A stretch of DNA of 45,592 nt, from NCBI GenBank assembly GCA_018970785.1, contig JAGWVR010000018.1:1-45592 (forward strand), written 5' to 3'. The notes beneath the pieces were generated by a model that had not been told where the DNA came from, searched no databases, and worked only from the letters and a program-made list of their open reading frames with translations. The DNA comes from Planctomycetota bacterium (GTDB lineage: Bacteria > Planctomycetota > Planctomycetia > Pirellulales > UBA1268). Below, one piece after another: positions 1 through 45,592 of this stretch. Each line of letters opens with the position of its first letter. Positions within the stretch are counted from its first letter, which is position 1. The translations under genes were made by a program, and so were the position numbers.

Positions 1-990
1 GAACGGATCAACCTCCAGGCCCTCGCCGCGGCGCTGGCCGACGGGGGGGTCGATCCGCGGGCCACGGGCCCGCGACTCGGTCTCGTGCTCGGGCAGGGCG
101 CCGAGCAGCTCAAGGAGTGGGAGGCGGACTTCCGTGGCGGCGGGCGCGACGTCTTCACCGGTGCCGGGGTCGATCCGCTCGTCGAGCGGCTCGCCGCCGC
201 GACGGGGTGCGCCGGCCCGGCGGCGACCGTCGGCGCTGCCTGCGCCTCGAGCGGATTCGCCATCGCCCTGGCCCGGTCGTGGCTCGACGCGGGGCTGGTC
301 GACATCTGCGTCGCCGGTGGCTGTGAAGTCCTCAGCCCGATCGCCATGGCGGCGTTCCACAACCTCCGCGCGCTGTCACGGTGGAGCGGTGCGCCCGATC
401 AGGCCTCGCGTCCCTTCGACCGGCAGCGCGACGGATTCGTGATGGGGGAGGGAGGGGCGTTCCTCGTCCTCGAGCCGGTCGCCCGGGCCCGGGCCCGCGG
501 TGCGGTGATCCGCGGGCTGCTGACCGGTGTCGGCACCAGCAGCGACGCTGCCCACATGGTCGCCCCGTGCAGCGATCCGACCCAGGCGGCGCGGGCGATC
601 GGCGCGGCGCTGGCCGATGCCGGCGTCGCCCCCGGGGAGGTCGACTACGTCAACGCCCACGCCGCCGGCACCCCCGTCGGCGACGTCGCCGAGGCGGCGG
701 CGATCCGCCGCGCCCTCGGGGATGCCGCCGCGACGGTTCCGGTGAGTTCGACCAAGGGGCTCTCCGGCCATCTCGTCAGCGGGGCCGCGGCCTTCGAGGC
801 CCTGGCCTGCCTGGTGGCCTTCGACCGCCGGGCGATCCCCGCCACCGCCAATCTCGACGCCCCCGACGAGCGCTGCGTGCTCGATCACGTCCGCGGTCAG
901 CCGCGCGAATGCGCGGTCCGGATCGCGGCGAGCAATTCGTTCGGGTTCGGCGGCGCGAACCTGTGCCTGATCCTCGAGCGCGCCGCCTGA
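1..990 (+). CDS. beta-ketoacyl-ACP synthase (FabF-like), 5' end missing
   Basis: Condensing enzyme of the thiolase fold that elongates acyl-ACP with malonyl-ACP, cytoplasmic, in fatty acid or polyketide-like synthesis. The frame is open from the first base, so the gene begins upstream; the GTG at 85 is internal to the domain and is not its start. All three catalytic elements are visible: the nucleophile Cys in ACASS (about 231-245), the first His in VNAHAAGTP (about 650) and the second His in KGLSGHLVSGAA (about 770). The C-terminal NSFGFGGAN loop closes the domain. The active site is thus Cys-His-His, as in elongating synthases. No ACP, ketoreductase or other fas gene is within view, so its exact pathway cannot be told. 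It lies 49 bases before the DUF4254 gene on the same strand and may share its transcript. Confidence 0.9.
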   Translation, partial: ERINLQALAAALADGGVDPRATGPRLGLVLGQGAEQLKEWEADFRGGGRDVFTGAGVDPLVERLAAATGCAGPAATVGAACASSGFAIALARSWLDAGLVDICVAGGCEVLSPIAMAAFHNLRALSRWSGAPDQASRPFDRQRDGFVMGEGGAFLVLEPVARARARGAVIRGLLTGVGTSSDAAHMVAPCSDPTQAARAIGAALADAGVAPGEVDYVNAHAAGTPVGDVAEAAAIRRALGDAAATVPVSSTKGLSGHLVSGAAAFEALACLVAFDRRAIPATANLDAPDERCVLDHVRGQPRECAVRIAASNSFGFGGANLCLILERAA

Positions 991-1039
991 AACCCGCTCC
1001 CGCACCGATCCTGCCGTTCGTTTCCCCGGAGTTTCCCCC

Positions 1040-1678
1040 ATGATCCAGCCCCATCCGGCCGTCTCCCGCCCGCCGCTGGCAGCGGCCGCGATCGTCGACA
1101 AGCTCTGCCGCCTCGTCGCCCTGTGGCACGAAGTGCCGCCGGCCCACGACGAGCAGGGGTTGCTGGCGCGGGTCTGCGACGTCCACCGCTTCAACTTCCT
1201 CCTCTGGCACGAGGAGGACATCGCCCGGTCGCCGGAGGTGACCGACGCCCGGATCGCCGCCGTGAAGCGCAACATCGACCGCTACAACCAGGCGCGCAAC
1301 GACGGCATCGAGCAGGTCGACGACTGGCTGATCGCGGAGCTGGCGGCACGGGGGATCCAGGCGCCGGCCGGAACGCCGGCGGCGACCGAGACGCCGGGCA
1401 GCGCGATCGACCGGCTCTCGATCCTCGAGCTGCGCCGCTACCACATGCGCGAGCAGATCGAGCGTGCCGATGCCAGCCCCGAGCACCGGGCGAAGGCCGC
1501 GGCGCGGCTCGAACTCCTCGACCGCCAGCGCGACCACCTCGTCGAGGCACTCGACCGCGTGCTGGCGGAGATCTTCGCCGGCCAACGGCCGCTGCGCGTC
1601 TTCCGGCAGATGAAGATGTACAACGACCCGACGATGAATCCCTACCTCTACGGCGGTGGCAAGCCGGCGGCCGCCTGA
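1040..1678 (+). CDS. DUF4254 family protein
   Basis: A 212-residue soluble protein recognised by the DUF4254 pattern: an N-terminal helix with LWHEVPP, the segment FNFLLWHEEDIAR at about residues 51-63, then NIDRYNQARND and a second helical block ending in MKMYNDPTMNPY. No signal peptide or membrane segment is visible, and the composition suggests an all-helical cytoplasmic protein. The family's function is not established. Related genes are known from Bacteroidota and Planctomycetota; a link to glycan or lipid export has been suggested by gene context only. Here it follows a ketoacyl synthase gene by 49 bases. The start ATG at 1040 is the first in frame after the upstream stop and lies just before the conserved region. 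Confidence 0.8.
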   Translation: MIQPHPAVSRPPLAAAAIVDKLCRLVALWHEVPPAHDEQGLLARVCDVHRFNFLLWHEEDIARSPEVTDARIAAVKRNIDRYNQARNDGIEQVDDWLIAELAARGIQAPAGTPAATETPGSAIDRLSILELRRYHMREQIERADASPEHRAKAAARLELLDRQRDHLVEALDRVLAEIFAGQRPLRVFRQMKMYNDPTMNPYLYGGGKPAAA

Positions 1679-1714
1679 GCGGCCGGCATCGCCGGCACGC
1701 TCCCCGTCGATTTT
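1677..1714 (+). terminator. Rho-independent-type terminator after the DUF4254 gene
   Basis: An 11-bp stem starts inside the stop codon: GAGCGGCCGGC (1677-1687) pairs with GCCGGC-A-CGCTC (1691-1702) around an ATC loop, with a single bulged A at 1697. TTTT follows at 1711-1714, eight bases past the stem. The T-run is displaced compared with a textbook terminator, but the position between two convergent genes fits termination of the plus-strand transcript. Confidence 0.5.
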
Positions 1715-1736
1715 CCTCGTGGTTCGGGAAGGGCCG

Positions 1737-3746
1737 TCACGATGCGACGGGCACTTTCGCCGGTCCCCCCGGGTGGGCCGGGGCGAGGAGGGCCGCACAG
1801 GCGGCGCGCTGCGCCGCGGTGCCGATGAACGACACCCCGTCGCCGGCGGCGAGGCGCTCGCCGGGGCCGGGGTTGGAACGCACGGCTCCGGCGCGGCGCA
1901 CGGCCATCACCGTCGCCCCGGTGGTCGAGCGGATCGCCAACTCGCCGATCGACCGGCCCGCCGCCGGGCTGTCGGCGGGGAGCACGACCGTCACCAGGCC
2001 GACGCCACTCCCCGCGGCAACGCGCGACGCGGCCCTGCCGCGGAGCAGGCCGTAGTTCTCCAGCCGCATCCGCTCGACGAGGCCGTCGATCGACTCGGCA
2101 GGCACGTCGTACATCCCCAGCACCCGCTCGAACAGCGCCAGCGCCGTCTCGAACTCGGCCGGGACGACTTCGGTGGCGCCCAGCGCCAGGAGGTCCTCGA
2201 CCTCGGCGATGTACTCGCTGCGGACGAGGATCGGCACGGCCGGGGCCAGCTGGCGGGCGACGCCGACGGCGCGCCTCGTGCTGGCCGGGTCGGAGATCGC
2301 GATCACCAACGCCCCCGCGCGGCGGATGCCGGCGTGGTCGAGGACCGCGGCGCGCGTGCAGTCGCCGAACTGGATGTCGAGGCCGGCGGCACGCTGGAGC
2401 CGGACCGTCTGCGGATTGACCTCGAGGACGACGTGGGGGATCCCGCATTCGCCGAGCGCCGTGGCGAGCGTCCGGCCGTTGAGGCCGAAGCCGGCGATGA
2501 TCACGTGGTCGGCCAGGACGCTGGGGGGCGCGGCCGGAGCGGCTTCGGGCAGCCAGCGCCGCAGGGCCGGGAGGCCGGCGAGACGGTCGAGCAGCCGCGG
2601 CATCGCGGCGACCGCCAGCGGCGTGGCCGCCATGGTGAGCACGGCGGCGGCGAGGAAGGTCTGGTAGTCGCGATCGGCCAGCAGGCCCAGTTCGAGGCCG
2701 CGCGAGCCGAGCACGAACGAGAACTCCCCGACCTGCGCGATCGTCGCCCCCGCGACGAGCGCCGTCCGCAGCGGATGGCCGGCGAGCACGGCCGGCAGTG
2801 CCGTGGCCACCGTCTTGGCGACGAGGATCGCCACCACGGTGACGGCGACGAGCGCGGCGTTGGCGGCGAGGAAACGGACGTCGAGAAGCATGCCCACCGA
2901 CACGAAGAACAGGCTGGCGAGCGTGTCGCGGAAGGGGAGCATCTCGGTGAACACCTGGTGGCCGTACTCGCTCTCGGCCAGCGCCAGCCCGGCGAGGAAC
3001 GCCCCCAGCGCCAGCGACAGCCCGACGCGGGCGGTGAGCGCCGCCGTCCCCAGGCAGATCAGCACGATCGTGATCAGGAACAGTTCACGGTTGCGCAGCC
3101 GGACCACCTCGTGGAGGATCCGCGGCACCGCGAGCCGGCCGGCGAGGAGCACGGCGGCGACCACGGCGCCACCGAGCGCCACCTGCGGCAGGATCCCGCC
3201 CGGCCGGGCGGCGCCGGCGGACGGCTCCCCCCGGCCCGCGGCCGCCGCCAGCAGCGGCACCGCCAGCATCGCCGCGACGACCAGCAGATCCTGGAAGAGG
3301 AGCACGGCGACGGCGATCCGTCCGGCCGGCGTGCCGGTCGCGCCGCGGTCGGCGAGCAGCTTGAGCACGATCGCGGTGCTCGACATCGCCACCAGCAGGC
3401 CAGCGAAGATCCCCTGGGCGACGCTCCCCAGGTACCAGGCCGTCGCCGCGGCCACGACCGCCGTCGTCACCGCCACCTGCGGGAGTCCGACCGCGACCAT
3501 CACCGGCAGCATCGCCACCAGCCGCGACAGCGAGAACTCGAGCCCGACGGTGAACAGCAGCACGACGACGCCGATCTCGGCGAGCAGCTCGACGCTGTCG
3601 ACGTCGTCCACCAGCGACAGCCCGTAGGGACCGATGATCACTCCCGAGACGAGCAGCCCGATCACGCTCGGCACGCGCGCCTGCCCGAAGGCGAACACGA
3701 CCACCGCGGCGACGGCGAAGACGACGAGCAGGTCGGCGAGGAACAT
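1737..3746 (-). CDS. CPA2-family monovalent cation:proton antiporter (Kef/YbaL type)
   Basis: Inner-membrane cation/H+ antiporter of 669 residues. Residues 1-385 form about 12 hydrophobic segments of the Na/H exchanger fold, including LLFTVGLEFS (63-72), LLFQDLLVV (149-157) and VGEFSFVLG (339-347). A TrkA-N (RCK) domain follows at about 413-545 with the nucleotide-binding GFGLNG (419-424). A TrkA-C-like domain lies at about 585-650. This order is that of KefB/KefC/YbaL, which exchange K+ or Na+ for protons under nucleotide or glutathione control. No KefF/KefG ancillary protein is nearby. I place the start at 3746 (MFLADLLVV), since the open frame upstream to 3851 is proline-rich, unlike a membrane protein N-terminus, and overlies a TAGAAC -10-like hexamer (3811-3806). 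There is no clear ribosome binding site. It diverges from the secreted protein gene at 3946. Confidence 0.88.
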   Translation of the reverse strand: MFLADLLVVFAVAAVVVFAFGQARVPSVIGLLVSGVIIGPYGLSLVDDVDSVELLAEIGVVVLLFTVGLEFSLSRLVAMLPVMVAVGLPQVAVTTAVVAAATAWYLGSVAQGIFAGLLVAMSSTAIVLKLLADRGATGTPAGRIAVAVLLFQDLLVVAAMLAVPLLAAAAGRGEPSAGAARPGGILPQVALGGAVVAAVLLAGRLAVPRILHEVVRLRNRELFLITIVLICLGTAALTARVGLSLALGAFLAGLALAESEYGHQVFTEMLPFRDTLASLFFVSVGMLLDVRFLAANAALVAVTVVAILVAKTVATALPAVLAGHPLRTALVAGATIAQVGEFSFVLGSRGLELGLLADRDYQTFLAAAVLTMAATPLAVAAMPRLLDRLAGLPALRRWLPEAAPAAPPSVLADHVIIAGFGLNGRTLATALGECGIPHVVLEVNPQTVRLQRAAGLDIQFGDCTRAAVLDHAGIRRAGALVIAISDPASTRRAVGVARQLAPAVPILVRSEYIAEVEDLLALGATEVVPAEFETALALFERVLGMYDVPAESIDGLVERMRLENYGLLRGRAASRVAAGSGVGLVTVVLPADSPAAGRSIGELAIRSTTGATVMAVRRAGAVRSNPGPGERLAAGDGVSFIGTAAQRAACAALLAPAHPGGPAKVPVAS

Positions 3747-3934
3747 CGGCGACGGCGGTCCCGGTGCGGTGGGGAGACCGGGCCGGACCGGCCGGACCCC
3801 GCGCGGTTCTACCACGGGGGGGCCCACCGCTTCTGCTCCGACCGACGGCAAGGGCGATCGGCCTCGACCCCTGCCCGCGACTCCCCTGGCGACCCCGGCT
3901 GCCGGCTGCTACCGTCCGCCACCTTTTCCTGCCG

Positions 3935-3940
3935 AAGGAG
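3935..3940 (+). promoter_or_regulatory. Ribosome binding site fixing the start at 3946
   Basis: AAGGAG five bases before ATG 3946 is one of the best Shine-Dalgarno matches in the window. It selects this ATG over the longer open frame that reaches back to 3634 and that runs antisense to the antiporter gene. A TACCGT hexamer at 3910-3915 may be the -10 element. Confidence 0.7.
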
Positions 3941-3945
3941 CTCCG

Positions 3946-4797
3946 ATGCGCCCCTGTCTGCCGTTTCCGACCGGTGCCGCCGTGTGGCTGCGGGCGAGCC
4001 TCGTCGCCGGTGCGCTTGCCGGAGGTGCTGTCGGCCTGGCCGCGGACGCCCCGGCTCCTGCCGGCGCCGCCGTCCTCCTCCGGGTGGAGACCGAACTGTT
4101 CGAAGGCAGCGCCCCGGAGCCGGTGGCGCGGAGCCTGACGCTGTTCCAGGACGGCGTCGCCTGGAACTTCCTCGAGCCGTCGACCACCGCTGACGAGGCG
4201 GTGCCGGGAGGGGAGATCGTCCTCCACGATCCGGCCCGCGGACGCGTCGTGGTGATCGACGAGGCGCGGCGCGTGCGCACCGAGATCCCGGCGACGCGCC
4301 TGGCCCGCGTGCTCGCTTCGCTGCGGACGTGGGCCGAGGGCAGCGACGATCCGCTCGTCCGCTGGTCGGCGTCGGCCACCTCTCCACCGGCCGACATGTC
4401 CGCGGACGACGCGATCGTGGTCGAGGGACCGGGAGTCCGCTACGCGGTCGCGGCGCTGCCGGCCCCGACGCCCGGCGCCGCCGAACAGTACCGCTCGTTC
4501 GCCGACGTCGCGCTGGGGCTGCGGGCGCTGACCCATCCCGGCGGCGTGCCCCCGTTCGCGCGGATCGCGATCAATCGCCAGCTCGCCGCCGCCGGCCTCC
4601 TCCCGGAGACCGTCACCCTCGAACTCGACGGCCCGGGCCTGGGCCAATCGCGCGTCCTGCGGAGCCGGCACCGGTTCGCTCCACGGCTCGACGCCACCGA
4701 CCAGCGGCGCATCGAGTCGGCATCGGCGCTGCTGGCCGTCGCCGAGGTGGTCGATGCCGAGACCTACGCCGGGCGGAACGCCACCGCCGACCGCTGA
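3946..4797 (+). CDS. Secreted protein of unknown function
   Basis: A 283-residue protein not recognised as a member of a named family. The N-terminus is a signal peptide: a Met-Arg start, hydrophobic stretch at about 14-32 and an Ala-rich cleavage region near residue 33. The mature part reads as beta-rich (AVLLRVETELFEGS, LTLFQDGVAWNFLE, GRVVVIDEARRVRTEIP), followed by helical stretches. There are no cysteines likely to pair and no recognised catalytic motif. It looks like a periplasmic or surface protein of the poorly characterised planctomycete kind. It diverges from the antiporter gene across 199 bases. The hairpin at 4814-4835 lies 17 bases past its stop. Confidence 0.75.
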   Translation: MRPCLPFPTGAAVWLRASLVAGALAGGAVGLAADAPAPAGAAVLLRVETELFEGSAPEPVARSLTLFQDGVAWNFLEPSTTADEAVPGGEIVLHDPARGRVVVIDEARRVRTEIPATRLARVLASLRTWAEGSDDPLVRWSASATSPPADMSADDAIVVEGPGVRYAVAALPAPTPGAAEQYRSFADVALGLRALTHPGGVPPFARIAINRQLAAAGLLPETVTLELDGPGLGQSRVLRSRHRFAPRLDATDQRRIESASALLAVAEVVDAETYAGRNATADR

Positions 4798-4813
4798 GGC
4801 GGCAGGCAAAAGT

Positions 4814-4835
4814 CCGTGCGGCTCTTTCCGCACGG
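4814..4835 (+). terminator. Perfect 8-bp hairpin after the secreted protein gene
   Basis: CCGTGCGG (4814-4821) and CCGCACGG (4828-4835) form a perfect 8-bp stem around the loop CTCTTT. It begins 17 bases after the stop at 4797. No T-run follows, so it is a likely transcript 3' end or processing barrier rather than a standard intrinsic terminator. Confidence 0.45.
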
Positions 4836-4867
4836 CGTTCCCTCGCTCCGGAATAAAGCATTCAACC

Positions 4868-4932
4868 GGTGTGAGGATCGACAGGGGCAAGAATCTCACC
4901 CTGTCCCGACGATGTTTCCTCTGCGGCACACC
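4868..4932 (+). other. Nested inverted repeats upstream of csrA, possible structured RNA
   Basis: Three arm pairs overlap here. GGTGTG (4868-4873) can close on CACACC (4927-4932). Inside it GACAGGG (4880-4886) pairs perfectly with CCCTGTC (4899-4905) around a 12-base loop. GTGAG (4871-4875) can instead pair with CTCAC (4895-4899), so this pairing excludes the other two. It lies ahead of the predicted csrA promoter and so is probably not in the mRNA from that promoter. It could be a small RNA, a leader from a farther promoter, or a protein-binding site. Its pairing was read by eye and no energy was computed. Confidence 0.3.
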
Positions 4933-4960
4933 TTACCCAGCCCCCCGCGACGACGCGGTC

Positions 4961-4973
4961 ACCGGCTGCCGGT
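4961..4973 (+). promoter_or_regulatory. Operator-like inverted repeat beside the csrA -35 element
   Basis: ACCGG-CTG-CCGGT is a perfect 5-bp inverted repeat that ends five bases before the TTGACA hexamer. Its position suits a regulator of the csrA promoter. GC-rich palindromes are common in this genome, so this is weak on its own. Confidence 0.25.
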
Positions 4974-4978
4974 AATGG

Positions 4979-5007
4979 TTGACATCCGTACATATATCCG
5001 GTCTGAT
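4979..5007 (+). promoter_or_regulatory. Predicted sigma-70-type promoter of csrA
   Basis: A consensus -35 hexamer TTGACA (4979-4984) stands 17 bases from TCTGAT (5002-5007), a 4/6 match to the -10 consensus. This is the best paired promoter in the window. It predicts a start near 5014 and a leader of about 57 bases. A 7-bp stem GCGGTCG/CGACCGC (5009-5015 with 5020-5026, loop GGTT) straddles that predicted start. Confidence 0.5.
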
Positions 5008-5057
5008 GGCGGTCGGGTTCGACCGCGGGCCGGTCCATTACAGGTCCTCGAGAGGCA

Positions 5058-5063
5058 GGGAGG
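5058..5063 (+). promoter_or_regulatory. Ribosome binding site of csrA
   Basis: GGGAGG seven bases before ATG 5071. It contains a GGA core, the element CsrA itself recognises, so autoregulation at this site is possible as in other bacteria. It also rejects the longer in-frame open stretch that begins at 4816. Confidence 0.65.
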
Positions 5064-5070
5064 CTATTCC

Positions 5071-5343
5071 ATGCTGGTGCTGTCACGGCGGCAGAACGAG
5101 CGGATCCGCGTCGGCGACACGGTGGTCGTCACGGTCGTGCGGGTCAGCGGCGACAAGGTGCGGATCGGGATCGAGGCTCCGCCCCACGTCAAAGTGCTCC
5201 GCGACGAGCTGCCCGTCGACGACGTCCCGGCCGCCGCTCCGATCGGCGTTCGCGTTGTCCACGACTCCCATGTCACCGAGATCACCACGGCTGCCGCGAC
5301 GCCGGCGGTGGCGTTCGGAAGGGTCCTCGGCGCGGTCGGCTGA
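5071..5343 (+). CDS. csrA: Carbon storage regulator CsrA, with C-terminal extension
   Basis: Homodimeric RNA-binding protein that blocks or activates translation by binding GGA motifs near ribosome binding sites. The N-terminal 50 residues match the family closely: MLVLSRRQNERIRVGD, then VRIGIEAP at 30-37 and VKVLRDEL at 40-47. Arg44, needed for RNA binding in the E. coli protein, is conserved. At 90 residues it is longer than the usual 60-75: after about residue 50 it carries an Ala/Val-rich tail of some 40 residues that is not part of the CsrA fold. No fliW, flagellar gene or CsrB-like RNA is recognisable in the window. It has its own promoter and strong ribosome binding site, and is probably monocistronic. 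Confidence 0.93.
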   Translation: MLVLSRRQNERIRVGDTVVVTVVRVSGDKVRIGIEAPPHVKVLRDELPVDDVPAAAPIGVRVVHDSHVTEITTAAATPAVAFGRVLGAVG

Positions 5344-5452
5344 CGGCCGGCAGGCCTCCTGCCGCTACACTTGCGCCAAGCGTGACGGACGATCACCGGC
5401 GCGGTGGGCAGTCGACCGGGGCGCGTGCGGAGGAGCCGTGGCCGGCCACCTC

Positions 5453-5479
5453 GCCTGACCGCCGCCACGGCGGTCAGGC
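5453..5479 (+). terminator. Perfect 11-bp hairpin between csrA and the next gene
   Basis: GCCTGACCGCC (5453-5463) pairs perfectly with GGCGGTCAGGC (5469-5479) around the five-base loop GCCAC. It is the longest perfect stem seen in the non-coding parts of this window. It lies 110 bases after csrA and 87 before the next start, with no T-run after it. It may end the csrA transcript, or sit in the leader of the downstream gene if the TACACT hexamer at 5366-5371 is that gene's -10 element. Confidence 0.45.
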
Positions 5480-5566
5480 CGCCAGCGGGGCGGACGGAAC
5501 CGTCGGCCGCCGCGGCCCGTCGCCGGCGAGGCTGGCTTCCGTCGCGGGCTGGTGCAGGGATTACGC

Positions 5567-6343
5567 ATGGTCCGGGCGGCGCCCACACAACCGCGCACGA
5601 CGGCTTTCGCTCCGATCGCTTCCGCGGCGCGCCCCGTGGCGTCCCTGGGCGGCGGCGGTTCATGGCGCCGGTGGCTGTGGCTGGCCGGCGCCCTGACCGC
5701 CGCGGCGTTGGCGGCGATCGCCGTCGCCCTGTCGTACGAGCCGGCCGCGCTGCGGGCCGTCGCCCCCGGTCTGTCCTCTGGATCGGCGCCTGGCGAAGAG
5801 GACGCGGTGCGCCTCTCCGGGCGCCTGATCACGACCGCGTCGGCCCTCCGCGCCGCGGCCATGCGGCCGGGGACGTGGGACGCGTTGGTGACCGACGACG
5901 AGGTCAACGCCTGGCTCGGCCACGATCTCCCCCGCAATCATCCGCGCCTCCTCCCGGCGGGCTGGTCGGCACCCCGCGTGGCATTTGCCGACGACCGGTG
6001 CTGGCTCGGCGTGCGCCGCTGGATCGGGCCGGTGCCGGCGCTGGTCTGGGTCCGTGCCGAGGTCAGACCGCGAGACGGCGGGGCGATCGAACTGGCCGTC
6101 GACGGCGCCGGGCTCGGCGGACTGCCGCTGCCCGGCGACGCGCTGATGGCGCGGATCGGCTCCGGGCTGCGCCGCGCCGGCCTTTCCGTCACGGTCGGCC
6201 GCCTCGACGGTGCCAACCGCCTCCTCGTGCATCTCACCGACGGCCACTCCGCCGGCGCCGGGATCCGCCTCGGGGGGGTCCGGTTTCGCGACGGCGAGGC
6301 ATTGGTCACGGGGCAGACCGTGGCGGCGGCACCACGGCAGTGA
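5567..6343 (+). CDS. Membrane-anchored protein of unknown function
   Basis: A 258-residue protein with one hydrophobic segment at about residues 36-56, preceded by a basic WRR, so the bulk probably faces the periplasm. The outer part contains WDALVTDDEVNAWLGHDLP and IRLGGVRFRDGEALVTGQ. Segments of this kind, DDEVNAWL near the start of the exported part and a beta-rich remainder, recur in uncharacterised planctomycete proteins; I cannot assign a named domain. The ATG at 5567 is chosen over the in-frame GTG at 5552; neither has a strong ribosome binding site. It is 36 bases ahead of the beta-CASP nuclease gene and probably shares its transcript. Confidence 0.7.
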   Translation: MVRAAPTQPRTTAFAPIASAARPVASLGGGGSWRRWLWLAGALTAAALAAIAVALSYEPAALRAVAPGLSSGSAPGEEDAVRLSGRLITTASALRAAAMRPGTWDALVTDDEVNAWLGHDLPRNHPRLLPAGWSAPRVAFADDRCWLGVRRWIGPVPALVWVRAEVRPRDGGAIELAVDGAGLGGLPLPGDALMARIGSGLRRAGLSVTVGRLDGANRLLVHLTDGHSAGAGIRLGGVRFRDGEALVTGQTVAAAPRQ

Positions 6344-6379
6344 GTCGCGGCCTGGGCATACGGTGCGGAGGGTGAACCG

Positions 6380-7801
6380 ATGGCACGGCTGACGTTTCTC
6401 GGAGCGGCGGGGGTGGTGTCGGGATCGCGCCACCTGCTCGATCACGGCGGCGCCCGGATCCTCGTCGACTGTGGGCTGTTCCAGGGAGACAAGTGGCTCC
6501 GCGAGCGGAATTGGCGGCCGCTCGACCCGCCGGCCGACTCGGTCGACGCCGTGGTCCTCACCCATGCCCACATCGACCATTCCGGATGGCTGCCGCGGCT
6601 GGTGCGCGAGGGCTTCCGGGGACCGATCTTCGCCACGCCGGCGACGGCCGACCTCCTTCCGCTGCTCCTCTACGACTCGGCGAAGTGCCAGGAGGAGGAT
6701 GCCCTGTACGCCAACCGCAAGGGGTTCTCACGCCACCACCCGGCGCTGCCGCTGTACGACGAGGCCGACGTCGCCCGGACGCTGCGGCGCGTGCGCCCGG
6801 TGACGCGCCAGCGCGTGTTCGAGCCCGCCCGCGGGGTCCGCTGCCGGTTCCACGACGCCGGCCACATGCTCGGCAGCGCCTTCGTCGAGGCCGAGCTCGA
6901 CGGCCCCGGCCGGCCGACCACGGTGCTGTTCTCCGGCGATCTCGGCCGCTACGACGCGCCGCTGTATGCCGATCCCTGCCCGCCGCCGGCCTGCGACCAC
7001 CTCGTCCTCGAGAGCACCTACGGCGACCGCGACCATCCGGCCATCCGTCCGCTCGACGATCTCGAGCGGGCGATCCGCGAGGCGCTGCCGCGTGGCGGGA
7101 TGATCCTCGTGGCCTCGTTCGCCGTCGGCCGCACGCAACAGCTCGTCTACCTGTTGCGCACGCTGATGGCCGCGGGGCGCCTCCCCGAGATCCCGGTGTG
7201 GATCGACTCGCCGATGGCGGTCGAGGCCACGGAGGTCTTCCGCCGCCACGCCGCCGAACACGACTTCACCGAGGCCAACGTCGCCGGCGTCGCCGAGGCG
7301 CTCGTCTCCCCGTGGGTGCGGATGGCACGGACGGCCGAGGAATCGAAGGCGATCAACGGCCATGCCGGCAGCGGCATCGTGATCGCCTCCAGCGGGATGA
7401 TGACCGGTGGCCGGATCCTCCACCATCTCGCCAGGCGCCTGCCCGATCCCGGAACGACCGTCCTCGTGGCGGGCTTCCAGGCGGCCGGCACGCGCGGGCG
7501 CAGCCTCCTCGACGGTGCCGACACGCTGCGGATCCACGGCCGTGAGATCCCGGTCCGGGCCGCCATCCGCCGCGTCGACGCCCTCTCCGGGCACGCCGAT
7601 CGCAACGAGGTGACGCGCTGGTTGGAGGGGATGCCGGCCCCCAGGAACGTGTTTCTCGTCCATGGCGAGCCCCCCGCCGCCCGCGGCATGGCCGAACGCC
7701 TCCACGAGCGGTTCGGCTGGCAGGCGACGCTGCCAGCGCTCGGCGCCAGCTACGATCTCGACGGCCCCGTGACCCCTCCCCAGCCCCCGACGATCCGGTG
7801 A
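6380..7801 (+). CDS. MBL-fold beta-CASP RNA-processing nuclease (CPSF/YSH1 type)
   Basis: A 473-residue metallo-beta-lactamase of the beta-CASP branch, the family of CPSF73/YSH1 RNA endonuclease-exonucleases. Metal-binding motifs are complete: HAHIDH (62-67), DAGHMLGSA with His162, and FSGDLG with Asp187. The beta-CASP part carries SGMMTGGR at about residues 339-346 and two C-terminal His motifs, ALSGHADR and FLVHGEPPA. The protein has no KH or other added domain and no signal peptide, so it acts on cytoplasmic RNA. The bacterial members of this branch are distinct from RNase J. A good GGAGGG site (6367-6372) fixes the start. Its stop overlaps the possible GTG start of the next gene by three bases, pointing to coupling. 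Confidence 0.9.
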   Translation: MARLTFLGAAGVVSGSRHLLDHGGARILVDCGLFQGDKWLRERNWRPLDPPADSVDAVVLTHAHIDHSGWLPRLVREGFRGPIFATPATADLLPLLLYDSAKCQEEDALYANRKGFSRHHPALPLYDEADVARTLRRVRPVTRQRVFEPARGVRCRFHDAGHMLGSAFVEAELDGPGRPTTVLFSGDLGRYDAPLYADPCPPPACDHLVLESTYGDRDHPAIRPLDDLERAIREALPRGGMILVASFAVGRTQQLVYLLRTLMAAGRLPEIPVWIDSPMAVEATEVFRRHAAEHDFTEANVAGVAEALVSPWVRMARTAEESKAINGHAGSGIVIASSGMMTGGRILHHLARRLPDPGTTVLVAGFQAAGTRGRSLLDGADTLRIHGREIPVRAAIRRVDALSGHADRNEVTRWLEGMPAPRNVFLVHGEPPAARGMAERLHERFGWQATLPALGASYDLDGPVTPPQPPTIR

Positions 7802-8733
7802 ACGCGATGGCAAAGAAGACCAAACCTGCCGCCCCCAAGGCCTGCGCGATCCTCCCCGACACCGTCCTCGGCGACGATGTCGCGCTGGCGGCCGACAACA
7901 TGGAGGCGATCCTCCGCTCCCCCAGTTACCGGCTGGCGCAGGAGGACCACGCGCTGCTCGAGAAGACCGAGTTGCGCGGCGTGCGGATGCTGCTGGAGCT
8001 GCAGAAACCGGAGTTGGTGTTCCGGCAGCACGCCATCGAATCGACGGTGATCGTCTTCGGCGGCACGCAGATCGTCGAGAAGAACGCCGCCGAGCGCCGG
8101 TTGTCGGAGGCGCGGCGTGCGGCGGCGGCGGCCCCCGGCGATGCCCGGCTGGCCCGCGACGTGAGCCGGGCGGAGCGGCTCCTCGAGCGCTCGCGTTACT
8201 ACGACGACGCCCGGGAATTCGCCCGTCTCGTGTCGATCGACAACCAGTGCGAGGAATCGCGGAAGTTCGTCGTCGTCACCGGCGGCGGGCCGGGGATCAT
8301 GGAGGCCGCCAACCGCGGCGCCTTCGACGTCGGCTGCCAGTCGATCGGGCTGAACATCAAGCTCCCCGCCGAGCAGCAGCCCAATCCGTTCATCACCCCC
8401 GACCTGTGCTTCCAGTTCAAGTACTTCGCGCTGCGAAAGTTCCATTTCATCCTCCGCGCCGCGGCGGTCGTCCTCTTCCCGGGCGGCTTCGGCACGCTCG
8501 ACGAGATGTTCGAGACGCTCACGCTGCGGCAGACGCAGCGGATGCAGCCGGTGCCGATCATCCTCTACGGCCGCGAATACTGGTCGAAGATCATCGATTT
8601 CCAGCGGCTCGCCGACGATGGCGTCATCGACGACCGCCACCTCGAGCTGTTTTCCTGGGCCGAGACGCCGGCCGAGGCCTGGCGGCAGATCACCGCCTTC
8701 CACGACGGCCGGTCGCGGCGCGGCGCCGGCTGA
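7798..8733 (+). CDS. LOG-family nucleoside 5'-monophosphate phosphoribohydrolase-like protein
   Basis: Member of the Rossmann-like family once called lysine decarboxylase-like. Relatives cleave N-glycosidic bonds of nucleoside 5'-monophosphates (cytokinin activation in plants; PpnN in E. coli). The signature motifs are GGGPGIMEAANRGA (162-175) and PGGFGTLDE (228-236), which carry the catalytic Arg and Glu. Residues 95-140 form an extra charged helical stretch of the larger family members. At 311 residues it is longer than the plant enzymes (about 215) and shorter than PpnN (about 450). The start may be the GTG at 7798, overlapping the previous stop, or the ATG at 7807; no ribosome binding site decides. 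The substrate cannot be inferred. It ends 10 bases before the convergent histidine kinase gene. Confidence 0.85.
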   Translation: MNAMAKKTKPAAPKACAILPDTVLGDDVALAADNMEAILRSPSYRLAQEDHALLEKTELRGVRMLLELQKPELVFRQHAIESTVIVFGGTQIVEKNAAERRLSEARRAAAAAPGDARLARDVSRAERLLERSRYYDDAREFARLVSIDNQCEESRKFVVVTGGGPGIMEAANRGAFDVGCQSIGLNIKLPAEQQPNPFITPDLCFQFKYFALRKFHFILRAAAVVLFPGGFGTLDEMFETLTLRQTQRMQPVPIILYGREYWSKIIDFQRLADDGVIDDRHLELFSWAETPAEAWRQITAFHDGRSRRGAG

Positions 8734-8743
8734 GGGAGCGGGT

Positions 8744-10474
8744 TCACGTCGTGGCGCCGTCGCGCGGCAGGACGAGGGTGAACGTGCTGCCCACGCCCGG
8801 AGTGCTCTCGACGGCGACGGTCCCGCCGTGGGCCAGGGCGATGTGTTTGACGATCGACAACCCCAGTCCCGTGCCGCCGAGCTTGCGGCTGCGTCCCTTG
8901 TCGATCCGGTAGAACCGTTCGAACAGACGGGGGAGGTGCTCGGCCTCGATGCCGCAGCCCTCGTCGCGCACCGCCAGTCGGACGTGCGTCACCGCGCCGG
9001 CGCCACTGCCCGGGGCGACGGTGATCCAGATCCGCCGGCCGGAATCGCTGTATTTGATGGCGTTGTCGACGAGGTTGATCAGCGCCTGCTCGAGGAGCGG
9101 GGCGTTGACCGCCGCGTCGAGGTCGGGAGGACACTCCCCCGCCAGTTCGATCGCCCGGTCGCGGGCCCGGGGGAGGCAGTCGGCGACCACGTTGTCGACG
9201 ACGGTGGCCAGCGCCACGCGCTCCACCGGCAGGCTGCCCGCTCCCTCCTGCTGCTCGATCCGCGACAGCGAGAGGAGATCCTCGATGATCGCTCCGAGGC
9301 GGTCCGCCTGCCGGGCGATGATCCGCAGGAACCGGCGCGAGTCGTCGGGGTCGTCGGCGGCCCCGTCGAGCAGGGTCTCGACGAACCCCTTGATCGAGGC
9401 CACCGGTGTCTTCAATTCGTGGGACACGTTGGCGACGAATTCGCGGCGCACGTTCTCGAGCCGCTGGATGTCGGTGATGTCGTTGAGGACGATCACCGCC
9501 CCCCCTTCACCGTACACGTCGCGCAGCGCCGTGCCGCGCACGCGCAGCGTCCGGTCGCGCGGGCCGCGGAGGAGGAGGTCGTCCTCGACGGGCGCCCGGC
9601 AATCGATCGCCAGGAGTGCGAAGCGCCGCAGATCGGCGTTGTCGACGGCGTCCTGGAGGGGGCGGCCGACGGCGCCGGCGGCGTCGAGGCCGAGAAGCTC
9701 GGCGGCGGTGGCGTTGATGCTCACGATCCGCTGCCGCGAGTCGATCGCCAGCACGCCCTCGATCATGCTGCCGAGGACCGCTTCCTGCTGGGTGCCCTGG
9801 CGGCCGATCGTCAGCCCGCGCTCGATGAGCTGACCGTGGAGCGCGGCGATCGCCGCCGACAGCGACGCCAGCTCACGGCTCTCCGGGCGCTTGAGCGTGA
9901 CCCCCTCGGTGCCGTCGGCGAGGCTCGTCGCCGTCCGCGCCAGTTCCTCGACGGGACGCGTGAGCCGCGAGATCGCCAGGTACCCCAGGGCCGCGGCCGC
10001 CAATCCCCAGACGACCTGCCAGCCCAGGAGGGTGCGCTGGTCGCGGGCCAGACGCTTGTCGTCGCTCCCGGCCTGGAGGGTGACGCGCACCTGTCCGCCG
10101 GAGGCGGGGCCGGACTCCACGGCCCGGGTGACCGACAGCACGCGCTGCCGGGACGCGGTATCGAACCGCGTCGTGCGCCGCGGGGGACCGGCCATCGTCG
10201 ACCCCGCCGCGGCGGCGCCGGCCGGGGTGTCGGCGGCGACGAACTCGACCACCATCCCGTCGCTCCCCGACCAGATCCGGTGGGGCGTCGACGCGCCCCC
10301 CGCGTCGAGCGTGGCGATCGCCAGCGCGGCGGCATCCTCGAGCCGCCGGAAGGCCGCGGCATCGGCGAGCCGGCCGAGCGACACGCTCGCCAGCCACGCG
10401 CCGGCGACGAACAGGCCGGCGAGCACCGCCGCCAACGCCGCGAAGAACTGCCAGACGAGCCGCGTGCGGGGCAT
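8744..10474 (-). CDS. phoR: PhoR-like sensor histidine kinase
   Basis: Membrane sensor kinase of 576 residues. Domains in order: membrane segment 8-30; a periplasmic sensor part of about 120 residues; second membrane segment near 151-168; HAMP (169-215); PAS (230-330); HisKA with the phosphate-accepting His352 in FVANVSHELKTP; and HATPase_c with Asn471, DEGCGIE (504-510) and GGTGLGLS (533-540). This is the PhoR/WalK/ResE plan. It lies 29 bases downstream of its response regulator in the same operon. The periplasmic part distinguishes it from E. coli PhoR, which has only a short loop. Phosphate sensing is the most common role for such pairs, but no pst or phoU gene is in view, so the signal is inferred. 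The start ATG (MPRTRLVW) is just ahead of the first membrane segment. Confidence 0.88.
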   Translation of the reverse strand: MPRTRLVWQFFAALAAVLAGLFVAGAWLASVSLGRLADAAAFRRLEDAAALAIATLDAGGASTPHRIWSGSDGMVVEFVAADTPAGAAAAGSTMAGPPRRTTRFDTASRQRVLSVTRAVESGPASGGQVRVTLQAGSDDKRLARDQRTLLGWQVVWGLAAAALGYLAISRLTRPVEELARTATSLADGTEGVTLKRPESRELASLSAAIAALHGQLIERGLTIGRQGTQQEAVLGSMIEGVLAIDSRQRIVSINATAAELLGLDAAGAVGRPLQDAVDNADLRRFALLAIDCRAPVEDDLLLRGPRDRTLRVRGTALRDVYGEGGAVIVLNDITDIQRLENVRREFVANVSHELKTPVASIKGFVETLLDGAADDPDDSRRFLRIIARQADRLGAIIEDLLSLSRIEQQEGAGSLPVERVALATVVDNVVADCLPRARDRAIELAGECPPDLDAAVNAPLLEQALINLVDNAIKYSDSGRRIWITVAPGSGAGAVTHVRLAVRDEGCGIEAEHLPRLFERFYRIDKGRSRKLGGTGLGLSIVKHIALAHGGTVAVESTPGVGSTFTLVLPRDGATT

Positions 10475-10503
10475 ACGGGGGGGTGACCGGCGACCACGGT
10501 CGC

Positions 10504-11217
10504 TCAGGGCCGGAACCGGTAGCCGACGCCGCGGACGGTCTCGATGTAGCTGCCGTGGGCGCCGAGCTTCTTCCGCAGGCCGGCCACCTGGACGTCGACC
10601 GACCGCTCCGTGACAGGATAATCCTCCCCGCGGACGGCGTCGACGATCTGCGTCCGGGTGTAGGCCCAGCCGGGACGCTTGGCGAGGAACTGCAGCAGCG
10701 CGAATTCGGTGTAGGTCAGCTCGAGCGGCGTCCCGGCGAGGATCGCCTCGTGGCGACCGGGATGGATCGACAGCTCGTGGACGCGGATCGTGGTGTCGAG
10801 CTCGGTCTCGCGGCGGCGCAGCAGTGCCTTGACGCGGGCGACCAGCACGCGCGGGCTGAACGGCTTGGCGATGTAGTCGTCGGAGCCGTGTTCGAGCCCG
10901 GCGACGATGTCGCTCTCCTCGCTCTTGGCGGTGAGCATCACGATCGGGATCTCGCGCGTCTTCGATTCGCTTTTCAGCCGCCGGCAGACCTCGAGCCCGT
11001 CGATCCCCGGCAGCATGACGTCGAGCACGATCAGGTCCGGCGGCTGGCGGCGGACGCTGCGGAGGGCGTCCTCGCCGGTCGCCACGCAGGTCACCTGGTA
11101 ACCCTCGCGCGAGAGGTTGTAGCGGAGGAGCTCGAGGAGGTCGTCCTCGTCGTCGACGACGAGGATCCGCTGGGCCGCGGCGTCGGCGGCCTTGTTCCGG
11201 GAGGAGTTTGGTTTCAC
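10504..11217 (-). CDS. phoB: OmpR/PhoB-family response regulator
   Basis: A 237-residue transcription factor. Receiver domain at about 16-130 with acidic pair Asp22-Asp23, phosphorylation site Asp66 in IVLDVMLPG, and Lys in YIAKPFSP. The winged-helix DNA-binding domain runs from about 140 to 237, with LTYTEFALLQFL and the recognition stretch RSVDVQVAGLRKKLG. A final GVGYRF is typical. The start codon is GTG at 11217, with GAGG about ten bases upstream; the first 15 residues before the receiver are a short polar tail. It is the first gene of the phoB-phoR pair. The pairing and order match PhoBR, but the regulon is unproven. Confidence 0.88.
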   Translation of the reverse strand: MKPNSSRNKAADAAAQRILVVDDEDDLLELLRYNLSREGYQVTCVATGEDALRSVRRQPPDLIVLDVMLPGIDGLEVCRRLKSESKTREIPIVMLTAKSEESDIVAGLEHGSDDYIAKPFSPRVLVARVKALLRRRETELDTTIRVHELSIHPGRHEAILAGTPLELTYTEFALLQFLAKRPGWAYTRTQIVDAVRGEDYPVTERSVDVQVAGLRKKLGAHGSYIETVRGVGYRFRP

Positions 11218-11293
11218 CTGCCGTCGCCTCGGAACCGCCGGGGCTGTGCGCCGGACCCGCCACGCCGGATCGGCCGGCCCTGAATCGACCGAG

Positions 11294-11317
11294 AGTGTAC
11301 GCCGGCCCGGAACCGGG
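11294..11317 (-). promoter_or_regulatory. Possible -10 element and palindrome ahead of phoB
   Basis: On the minus strand TACACT (11299-11294) is a 4/6 -10 match about 77 bases ahead of the GTG start. Just upstream CCCGG-AA-CCGGG (11306-11317) is an inverted repeat covering the -35 region, as a repressor or autoregulatory site would. No convincing PHO box is seen. Confidence 0.3.
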
Positions 11318-11358
11318 GGTGTTAGTTTTCGGTGAATCCTGGCCCCGGCGCGGGGACG

Positions 11359-11376
11359 CCGCCCGCCACCGGGCGG
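11359..11376 (-). terminator. Hairpin after the SNF2 helicase gene
   Basis: A perfect 7-bp stem, CCGCCCG with CGGGCGG around CCAC, lies seven bases past the helicase stop (minus-strand reading). There is no T-run. The rest of the 166-base gap (11218-11383) holds only the phoB promoter candidates. Confidence 0.4.
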
Positions 11377-11383
11377 GCGCGGC

Positions 11384-14300
11384 TCACGACAGCAGCAGCT
11401 CGACGTCGTCGGCCGACAGACTGGTGATCATGTTCTCGTCGGCGCGGACGATCGAGTCGGCCAGCTCGCGCTTCCGCGCCTGAAGGGCGAGGATCTTCTC
11501 CTCGACCGTGTCACGGGCGATGAGCCGGTAGGCGAACACGCGCCGTGTCTGGCCGATGCGGTGTGCGCGGTCGACGGCCTGTGCCTCGACGGCGGGATTC
11601 CACCACGGGTCGAGGATGTAGATGTAGTCGGCGGCGGTGAGGTTGAGCCCCTGGCCGCCGGCCTTGAGGCTGACGAGGAACAGCCGGCAGTCGGGGTCTT
11701 CCTGGAAGCGGGTCACGCGCGCCTGCCGGTCGGTCGTCTTGCCGTCGAGGTACTCGTAGGTCTGGCCGCGGCCGTCGAGGTGATGGCGGAGGATCGCGAG
11801 GAAACTGGTGAACTGGCTGAACACCAGGACCTTGTGCCCCTCGTCGATCACCTCGCCGAGCTGCTCGAGGAGCGTCTCCAGCTTCGCCCCCGGTTCGTCG
11901 ATCCGCGCCGGATCGATCAGCGCCGGGTGGCACGCCGTCTGCCGCAGCCGGAGCAGCGCCTCGAGGACCGCGAACCGGGCCTTGCCGATCCCCAGCCTGC
12001 CGATGCGGCCGGAGAGCTCGAGGCGGTAATGCTCGCGGAGCTCGTCGTAGGTCTTGCGCTGCGATTCGCCGAGCTCGCAGAAGATCGTCTGCTCGGTCTT
12101 TTCGGGGAGGTCGGAGAGCACCTGCGCCTTGGTGCGCCGCAGCAGGAACGGCTTGACCGCCCGGGCGACCACCTCGGCAGCCCCGGTTCCCTGGCCGCCG
12201 GCGAGGAACCGCTTGAGCCGCGACGCGCTGCCCAGTTGGCCGGGATTGAGGAACTCGAAGATGCTCCACAGCTCGCCGATGTGGTTCTCGACCGGCGTCC
12301 CGGTCAGCGCAAGGCGGTGCCGGGCACGCAACAGCCGGCAGGCCTTGGCAGCCTGGCTGCCGGCATTCTTGATCGACTGGGCCTCGTCGAGGACGACGTA
12401 GTCGAACTCGACCTCGCGATGGCGGACGATGTCGCGGCGGAGCGTGCCGTAGGTGGTGAGGACGACGTCGTGGTCGGTCATCGACCCGGCTGCCTCGCCA
12501 CGCGCGTTGCCGGTGTGGTTGAGGACGCGCAGCTGCGGCGCGAAGCGGGTCGCCTCCTCGATCCAGTTGAACACCAGGCTCTTGGGCACGATGACCAGCG
12601 ACGGGCGGTGGCCGAGTCCACCGGCCTCGAGGGTCGCCCGACGGCGGACGAGCATCGCCAGGACCTGGATCGTCTTGCCGAGCCCCATGTCGTCGGCCAG
12701 GCAGCCGCCCAGCCCCATCCGCTCCAGGAACGTCAGCCAGCCGAGGCCCTCGCGCTGGTAGTGGCGCAGCGTCCCCTGGAATCCGTCCGGCTCGGTTTCC
12801 GCCTCCGGCCGATCGCCCGCCGCCAGCTCGGCACGCAGGTGCGCGAACGCCTCGTCCACCTGCGACTGCGGCTGCCCGGCGAGCAGGGCGTCGAGGAGGG
12901 CGACCTGGAGCCGGCTGTAGCGCAGCCGGCCGTCGTGCCGCGTCGCCAGGGCGATCATCGGCTCGAACTGCTCGGCCATCCCCTCCGGCAGGATCCCCAG
13001 CGAGCCGTCGGACAGCTCCACTGCGCGCGATCCGGAGGCGAGCGCCTCGAGGATCGCGGGGAGGTCGCCGGTCACGCCGCCGAAGTCGATGCTCCCGGCG
13101 AGTTCGAACCAGTCGATTCCGCTGGTCACGTTCCAGGCGACGCTGCCCGCCGGACGGTAACGGCGGCCCGAGACCTCGACGTTCCAGCCGGCGGCCGCGA
13201 GCTGCGGCACCGACGCGTCGAGCCGCGCCCGGGCCATCTCGACGTGGTGATCGGGGGGCGTGCCCGCGGCGTCGGGCCGGGCCGGCGAGGCACCGAGGCG
13301 CAGCAGATGACCCAGTGCCACGCGCTCGGCGGCACGGTTGCGGCGCACGAGCAACCGTCGGTCGGCATCGGCGGCGCCCCCCGCCGGATCGTCGGCGGCG
13401 ACCGACAGACCGCCGTAGTCGAACCACACCCGTCCCGCCAGCTGGACGCGCGGGGCGGTCCTTCGGCGCCGCGCCGGCCCGCCATCGGCCGGCTCGTCGT
13501 CGATCACCGTCCGGGAGTCGTCGAGCACGAGCCGGGGGCGCGGCGTACCCGACTCCACGGTCCAGCCGCACCACGCCGGCAGCTCCAGCCGCGGCATGTC
13601 GGCCAGCGCCGCCAAACGCACGATCAACTGGTCGATCTGGGCCCCGGCGCATTCCAGCGGCCCGCGCCGCTCGAACTGCTCCATCCAGCCGGTCGCCTCC
13701 TCGACCGCCAACCGGGCGAGCCGGTCGGCGAAGATCACCAGCCCCGCGCGGAGGATCGCGCGCGGTTCGGCCAGCTCGCGGCGCTCGCTGCCGCGGACGA
13801 GCATCCCGCGGAGCGTGGCCTTGCCCGGCCGAGGGCCGGTCGCGGGGCCGTCGCTCATCTCGCGGAGCGACTCACCGCGGAGTTCGACGCGCTCGTCGGG
13901 GCCGAGCACCAACGCGAACGACCACGGGCGGCCGCCGTCCCAGGTGAGCGGGATGACCGTATCGGGGTGGCGGCGGGCGTCGGGCTGGATCACCAGCCGC
14001 CCGCTTTCGCACAGCGCGGCGAGGCGCGCCGACGCGGCCCGCGGGTTGACGGCGATCCGGGCGATCGTCCGCCGCTCCAGGGCCTCTCCGCTCCCGTCCC
14101 CCACCACCTGGGCGCCGACCAGCCCGGCGAGGATCTCCTGCTCGGCGGCATCGAGCTCGTCGAAGGGGACCTCGGCGCCGGGGCCGGAGCCAATGATCAC
14201 CGCCCGTGGGCGTCCCGTCGCCTGGCCGGCGACGTCGAGCTGCATCCGGGCGGGGAGGAGGATCGCCGAGCGGCTCTCGGTGGAGGCGCCCAGATCGAGG

Positions 14301-14863
14301 AGAAACACCAGCCCGCCCCCCTGCCGCCGGGCCTCGGCGAGGGGAAAACCGCGGCCGCGGACCGCCGGCTCCACCAGCCGGCGACGCTCCTCGAGGTCCG
14401 TCAGCCAGGCGGGCTGCCGGCCTCCGCGCCGGTCCGCCGGCCCCGGCAGCGCTCCGGGCACCGCGACGGGAGGGGGACTCTCCTCTTCTCCCGGTTCGGC
14501 GTCGTCTTCTCCCACGTCGGCCGCTCCCTCGGCCGGAACCATTTCCAGGACCAGCGGCGTGTGGTCGCCGATCCGCGACAGCAGGCCGCGGCGATCGACT
14601 TCGAGGAGGACGGCGGCGAGGATCGCGCACGGTTCGCCGACGCGACCGCGATCGGTCGAGCAGCGCACTTCGAGCGTCATTCCGCCGCGGCGTCCGGCCG
14701 ACAGCTCGAGGTGCACCTCGTGCACCACCCCCGCTTCCTGACTGACCACCGCCTGCACGCGCCCGACACGCGGGCAGGAGACGCGGATCTCGTCGACGGC
14801 CCGCGCGGCGGCGACATCCGCCGGATCGAAGAGGTGGAAGAGGCGTTGCTGGAAGCTCGACAT
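11384..14863 (-). CDS. SNF2-family DEAD/DEAH-box helicase (HepA/RapA-like)
   Basis: A 1159-residue ATPase of the Swi2/Snf2 group, which use ATP to move along DNA and displace proteins. The C-terminal 460 residues hold the motor: Walker A DDMGLGKT (724-731), DEAQ (826-829), LTGTP (853-857), then the helicase C lobe with SLKAGGQGLNL (1065-1075) and QAVDRAHRIGQ (1095-1105). The N-terminal 690 residues are not recognised in detail; they resemble the long associated region of bacterial SNF2 proteins, with acidic, proline-rich linkers near 110-145 and 455-470. I see no SWIM zinc-finger cysteines. There is no methyltransferase, nuclease or other defence gene nearby, so a housekeeping role in transcription or repair is likelier than phage defence. 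The gene has its own TACAAC -10-like hexamer at 14927-14922 and is followed by phoB. Confidence 0.9.
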   Translation of the reverse strand: MSSFQQRLFHLFDPADVAAARAVDEIRVSCPRVGRVQAVVSQEAGVVHEVHLELSAGRRGGMTLEVRCSTDRGRVGEPCAILAAVLLEVDRRGLLSRIGDHTPLVLEMVPAEGAADVGEDDAEPGEEESPPPVAVPGALPGPADRRGGRQPAWLTDLEERRRLVEPAVRGRGFPLAEARRQGGGLVFLLDLGASTESRSAILLPARMQLDVAGQATGRPRAVIIGSGPGAEVPFDELDAAEQEILAGLVGAQVVGDGSGEALERRTIARIAVNPRAASARLAALCESGRLVIQPDARRHPDTVIPLTWDGGRPWSFALVLGPDERVELRGESLREMSDGPATGPRPGKATLRGMLVRGSERRELAEPRAILRAGLVIFADRLARLAVEEATGWMEQFERRGPLECAGAQIDQLIVRLAALADMPRLELPAWCGWTVESGTPRPRLVLDDSRTVIDDEPADGGPARRRRTAPRVQLAGRVWFDYGGLSVAADDPAGGAADADRRLLVRRNRAAERVALGHLLRLGASPARPDAAGTPPDHHVEMARARLDASVPQLAAAGWNVEVSGRRYRPAGSVAWNVTSGIDWFELAGSIDFGGVTGDLPAILEALASGSRAVELSDGSLGILPEGMAEQFEPMIALATRHDGRLRYSRLQVALLDALLAGQPQSQVDEAFAHLRAELAAGDRPEAETEPDGFQGTLRHYQREGLGWLTFLERMGLGGCLADDMGLGKTIQVLAMLVRRRATLEAGGLGHRPSLVIVPKSLVFNWIEEATRFAPQLRVLNHTGNARGEAAGSMTDHDVVLTTYGTLRRDIVRHREVEFDYVVLDEAQSIKNAGSQAAKACRLLRARHRLALTGTPVENHIGELWSIFEFLNPGQLGSASRLKRFLAGGQGTGAAEVVARAVKPFLLRRTKAQVLSDLPEKTEQTIFCELGESQRKTYDELREHYRLELSGRIGRLGIGKARFAVLEALLRLRQTACHPALIDPARIDEPGAKLETLLEQLGEVIDEGHKVLVFSQFTSFLAILRHHLDGRGQTYEYLDGKTTDRQARVTRFQEDPDCRLFLVSLKAGGQGLNLTAADYIYILDPWWNPAVEAQAVDRAHRIGQTRRVFAYRLIARDTVEEKILALQARKRELADSIVRADENMITSLSADDVELLLS

Positions 14864-14921
14864 GCAAGGCGGTCCCGGCGGGCTTCGGACCGTCCCGGGG
14901 GCCGGCGGCGCGAAGCAGGCT

Positions 14922-14927
14922 GTTGTA
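14922..14927 (-). promoter_or_regulatory. -10-like hexamer ahead of the SNF2 gene
   Basis: TACAAC on the minus strand, 58 bases ahead of the start at 14863. The same GTACAACA octamer occurs ahead of the cupin gene (39850-39843). No -35 element is convincing. Confidence 0.3.
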
Positions 14928-14966
14928 CCCCGGCGGGGGGCGGCAAGGCGAGCAGTGCCGCGGCCG

Positions 14967-16028
14967 TCAGCCGCCGCGGGCGGTGGCGATCAGCTCGAGG
15001 ACGTTCTCCACCGGCGTCTCGGGGAGCACCCCGTGACCGAGGTTGAGGACGTGGCCCGGTCGGCCGGCGACGGCGTCGAGCAGCTCCCGCGTCCGTCGCC
15101 GGACGGTCGCCCGGTCGGCGAGCAGGAGCGTCGGGTCGAGATTCCCCTGGACGGCACGGTCGGCCCCGACCGCCCGCCAGGCGTCGAGCAGGTCGATCCG
15201 CCAGTCGATGCCGATCACCGTGCCACCGGCAGCGGCGAGCTGGGGCAGGAGCGCCGGGTTCCCGGTCGCGAAGTGGATCGTCGGCGCCCGCCGCGCTGCC
15301 GCCTCGAGCGCCACGCGGGAATGAGGGAGCACGTAGCGGACGTAGTCGGCGGGCCCGAGGCACCCGACCCAGCTGTCGAACAGTTGCACTGCCTGCGCCC
15401 CGGCGTCGATCTGGGCACACAGGAACCGGCTCACCGCCCGTGCCAGCCGCCCCATCAGGTCGTGCCAGGCCGATTCGTGGCGGAGCATGAAGGACCGCGT
15501 CCGCTGCCAGGAACGGCTGGTGCCCCCTTCGATGCAGTACCCGGCGAGCGTGAACGGCGCGCCGGCGAACCCGATCACCGGGATCGAGTCGTCGAGGCCG
15601 GCGCGCGTCGCCGCGACGCAGTCCATCACGTACCCCAGCGCGTCGACGTCGCCGAGCTCGTGGAACCGCCCGAGGTCGGCCGGATCGCGGAGGGGATTGT
15701 GGATCACCGGTCCCTCGCCGGCGGCGAACTCCAGGTCCATCCCCATCGGCTCGAGGATCGGCAGCAGGTCGCTGAAGATGATCGCGGCGTCGACGCCGAG
15801 GCGCTCGACGGTGGCGATCATCACGTCGGCGGCGAGGCGCGGCGTCTTCACCAGCTCCATGAACCCGACACGATCACGGACCTGCCGATACTCGGGGAGA
15901 TAGCGGCCGGCCTGGCGCATCAGCCATACCGGAGTCCGTTCGACCGGCTCGCGGCGGCAGGCGCGGAGAAACAGCGCACGCGAGTAGCGGTCGGTGACGG
16001 TGGGCGGGGGCGTGGCCGCGGGGATCAT
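14967..16028 (-). CDS. hemE: Uroporphyrinogen decarboxylase
   Basis: Converts uroporphyrinogen III to coproporphyrinogen III by four decarboxylations, in the heme pathway, cytoplasmic homodimer. The protein has 353 residues, the usual length. Near the N-terminus PVWLMRQAGRYLPEYR is the family hallmark and includes the substrate-binding arginines. Further motifs are IIFSDLL with the catalytic Asp, GFAGAPFTLAGY, and LNLGHGVLPETP near the C-terminus. The start ATG (MIPAATPPP) lies six bases after a TATACT hexamer and has no Shine-Dalgarno sequence, suggesting a leaderless mRNA. It diverges from the hemX-like gene that is coupled to hemA, so three heme-linked genes sit together. Confidence 0.95.
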   Translation of the reverse strand: MIPAATPPPTVTDRYSRALFLRACRREPVERTPVWLMRQAGRYLPEYRQVRDRVGFMELVKTPRLAADVMIATVERLGVDAAIIFSDLLPILEPMGMDLEFAAGEGPVIHNPLRDPADLGRFHELGDVDALGYVMDCVAATRAGLDDSIPVIGFAGAPFTLAGYCIEGGTSRSWQRTRSFMLRHESAWHDLMGRLARAVSRFLCAQIDAGAQAVQLFDSWVGCLGPADYVRYVLPHSRVALEAAARRAPTIHFATGNPALLPQLAAAGGTVIGIDWRIDLLDAWRAVGADRAVQGNLDPTLLLADRATVRRRTRELLDAVAGRPGHVLNLGHGVLPETPVENVLELIATARGG

Positions 16029-16034
16029 CGGGGC

Positions 16035-16040
16035 AGTATA
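16035..16040 (-). promoter_or_regulatory. -10 hexamer placing the hemE transcript start at its ATG
   Basis: TATACT (5/6 to consensus) on the minus strand, followed by six bases and then the hemE ATG. A start seven bases past the hexamer would coincide with the A of the ATG. No -35 match is seen at the expected distance. Confidence 0.35.
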
Positions 16041-16090
16041 GGGTGGATCGAGCGGCGGTTTCGGCCGCGGGATCGGATCCGCGGGCCGAC

Positions 16091-16096
16091 TACAAT
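16091..16096 (+). promoter_or_regulatory. -10 hexamer of the hemX-hemA operon
   Basis: TACAAT (5/6 to consensus) 40 bases ahead of the ATG at 16137. The other in-frame ATG, at 16095, lies within this hexamer, which favours the later start. Confidence 0.35.
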
Positions 16097-16136
16097 GGCG
16101 GCGTCGGTTCGGCATTCCCCCGAGGACCGGGTCGGG

Positions 16137-17021
16137 ATGGGTGAATTCGTGGCGGGCATCTCCGTCGTCTGCTTCGCCGCCAGCTACCTGGTGGCGCTGG
16201 CCTGCGAAGGCTCGCGGCTGCTGTTCCGCTCCGGGATCCGCGGGGCGGCGATGGTGGCGTTCGCCGCCGCGGGGCTGGTCGCCCACACCCTGTTCCTCGG
16301 GTGGCGGGCCGCCCACGAGCCGGCCGTGCCGCTGTCGAGCCCGTTCGACTGGTATCTCCTGGCCGCCTGGCTGTTGGCCGGCGCCTATCTGTGGGCGACG
16401 CTCGCCAACCCGCGGACCCCGGTCGGATTGTTCCTCCTGCCGGTCGTCCTCGGGCTCATCGGCGCGGCCGAGATCTCGAGCCGCGAGCCCTTTCCCCAGA
16501 GCCCGGCGACTCAGGCCTGGGGGGCGGTCCACGGCGTGTTCAACCTCGCCGCCAGCGTCGCCGTGGCGGTCGGCGGGACTGCCGGCGTGATGTGGCTCCT
16601 CCAGGCGGGGCGGCTCGCGCAGCACCGGGCCGCGGCTCCGGGCCTGCGCCTGCCGAGCCTCGAGAAGCTTGCCGGGACGCTGCGGTGGACGTTCCCGGCC
16701 GCCGCCTCGACCGCGGCAGCGGGGTTCGTCTCCGGCCTGGTGCTCAACGCCGTCAACCACCGGCGCGGCCTTCTCGACACGATCCCCTGGAGCGATCCGG
16801 TGATCCTCCGCCTCGGGGCGCTGGTGGCATGGCTCGTGGTCGCGGCCGCCATCGCCCAGGCCGTCCGCCAGCGCCCCGGGGCGGCGCGGACCAGCGCCTT
16901 CTTGGCGGTGGCGAGCCTGGTCTGCCTCACGGCGAGCATCCTGTGGGGCGTTCTCGGCCACTCGCGCCACGGCGTGCCCCCCGATGCCCCGTCACCACCG
17001 CCGGCCAGGGTGCGGCCATGA
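16137..17021 (+). CDS. HemX/CcsA-like cytochrome c assembly membrane protein
   Basis: An integral membrane protein of 294 residues with about eight hydrophobic segments, in the arrangement of the CcsA/HemX (cytochrome c assembly) family. Conserved-looking histidines are His132 in WGAVHGVFN and His275/His278 in GHSRHG. The tryptophan-rich heme-handling WWD motif of true CcsA proteins is not seen, which points to the HemX/YpjD subgroup. In Bacillus hemX lies next to hemA and affects the level of glutamyl-tRNA reductase; the same neighbourhood occurs here. Its stop overlaps the hemA start as ATGA, so the two are translationally coupled. The start could also be ATG 16095, but that lies in the predicted -10 element. 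Confidence 0.8.
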   Translation: MGEFVAGISVVCFAASYLVALACEGSRLLFRSGIRGAAMVAFAAAGLVAHTLFLGWRAAHEPAVPLSSPFDWYLLAAWLLAGAYLWATLANPRTPVGLFLLPVVLGLIGAAEISSREPFPQSPATQAWGAVHGVFNLAASVAVAVGGTAGVMWLLQAGRLAQHRAAAPGLRLPSLEKLAGTLRWTFPAAASTAAAGFVSGLVLNAVNHRRGLLDTIPWSDPVILRLGALVAWLVVAAAIAQAVRQRPGAARTSAFLAVASLVCLTASILWGVLGHSRHGVPPDAPSPPPARVRP

Positions 17022-18292
17022 CGCTCGCCTTCGCCGGGGGAACGCACCGCACCGTGCCGCTCGACCTCCGCGAGCGCCTCGCCTTCTCCGCCGACCAGGT
17101 GGCCGAGGCGCTGCGCCGCTTCCGCGACCGCTTCCCCGGCCGCGAGGTGGTCCTGCTCTCGACCTGCAACCGCGTCGAGCTGTACGCCGCCGGCGGCGCC
17201 GACTCGGCCGCCCCGTCGCCCGGGCAGATCGTCTCGTTCCTCGCCGAGTGCCGGGGAATCGACGAACGGGTGCTCGCCCCGGTGCTCGACGGGGACCGCG
17301 ACGAGGCGGTCGTCCGCCACCTGTTCGGCGTCGCCTCGGGGCTCGACAGCATGGTCCTCGGCGAGCCGCAGATCCTCGCCCAGGTCAAGCAGGCCTGGGC
17401 GGTGGCCCAGGACAGCCGGACCGCCGGGCCGCTGACCGGCGACCTGTTCCAGGCGGCGCTGCGGACCGCCAAGCGCGTCGCCAGCGAGACGGCGCTGGGC
17501 CGCGAGCGGCTCTCGATCCCGAGCGTCGCCGTCAACGACTTCGCCCGCGGTGTCTTCGAACGCTTCGACGACAAGCGCGTGCTCCTCGTCGGCGCCGGGA
17601 AGATGGCCCGCGAGACGCTCCGCTACCTCCGCGAGGCGGGGGCCCGCGACATCGTGGTCCTCAACCGCACCGCGGCCCGCAGCGCGGAGCTCGCCGCCGA
17701 GATCGGCGGCCGGGCGGGGAGCCTCGCCGACATCGTCGCGGAGCTCGCCGCGGCCGACCTGGTGGTGAGCACGACCGGTGCCAGCCAGCCGGTCGTGACG
17801 CTCGACGCCTTCCGCCAGGCGGAGCCGCGGCGCGGTGGCCGGGCGCTGGTGGTCCTCGACCTCGCCGTGCCGCGCGACTTCGATCCGCGGATCGGCACGC
17901 GGCCGGGGGTGTGGCTGACGGCGATCGACGACCTCGCCGCCGCCTGCGACGCCAACCGCAAGAGCCGGCAGCGCGAGGTGCCGGCGGCGCTGGCGATCGT
18001 CGACGAGGAGGCGCGGCGGTTCATGGGGGACCTCCACCACCGCTCGACGGCGCCGGTGATCGAACGGCTCCGCGCCGGCTGGAGCGAGACCGGCGACGCG
18101 GAGCTGGAGCGGCTGTTCCGCCGGCTGCCCGGGCTCGACGAGGCGGCGCGGGACGAGATCCGCCAGGCCTTCGAGCGCTACGCCGCCAAGCTCCTCCATC
18201 CGCCGCTCAAGTCGCTGCGCACGGCCAGCCACTCAGGCCCGCCGCACGGCCTCCTCGACGCCCTCAAGCGGCTCTTCGACCTCAAGGATTGA
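17018..18292 (+). CDS. hemA: Glutamyl-tRNA reductase
   Basis: First committed enzyme of the C5 heme pathway: reduces glutamyl-tRNA(Glu) to glutamate-1-semialdehyde with NADPH. The protein has 424 residues, the usual length. LLSTCNRVELY contains the catalytic Cys50. SGLDSMVLGEPQILAQVK and LSIPSVAVNDFA follow. The NADPH-binding domain has LLVGAGKMARETLRYL and the C-terminal dimerisation helix begins after EEARRFM. The start overlaps the hemX-like stop by four bases (ATGA), so its translation is coupled to that membrane protein. It ends 12 bases from the stop of the convergent sulfatase gene. Heme feedback through the N-terminal region is known in enteric enzymes, but cannot be judged here. Confidence 0.96.
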   Translation: MTLAFAGGTHRTVPLDLRERLAFSADQVAEALRRFRDRFPGREVVLLSTCNRVELYAAGGADSAAPSPGQIVSFLAECRGIDERVLAPVLDGDRDEAVVRHLFGVASGLDSMVLGEPQILAQVKQAWAVAQDSRTAGPLTGDLFQAALRTAKRVASETALGRERLSIPSVAVNDFARGVFERFDDKRVLLVGAGKMARETLRYLREAGARDIVVLNRTAARSAELAAEIGGRAGSLADIVAELAAADLVVSTTGASQPVVTLDAFRQAEPRRGGRALVVLDLAVPRDFDPRIGTRPGVWLTAIDDLAAACDANRKSRQREVPAALAIVDEEARRFMGDLHHRSTAPVIERLRAGWSETGDAELERLFRRLPGLDEAARDEIRQAFERYAAKLLHPPLKSLRTASHSGPPHGLLDALKRLFDLKD

Positions 18293-18304
18293 CGGTTTGA
18301 TCGG

Positions 18305-20689
18305 TCATTCCAGCTCGACGGTGACCTTCTCGATCGTCCCCGTGAATTCGAAGGGGAGACTGTACGTGAAGTCGACGGTGGATCCCGAATCACGGCCGAC
18401 GTCGACTCCCTCCCCGAGCGAGAACTGCAGGGGAACCGTCGCGGGAAGCACCCCTTCGCCGATCGTGCGCCCGTCGGCGGTGAGGACGACGCTGGCTCCC
18501 TTGCCCAACTCGCCGGGGCGCCCCTGATAGCGGAACTCGACCGCCAGCGACACCTTCCCCGGTGGCAGGGGCTGGCTGGCGATCGTGGTCCGGTCGAGGG
18601 CCAGACGGTTGTAGGTGAAGTGGGCGCGCCCGTCCCGGAGGTACAAGCCGAGGCCACCGGTCAGTCCGCCATGCGTGTACACCATCCCTTCGGCTCCCGC
18701 CGCGGGAATCTCGATGTCGGCGGTGATCGTCCAGGACTTGTTGAGAAGGGGTGGGCTGGCACCGTCGGGCAGTGCCACCTGGCCCGGGAAGTAGACGAAG
18801 CGCTTGCGCTTGCCGGCGAGGCGCGGGCGCCCTTGCAGCTCACCGTTGAGCCGCTCGACGGCGCGCCAGTCGAGCGGGAGCACACCGTGCTTCTCGGCCT
18901 CGACCCAGAACAGCGCCTCGAGCTCGCGGACCTTCTCCGGGTGCCGGGCCGCCAGATCGTCGGCCTGGGTGAAGTCTTCGTCGAGGTGATACAGCTCCCA
19001 CGTCGCCTTCAGCGGGTCGAACGCCCCCCGCACCGGATCCCAGGGGACGAAGCTCCGGCTCGAGGCGAGCCACCCGCGGTGGTAGATGCCCCGGTTGACC
19101 AGCAGCTCGAAATACTGCGTCTGCCGGACCTCCGGCGCCTTCGCATCGAAGAACGACGCGAGGAAGCTCGCTCCCTCGATCGGCTTCTGCGCGATGCCCC
19201 CGAGCATGTCCGGGGGAGTGATGCCGATCGCCTCGTAGAGGGTGGGAACGATGTCGATCACGTGGACGAACTGGCTGCGGATCCCGCCGCGGTCGCGGAT
19301 CCGTGCCGGCCAGGAAACGACCAGCGGGTTCCGCGTGCCCCCGAGGTGGCTCGCGACCTGCTTGGTCCACTGGAACGGCGTGTTCATCGCGTGGGCCCAG
19401 GCGCTGGGGAAATGGTTGAACCAGCGCGGGCCACCGATCTCGTCGATGTGCTCGAGATTGTCCTGCCACCGCTCGGGGAACCCGTTGAAGAACAGGTTCT
19501 CGTTGATGCTGCCCTCGAGCCCCCCCTCGGCACTGGCACCGTTGTCACCGACGACGTACAGGAAAATGGTGTTGTCGGCACCGGGGAGCTGCTTGACGGC
19601 GTCGATGATCCTCCCCATGTGGTGGTCGACGTGGGCGGCGAACCCGGCGAAGACCTCCATCATCCGGGCGTAGACCTTCTTCTGGCCGTCGCCGAGCGAG
19701 TCCCACGCGGGCAGGCCGGTGCTGCGCGGTGTCAGCACCGCGTCGGCGGGAATCACGCCCAAGCGCTTCTGCCGCTGGAATGTCGCCTCGCGGTAGGCGT
19801 CCCAGCCGTCGTCGAACGCCCCGCGGAACCGGTCGATCCACTCGCGCGGTGCGTGGTGCGGCGAGTGATTCGCACCGGGCGCGACGTAAAGGAAGAACGG
19901 CCTGTCCGGGGCGATGCTCGTCACCCGTCGTGTCCACTCGATCGCCTTGTCGGCCAGATCCTCGGTGAGGTGATAGTCGGGCCGGTCGCTGCGGGGTACC
20001 AGATTCCTGTTCTCGAACAGCACCGGGTTCCAGTGGTTCATGTCACCGGCGTTGAAGCCGTAGAAGTAGTCGAAGCCCAGTCCGTTGGCCCAGCGGTCGA
20101 ACGGGCCGGCGGCGCTGGTTTCCCAGGCGGGGGTGTTGTGGTTCTTGCCGATCCACGCCGTGGCGTAGCCGTGGTGCTGGAGAACCTGGCCGATCGTGCC
20201 GCAACTGCGCGGCAGCACGCAGGTGTAACCCTCGTAGCCGGTGGCTGCTTCGGTGATGACCCCGGTAGCGGCCGAGTGATGGTTGCGCCCCGTGATCAGC
20301 GCCGCACGCGTCGGACTGCACAGCGCGGTGGTGTGGAAGCGGTTGTACTTCAGCCCTTCGGCGGCCAGCGCATCGAGCGAGGGCGAGGGAATCCCACCGC
20401 CGAACGCCGCGTACTGCCCGAACCCGGAGTCGTCGAGCAGGATCAGCACGACGTTGGGAGCCCCGGCAGGGGCCTTCGCCGGCTGGGGGAACCGTGGCGG
20501 GTCCGATTCCAGGTAGGTTCGCCCCACCTTTCCCGGGAAGACGAAATCGGGGCGCGGGAGTGACCGCGCCGACTCGCCGCCTGCCGGCTCCGCGGCGATC
20601 GCGGTCCCGAGGTGGCAGACGAACAGTCCGCAGATGCAGTAAACGGCCGTGCGGAGGGCCGCACGGGTCCGGGAAACGACGTGAACCAT
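18305..20689 (-). CDS. Secreted arylsulfatase with C-terminal lectin-like domain
   Basis: Sulfate ester hydrolase of 794 residues. A signal peptide (hydrophobic part at about 12-32) precedes the alkaline-phosphatase-fold domain. Metal ligands Asp86-Asp87 lie in LILLDDSGFGQ, and ALCSPTRAALITGR carries Cys124, the residue converted to formylglycine (C-x-P-x-R). The sulfatase part runs to about 590. The remainder, from about 630, reads as a concanavalin-like beta sandwich (NKSWTITADIEIP, GGLGLYLRDGRAHFTYN). Planctomycetes carry many sulfatases for degrading sulfated algal or host polysaccharides; a specific substrate is not deducible. I chose ATG 20689 over the longer frame to 20749 since it directly precedes the signal peptide and has GGGGGT upstream. 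No sulfatase-maturing enzyme is in the window. Confidence 0.9.
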   Translation of the reverse strand: MVHVVSRTRAALRTAVYCICGLFVCHLGTAIAAEPAGGESARSLPRPDFVFPGKVGRTYLESDPPRFPQPAKAPAGAPNVVLILLDDSGFGQYAAFGGGIPSPSLDALAAEGLKYNRFHTTALCSPTRAALITGRNHHSAATGVITEAATGYEGYTCVLPRSCGTIGQVLQHHGYATAWIGKNHNTPAWETSAAGPFDRWANGLGFDYFYGFNAGDMNHWNPVLFENRNLVPRSDRPDYHLTEDLADKAIEWTRRVTSIAPDRPFFLYVAPGANHSPHHAPREWIDRFRGAFDDGWDAYREATFQRQKRLGVIPADAVLTPRSTGLPAWDSLGDGQKKVYARMMEVFAGFAAHVDHHMGRIIDAVKQLPGADNTIFLYVVGDNGASAEGGLEGSINENLFFNGFPERWQDNLEHIDEIGGPRWFNHFPSAWAHAMNTPFQWTKQVASHLGGTRNPLVVSWPARIRDRGGIRSQFVHVIDIVPTLYEAIGITPPDMLGGIAQKPIEGASFLASFFDAKAPEVRQTQYFELLVNRGIYHRGWLASSRSFVPWDPVRGAFDPLKATWELYHLDEDFTQADDLAARHPEKVRELEALFWVEAEKHGVLPLDWRAVERLNGELQGRPRLAGKRKRFVYFPGQVALPDGASPPLLNKSWTITADIEIPAAGAEGMVYTHGGLTGGLGLYLRDGRAHFTYNRLALDRTTIASQPLPPGKVSLAVEFRYQGRPGELGKGASVVLTADGRTIGEGVLPATVPLQFSLGEGVDVGRDSGSTVDFTYSLPFEFTGTIEKVTVELE

Positions 20690-20747
20690 GGAACCCCCAG
20701 TCGGACGACGCGGACTTCGGCCGGCGACCGTCGGACGGCCCGGCGGC

Positions 20748-20758
20748 AACGTAACGTT
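20748..20758 (-). promoter_or_regulatory. Palindrome ahead of the arylsulfatase gene
   Basis: AACGT-A-ACGTT is a perfect 11-base palindrome, 58 bases ahead of the start and unusually A/T-containing for this genome. It may be an operator for the sulfatase gene. The 98-base gap (20690-20787) holds no convincing promoter pair. Confidence 0.3.
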
Positions 20759-20787
20759 TGGAAGGCTCCCGGTCGGCCCGGTCGCGC

Positions 20788-22599
20788 TCAGCCTCCGGAC
20801 CCGGCCGGGCCGACGGCAGCGCCCGGCGCCGCCGCGGACCGCGACGGCAGGACGCGGCCGTTCTTCGGATCGATCTCGAGGCCGAGGGGCGGCTCGTCGG
20901 GAACGTAGAAGAAAAACCCGAACATCATCTCGTGGATCGTCTGCGGCCCGTAGGGCACCGCGACGGTGGGATCGGGGTTGAAGGGATTGAACGCCGAGTT
21001 GTCGAAGTGGGCCGTGACCTCGACCCGCGTCCCCTTCGGGAACCGCTTAACGCCGGGCGTGAAGCGGTAGTTCTGCTGCCAGGCGTAGTGGTAGTTGGGG
21101 ATCACCAGCAGCGTCTCGGGATCGGCGTCGGGCCGCAGCGCCGTGAACGTCATGTCGCGCCCGCGGAGGTGCATGTGGGCGAACATCCCCACGCCGAAGG
21201 CATCGCAGGGGAGCGTGCGGACGGCGGTCACCGGATGGAACGGGGCCCCCGGCGGAATCTCGAACTTCGACGTCGTCACCTGGAGGTGCTTGAGCTCGCG
21301 GTCGATCCGCGCCCGCGGGTAGCGCAGGCCGACGCTCATCCGGTTGGTCTCCGGCTTGCCCGTGGTGGTGTAGTGGATCTGGAGGACGAGGACCGAGTTG
21401 GCCGGGATCCGGAACCCCATCCCTTCGTCGAGGATCATCGCCGTGCCACCGGGGACGCGGCCGGTGATGAAGTTGCTGTCGTCGACCGGGTCGCCGACGG
21501 CCATGTAGGCGAGGTTGCAGTGGTGGACCGTGCCGGGATTCGACGGCTTGATCTCGATCCCCGCGATCCACGTCTCGGCGAGGAACACGTGGGGGAGGAT
21601 GACGTAGCGGTAGTCGACGAAGCCGTCGGCTGGGAGGGAGTCGGACCCCAGCGCCGTGACGACGAGGTCCGGCGTGCCGATCTCCCACGGCGGCGCCGGC
21701 GACGGGGCGGGGGGAGTTTTGGCGGGGTCCCCGGCCGGGCTGCCCGCGCCCACCCAGGCGGCGACCAGCCGGCGCTCCTCGGCGGACAGGCCGCGCTCGT
21801 TGGAGAAGTGCTCGTGGCGGCTGGCGTACCACGGCGGCATGCGCCGCTCGGCGACGGCGTCGGCGACCGCCGCCGCCTGCCCGGCGACGTCGTCGTAGGT
21901 CACCAGCGGAAACGGCGCGCCGCCGTTGGCGCGGTGGCACTCCTGGCAGTGGGCGGCCAGGAGCGGGGCGACATGCTCGTGGAACGTGACCGTGCGGTCC
22001 GGCTCGGCCGGGGCGGGGCGCGTGATCCGGCAGCCGTCGACGGGGGTCTCCGCGACCGCCACCGGCCGGCCGGCGAGGACGTCTTCGAGCGCCTCGCGGA
22101 GATCCTCGCGCGTCGCCGCGGGGCGCTCGCCGCCGAGGCGGAGCTGGTCGTCGATCCGCCCGCGGTAGACGATGCGGCGATCCGCGTCGAGGACCACCGC
22201 CTGTGGCGTGAACTCGGCGCCGACCGCGGCGGCGAGGGCGCCCGTCGTGTCTTTCACCAGCGGGAAGGGGACGCCGTGGTCGAGCCCGACGCGGGCCAGT
22301 TCGGCGATCTCGTCACCGGCGGCCGCGTCGACGGCGACGATCCGCACCCCGCGCGGCGCGAACGCCTCGTCGAGCCGGACCAGCTTCGGCCAGCTGCGCC
22401 GCACCAACGGGCAGGTGAGATTGACGAACACCAGCACCGTCGCCGGCGGCTTCCCCAGGTCGGCCAGCGAACGCTGCTGGTACCAGATGTCGGTGAAGTG
22501 GAGGTCGGCGACGGGGCCGCCCAGCGGCGCGGCCGTGGCCAGCGCCGCCACGCCCGACACGATCCATCCCGTGACGACCGACCGGCCGATGCGGCGCAT
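20788..22599 (-). CDS. Exported redoxin / cytochrome c / copper monooxygenase-like fusion protein
   Basis: A 603-residue protein with three parts. (1) Signal peptide (about 8-24). (2) Thioredoxin-fold redoxin, about 30-180, with NLTCPLVRR: Cys63 is a single Cys as in peroxiredoxin-like members, not a CxxC. (3) A heme c site CQECH (218-222) with MPPWYASRHEHF downstream, in a domain of about 200-290. (4) From about 310 a copper-type-II monooxygenase-like module: VHHC (358-361), LQIHY (His409), AHMHLRGRDM (His475, His477) and YHYAW (503-507). These could supply the histidine and methionine copper ligands of the peptidylglycine-hydroxylating fold. Such fusions are known from Planctomycetes and Acidobacteria without a proven role. 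GGAG upstream supports this start. It follows the repeat protein gene by 49 bases, in one operon. Confidence 0.85.
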   Translation of the reverse strand: MRRIGRSVVTGWIVSGVAALATAAPLGGPVADLHFTDIWYQQRSLADLGKPPATVLVFVNLTCPLVRRSWPKLVRLDEAFAPRGVRIVAVDAAAGDEIAELARVGLDHGVPFPLVKDTTGALAAAVGAEFTPQAVVLDADRRIVYRGRIDDQLRLGGERPAATREDLREALEDVLAGRPVAVAETPVDGCRITRPAPAEPDRTVTFHEHVAPLLAAHCQECHRANGGAPFPLVTYDDVAGQAAAVADAVAERRMPPWYASRHEHFSNERGLSAEERRLVAAWVGAGSPAGDPAKTPPAPSPAPPWEIGTPDLVVTALGSDSLPADGFVDYRYVILPHVFLAETWIAGIEIKPSNPGTVHHCNLAYMAVGDPVDDSNFITGRVPGGTAMILDEGMGFRIPANSVLVLQIHYTTTGKPETNRMSVGLRYPRARIDRELKHLQVTTSKFEIPPGAPFHPVTAVRTLPCDAFGVGMFAHMHLRGRDMTFTALRPDADPETLLVIPNYHYAWQQNYRFTPGVKRFPKGTRVEVTAHFDNSAFNPFNPDPTVAVPYGPQTIHEMMFGFFFYVPDEPPLGLEIDPKNGRVLPSRSAAAPGAAVGPAGSGG

Positions 22600-22648
22600 G
22601 CGCGGTTCTCCAGGGAGCGGGCCTGGCCCGCGCTCAACGGCGGTCCGG

Positions 22649-23740
22649 TCAGGGCACGCAGTAGGACAGGGCGAGGAGCGAATAGGCGGTGACGAGGTTG
22701 GCGTCGCCCTCCATCCACCGCGCGTTGGCGTTGGTCCACGAGCCGTCGTCGCGCTGGCGGGCGAGGAGCACCGTGGAGAGTTCGTCGCGCCAGGCGTGAT
22801 CGGCCCCGGCCGCGTCGCGGAACTCCTTCCCGCCGAACGCGTCGAGCGACTTGGCGGCGGTGTGAAAGTAATAGAACAGTCCGTTGTCGGCCATCCCCGG
22901 GTTCTCGGCGAACGTGTAGTGCTTCGCCAGCCAGGCCAGCGCCGCCTTGACGCGCGGGTCGTCGCGATCGACACCGGCGTAGATCATGCTCTTGAGACCG
23001 GCGTAGGTCATCGAGCCGTAGCTGCGCAGGCCGCCGTCGGGCGTCTTCCCCGCCTGGCTCTCGCCGCCGGCGGCCGGGGTGTAGTAGAAGCCGCCGTCGG
23101 GGTTCTTGGCCGGATGGGGCTGGTCGTTGTGCGGTCCGGGAAGGTTCTGCGTGCGCGACACGAACGCCAGCGCCCGCTGGATCGCCGGATCATCCTCGGC
23201 GGCGCCGGCGGCGCGGAGGGCGTCGATGAAGAACTGCGTGTTCGACAGGTCGGGGCGCTGCTGGCGGCCGTAGCCGGCACCGCCGTAGGCGGGGTCGTCG
23301 GGCCCGCGCCCCTCCCCCTCGTCCCACTGCAGGGCCCGGAGGAACGCGGTGGCCGCGGCGATCTCCCGGTCGTGGCGACCGTCGGCGTTGCACGCGGCCA
23401 GCGCCATCACGGCGATCGCCGTCTCGTAATTGGCCACCGGCGCGCCGGGGGTGTGGATGCCGCCGTCGGCCTGGCGGAACGAGAGCAGGTGGGCGACGGC
23501 CTTGGCGACGGCGGGATCGTCGGCGGCGACACCGCTGCGGACCAGTGCGGTCACCACCAGCGCCGTCACCGCCGGGCCGGCTTTCGGTGAGAAGCTGCCG
23601 TCGGCCTCCTGGCCGGTCGCCTTGAGGTAGGCGACGCCGCGGTCGATCGCGGCACGGATCGCGACCGGGTCGGCCGCGCGCCCCGGAGTGGCGAGGGAGA
23701 CGACCGCCAGGCAGGCGATGGCAAGCGCGCGGGAGGGCAT
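22649..23740 (-). CDS. Exported prenyltransferase/squalene-oxidase repeat protein
   Basis: A 363-residue alpha/alpha-barrel protein. A signal peptide covers residues 1-22 (MPSRALAIACLAVVSLATPG with AlaAla cleavage). Six or seven repeats follow, each a helix pair with a Gly-rich turn: GQEADGSFSP, RQADGGIHTP, YGGAGYGRQQ, NPDGGFYYTP and RQRDDGSWTN. This is the fold of the terpene cyclase and prenyltransferase beta subunit repeats. The DxDD acid motif of squalene-hopene cyclase is not seen, so cyclisation is not claimed; exported members of this type are common in planctomycetes and may bind or modify extracellular ligands. It is immediately upstream of, and co-directional with, the redoxin fusion gene. 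Confidence 0.8.
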   Translation of the reverse strand: MPSRALAIACLAVVSLATPGRAADPVAIRAAIDRGVAYLKATGQEADGSFSPKAGPAVTALVVTALVRSGVAADDPAVAKAVAHLLSFRQADGGIHTPGAPVANYETAIAVMALAACNADGRHDREIAAATAFLRALQWDEGEGRGPDDPAYGGAGYGRQQRPDLSNTQFFIDALRAAGAAEDDPAIQRALAFVSRTQNLPGPHNDQPHPAKNPDGGFYYTPAAGGESQAGKTPDGGLRSYGSMTYAGLKSMIYAGVDRDDPRVKAALAWLAKHYTFAENPGMADNGLFYYFHTAAKSLDAFGGKEFRDAAGADHAWRDELSTVLLARQRDDGSWTNANARWMEGDANLVTAYSLLALSYCVP

Positions 23741-23889
23741 GGAATCGGCTCCGGGGAGTCACGGGGGCGCTTCTCGGCGCCGCCCCAAGAATACGCGGCG
23801 GGTGGCCCCGGGGCAGCAGCGCTCCCGGTCGCAGCGACCGCCGGCGTCACCCCGGGGGGGCTCGCGGTCGCCTGAGTGGACTGAATGGG

Positions 23890-23936
23890 CCGGCCGTCCC
23901 ACGGCCGGTCCGAGCCGCGGAGGACCATGTCCGCGG
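23890..23936 (-). terminator. Two tandem hairpins after the acidic protein gene
   Basis: Stem 1: CCGGCCGT (23890-23897) with ACGGCCGG (23901-23908), loop CCC. Stem 2: CCGCGGA (23915-23921) with TCCGCGG (23930-23936), eight-base loop. Both are perfect. They start four bases past the stop at 23941 in the minus-strand direction, so together they likely end that transcript. The rest of the 200-base gap (23741-23940) shows no clear promoter. Confidence 0.45.
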
Positions 23937-23940
23937 ACGG

Positions 23941-24513
23941 TCAGACGGGGGCGACCGGCAGGGCCCGGGGGTGGGCCGGCACCCGCCGGGGCGGGGGTTC
24001 GTGCCCGCTCTCCAGGCTCCACGCCTCGCGCTCCTCGTCGCTGGCGTAGTAGGTCAGCCAGGTCGCGAGGTCGCCGTCGTCGCTGGCGCTGCAGTCGAAG
24101 TGGACGTAGTTGTCGGGCAGGTCGACGCGCTTGATCGGCGCGGTGAGGATGTCGCGGCGGATGAGCGTGTAGAGCTCGCGGTCGGAGAGGTGATCGGTGA
24201 AGTCGAGCACGATCCGCTTCTCGAACAGCCGCTCGATCGTCTCCCAGAGGCGGTCGTGGAGCTGCTCGGCGTCGAGCGTGCAGGCCGGCTGCATCGCCAG
24301 CACCGGCTGGAACCAGCGTGCCACCGTCTCCACCGGGGCCTGCTCCCAGGCGAGCATCGACTCGAGAAACCGGTTCTCGACGGCCGTCGGCAGGCGGTCG
24401 AGATCGAGATCGGCGATCGATTCGTCGAGGTAGGGCTCGATCGCGTCGCGCAGTTCGGCGTTGCGGAGCAGGCAGTCGACCTCGTCCGAATCAGGACGCT
24501 GGGCGCGCGGCAT
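23941..24513 (-). CDS. Acidic protein of unknown function
   Basis: A 190-residue, mostly helical, acidic protein with no signal peptide or membrane segment. Recognisable stretches are ELRDAIEPYLDESIADLDL (about 20-38), NRFLESMLAWEQAP and LHDRLWETIERLFEKRIVLDF, ending in a proline-rich tail. I recognise no named domain; the regular acidic helices suggest a protein-protein role. Its own promoter candidate lies at 24581-24608 and two hairpins follow it, so it looks like an independent unit within the run of exported-protein genes. The ATG at 24513 fits better than the in-frame start at 24570, whose extra residues are Arg/Gly-rich and lie inside the predicted promoter's leader. Confidence 0.65.
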   Translation of the reverse strand: MPRAQRPDSDEVDCLLRNAELRDAIEPYLDESIADLDLDRLPTAVENRFLESMLAWEQAPVETVARWFQPVLAMQPACTLDAEQLHDRLWETIERLFEKRIVLDFTDHLSDRELYTLIRRDILTAPIKRVDLPDNYVHFDCSASDDGDLATWLTYYASDEEREAWSLESGHEPPPRRVPAHPRALPVAPV

Positions 24514-24580
24514 GCCGGGACCCCGAGAGGTTCGCGTCGCACCCGCCGACACCCGCCGGCACCGCGCCACGCACGATCCG

Positions 24581-24608
24581 ACGATACCAACGGGGTTGGC
24601 CGGTTCAA
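24581..24608 (-). promoter_or_regulatory. Predicted promoter of the acidic protein gene
   Basis: Minus strand: TTGAAC (24608-24603, 4/6) and TATCGT (24586-24581, 4/6) stand 16 bases apart. The spacer holds the inverted repeat CCAAC-GGG-GTTGG (24587-24599), suggesting an operator. The predicted leader is about 60 bases. Confidence 0.4.
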
Positions 24609-24735
24609 CGCTTCGGAAGGCCGTTTTCCCGAGGTTTCTCCCCGGCCGGTCCGCACGATCGGTACGAACCGACGAGTTTCCGCCGCCCCCCGAGGCCCCC
24701 CGCTCTTGCCCCGTTTCCGCCCCTTCCGCCGCCGC

Positions 24736-26178
24736 TCAGGCGAGGATCCCGGAGACGACGTGGCCGTGGACGTCGGTGAGGCGGAACTGGCGCCCCTGGT
24801 AGCGGAAGGTGAGGCGGGTGTGGTCGATCCCCGCCAGGTGGAGCAGCGTCGCCTGCATGTCGTGGACATGGACCGGGTCGGCGGTGATGTTCCAGGCGAA
24901 GTCGTCGGTGGCCCCGTGGACGTGCCCCTTCCGCACGCCGCCCCCCGCCAGCCACCAGGAGAATGCCCGCCCGAAGTGGTCGCGCCCCTTGGGGCTGGCC
25001 GGATCCCCCTGGCCGAACGGCGTCCGCCCGAACTCCCCGGCCCACACCACCAGCGTGTCGTCGAGCAGGCCGCGCTCGCGGAGGTCGGTGACCAGGGCCG
25101 CGGCGGGGCCGTCGGTGTCGAGGCACTGCTCGGCCAGCTGGGTGTGGAGGTTGTTGTGCTGGTCCCAGCCGGCGTGCATCAGCTGCACGAACCGCGTGCC
25201 GCGCTCGAGGAGCCGCCGGGCGACGAGGCAATTGAAGGCGAACGACCCCTGGGTGCGGACCAGCGGCCCGTAGCGGTCGAGGACGCGCGGCGACTCGTCG
25301 GCGAAGTCGACCAGGCCCGGCACGCTCTCCTGCATCCGGTAGGCCATCTCGTACTGGGCGATCCGCGTGTCGATCTCGGGGTCGCCGTAGTCGGCGAGGT
25401 GGGCCGCGTTGAGTGCGGCGAGATCGTCGAGCAGCGCCCGGCGCGCCTGCCGGCTGACGCCCGGCGGATCGGCGAGGTACGGCACCGGCTCGCCGGTGTT
25501 GCGGAAGCGAACCCCCTGGTACCGGCCAGGGAGGAAGCCGCTCCCCCAGTAGTAGTCGAAGAACAACTGCCCACAGGTCTTGCCGCGGTCGCTCGACGTC
25601 ATCACCACGAACGCCGGCAGGTCGTCGGTGTCGTTGCCCAGCGCGTAGGTCAGCCAGGCGCCGAGGCTCGGCCGCCCGGGAACCTGGGCGCCGGTGAGGA
25701 AGAAGGTCACGCCGGGAGCGTGGTTGACCGCCTCGGTGTGCATGCTGCGCACCAGGCACAGCTCGTCGGCGAGGCTGCCGGTGCCCGGCAGCAGTTCCGA
25801 GAGCTCGATGCCGGCGGCGCCGTGGCGGCGAAACGGCTTGATCGCCGGGACGGTCGGCCACTTGGCGTAGCCGCTGCTCATCGTCGAGAGGCGCGTCGTG
25901 CCGCGGACGCTCGCGGGGATGTCCTCCCCGGCGCGGCGGACCATCTCCGGCTTCGGGTCGTAGAGGTCGACGTGCGACGGCCCGCCCCCCTGCCAGAGCA
26001 TCACGATCCGCCGCGCCCGCGGCGGATGGTGGGGGAGGCCGGCGAGGGAGCCACCGGCGGCGCTTCCCTGCCGCGTTAGGAGCGTGGCGAGGGCCGCGGT
26101 GCCGAGGCCCGCGCCGGACGAGCCGAACAGGCGGCGGCGGGTGACCCGGGCGGTGTTCTCGGCGAGGAGCGGATGCAT
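24736..26178 (-). CDS. Tat-exported DUF1501 protein
   Basis: A 480-residue protein of the DUF1501 family, an alkaline-phosphatase/sulfatase-like fold common in planctomycetes. The twin-arginine signal is visible at about 13-32: TRRRLFGSSGAGLG, then ALATLLTR. The mature part begins with GPSHVDLYDPKPEM and continues with VWAGEFGRTPFGQ near the C-terminal third, a hallmark of the family. The function is unknown; these proteins are always found beside DUF1549/DUF1553 cytochrome proteins and are assumed to work with them in the periplasm. A strong GGAGGA eight bases ahead fixes the start at 26178, not 26202. It lies 20 bases downstream of its partner gene. Confidence 0.9.
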   Translation of the reverse strand: MHPLLAENTARVTRRRLFGSSGAGLGTAALATLLTRQGSAAGGSLAGLPHHPPRARRIVMLWQGGGPSHVDLYDPKPEMVRRAGEDIPASVRGTTRLSTMSSGYAKWPTVPAIKPFRRHGAAGIELSELLPGTGSLADELCLVRSMHTEAVNHAPGVTFFLTGAQVPGRPSLGAWLTYALGNDTDDLPAFVVMTSSDRGKTCGQLFFDYYWGSGFLPGRYQGVRFRNTGEPVPYLADPPGVSRQARRALLDDLAALNAAHLADYGDPEIDTRIAQYEMAYRMQESVPGLVDFADESPRVLDRYGPLVRTQGSFAFNCLVARRLLERGTRFVQLMHAGWDQHNNLHTQLAEQCLDTDGPAAALVTDLRERGLLDDTLVVWAGEFGRTPFGQGDPASPKGRDHFGRAFSWWLAGGGVRKGHVHGATDDFAWNITADPVHVHDMQATLLHLAGIDHTRLTFRYQGRQFRLTDVHGHVVSGILA

Positions 26179-26198
26179 CGGGATGATCCTCCGGGGCG

Positions 26199-28799
26199 TC
26201 ACTGGCGCGACAGCGCCTCGTCGAGGTTGAGGATCGCCAGGCAGACGGCGGCCAGCGCCGCATGCTCGACGGCGTCGAGCGCCGGATCACGCGGGCTCGC
26301 CCCGACGCTCACCAGCGCCGCCGCTGCCGCCGGATCGGCGGCGTACAGCTCGCGCTGGCGGCGGTGCATGCGCGTGAGGATCGCGAGGTCGGCGGCGGTC
26401 GGCTGCCGGCCGACGACCAGCGCCACGGCGCGGCCGATCCGCCCTTCGGCGTCGCCCGCCGCACCCCACGCCCGGGCCGCCAGCGCCCGGGCCGCCTCGA
26501 CCCAGGTGGGATCGTTGAGCGTCGTCAGCGCGTGCAGCGGCGTCGAGGTGACGGCGCCGCGGACCCGGCAGGTCTGGCGGTTGGCCACGTCGAACATGTT
26601 GGCCGGGCTCACCGTCCTCCGCCAGAACGTGTACAGGCTGCGGCGGTAGAGGTCGGCGCCCTGCGACAGCGGGTAGGTGAAGTCGCGTTCCTTGGTGATC
26701 GCCAGCGACTCCCAGATGCCGTCGGGCTGGTAGGGATACACCGGCGCGCCGCCGACGCGCCGGTCGAGGAGCCCCGCCGCCGCCAGCGCCTGGTCGCGGA
26801 GGATCGGCGCCGGCATCCGGAACCGGCCGGCACGGGCCAGGAGCCGGTTCTCCGGATCGAGCGCCAGGTGCGCGGGCGTCACCCGGCTCGCCTGCCGGTA
26901 GGTGGCGCTGGTGACGATCAGCCGGTGGATCCGCTTCTGGCTCCAGCCGCCGTCGCGGAACTCGACGGCGAGCCAATCGAGCAGGTCCCGATGGCGCGGG
27001 AACTCCCCCTGGACGCCGAAGTCCTCGGCGGTCTTCACCAGCCCGATCCCGAAGAAGTGCTGCCAGATCCGGTTGACGTGGACCCGGGCGGTGAGCGGCT
27101 GCTCGGGGAGGAACAGCCACGTCGCCAACCCGAGGCGATTGGCCGGCACCCCCGCCGGCAGCGGCGGCAGGAACGCCGGTGGCGCGAAGGACAGCGCCTC
27201 GCCCTCCGGGGAGAGATAGTCGCCGCGGGACAGGAGCCGCGTCTGGCGCGGCCGCTCGTCGCTCATCACCATCACGCGCGGGATCCGGTCGGCGCGGTAG
27301 GCGGCCAGCTCGCCGCGGAGATCGTCGGCCTGCTTGACGGCCGGCTGCGCGCCGACCACGGAGCGCTTCACCGTGTCGTCGAAGTGCCGGCGCAGGTCGG
27401 ACTCGATCGCCTGCTTGTCCTCCGCGGAGCGCTCGCCTTCCGGCTTCCCGAGCCGTTTGACCAGCGCCTCGGGCAGCCCGCGCCCCTCCGCGCCCCCCGC
27501 GAGGACCCCCGCCTTCCAGCCGGCGAAGGCCGCCTCGACGATCGGCCGGGCGGCCTCGTCGGCGGCGGCGATCCGCTTCTCGTAGTCGGCGATCGCGGCC
27601 GTGTTCTCGGCCGATGGCACCTCGACGACGGGGGGGGCGACGCGGATCCGCGCCGAGAAATACTGCGGCGCGCCGGTCTCGGGCACGCGGTTGAAGGCGT
27701 CGAGGAGCCGGTAGTAGTCGGTCTGCGTGAGCGGGTCGTACTTGTGGTCGTGGCACTGGGCGCAGGCCATCGTCAACCCCAGCCAGGTCGTGGCCGTGGT
27801 GTCGACGCGGTCGAAGAGGTTGTTGAATCGCTGCTCCTCGGCGATCGCGCCCCCCTCGCCGTTGAGGAGATGGTTGCGGTTGAAGCCGCTGGCGATCCGC
27901 TGGTCGACCGTCGCCGAGTCGAGGAGGTCGCCGGCGAGCTGCTCGATCGTGAACCGGTCGAAGGGCAGGTCGTCGTTGAGCGCCTTGACGACCCAGTCGC
28001 GCCACAGCCATTGCCAGGTGTCGCCGTCCTGCTGGAACCCGTTGCTGTCGGCGTAGCGCGCCGCGTCGAGCCACGGCAGCGCCATCCGCTCGCCGTAGTG
28101 GGGGCTGGCGAGGAGCCGGTCGACGAGGCGCTCGTAGGCGGACGGATCGGGATCGGCGACGAAGGCGGCGACTTCCTCGGGCGTGGGGGGGAGGCCGATC
28201 ATGTCGGCGTGGAGCCGGCGGATGAGCGTGGCCCGGTCGGCCTCGGGGGACGGCGCGAGCCCCGTGCCGCCGAGGCCGTCGAGGACGAACGCGTCGATCG
28301 GGTTGGCCGGCCAGCCGGCCGGCGGGGCGGAGGGCTGCGGCACCGGCGGGCGCCGCGGCGCCACGAACGCCCAGTGCTCGGCGTAGGGCGCGCCGGCGGC
28401 GATCCAGCGGCCGAGGATCTCCTTCTGTTCGGCCGACAGCCGGCGGTTCGAGGCCGGCGTCGGCATCACCACCTCGGGGTCGGTCGAGTGGATCCGCTCG
28501 AGGAGGCCGCTCGCCCCCGGCTCCCCGGGGACGATCGCCCGCGCGGCGACGGCGGCGTCGCGGACGTCGAGCCGCAGGTCGGCCTGCCGCTTGGCGGCGT
28601 CCTGGCCATGGCAGGCGAAGCAGTTCTCGGCCAGGATGGGGCGGATGTCGCGGTTGAAGTCGGGCGCCGCGGGCTCGGCGGCGAACGCCGCGGCGCTCGC
28701 CACCAGGGCCGCCACGAGCGCGGCAGGCCACGGCGCCGCGGAGCACCGCGGCGTCCGGTGGTGACCACGCCGAATCGAGCCTGCTCCGGTCGCGCGCAT
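26199..28799 (-). CDS. Planctomycete cytochrome protein: PSCyt1 + DUF1549 + DUF1553
   Basis: An 866-residue exported protein. A signal peptide ends near residue 41 after a long basic n-region. A c-type cytochrome domain (PSCyt1) follows with CFACH (60-64). DUF1549 spans about 165-375 and has a second heme-type motif, CAQCH (346-350), then DHKYDPLTQ. DUF1553 covers about 570-830. The family is largely confined to Planctomycetota and Verrucomicrobiota; redox roles are inferred from the heme sites, not shown. It forms an operon with the DUF1501 gene (20 bases). The start ATG at 28799 overlaps that of the divergent flavoprotein gene. TATTCT at 28814-28809, nine bases ahead, may be its -10 element and would give a nearly leaderless mRNA. 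There is no ribosome binding site. Confidence 0.9.
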   Translation of the reverse strand: MRATGAGSIRRGHHRTPRCSAAPWPAALVAALVASAAAFAAEPAAPDFNRDIRPILAENCFACHGQDAAKRQADLRLDVRDAAVAARAIVPGEPGASGLLERIHSTDPEVVMPTPASNRRLSAEQKEILGRWIAAGAPYAEHWAFVAPRRPPVPQPSAPPAGWPANPIDAFVLDGLGGTGLAPSPEADRATLIRRLHADMIGLPPTPEEVAAFVADPDPSAYERLVDRLLASPHYGERMALPWLDAARYADSNGFQQDGDTWQWLWRDWVVKALNDDLPFDRFTIEQLAGDLLDSATVDQRIASGFNRNHLLNGEGGAIAEEQRFNNLFDRVDTTATTWLGLTMACAQCHDHKYDPLTQTDYYRLLDAFNRVPETGAPQYFSARIRVAPPVVEVPSAENTAAIADYEKRIAAADEAARPIVEAAFAGWKAGVLAGGAEGRGLPEALVKRLGKPEGERSAEDKQAIESDLRRHFDDTVKRSVVGAQPAVKQADDLRGELAAYRADRIPRVMVMSDERPRQTRLLSRGDYLSPEGEALSFAPPAFLPPLPAGVPANRLGLATWLFLPEQPLTARVHVNRIWQHFFGIGLVKTAEDFGVQGEFPRHRDLLDWLAVEFRDGGWSQKRIHRLIVTSATYRQASRVTPAHLALDPENRLLARAGRFRMPAPILRDQALAAAGLLDRRVGGAPVYPYQPDGIWESLAITKERDFTYPLSQGADLYRRSLYTFWRRTVSPANMFDVANRQTCRVRGAVTSTPLHALTTLNDPTWVEAARALAARAWGAAGDAEGRIGRAVALVVGRQPTAADLAILTRMHRRQRELYAADPAAAAALVSVGASPRDPALDAVEHAALAAVCLAILNLDEALSRQ

Positions 28800-30087
28800 G
28801 ACACATCAAGAATACCACCCGCCGGACGGGGGTGGAGCGGCACTGCCCGGGGCCGACGTGATCGTCGTCGGGGCGGGCGCGGCCGGCCTGTTCGCCGCGA
28901 CCTGGGCGGCGCGGACGCAGCGCACCCTGGGGCGGGGGGTGTCGGTGGTCGCCCTCGACGGTGCCCGGCGCCTCGGGGCGAAGATCCTCGTCTCCGGCGG
29001 CGGGCGCTGCAACGTCACCCACCGGCAGGTCAGCGAACGCGACTTCGCCGGCAGCACGCCGCCGGCGATCCGCAAGGTGCTCGGCCGGTTCGGCGTCGAC
29101 GAGACGACCACCTTCTTCCGCGAGCTGGGGGTCGGGTTCGCGCTCGAGGCCGAGACCGGCAAGCTCTTCCCCGCGACCGACTCGGCGCGGACGATCCTCG
29201 ACGCGCTGCTGTCGGCGGCGCGGATCGCGGGGGTGCGGCTCGTCCACCCGGCGCCGGTCACGGCGCTGTCCCACGGCGACGACGGCTTTCGCGTCGTCTC
29301 CGCTGCCGGGGTGTTCGTCGCCCCGCGCGTGATCCTCTGCACCGGCGGAAAGTCGCTCCCCAAGAGCGGCTCCGACGGCTCGGGGTTGGCGCTTGCCGAA
29401 TCCCTCGGCCACTCACTCGCCCGCCCGCTCGTGCCGGCGCTGGTCCCCTTGGTGCTCCCCGGGGACCACTGGATCCGGACCCTCTCCGGCCTCGCCCTCC
29501 CCTGCCGGTTCCGGCTGGTGTCGGAGTCCGGCAAGACGCTCGCCGAGAGCGCCGGCGCCACGCTCTGCACCCACACCGGCCTGTCGGGGCCGGCGACGCT
29601 CGACATCAGCCGTCACTGGCTCGTGTCGCGCGTCCACCTGCCCGCCGCGCGCCTCCTCCTCGACTGGCTTCCCGACGTCGACGGCGCGGCGCTCGAGACG
29701 CTGCTCGTCGGCGCCGGCGCGCGGGGGGTGCTCGCCGCACTCAAGCCGTGGTTGTCCGAGCGGCTCGTGCGCGGGCTGTGCACCGAGGCGGCCGCGCCGC
29801 CGACGGGTGACCTGCCGCGCGACGCGCGCAAGCGGCTGGTGGCGGTGATCAAGGGGCTCGTCCTGCCGGTCGAGGGCGACCGGGGCTGGAACGTCGCCGA
29901 GGCGACGGCCGGCGGCGTGCCGCTGGCGGAGGTGCGCCTCGACTCGATGGAGAGCCGGTGCTGCCCGGGGCTCCACCTCGCCGGCGAGGTCCTCGACGTC
30001 GACGGCCGGATCGGCGGCTTCAATTTCCAGTGGGCCTGGGCGAGCGCCTTCGTCGCCGGCTGCGCCGCGGGACGGCTCGGCGCGTGA
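28798..30087 (+). CDS. BaiN/RdsA-like NAD(P)/FAD-dependent oxidoreductase
   Basis: Flavoprotein of 429 residues in the HI0933 family. The FAD-binding VIVVGAGAAGLFAA lies at 21-34, followed by SGGGRCNVTH (about 61-70), the typical second motif, and the C-terminal GGFNFQWAWASAFVAG that closes the FAD site. Members include BaiN of bile-acid metabolism and uncharacterised housekeeping flavoproteins; the substrate here is unknown. The ATG at 28798 overlaps the divergent DUF1549 start, and the first 20 residues are not conserved in character. The GTG at 28858, at the start of VIVVGAG, is an alternative that would leave room for the divergent promoter. It converges on the glycosyltransferase gene 36 bases away. 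Confidence 0.87.
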   Translation: MTHQEYHPPDGGGAALPGADVIVVGAGAAGLFAATWAARTQRTLGRGVSVVALDGARRLGAKILVSGGGRCNVTHRQVSERDFAGSTPPAIRKVLGRFGVDETTTFFRELGVGFALEAETGKLFPATDSARTILDALLSAARIAGVRLVHPAPVTALSHGDDGFRVVSAAGVFVAPRVILCTGGKSLPKSGSDGSGLALAESLGHSLARPLVPALVPLVLPGDHWIRTLSGLALPCRFRLVSESGKTLAESAGATLCTHTGLSGPATLDISRHWLVSRVHLPAARLLLDWLPDVDGAALETLLVGAGARGVLAALKPWLSERLVRGLCTEAAAPPTGDLPRDARKRLVAVIKGLVLPVEGDRGWNVAEATAGGVPLAEVRLDSMESRCCPGLHLAGEVLDVDGRIGGFNFQWAWASAFVAGCAAGRLGA

Positions 30088-30123
30088 GCCCGGCGGAGTG
30101 CCGACGGCCGTGTGGACGATCCG

Positions 30124-31236
30124 CTACCCCGCCGCGCGGAGGCGCGGGCGCTCGGTGGCCGGCGCCGTGAGGAGGCCGAGGGCCGCATCCCACACCGCCG
30201 CGACGGGGATCGACTCCATCGTCGCCTCCCCCGGCTCCCAGCGGAGGGCGCTGGTCGCCGGCGTGGGGCGGGGGCGCGGCGCTGTCAGCGTTCCGCGGAC
30301 GACGACCGCCGGGGCGTCCCACGGGCACCAGTGGTTGGGATCGGTGGGGCCGACGAGGACCACCACCGGCGTGCCGTGGCTGGCGGCGACGTGCACCGGG
30401 CCGCTGTCGACGCCGATGCACAGGTCCATCCGCGCAAGCAACGCGCCGAGGTGGGCGAGCGAGACGTGCTGCGACCAGTCGTGGGAATGCCGGGCGGCGA
30501 GCGGCCCGGCACGCTCGACGATCTGCCGGTGGAACGGCATCTGCGCGGGGGACCCGCAGAACACCACGTCGCAGTCGCGCTCGCGCACCAGCCGCGCCAC
30601 CAGCGCCCCCCAGCGTGCCTCGGGCCACTCACGCTGCCAGGAGGTCGATTTCGGGCTGAGGAACACGCGCTTCCGGCCGGCGGGAACGAGGCTCTCGAGC
30701 GCCGCCACCGTCTCCCGGCCCGCGTCCGACACCCAGTTCTCGTTGCGGCCGTCGTCGATCGCGATCCCGTCGGCCCGCAACAGGTCGAGGAACAATTCCA
30801 CCTCGTGGCGGTGCGCGCCGATGGGCACGGAGCGCGAGAGGAACGCCCCCCGGCCGCCGCCGGCGAAGCCGACGCGGTGGGGGATCCCCGCCAGCCACAC
30901 CGGGACGATGCTCGACAGGGCGCGCTTGAGGACGTAGGCCCGGGTGTAGCGGCGTTCGCGGAGGCAGGCGGCGAGGCGGAACTGGTTGGTGAGCAGCACC
31001 GGCGCCAGGCGATGGCCGGGCCGGGGCAGATCCCAGGAGACGAGCCCGTCGTGGTACGGGCAGTCGGCGAGCACCGCCCCGGAGACCTTCTCGACGAGGA
31101 CCTCGATCCGCGCCTCCGGATAGCGCGTCCGCAGGTTGCGCAGGAACGGGATCGCCATCACCGTGTCGCCGACGTAGCGCGTCCGGACCACGAGGATCCG
31201 TTCGTCACGACCGCCGGACAGCAATGGACGGGTCAT
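30124..31236 (-). CDS. Glycosyltransferase family 9 (heptosyltransferase-like)
   Basis: A 370-residue GT-B-fold enzyme of the ADP-heptose:LPS heptosyltransferase family, which adds heptose or a related sugar to the lipopolysaccharide core on the cytoplasmic face of the inner membrane. The N-terminal domain starts with ILVVRTRYVGDTVMAIPFLR (14-33), the acceptor side. The C-terminal nucleotide-sugar domain shows FLSPKSTSWQREWPEARW and the family hallmark CIGVDSGPVHVAASHGTP (about 296-313). It has no signal sequence. It lies 21 bases after bamA on the same strand, so both may be made as one unit for outer membrane assembly. The exact sugar donor is not readable. Confidence 0.88.
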   Translation of the reverse strand: MTRPLLSGGRDERILVVRTRYVGDTVMAIPFLRNLRTRYPEARIEVLVEKVSGAVLADCPYHDGLVSWDLPRPGHRLAPVLLTNQFRLAACLRERRYTRAYVLKRALSSIVPVWLAGIPHRVGFAGGGRGAFLSRSVPIGAHRHEVELFLDLLRADGIAIDDGRNENWVSDAGRETVAALESLVPAGRKRVFLSPKSTSWQREWPEARWGALVARLVRERDCDVVFCGSPAQMPFHRQIVERAGPLAARHSHDWSQHVSLAHLGALLARMDLCIGVDSGPVHVAASHGTPVVVLVGPTDPNHWCPWDAPAVVVRGTLTAPRPRPTPATSALRWEPGEATMESIPVAAVWDAALGLLTAPATERPRLRAAG

Positions 31237-31257
31237 GGCGACGCGGCACGGAGGCGG

Positions 31258-34200
31258 TCAGCGGGCGAAGCCGACGAAGAAGCTGAACAGCTGCTGGCTG
31301 TCTTCCGGGGCGTAGGCCACCGGGACGGCGAAGTCGAGCGCGATCGGCGCCGGACCCATCGCCGGCAGCGTGATCCGCAGGCCGAACCCCGGGGCGACGC
31401 GGAAGTTGTTGATCGAGACGTTGCTCTCGACCGTACCGAAGTCGGTGAACACCACGCCGCGGAGCGTGTCGTCGGCGGTGATCGGAAACATGTACTCGAC
31501 GGTGTTGAGCCACTGGAACGGACCGCCGACGATGGCCCCGTTCTGCCGCGGGCTCGCGCCGCGGAACACGAAGCCGCGGAGCGTGTTGTAGCCACCGGCG
31601 AAGAAGTTGTCGTAGGCCGGCGTGTCGGGGCCCGACATGCCGAGCACCGAGCCCACCGAGAGGACGTGGCGCCCCGAGCCGTCGGGGCGCTCGGCGAGGA
31701 GGAAGTACTGCCGTCCCTCGAGAATCCCGCGCGGGTAGACGAACGTCCCGACCACCTGCTCGAACTCGAACGTCACCAGGTGCCCCTGGGTGGGGAGGAA
31801 CGGGCTGTCGCGCGTGTCGTGGATGATGCCGCCGCTGAAGCCGTACACCGAGTTGGTGCCGAGCATGTTGACGATGTCGGGGGCGAGGACGCGCGGGTTG
31901 AAGACGTCGACGCTCTCGCCGCGGAAGCCGGCGTTGACCGACAGGTCGGGGGCGAAGGCGAACTGGTAGCCGAGGCCGACGCGGCCGCCGACGCGCGCCT
32001 CGGCCCAGTCGTAGAAGTAGCGCGTGTAGTAGCTGGCGCTGGTCGACAGGCCGATCCGCGTGTCGAACAGGTACGGCTCCTGGAACGTCGCCGTGTAGCG
32101 CTGCAGCTGCGTGCCGGGGGCGGCCTCGAGGCGGAAGCGCTGGCCCGCGCCGCGGAAGGCGACGCCGTTGCGGATGTCGTCCCAGCTGCGCGGCAGCCGG
32201 AAGAGGTCGAAGTTCTGCTCGTCGACGACGATGTTGCCGACGAGGCCGGCGTTGGAATTGACGCCGGCACCGATCATCAGGCGGCCGGTCTGCGTCTCCT
32301 CGGCGTCGACGTCGACGATCACGTAGGGCTCGTTGCCGGGAAACACCTGCTGCGGCGGCGGTCCGCCGAAGTCGGGCACGGCCGGCGCGCCCGGGAACGG
32401 CGCCATCCCGGGAGCGACCGGGGGGAGCATTCCCGGCTGCACGGCCTGGGCGGGAACGACCGGCGCGAACGGCTGGAACGGCCCGCCGGCCTGCTGCACG
32501 CCGGGACTCTGCTGCGGAGCGACGGTCCGACCGTAGTCGACCGCCTCGGGGCCGGTCGGCGCCAGCGCCGTGCCCCCCCACGGTCCGGCGGGGACTGGAG
32601 CGGGGGCCGGCGCGGGCACGACCGGCACGCCGAACGACGACTGGCCGGGAGCCTGGGCATAGCGCGGGGCGGGCTGGCCGGCGTAGCTCGCCGGCGGCAC
32701 CTGCTGATAGCGCGGGACGGCGGGCGGAGGGGCGGCGCCGGGGCTCTGGCCGCGCCACACCTGCCGCGGCGGCGCCGCGGGGGCGGGGGACGGCGCCGAG
32801 GGGCCGGCGGGGATGGCGGGGGCGGTGGCCTGGCCGGCGGTCGCCTCGGGGACGAGGTCCCCTTCGAGCACCAGGTCGATCACCTCGTCGGCCGGCTCGC
32901 CGTCGGGGCTCTGACCGCGGAAGCCGGGGCGGTTGGGATCGCGGGCGATCTGCTCACGCTCCAGTTCGCCCGGGTCGGGCTTGCTGAAGGCGATCCGCGG
33001 CCCCTCCCCCTTGGAGGCGTCGGTGAGGAACAGGCTGCTCGACTTGAGGCGGCGCTCGTCCTCGCGGAGCTTGCGGATGTCGAGGATGTCGCCGGGGCGG
33101 AGCGACAGCCGGTTGAGGATCGTGGCGTGGCGCGTGTGGGGATGCTCGCCGCGGATCCGGACGTTGATCTTCCCGACGCGGTAGCGCTGCCCCTCGGCGA
33201 CGCTGTACACCAAGTCGAGCTGACCCGGTTCCTCGAGAAACCGCGGATCGGCGCGGATGTCGGCGAAGACGAAGCCGCGGCCGCCGTAGATGTCGCGGAT
33301 CAGCCCCAGGTCGGCGTCCATCTTCGCCTGGTTGAACGGCTCGCCGCTCTTCAGCTTGAGGTCACGGGAGAGGAACTCGCTCTTGAACCGGCTGTTGCCG
33401 ATGAACGAGACGTTGCGCACCGAGTAGCGCGGTCCCTCGTTGATCACGAAGGTCAGCAGGGTCCAGTCGCGGCCGGCGCCGTGGACGACCTGCAATTCGC
33501 GGCCGACGCGCGCCTGGAAGAAACCGAGGCTGCGGTAGTAGGCGGTGAGGACGTCGACGTCTTCGTCGATCTTCTGCCGGTCGACGTCGCCGCCGAGCAG
33601 CCAGAACACGCCGGGCTTCGACTTGATCTGCGTGAGCAGCCGGGCGTCGCTGACGATCGTGTTGCCGACGAAGTCGGTCCACAGCGTCTTGCGGGAGCGC
33701 CCCTCGTCGATGAGGAACACCGCCCCCTTGTCGCCCGGCTTGTTGCCCTCGATCGTCGCGACGCGGGCCGCGTCGTAGCCTTTCTCGTGGTAGAAGGCCT
33801 CGAGCCGCCGCCGCGCCTCCTCGACGACGTAGGGATCCATCGAGTCGCCGACGTCGATCTCGGCCTTCTTGCGCAGCGTGCGCGTCATCACCGACTCGTT
33901 GCCCACGTAGCGGACGTAGCGGAGCATCGGCCGCTCGACCACCTGGAACACGACGACCGCCCCCTCGGCGCCGCGGATCACCTTCGGGTGGACGTCGACG
34001 AACTTCCGCGTCCGGTGGAGCGTGCGGACGTCCTCGGCGATCGCCTGCGGGTCGAAGGTCTGGCCGGCGCGGGTGGAGAGCTTGGGGAGCTTCGAGACCT
34101 CGGTGGCGTGGTTCCCCTCGATCCGGACCTCGATGATCCGCTCTCCCGCGGCGGGCTGGGCGGCGGCGTCGCCCGGCGGCGCGACGGCCGGTGCTCCCGG

Positions 34201-34407
34201 GGCGACCGGCGGCAGGGTCGCCACCGGCGCCGAGGGGGATCCGGGGGCGGCGGGCGCGGGTAGCGCCACGGGTGCCTGCGCTGCCGCGAACTGTCCTCCC
34301 GGCGGGATCGCCAGGGCGGCGACGGTCGCCAGCACGGCCACGGTGATCCGGCCGACCGCGGGGCCGGCGGTCGGGCTCTTCGGCAGGTGGCGGTGGAACG
34401 AAGGCAT
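31258..34407 (-). CDS. bamA: Outer membrane assembly factor BamA, with proline-rich insert
   Basis: Omp85-family beta barrel that inserts proteins into the outer membrane. It has 1049 residues, against about 800 in E. coli. A signal peptide (about 1-44) is followed by a Pro/Ala linker. POTRA-like domains lie at about 91-158, 161-236, 239-325, 328-404 and 407 onward, with repeated turns such as YVRYVGNES and VSFIGNSRF. Residues 475-692 (32332-32985) form a Pro/Gly/Ala-rich insert. The last POTRA strand, YVIVDVDAEE (695-704), appears only after it. The barrel occupies about 710-1049 and contains LRGF (943-946), the conserved lid-lock loop motif. The last residues are FFVGFAR; the usual terminal aromatic residue is followed by AR. 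The ATG at 34407 precedes the signal peptide. The glycosyltransferase gene follows by 21 bases. Confidence 0.9.
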   Translation of the reverse strand: MPSFHRHLPKSPTAGPAVGRITVAVLATVAALAIPPGGQFAAAQAPVALPAPAAPGSPSAPVATLPPVAPGAPAVAPPGDAAAQPAAGERIIEVRIEGNHATEVSKLPKLSTRAGQTFDPQAIAEDVRTLHRTRKFVDVHPKVIRGAEGAVVVFQVVERPMLRYVRYVGNESVMTRTLRKKAEIDVGDSMDPYVVEEARRRLEAFYHEKGYDAARVATIEGNKPGDKGAVFLIDEGRSRKTLWTDFVGNTIVSDARLLTQIKSKPGVFWLLGGDVDRQKIDEDVDVLTAYYRSLGFFQARVGRELQVVHGAGRDWTLLTFVINEGPRYSVRNVSFIGNSRFKSEFLSRDLKLKSGEPFNQAKMDADLGLIRDIYGGRGFVFADIRADPRFLEEPGQLDLVYSVAEGQRYRVGKINVRIRGEHPHTRHATILNRLSLRPGDILDIRKLREDERRLKSSSLFLTDASKGEGPRIAFSKPDPGELEREQIARDPNRPGFRGQSPDGEPADEVIDLVLEGDLVPEATAGQATAPAIPAGPSAPSPAPAAPPRQVWRGQSPGAAPPPAVPRYQQVPPASYAGQPAPRYAQAPGQSSFGVPVVPAPAPAPVPAGPWGGTALAPTGPEAVDYGRTVAPQQSPGVQQAGGPFQPFAPVVPAQAVQPGMLPPVAPGMAPFPGAPAVPDFGGPPPQQVFPGNEPYVIVDVDAEETQTGRLMIGAGVNSNAGLVGNIVVDEQNFDLFRLPRSWDDIRNGVAFRGAGQRFRLEAAPGTQLQRYTATFQEPYLFDTRIGLSTSASYYTRYFYDWAEARVGGRVGLGYQFAFAPDLSVNAGFRGESVDVFNPRVLAPDIVNMLGTNSVYGFSGGIIHDTRDSPFLPTQGHLVTFEFEQVVGTFVYPRGILEGRQYFLLAERPDGSGRHVLSVGSVLGMSGPDTPAYDNFFAGGYNTLRGFVFRGASPRQNGAIVGGPFQWLNTVEYMFPITADDTLRGVVFTDFGTVESNVSINNFRVAPGFGLRITLPAMGPAPIALDFAVPVAYAPEDSQQLFSFFVGFAR
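32332..32985 (-). other. Low-complexity proline-rich segment inside bamA
   Basis: Encodes BamA residues 475-692. Residues 520-692 are dominated by Pro, Ala, Gly and Gln, with recurrent short units such as PAPAPVPAG and PGMAPFPGAP and no regular period. It is predicted to be disordered and would be placed in the periplasm between the fifth POTRA domain and the barrel. Confidence 0.7.
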
Positions 34408-34431
34408 GGAATTGAGCGAAAGGCGGATCGG

Positions 34432-34450
34432 CCGCGGAAGGAAGCCGCGG
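34432..34450 (-). promoter_or_regulatory. Hairpin in the bamA 5' region
   Basis: CCGCGG (34432-34437) and CCGCGG (34445-34450) form a 6-bp stem with a seven-base loop, 24 bases ahead of the bamA start. It may lie in the bamA leader, since a weak TATCTC -10-like hexamer lies at 34457-34452. Confidence 0.25.
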
Positions 34451-34523
34451 AGAGATAGCGGGGGCCCCGTGCCGCCACAAGGCGAACTCGCCGTCGATCG
34501 CCGTGCGCCCGGGAGCGGGTCGC

Positions 34524-34553
34524 TTGACGGTCGCCGTCTTCGAGCGGTACCGT
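34524..34553 (+). promoter_or_regulatory. Predicted promoter of the TsaC-like/phosphatase-rpiB operon
   Basis: TTGACG (34524-34529, 5/6) and TACCGT (34548-34553, 3/6) are 18 bases apart, 44 bases ahead of the ATG at 34598. The GGTACCGT octamer resembles the GGTATCnT elements seen ahead of minus-strand genes. Confidence 0.4.
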
Positions 34554-34597
34554 TCACCGCGTGCTCCCCCCGGGGGCCCGGTTCCCCGGTCTTGCCC

Positions 34598-35758
34598 ATG
34601 CCGCCAACGGTCATCGACCTGCGCCGTGCGGATGACCCCCGCGATGTCGTGCACCGTGCGGTGCAGATGCTCGCCGAGGGGCGGTGCGTCGGTTTTCCCA
34701 CCGAAACCGACTACGTCGTCGCCGCCAATGTCCGCGATCCGGCGGCCGTGGTGCGGCTGACGAAGCTCGTCGAGCCGCGCCGGGGCGAGCCCGCGCTGTC
34801 GCTGGCGCTGAAGAGCGCCGACGAGGCGCTCGACTGGGCGCCCCACCTCCCCGCTCCCGTGCGCCGGCTGGCGCGGCGCTGCTGGCCTGGGCCGGTGGTC
34901 ACGCTCGTCCGCGGCGACGCCCCCGAAGCCCTCGTTCACCGGCTCCCGGAGGCCGTCCGCCCGGCGCTGCTCGCCGACGGTCGGCTGCGGCTGCGCGTGC
35001 CGGGCCATCCGATGCTCGCCGAGAGCCTGCGGATGCACGCCGGTCCGCTGGCGCTGGCCGAGCCCCTCGTCGACGGACGGTGCGCCACGACCGCCGCCGA
35101 GTTGCTGTCGCGCGCCGGGGACGGGGTCGGCTTGGTGATCGACGACGGCGGCGTCCGCTACCCGCAGGAGGCGACGACGATCGCCGTCACCGACGGCAGC
35201 CTGGAGGTGGTCCGGCCGGGGATCGTCGCCGCCGATACGCTGCGGCGCCTGTCGAGCCTGATGGTCCTGTTCGTGTGCACCGGCAACACCTGCCGGAGCC
35301 CGATGGCGGAGGCCCAGTTCCGCCAGCTCGTCGCCGAGCGTCTCGGTTGCCGCGCCGACGAGATCGAGCAGCACGGCATCGTCGCCAGCAGCGCCGGCCT
35401 CGCCGCCTGGGCCGGGGCGCCGGCCAGCGCCGGGGCGCTCGAGGCGATGGCCGAGATCGGTGCCGACCTCGCCGGCCACGAGAGCCAGCCGATCACCGAC
35501 GCGCTCGTCCGCCAGGCCGACGTCATCCTGACGATGACCGGGTCGCACCGCACGGCCCTCCTCGCCCAGTTTCCCGAGGCGGGGGGGCGCGTGGAGATGC
35601 TGTCCCCCGACCGGCAGGACGTGAGCGACCCGATAGGCGGCCCGCTTCCCACCTACCGTGCCTGTGCGGCGCAGATCCGCGGGCATTTGCTCGCCCGGCT
35701 CGCTACACTACTCGACGCTCCATCCGGCCGGGATCCGGGTGGGAAGACACGGGAATGA
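34598..35758 (+). CDS. TsaC/Sua5-like domain fused to low-molecular-weight (arginine-type) phosphatase
   Basis: A 386-residue two-domain protein. Residues 1-210 match the YrdC/Sua5 fold (FPTETDYVVAANV at 33-45, VVTLVRG, LVIDDGGV, LEVVRPG). This fold makes threonylcarbamoyl-AMP for tRNA t6A. However, the KGRP-like loop is replaced by EPRRGEPALSL and the Ser-Ala-Asn motif by ALAEPL (152-157), so the usual K-x-R/S-x-N residues appear lost. Residues 222-370 are a low-molecular-weight phosphatase with the P-loop CTGNTCRS (227-234) and general acid Asp344 in SDPIGG. Thr231 corresponds to Thr11 of Bacillus YwlE, the residue that favours phosphoarginine over phosphotyrosine. rpiB follows three bases later, as in the ywlC-ywlE-ywlF group of Bacillus. 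I infer phosphatase activity to be intact and TsaC activity to be doubtful. Confidence 0.85.
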   Translation: MPPTVIDLRRADDPRDVVHRAVQMLAEGRCVGFPTETDYVVAANVRDPAAVVRLTKLVEPRRGEPALSLALKSADEALDWAPHLPAPVRRLARRCWPGPVVTLVRGDAPEALVHRLPEAVRPALLADGRLRLRVPGHPMLAESLRMHAGPLALAEPLVDGRCATTAAELLSRAGDGVGLVIDDGGVRYPQEATTIAVTDGSLEVVRPGIVAADTLRRLSSLMVLFVCTGNTCRSPMAEAQFRQLVAERLGCRADEIEQHGIVASSAGLAAWAGAPASAGALEAMAEIGADLAGHESQPITDALVRQADVILTMTGSHRTALLAQFPEAGGRVEMLSPDRQDVSDPIGGPLPTYRACAAQIRGHLLARLATLLDAPSGRDPGGKTRE

Positions 35759-35761
35759 GCC

Positions 35762-36217
35762 ATGCGGATCGCCGTCGGCAGTGACCACCGGGGGGTATCC
35801 GCCCGGCTGCGGTTGATCGGTCTGCTCGAGCGCCTCGGCAATACGGTCGTCGACTGTGGCTGCCCGACGACCGATCCGGTCGATTACCCCGACATCGCCG
35901 CCGACGTCGCCGGCCGGGTGAGCCAGGGGACCGTCGACCGCGGCATCCTCCTCTGCTGCACCGGCGTGGGGATGGCGATCGCCGCCAACAAGCTCCCCGG
36001 CGTCCGGGCGGTGACCTGCGGCGACGAGGTGACCGCCGAACTGAGCCGCCGTCACAACGACCTCAACGTCCTCTGCCTATCGGCCGAGATGGTGGGGCCG
36101 GAGCTGCAGGAGAAGATCATCCGCACCTGGCTCGACACCCCGTTCGAGGGCGGCCGCCACGCCCGACGGGTGGCGAAGATCAAGGCCCTCGAGCCGCACT
36201 GCGGCGAGGGCGGCTGA
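35762..36217 (+). CDS. rpiB: Ribose-5-phosphate isomerase B
   Basis: Interconverts ribose 5-phosphate and ribulose 5-phosphate in the pentose phosphate pathway; some family members act on allose or galactose phosphates. The 151-residue protein matches the RpiB/LacA/LacB fold: IAVGSDHRGV at the N-terminus, the active-site segment ILLCCTGVGMAIAANK (about 62-77) and RRHNDLNVLCLSA. The usual sequence in the active-site loop is C-G-T/S-G; here a second Cys replaces the Gly. His in SRRHND is the conserved phosphate-side residue. The gene begins three bases after the stop of the phosphatase fusion, so the two are almost certainly translated from one mRNA. Confidence 0.9.
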   Translation: MRIAVGSDHRGVSARLRLIGLLERLGNTVVDCGCPTTDPVDYPDIAADVAGRVSQGTVDRGILLCCTGVGMAIAANKLPGVRAVTCGDEVTAELSRRHNDLNVLCLSAEMVGPELQEKIIRTWLDTPFEGGRHARRVAKIKALEPHCGEGG

Positions 36218-36253
36218 GCGGGGGGGCGACGCCCTCGACGCTCGACCCCCTTC

Positions 36254-37387
36254 CTACACCTTCTCCCAGCGGTGGCTCGCGGCGCTGGCCAGGACCGCGT
36301 CGCAGACCTTCTGCGTCTCCAGCGCGTCGCGGAACGTCGGCGGGCACGGCTTCTTGGCCGCGTAGGCCTCGAGGAAGTCGGCCACCTGGTGGACGAACGA
36401 GTGCTCGTAGCCGATCGCCAGCCCCGGCACCCACCACTTGCCCATGTAGGGATGGTCGCCGTCGGTGACGTGGACGCTCTTCCAGCCGCGCTCCGGGCCG
36501 GCGTCGGCGTAGTCGAAGACCTGCAGGCGGTGGAGATCGTGGAGATCCCACTTGAGGCTCATCTTCTCGCCGTTGATCTCAAAGGTGTAGAGCGCCTTGT
36601 GGCCGCGGGCGTAGCGGGTGCTCTCGAACAGCCCGAGCGAGCCGTTGGCGAAGTGGCAGAGGAACGAGCAGGCGTCGTCGATCTTCACCGGCTCGACCTT
36701 GCCGGTGAGCTGGTGCTTCCGTTCCTTGACGAACGTCTCGGTCATCGCCGTGACGTCGCGCACCTGGCCGTTGATCCAGATCGCCGTGTCGATGCAGTGC
36801 GCCAGCAGGTCGCCGGTCACGCCGCTGCCGGCCGCGGCGGCGTCGAGCCGCCACAGCGCCGTGCCCCCCTGGGGCAGGTCGGCGGAGATCGTCCAATCCT
36901 GGAGGAACTCGGCGCGGTAGTGGAAGATCCGCCCCAGCCGGCCGGCCTCGACGAGCTGCTTGGCGAACGTCACCGCGGGGATCCGGCGGTAGTTGTACCA
37001 GACGGTGTTCGGCACGCCGGCCTTCTCCACCGCCGCCACCATCGTCTCCCCCTCGGCGACGTTCATCGACAGGGGCTTCTCGCAGAGGATCGCCTTGCCG
37101 TGGCGCGCCGCCTCGATGGCGATCTCGGCGTGGAGGTTGTTGGGGGTGCAGATGTCGACCGCGTCGATATCGTCGGCGGCGACGAGCTTCCGCCAGTCGC
37201 TCTCCACGCGCTGGTAGCCCCAGCGGTGGGCGAAGGCGGTCGCCTTCTCGACGTCGCGGGCCGCCACCGCCTGGAGCACCGGCAGGTACTCGAGGTCGAA
37301 GAAGTCCTTGACGCGGTTGTAGCCGTTGGAGTGGGCCCGGCCCATGAAGCCGTAGCCGATCATGCCGATGCGGAGGGGCTTGGCCAT
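36254..37387 (-). CDS. Gfo/Idh/MocA-family sugar dehydrogenase
   Basis: NAD(P)-dependent oxidoreductase of 377 residues. The Rossmann part opens with [14 protein letters not shown] (6-19). [10 protein letters not shown] (99-108) holds the family Glu-Lys-Pro, in which Lys104 is the likely catalytic residue. The C-terminal beta-sheet domain follows at about 130-370, with [13 protein letters not shown] supplying a typical conserved Asp/His pair. Members oxidise or epimerise inositols, glucose derivatives and amino sugars; the substrate here is not known. It is the last gene of a three-gene minus-strand group behind a TIM-barrel isomerase and a cupin. This combination points to the breakdown of an uncommon sugar or polyol. 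Spacing to the upstream gene is 47 bases, with AGGA ahead of ATG 37387. Confidence 0.9.
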
Positions 37388-37434
37388 CTGCGTGGTCCTC
37401 GGAATGGATGCCTGAACAGGGGGCCGGGGGACGG

Positions 37435-38469
37435 TCAGTCCCAGCCGTGGGCGTCGCGGACGGCGAGCATCGTCCGCAGGATCGTGTTCCAGGTGGCGGG
37501 GTTCTCGAGCGTGGCGTTGGGGAACATGCAGCCGTCCCAACAGACGTGGCGGATCCCGCGCTCGGCGGCCCCCTCGAGCCACTGGCCCGCGCAGGCGACG
37601 ATGTCGAGCTTGCCGGCCGGATCGTCGGCCCGGCAGTGCTTCCCCGTCTTGTCGTGGGAGCCGGCGCCGTGGACCTCGCCGTCGTTCTGGGCGACGTGGA
37701 AGTCGATCGTCCAGGGGCGGAGCCGCTCGGTGAGCTGCCGGTAGGCCGACTGGAACTCGGCCGGCGAGTAGCCCTGGCGGAGGAGGGCATGCTCGGGGGC
37801 GTTGTAGCCCATCAGGTACAGGTAGGTGTGGGCGAGGTCGCACTGGAAGCCGAGCGACCCGGGCATGTCGACCGCCTCGAGGAGGTCGACCATGTCCTTC
37901 CAGGAGTGCATCCCCGCCCAGCAGATCTCCCCTTCGGCGGCGAGGCGCTCGCCATGGGCGGCGGCGACGATCGCCGCTTCGCGGAAGGTGGCGGCGATCG
38001 TGCGCGTGTGCTCGGCGGGGTGCTCACGCCACCGCGCGATGCCGAACTCGGCGGAGTCGATCCGGATCACGCCGTAGTGGCGGATGCCGTGGTCGTTGAA
38101 GATCGCGGCGATCCGGCAGGCCTTCTTGACGGCGTTGATGAACTTCGCCCGCTGCACCGGGCTGCCCATCGCCGAATCGCCCACCGTGCCCGGCCAGATC
38201 GGGGCGACGAGCGACCCGACGGCGAAGCCGTGCGAGGCGATCAGGTCGGCGGTCCGGCGGAGCTGGTCGTCGGAGGCGTCGGGATCGGTGTGGGGGTGGA
38301 AGAGGAAGTAGTCGATGCCGTCGAAACGGCGGCCGTCGACGCTCGCCGCCGCGGTCAACTGAAGCATCCGCTCCAGGCCGATCGGCGGTTCCTGGCCGGG
38401 ATCGGTCCCCTTGCCGACCAGTCCCGGCCACATCGCGTTGTGGAGCTTGGGGTAGGCGTGGCTCGGCAT
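37435..38469 (-). CDS. Sugar phosphate isomerase/epimerase (xylose isomerase-like TIM barrel)
   Basis: A 344-residue protein of the AP-endonuclease-2/xylose-isomerase-like fold. Segments suited to the metal and substrate sites are [45 protein letters not shown] and [15 protein letters not shown]: the Glu, Asp and His there match the usual four metal ligands of the barrel. Members catalyse aldose-ketose isomerisation or 3-keto sugar and inosose conversions. The ATG at 38469 follows AGAGG and removes an unlikely Arg-rich start. It lies between the cupin gene (76 bases) and the Gfo/Idh dehydrogenase gene (47 bases), and is probably cotranscribed with both. Confidence 0.85.
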
Positions 38470-38545
38470 CGGGGCACCTCTCAACTCGGGGAACGGGGCG
38501 CTCGGTGAAGGGACGTGACGACGACGGGGACGGGAGCCGGTTCGG

Positions 38546-39805
38546 TCACCATTGGCGGCCGGTCTTCGGGCAATCGGCATGGACGTCGGGGCCGAAGTAC
38601 CGCAGGGAGACGAGCGGCCCGGGCCCGGTGTTCACCACCTCGTAACCTTCGGCGGCGGCACTGGCCGAGATGAACAGCTCGTCGGCGGTCATCTGGCCGA
38701 AGCGGATCAGCGTCGGCGTGGCGACATCGTGCCCGCCGACCTTCCCCTCTCCCTGAACGGTGATCCAGCCGCTGGCGCCGGCGTCCTTGATCGTGATCCG
38801 GGCTCCCGGCTCGAGCGTGAGCTCCTTGGCGCTGAACAGCTGTCGGCCGTCGACCTCGCCGTAGACGATCCAGCGGTCCTCGGCGCCGGCGCTGGAGCGC
38901 GCCGTGTCGAGGATCGGTTCGAGGTAGTTGGCGTGCTTGAAATGGGTGTCGACGTTCTTGTCCCAATCGAGCTGGCCGATGATGAAGTCGAGGTCGTGGT
39001 GCTTCTCCTTCGGCATGTCCTTGACCAGCAGGCTCCACGGCACCGCCCGCCCCTCGACGAGCGACTGGAACATGCCGAACACGTCGCTCCCCCACTGCGG
39101 CTCGTAGGTGAGCAGCGAGCCCGGGGCGTGGAGCACGCCCGGCGGGATCAGCCAGCCGGTGCCGCGCTTCAAGCGGTAGGCCTTGGCGAGATCGATGATC
39201 CCGTTGTCGCCCCGGTTCCAGTTCTCGAGGCACCTCCGCACGTCCTCCTTCGTGGTCCCCGGCTCGAGGCCCATGAAGGTGTAGGGGAAGTTGTTGTCGC
39301 AGTTGTTGTACTGCGGCGGGAAGTAGTAGCTCTCGGGCTTCCCCTCCTGGCCGACGAGCTTGGCGTCTTCGAACGACTGGTGCATGTGGTGGGGGATCGG
39401 CCCCATGTTGTCGAAGAACTTCGAGTACACCGGCCAGCGCCCGTACGTGTCCCAGATACTCCTGCCGACGAGCTTCGCCTTCCCCTCGGCGACCGCGTCG
39501 CGGAGCAGGAACCGCTCCCCCTCGAACACGCACCACGAGAGCCCCTCGTCGGGCGTGCGGTTCTCGTTGGCCGCCTCGGTGGTGCTCGCGAACCAGCGCT
39601 CGTCGATGCCGCCCCGATCGAGGCCGTAGGCGTAGTAGTCGTCGGGGTGGAGGCGGACGCGCTTGCCGGGGTGGAGGAAGCTCCGCGGCACCCACGTCGG
39701 CGACAGGCGGAGCATCCCGCGGCCGGCGTCGAGCGCCCGGTCGAGGGCCCGGGGCAGGTTCTTGGCGGCGGGCAGGACGGCGGACCGGCCACTGGCGACG
39801 GACAT
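38546..39805 (-). CDS. Cupin protein resembling mannose-6-phosphate isomerase
   Basis: A 419-residue protein built of cupin-type beta segments. The region [17 protein letters not shown] (about 133-149) carries a His-x-His-type metal site, and [21 protein letters not shown] (about 217-237) provides the second cupin motif. A final jelly-roll part ([19 protein letters not shown] onward) ends at about 419. Type I phosphomannose isomerases have this two-cupin order, though no RxxHxE-like catalytic pattern is confirmed, so isomerase activity is a guess. As first gene of the cupin/TIM-barrel/dehydrogenase group it would act on the sugar or its phosphate. AGGGGG upstream supports ATG 39805. Confidence 0.75.
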
Positions 39806-39825
39806 GGAAAACCCCCTGGAAAACC
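39805..39825 (-). repeat. Two 9-bp direct repeats at the cupin gene start
   Basis: TGGAAAACC occurs at 39805-39813 and 39817-39825, a 12-base period. On the coding strand this is GGTTTTCCA twice, the second copy running into the ATG. It covers the ribosome binding region and could be a regulator site. Minor evidence. Confidence 0.4.
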
Positions 39826-39843
39826 GGCCGAAAGTGTGGCGTT

Positions 39844-39849
39844 GTTGTA
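39844..39849 (-). promoter_or_regulatory. -10-like hexamer ahead of the cupin gene
   Basis: TACAAC on the minus strand, 38 bases ahead of the start, in the same GTACAACA context as ahead of the SNF2 gene. No -35 element is convincing. It would serve the three-gene sugar operon. Confidence 0.3.
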
Positions 39850-39917
39850 CGGCCCGCGCGCGCCGGCCGCAAGCCGCCGCCCCGCTCGCGACGCCGCCCC
39901 CGGGGAAGGCCGGACGC

Positions 39918-40727
39918 TCAGAAGAAGAACGGCAGCCCCTGCCGCGCGAACTCCTCCTTCTCCTTGGCGAGGAACTCGTCCCCGAGCCGGTCGAAGCCGC
40001 CGCCGGCGCGGAACTCCTCGAGGAACCGGTCGACCTCGGCCTTGAGGCGCTCGTCGCCGCGGCGCAGGCCGATCGCCCACGATTCGGTGCCGAAGATCTC
40101 GAGGACCGCCCGCGTCGTGTCGGGGTGGCGGAGCTGGCTGCGGTACACCGACAGCGGGTCGTAGATGAAGGCGTCGGCCTTGCCCTGGGCGACCTCGAGG
40201 ACCGCGGCCGCCTCCTTGTCGAGGACGAGGACCGTCGCCTTGGGGAGCGACGCGGTGGCGTAGGAATGGCCGATCGTCCCCTTCTTGACGGCCACCACCC
40301 GGCCGGGGGCGTCGAGGTCGGCGACGGAGCGCACCGGGGAATCGACGGCCACGAGGAGCGCCAGCCCCGACTTCATGTAGGGGGCCGAGAAGGCGATCGA
40401 CTTCGCCCGCTCCGCCGTCGCCGTCATCGACGAGATGATGCAGTCGATCTTGCCGGTCTTGAGCGCCGGGATCAGGCCGTCGAAGGCGATGTTCTCGATC
40501 GTCACCGGCCGGCCGAGATGGCTGCCGAGCGCTTCGGCGAGCCGGACGCTCAACCCCGCCGGCCGGCCGGCGGGGTCGACCATCTCGAACGGCGGATAGG
40601 CCAGCTCCATCCCCACGCGCAGCGCCGCCGGCCCGCGCGGCGCGCAGCCGCCCGTGAGCGTTACGGCGGCCAAGACCAGCGCCAGCGACCGGCGCGGGAC
40701 GACGGCGGAGAGGGTGGTGTCGGGCAT
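39918..40727 (-). CDS. Amino-acid-type solute-binding lipoprotein (SBP_bac_3)
   Basis: Periplasmic binding protein of 269 residues. A lipoprotein signal ends in LTGGC with Cys28 as the lipid site; position -3 is Thr where Leu is usual. The mature part matches family 3 binding proteins: LRVGMELAYPPFEMVD near the start, FDGLIPALKTGKIDCIISSMTATAERAKSI cut into its hallmarks FDGLIPAL and MTATAERAKSIAFSAPY, and FGTESWAIGLRRGDERL. Such proteins bind polar or basic amino acids for an ABC importer. No permease or ATPase gene is within view, so the transporter is elsewhere or the protein acts as a sensor. ATG 40727 precedes the signal peptide and lies 43 bases past a probable promoter start. Confidence 0.87.
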   Translation of the reverse strand: MPDTTLSAVVPRRSLALVLAAVTLTGGCAPRGPAALRVGMELAYPPFEMVDPAGRPAGLSVRLAEALGSHLGRPVTIENIAFDGLIPALKTGKIDCIISSMTATAERAKSIAFSAPYMKSGLALLVAVDSPVRSVADLDAPGRVVAVKKGTIGHSYATASLPKATVLVLDKEAAAVLEVAQGKADAFIYDPLSVYRSQLRHPDTTRAVLEIFGTESWAIGLRRGDERLKAEVDRFLEEFRAGGGFDRLGDEFLAKEKEEFARQGLPFFF

Positions 40728-40776
40728 CGGCAGGCGCTCCGGCGGGCGGGGGAACCGGCTCGGGCCGGGCGGGCCG

Positions 40777-40782
40777 ATGATA
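40777..40782 (-). promoter_or_regulatory. -10 element of the solute-binding protein gene
   Basis: TATCAT on the minus strand (5/6), in GGTATCATCGG, nearly the same as GGTATCGTCGG ahead of the acidic protein gene. The predicted start is near 40770, giving a leader of about 43 bases. Confidence 0.4.
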
Positions 40783-40835
40783 CCGTCCGCCGCGCGGCTC
40801 CCCCGGGGCAGGATCGGGATCGACGGACGCGCCAC

Positions 40836-41855
40836 TCAGCCGTCGCCGCCCACGATCCGCCGTGCCAGGGCTTTCACCGACAGCGGCGCCGAGCCCTCGG
40901 CCTTGTTGTTGATCGTGATCAGCACCTCCGCGCCGCGGGCGGCGCGGGCCGCCGCCAGGTCGGCGAGCGCCGCCCGCGACTCCCGATCCTCGTCGACCAA
41001 CCGGTCGAACGGGAAGTAGTGCTGCTTCGCCTCGTCGTAGGCCATCCCGGCGTGGAGGTTCCAGCGCACCACCAGCGCGCCGGAGGACAACCCGCCGAGG
41101 CGCTCGACCTGCTCGGCGACCGGCGGCATCCGCGCGTGGACCGCGAGGCAGGGCACGGCACCGGCGTCGGCCAGGATCCGCACGCCGCCGGGGAGCAGGC
41201 ACTGCGGGTCGCGGAACTCGATCGCGTAGCAGGGGCCGCGCGGCAGCACGGCGACGAACGCGGCGATCCGCGCGGCGAGGCGCTCGGGATCGCGGGCCAC
41301 GCGCCCCAGCGGCGGGAACTGGAACACCAGCGCCCCCACCTTCCCCGCCAGCCCCTCGACGGCCGGCCGGACGAACGCCGCGGCGGCGGCGCCACCGTCG
41401 AGGAACGAGGGATTGTCCCCCGCCGCCCCGCGCCCCGCGCCGCCGCGGAGCACCGGGTCGGTGAACGCCGCCGGCGCCTTGACGACGAACCGGAAGTCGT
41501 CGGGCACCTGCGCCGCGTAGGCGGCGAAGGCGTCGGCGGACAGCGGCGCGTAGAACGTGCGGTCGAGGCTCACGGTGCGGAACAGCGGGCAGGCGGCGTA
41601 GGCCGCCAGCCCCGCGCGCGCGAGGCGCTGCTCGGTCTCGGGCCGGCCCTCCCGGGGCGCGTAGACCAACCCCGTCCAGCCGGGGAACGACCAGCTCGAC
41701 GTGCCGAGCCGGATCGCCGCCGGCAGCGCCCGGGCCAGGGCGACGGCCTCCGCGTCGGCCGCCGCCGGGAGCACGGGCGCGGCGGAGGGGCGCGCCCGGC
41801 TCCCGGCCGGGGCGGGATCGTCGTCGTCGAAGAAGGAGAGTTGGCGGGCGGGCAT
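40836..41855 (-). CDS. DUF72 family TIM-barrel protein
   Basis: A 339-residue protein of the DUF72 (YecE) family. Recognisable parts are IRLGTSSWSFPGWTGLVYAP (about 48-67), FRFVVKAPAAFTDP, VGALVFQFPPLG and LITINNKAEGSAPL, which follow the family order. The fold is a TIM barrel and no reaction has been proven. Residues 1-45 are an acidic, Ala-rich leader without a signal peptide. The stop at 40836 is 108 bases ahead of the solute-binding protein gene on the same strand, which has its own -10 element. It diverges from the FAD/Fe-S oxidase gene; TAGCAT at 41888-41883 may be its -10 element. Confidence 0.85.
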   Translation of the reverse strand: MPARQLSFFDDDDPAPAGSRARPSAAPVLPAAADAEAVALARALPAAIRLGTSSWSFPGWTGLVYAPREGRPETEQRLARAGLAAYAACPLFRTVSLDRTFYAPLSADAFAAYAAQVPDDFRFVVKAPAAFTDPVLRGGAGRGAAGDNPSFLDGGAAAAAFVRPAVEGLAGKVGALVFQFPPLGRVARDPERLAARIAAFVAVLPRGPCYAIEFRDPQCLLPGGVRILADAGAVPCLAVHARMPPVAEQVERLGGLSSGALVVRWNLHAGMAYDEAKQHYFPFDRLVDEDRESRAALADLAAARAARGAEVLITINNKAEGSAPLSVKALARRIVGGDG

Positions 41856-41930
41856 CGCGCTATCTCGGGGGCGGGCACGGTCATGCTAGCTTTCCGTGGC
41901 TGAAGCCCGCTGCCTCGCCCGGCAGCGCGG

Positions 41931-41936
41931 CATACT
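41931..41936 (+). promoter_or_regulatory. -10 hexamer giving a leaderless FAD/Fe-S oxidase mRNA
   Basis: CATACT (4/6), followed by six bases and then the ATG at 41943, the same spacing as TATACT to the hemE ATG. No ribosome binding site is present. No -35 match is seen. Confidence 0.3.
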
Positions 41937-41942
41937 GATGGC

Positions 41943-44939
41943 ATGGCCGTCACCGCGCCCCACCCGTCGGACCTCGCCGCGCGCCTCGCCCGGCTGGCGG
42001 ACACGCTCGAGGGGGAGCTGATCGTCGACGAGTCGTGGCGTGCGATCTACGCCACCGACGCATCGGAATACCAGGAGCGCCCGCTGGCCGTGGCGCTGCC
42101 GAAGTCGGACGCCGACGTGCAGCGGCTCGTCCGCTTCGCCGCCGCCGAGCGGATCGGCTTCATCCCGCGCGGTGCCGGCACGTCGCTGGCGGGGCAGGTC
42201 GTCGGCGGAGGGATCGTCGTCGACCTCGGCCGCCACATGAACCGGATCGTCGCCCTCGACGCCGCCGGGCGGCGCGTGCGCGTCCAGCCCGGCGTGGTCC
42301 GCAACGACCTCAACCGATTCCTCGCGCCGCACGGGCTGTTCTTCGGTCCGGAGACCTCGACCGCGTCGTGGGCCACGATCGGCGGCATGGTGGGCAACAA
42401 CTCCTGCGGGAGCAACTCGATCGCCTACGGCTCGACGCGCGACCATCTCCACGGCGCCCGCGGCTACCTGGCCGACGGTTCCGAGGCCCGCTTCGGGCCG
42501 CTGGCGGCGGCCGAGCTCGAGGCCGCGTGCACGGCCGGCGGAGCGCCCGAAGCCCGGATCCTCGCCGGCCTCCGCGACCTGCTCGCCGATCCGGCGGCGC
42601 GCGAGCTGGTGCGGCGGTCGTTTCCCAAGCCGGAGGTGACGCGGCGCAACACCGGCTACGCGCTCGACGCCCTCATGGACGCGGCGGTCTTCGATCCGGC
42701 GAGCAACCGGCCGTTCAACGTCTGCCGGCTGCTGGCCGGGTCGGAGGGGACGCTGTTCGTCGGTGTCGAGTTCGAGCTCGGCCTGATCCCGCTGCCGCCG
42801 CCGGGGGCGCTGCTGGTCGCCCACTGCCGCGCCGTCGACGAGGCGCTCCGCGGCGCGGTGGTCGTGATGCACGCCGGGCGGAGCGCGGCGGCCGCCGCCG
42901 GCGGCGCGCTGACCGGCTGCGAGCTGATCGACGACAAGATCCTCGCCTGTACCAAGGACAATCCCGAGCAGGCGCGCAACCGCAGCTTCGTCGTCGGCGA
43001 TCCCGGCGCCGTCCTCGTCGTCGAGGTCCGCCACGCCGACGCCGGGGGGCGCGGCGCGATCCTCGACCGGATCGAGGCGGCGCTGGCCGCCGCCGGGATC
43101 GGCTACGCCTTCCCCCGGCTCGACGGCCGCGATGCCGAGAAGGTCTGGGAGCTGCGCCGCGCCGGGCAGGGACTGGTGCAGAACATCCCCGGCGACGCGA
43201 AGCCGCGCGAGATCATCGAGGACACCGCCGTCGCCATCGACGACCTCCCCGCCTACATCGCCGACATCGACCGTCTCCTCGGCGGCACGCACGGCCTCGA
43301 CTGCATCCACTACGCCCACGCCGGCGCCGGCGAGCTCCATCTCCGCCCGCTGTTCGACCTCCGCACCGCGGAGGGCCTGCGGCTGTTCCGGGCGGTGGCC
43401 ACCGACGTCGCCGCGCTCGTGAAGCGCTACCGCGGCAGCCTGTCGGGCGAGCATGGCGACGGCCGGCTGCGCGGCGAGTTCGTCCGCACGATGGTCGGCG
43501 ACGAGTGCTACCGCCTGCTCGAGCGGGTGAAGCGGCTGTTCGACCCCGACGGGATCCTCAATCCGGGGAAGATCATCGACACGCCGCCGATGGACACGGC
43601 GCTGCGGATCCTCACCGGCGCCGTCGAGCCCCGTCACGAGACGGTGTTCCGCTTCGGCGACACCGGCGGGATGCTCCGCGCCGCCGAGAAGTGCTCCGGG
43701 GTCGGGATGTGCCGCAAGCCGGCCGCCGCCGGGGGCACGATGTGCCCCAGCTACATGGCGACGCGCTCCGAGCACGACACGACCCGGGCCCGTGCCAACC
43801 TCCTCCGCCAGGCGCTCGCCGATCCCTCCCGGGCCGACCCCTGGAATTCGCCGGGGCTGGGGGAGGTGATGGACCTCTGCCTGTCGTGCAAGGCCTGCAA
43901 GAGCGAGTGCCCGTCGAACGTCGACATGGCGCGCCTCAAGGCGGAGTGGGAGCAGCACGTCCACGACGCCCGCGGCGTGCCGTGGCGGACGCGCCTCGTC
44001 GCGGCGACGGCGACGCTGCTGCGCTGGGCGAGCGTCGCCCCGTGGGCCTACAACCTCGCCGTCGGCGGGCCGGGGACGTCGTGGCTCGTCAAGCGGCTCC
44101 TCGGGTTCGCGCCGGGGCGGTCGCTGCCCGCGCTCTCCCCGCAGCGGCTGTCGCGCTGGTTCGCGCGGCGCCGGCCGCGCTGGACGCCCGCCACGGCGCC
44201 ACGCGGGGCCGTGCACCTGCTGTGCGACGAGTTCACCGACACCCTCGACGCCGGCGTCGGGATCGCCGCGGTCGAACTGCTCGAGGCGCTCGGCTACGCC
44301 GTCGTGATCCCGGCGCACGCCGACAGCGGCCGGGCGCAGCTCTCCAAGGGGCTCGTCCGCGCGGCGCGCGAGCTGGCGGTGAGGAACGTCACGGCGCTGG
44401 AGCGGGTGGTCAGCGACGGCATGCCGCTGGTCGGCCTCGAGCCGTCGGCGCTGCTGAGTTTCCGCGACGAATACCCCGACCTCGTCCCGGCCGGTCTCGC
44501 GGAGCCGGCGCGCCGGCTGGCGGGGCGGGCGCTGCTGCTGGAGGAGTTCCTCGCCCGCGAGGCGGCCGCCGGCCGGATCGGTCCCGGCGACTTCGACGAC
44601 GCTCCCCGCGCGATCGCGCTGCACGGCCACTGCCACCAGAAGGCGCTGTCGAGCATGGAGCCGGCGGTGGCGGCGCTGTCGCTGCCGGCGGGGCATGCGG
44701 TGAGCGTGATCGCGTCGGGATGCTGCGGGATGGCCGGCAGCTTCGGCTACGACCGCGGCCACTTCGCCGTCTCGATGGCGATCGGCGAACTGGTCCTGCT
44801 GCCGGCGGTCCGCGCCCTGCCGCCCGGCACGCTCGTGGCCGCCGCGGGCACCAGCTGCCGCCACCAGATCGCCGACGGCACCGGCCGCCGGGCGCTGCAC
44901 CCGGCCGAGATCCTCCGCGCCGCCGTCCGCGTTGGCTGA
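41943..44939 (+). CDS. FAD-linked and Fe-S 2-hydroxyacid dehydrogenase (Dld/YdiJ-like)
   Basis: A 998-residue fusion of an FAD-binding oxidase and a GlpC-like iron-sulfur reductase. FAD site: FIPRGAGTSLAGQVVGGG (about 75-92) and the segment MVGNNSCGSNSIAYG. The oxidase C domain ends near 540 with LFDPDGILNPGKI. Iron-sulfur part: a first Cys set at 584, 590 and 601 (noncanonical spacing) and CxxCxxCxxxCP at 646-656. CCG-type motifs HGHCHQKAL and SGCCGMAGSFGY follow at the C-terminus. Such enzymes oxidise D-lactate or 2-hydroxyglutarate at the membrane and pass electrons to quinone through the clusters; the substrate here is not known. No signal peptide is seen. It ends 54 bases before the YceI gene, which has its own promoter. 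Confidence 0.9.
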   Translation: MAVTAPHPSDLAARLARLADTLEGELIVDESWRAIYATDASEYQERPLAVALPKSDADVQRLVRFAAAERIGFIPRGAGTSLAGQVVGGGIVVDLGRHMNRIVALDAAGRRVRVQPGVVRNDLNRFLAPHGLFFGPETSTASWATIGGMVGNNSCGSNSIAYGSTRDHLHGARGYLADGSEARFGPLAAAELEAACTAGGAPEARILAGLRDLLADPAARELVRRSFPKPEVTRRNTGYALDALMDAAVFDPASNRPFNVCRLLAGSEGTLFVGVEFELGLIPLPPPGALLVAHCRAVDEALRGAVVVMHAGRSAAAAAGGALTGCELIDDKILACTKDNPEQARNRSFVVGDPGAVLVVEVRHADAGGRGAILDRIEAALAAAGIGYAFPRLDGRDAEKVWELRRAGQGLVQNIPGDAKPREIIEDTAVAIDDLPAYIADIDRLLGGTHGLDCIHYAHAGAGELHLRPLFDLRTAEGLRLFRAVATDVAALVKRYRGSLSGEHGDGRLRGEFVRTMVGDECYRLLERVKRLFDPDGILNPGKIIDTPPMDTALRILTGAVEPRHETVFRFGDTGGMLRAAEKCSGVGMCRKPAAAGGTMCPSYMATRSEHDTTRARANLLRQALADPSRADPWNSPGLGEVMDLCLSCKACKSECPSNVDMARLKAEWEQHVHDARGVPWRTRLVAATATLLRWASVAPWAYNLAVGGPGTSWLVKRLLGFAPGRSLPALSPQRLSRWFARRRPRWTPATAPRGAVHLLCDEFTDTLDAGVGIAAVELLEALGYAVVIPAHADSGRAQLSKGLVRAARELAVRNVTALERVVSDGMPLVGLEPSALLSFRDEYPDLVPAGLAEPARRLAGRALLLEEFLAREAAAGRIGPGDFDDAPRAIALHGHCHQKALSSMEPAVAALSLPAGHAVSVIASGCCGMAGSFGYDRGHFAVSMAIGELVLLPAVRALPPGTLVAAAGTSCRHQIADGTGRRALHPAEILRAAVRVG

Positions 44940-44959
44940 CGGGCCGCCCCTGCTATGCT
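44932..44959 (+). promoter_or_regulatory. Predicted promoter of the YceI gene
   Basis: Extended -10 element TGCTATGCT (44951-44959; hexamer TATGCT at 44954-44959) with TTGGCT (44932-44937) 16 bases upstream. The leader to ATG 44994 would be about 28 bases and includes AAAGGA near 44979-44984. Confidence 0.4.
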
Positions 44960-44993
44960 CTGCCCGACCCCAGCCCCGAAAGGAACACATCCC

Positions 44994-45554
44994 ATGCGCC
45001 GTGCCGTCCTCGCCTGTGCCGCCGTGCTCCTCGCCCTCCCCGCGTTCGCCGCCGACGAATACGCCTACGACGGCGTCCATTCGTCGGTCGGCTTCAAGGC
45101 CCGGTTCCTCGACATCAGCTGGATCCAAGGCCGGTTCAACGACGTCTCGGGGACGTTCGTCCTCGACCGCGACGATCCCTCGAAATCGTCGTTCACCCTC
45201 TCGATCAAGGTCGACAGCGTCGACACCGCCAACGCCGCCCGCGACGAGCATCTCCGCCAGCCCGACTACTTCGACACGAAGCAGTTCCCCACGATCGACT
45301 TCAAGAGCACGAAGGTGAAGGGCGTGCCGGGGGGCTACGAGGTGACCGGCGACTTCACGATGCACGGCGTCACGAAGCCGGTGACGTTCATGTTCCTCGG
45401 CGGCCGCGAGATCACGGCGATGGGCAAGAAGCGGGTCGGCTTCGCCACGGAGCTGCGGCTCAAGCGCAGCGACTTCAATTTCGACAAGACGGCGATCGGC
45501 AACATCGGCGACGAGGCGGTGATCATCATCGACTGCGCCGGCCAGCGGGACTGA
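44994..45554 (+). CDS. Exported YceI-family protein
   Basis: A 186-residue periplasmic protein with a lipocalin-like beta barrel that binds polyisoprenoid-type lipids. The signal peptide covers about 1-20 (MRRAVLACAAVLLALPAFAA). The mature part begins DEYAYDGVHSSVGFKARF, the family start pattern, and contains FDTKQFPTIDFKSTKV and GDFTMHGVTKPVTF, the two conserved barrel strands. It ends with GDEAVIIIDCAG. YceI members are stress-related and may carry quinones or carotenoid-like lipids; here it follows a quinone-linked oxidase, which makes lipid-electron carrier handling conceivable but unproven. AAAGGA lies ahead of ATG 44994; the longer frame from 44955 has no signal peptide at its start. 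Confidence 0.92.
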   Translation: MRRAVLACAAVLLALPAFAADEYAYDGVHSSVGFKARFLDISWIQGRFNDVSGTFVLDRDDPSKSSFTLSIKVDSVDTANAARDEHLRQPDYFDTKQFPTIDFKSTKVKGVPGGYEVTGDFTMHGVTKPVTFMFLGGREITAMGKKRVGFATELRLKRSDFNFDKTAIGNIGDEAVIIIDCAGQRD

Positions 45555-45592
45555 CCCGGTGCCCGGCCCGCTCTGGGTCGGCGGGGCCGCGA

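Follow-up and report, generated by a model that had tools for sequence, protein, structure and literature searches.

In Bacillus subtilis, ywlC, ywlE and ywlF (rpiB) are clustered in that order, with mntP (ywlD) between ywlC and ywlE. The same three functions follow one another in the same order in the planctomycete DNA analysed here (a stretch of 45,592 nucleotides, hereafter the window), but with the first two genes fused into one. ATP binding in TsaC/Sua5 requires K56xR58 and S143xN145, and threonine binding involves T33, S181 and R195 (P. abyssi numbering). The N-terminal half of the fusion shares with TsaC/YwlC/Sua5 the fold (Z 22.5–24.1 to Sua5 chains), the PTET motif and an R-P-G segment, but differs in that both KxR and SxN are replaced, its score lies below the TC-AMP synthase cut-off and it is joined to a phosphatase. 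The C-terminal half resembles YwlE/PtpB of Bacillus, Geobacillus and Staphylococcus in fold (Z 24.9), sequence (35% identity), P-loop (CTGNTCRS) and D-P loop Asp, and the window's genome likewise has McsB and a McsA-like gene; YwlE, however, is a single-domain protein, whereas here the phosphatase forms half of a larger one.

YrdC-fold domains inside larger proteins are also known from HypF and TobZ (PMC9654439); these have a Kae1-like carbamoyltransferase as partner and keep KxR/SxN, unlike the window's fusion. Among solved structures, YciO matches the N-terminal half with the highest score, in a tie with Sua5, but it largely keeps the TsaC-like active-site residues (PMC12506659) that the window copy has lost. 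A literature search, with most subscription journals outside its coverage, returned nothing relevant on the fusion, on a link between YwlE and Sua5 or on one between YwlE and rpiB, nor did it find a study of arginine phosphorylation in Planctomycetota or biochemistry on any planctomycete fusion protein. Each half is a known fold and a known enzyme family; the literature searched did not mention that the two are combined, how widely the fusion is spread or that one side of it has eroded repeatedly.

The fused gene and its genomic setting

The draft genome, 3.38 Mb in size and 69% complete, includes the window as contig C13. One open reading frame on the forward strand (34598..35758, 386 aa, no internal stops) joins a TsaC/YrdC-fold domain that is catalytically eroded (aa 24–208, 34667..35221, +; PF01300, E = 2.6e-18) to a YwlE-type low-molecular-weight (LMW) phosphatase domain (aa 223–361, 35264..35680, +; PF01451 (LMWPc), E = 1.5e-25). 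Both domain assignments had been proposed in an earlier note made from the sequence alone, and both proved correct by profile and by structure matches; the AlphaFold2 model of the protein is confident (mean pLDDT 89.7, pTM 0.82). The next gene in the apparent operon, rpiB, encoding ribose-5-phosphate isomerase B (35762..36217, +; PF02502, E = 2.9e-51), starts three bases after the fusion's stop and exceeds the TIGR01120 equivalog cut-off (152.6 against 138.65 bits), confirming its earlier identification and, with it, that the ywlC-ywlE-rpiB order is kept at this locus. A chance reading frame was rejected given near full-length alignment in sequences down to ~45% identity. Several very long open reading frames in the window (30112–34263, 33362–35686 and others) overlap other frames or the opposite strand, and are shadows produced by high G+C content, not genes.

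Structural comparison with VIA-align gave the N-terminal half a YrdC fold, with Z 24.7 to YciO 1k7j (202 aligned, rmsd 2.4) and 24.1 to P. abyssi Sua5 6f89 (206 aligned). In alignments, the site of the lost KxR motif is V58-E59-P60-R61 (34769..34780, +), where the genome's other copy has KGRP, and that of SxN is E155-P156-L157 (35060..35068, +), which replaces S-A-N and corresponds to PSAN in the other copy. The four tetrad positions thus read V or E, P or R (depending on alignment register), E and L. A phmmer alignment places R61 at the Arg of KxR, a register-dependent match; some relatives carry W, L, H or M at that position. The K and S positions are never K or S in the window protein or in any of 24 aligned close relatives (24/24), across which E155, at the Ser position of SxN, is invariant. 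The PTET threonine and the later arginine are retained, Ala occupies the S181 position, and the half scores 69.1 bits against TIGR00057, below the cut-off of 123.2. The missing motifs remarked on from the sequence are therefore borne out by alignment with the 24 relatives and with fusions phylum-wide, and they point to a loss of TC-AMP synthesis by the window's TsaC half; N-terminal halves of this kind should not be annotated as TC-AMP synthase.

A search of the genome for a second, complete tsaC found one, a stand-alone Sua5 on contig C62 with TETVYG, KGRP and PSAN motifs and a Sua5_C domain, scoring 191.2 bits against the same TIGR00057 cut-off. McsB, which the earlier note had rightly reported as missing from the window, was found on contig C24 (446 bits, cut-off 385) adjoining a McsA-like gene that falls short of its own cut-off (79 against 210 bits), so that the mcsA–mcsB pair lies elsewhere in the genome. 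The only other LMWPc protein found there, on C18, has the ArsC-like loop CVENSNRS and was ruled out as a second YwlE on that account.

Active-site erosion and stand-alone Sua5

We aligned 122 fusions, each from a different genome, and read the tetrad columns, with 'intact' meaning that K, S and N are present. Stand-alone TsaC/Sua5 was located in the same genomes by PF01300, setting aside the fusion itself and HypF, the latter recognised from its long open frames and lower scores. Where no stand-alone Sua5 was found (n = 72; most genomes are drafts, so some absences may be gaps), 71 fusions were intact and one was eroded. Where one was present, 43 were eroded and seven intact (n = 50, including the eroded G330, recoded as Sua5-present after a targeted search found a separate short open frame encoding Sua5_C, a one-sided recoding as that search covered only some of the genomes coded Sua5-absent). 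The association has a Fisher p of 2e-24, a value that ignores relatedness. Counting only strict KRSN gives 62/72 without and 6/50 with Sua5, the lower figures arising because some lineages carry KxS, KxT or KxE. The sole unexplained exception, G005, is eroded with no Sua5 found; its congeners G015 and G029 have Sua5.

Relatedness was taken into account on a tree built from the full-length protein after masking the tetrad columns, used because a tree of the phosphatase domain only was too poorly supported (three well-supported pairs). It implies ~12 changes of state and yields 12 independent pairs, 10 of them as predicted and about none against, with several branches weakly supported; well-supported branches alone leave six independent pairs, 5.5 as predicted on average (median sign-test p = 0.03). 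Five families (f2, f7, f48, f51 and f84) contain both states, each with the predicted partner state. Scores against TIGR00057 differ likewise, four of five tested intact fusions reaching 152–169 bits and the fifth 117, and three eroded ones 40–87.

Judged by its motifs, the TsaC half of an intact fusion looks like the cell's only TC-AMP synthase in most of the fusions compared, and the seven genomes with both an intact fusion and Sua5 look like an intermediate stage. The tie between erosion and stand-alone Sua5 suggests that in the ancestral protein an arginine phosphatase was probably joined to a working TC-AMP synthase and, as the TsaC motif is intact in most fusions, that erosion is a derived state following redundancy. 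The window copy probably belongs to a large set of fusions whose TsaC half, once redundant, was free to turn into a pseudoenzyme, with the phosphatase retained. These comparisons suggest that one polypeptide may serve many planctomycetes both for making the t6A precursor and for removing arginine phosphate, which would link translation fidelity to protein quality control. Repeated loss at one site alongside a redundant Sua5 also offers a clean natural series on the origin of pseudoenzymes, with sister families showing the intact, the redundant-but-intact and the eroded state.

Proposed roles of the two halves

Our preferred reading, to which we assign a probability of roughly 0.7, is that the planctomycete fusion of ywlC (tsaC) and ywlE encodes a predicted arginine phosphatase opposing McsB, with a TsaC half that became a pseudoenzyme after Sua5 was gained; what we infer is the substrate, the loss of TC-AMP synthesis, the sequence in which these events took place and why the half was retained. 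The phosphatase half would most likely be a cysteine-based protein-arginine phosphatase counteracting McsB, in which C227 would attack phosphoarginine, R233 hold the phosphate and D344 serve as the acid, with T231 conferring a preference for phosphoarginine over phosphotyrosine. The N-terminal half would descend from an active TC-AMP synthase; a stand-alone Sua5 would then have been gained by the lineage for the essential t6A pathway, and the fused copy would have lost its ATP-binding tetrad to become a folded pseudoenzyme, which would be retained because the phosphatase relies on it to fold, to stay stable, to assemble or to bind partners.

The constraint on the eroded half bears on this last step. 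Within the window's genus, dN/dS is 0.14–0.29 for the N-terminal half versus 0.12–0.22 for the phosphatase, values near enough to reject a decaying pseudogene segment; the half is under purifying selection and therefore retains some role. The earlier note had suggested a regulatory or nucleotide-sensing one, which is possible on these sequences, and in its fuller form this would make the eroded domain a sensor that controls the arginine phosphatase through a ligand or partner protein bound within the old pocket or close to it. The window family is indeed strongly conserved, including at residues absent from active TsaC (PTETDY, E155), the N-half dN/dS stays below 0.3, and among the strong matches listed none lacks the domain altogether. 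However, drift in family f21 has left the domain hardly recognisable to PF01300 (24–37 bits in several genomes) and PTET is lost, which argues against one conserved ligand. At a C-terminal identity of 0.6, moreover, N-terminal identity is 0.36 in eroded pairs versus 0.58 in intact ones (pairs that are not independent), which indicates that the eroded half is under weaker constraint than intact TsaC. Such graded, faster divergence fits relaxed constraint at least as well as sensing, and we consider the sensor unlikely. Taken with the drift in f21, it leads us to prefer, with modest confidence, a structural or partner-binding role over that of a conserved nucleotide sensor. The more specific proposal that the decayed TC-AMP synthase half now serves the arginine phosphatase as an allosteric or partner-binding domain is a tentative one that we would not favour; if true, a two-activity protein that tied tRNA t6A synthesis to arginine-phosphate proteolysis signalling would have been turned repeatedly into a pseudoenzyme-regulated phosphatase, given that the decay happened ~12 times.

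For the phosphatase half, the preferred reading draws on its active site. The P-loop, C227-T-G-N-T231-C-R233-S with the YwlE-type Thr (aa 227–234, 35276..35299, +), and the general acid Asp344 in DPIGG, equivalent to YwlE D118 (35627..35629, +), show that all catalytic residues (C227, R233, D344) are kept together with the specificity residue T231. Its top structural match is B. subtilis YwlE 4etn (Z 24.9, 144 aligned, rmsd 1.3, 35% identity), with which other LMW-PTP structures within 1 Z are tied. According to PMC8001253, citing Fuhrmann 2013, replacing this Thr by Ile moves YwlE from phosphoarginine towards phosphotyrosine. The P-loop does not vary among the close loci covering it and, across the phylum, the D-P loop Asp is present in 122/122 fusions. 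The half thus passes every sequence test for YwlE that could be applied, and the original call of a YwlE-type phosphatase, its specificity position occupied by Thr, stands.

A phosphatase acting on phosphotyrosine or another substrate, unconnected to McsB, would be compatible with the variable specificity of LMW-PTPs and with the Ile, Leu or Arg found at the Thr position in a few fusions; we regard it as rather improbable in the face of Thr in 111/122 fusions, and in 43/44 of those with an eroded TsaC half, of YwlE among the nearest solved structures and of McsB in the window's own genome. McsB was found in 371 of the 392 Planctomycetota genomes sampled, so its co-occurrence with the fusion says little about pairing. 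Nor does McsB require an LMW phosphatase, since none of the LMWPc type was found in six near-complete genomes that have McsB and a stand-alone TsaC (G146, G304, G314 and G331 of family f63; G195 and G284 of f94). It is very improbable that the N-terminal half, instead of being a decayed TsaC, is a YciO-like paralogue that has an activity of its own: YciO 1k7j is its best structural match, though tied with Sua5, but YciO largely keeps the TsaC active-site residues (PMC12506659) that the window copy lacks, and sister-family fusions carry intact KGR/SAN in the corresponding position and are scored as TC-AMP synthase.

Spread in Planctomycetota and outlying cases

Among the 59 genomes of a search of relatives, the window's included, 57 gave a strong match to the fusion, in most cases over nearly the whole protein; in three drafts it was fragmentary or split, and no strong match was obtained in G024 and G045. 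No PF01300 protein of any kind was found in G045 (family f11, 95% complete); t6A synthesis is near-universal. A profile of the fusion (E ≤ 1e-25) detected it in at least 251 of the 392 sampled Planctomycetota genomes, probably a lower bound as some distant fusions with both domains in one frame, such as those of f44 and f76, are overlooked. The survey of other planctomycetes envisaged in the earlier note, which covered Planctomycetota, thus reveals a phylum-wide architecture. At 119 of 149 loci rpiB lies next to the fusion, downstream on the same strand, and at 107 within 200 bases. We infer an old origin of the fusion within the phylum, from the ywlC-ywlE-rpiB cluster.

Distant fusions were noted at L213 (G132), L206 (G332) and, in family f44, L218–L220. 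In f76 the P-loop of these fusions contains Ile (CTGNICRS) and PTET is replaced by PTDT, and those of f44 give a very weak phosphatase match (22–27 bits), a possible mirror case in which the phosphatase half is decaying. Several fusions (L102, L104, L122, L128, L130, L166 and L159) carry KxS for KxR with SxN intact, and no strong stand-alone copy was found in their genomes; KxS may represent an alternative ATP-binding arrangement. Finally, five loci (L035, L042, L043, L048 and L061) come from MAGs titled 'Candidatus Kuenenia stuttgartiensis' or 'Acidimicrobiales', titles that look misassigned because their fusions are 64–69% identical to that of the window.
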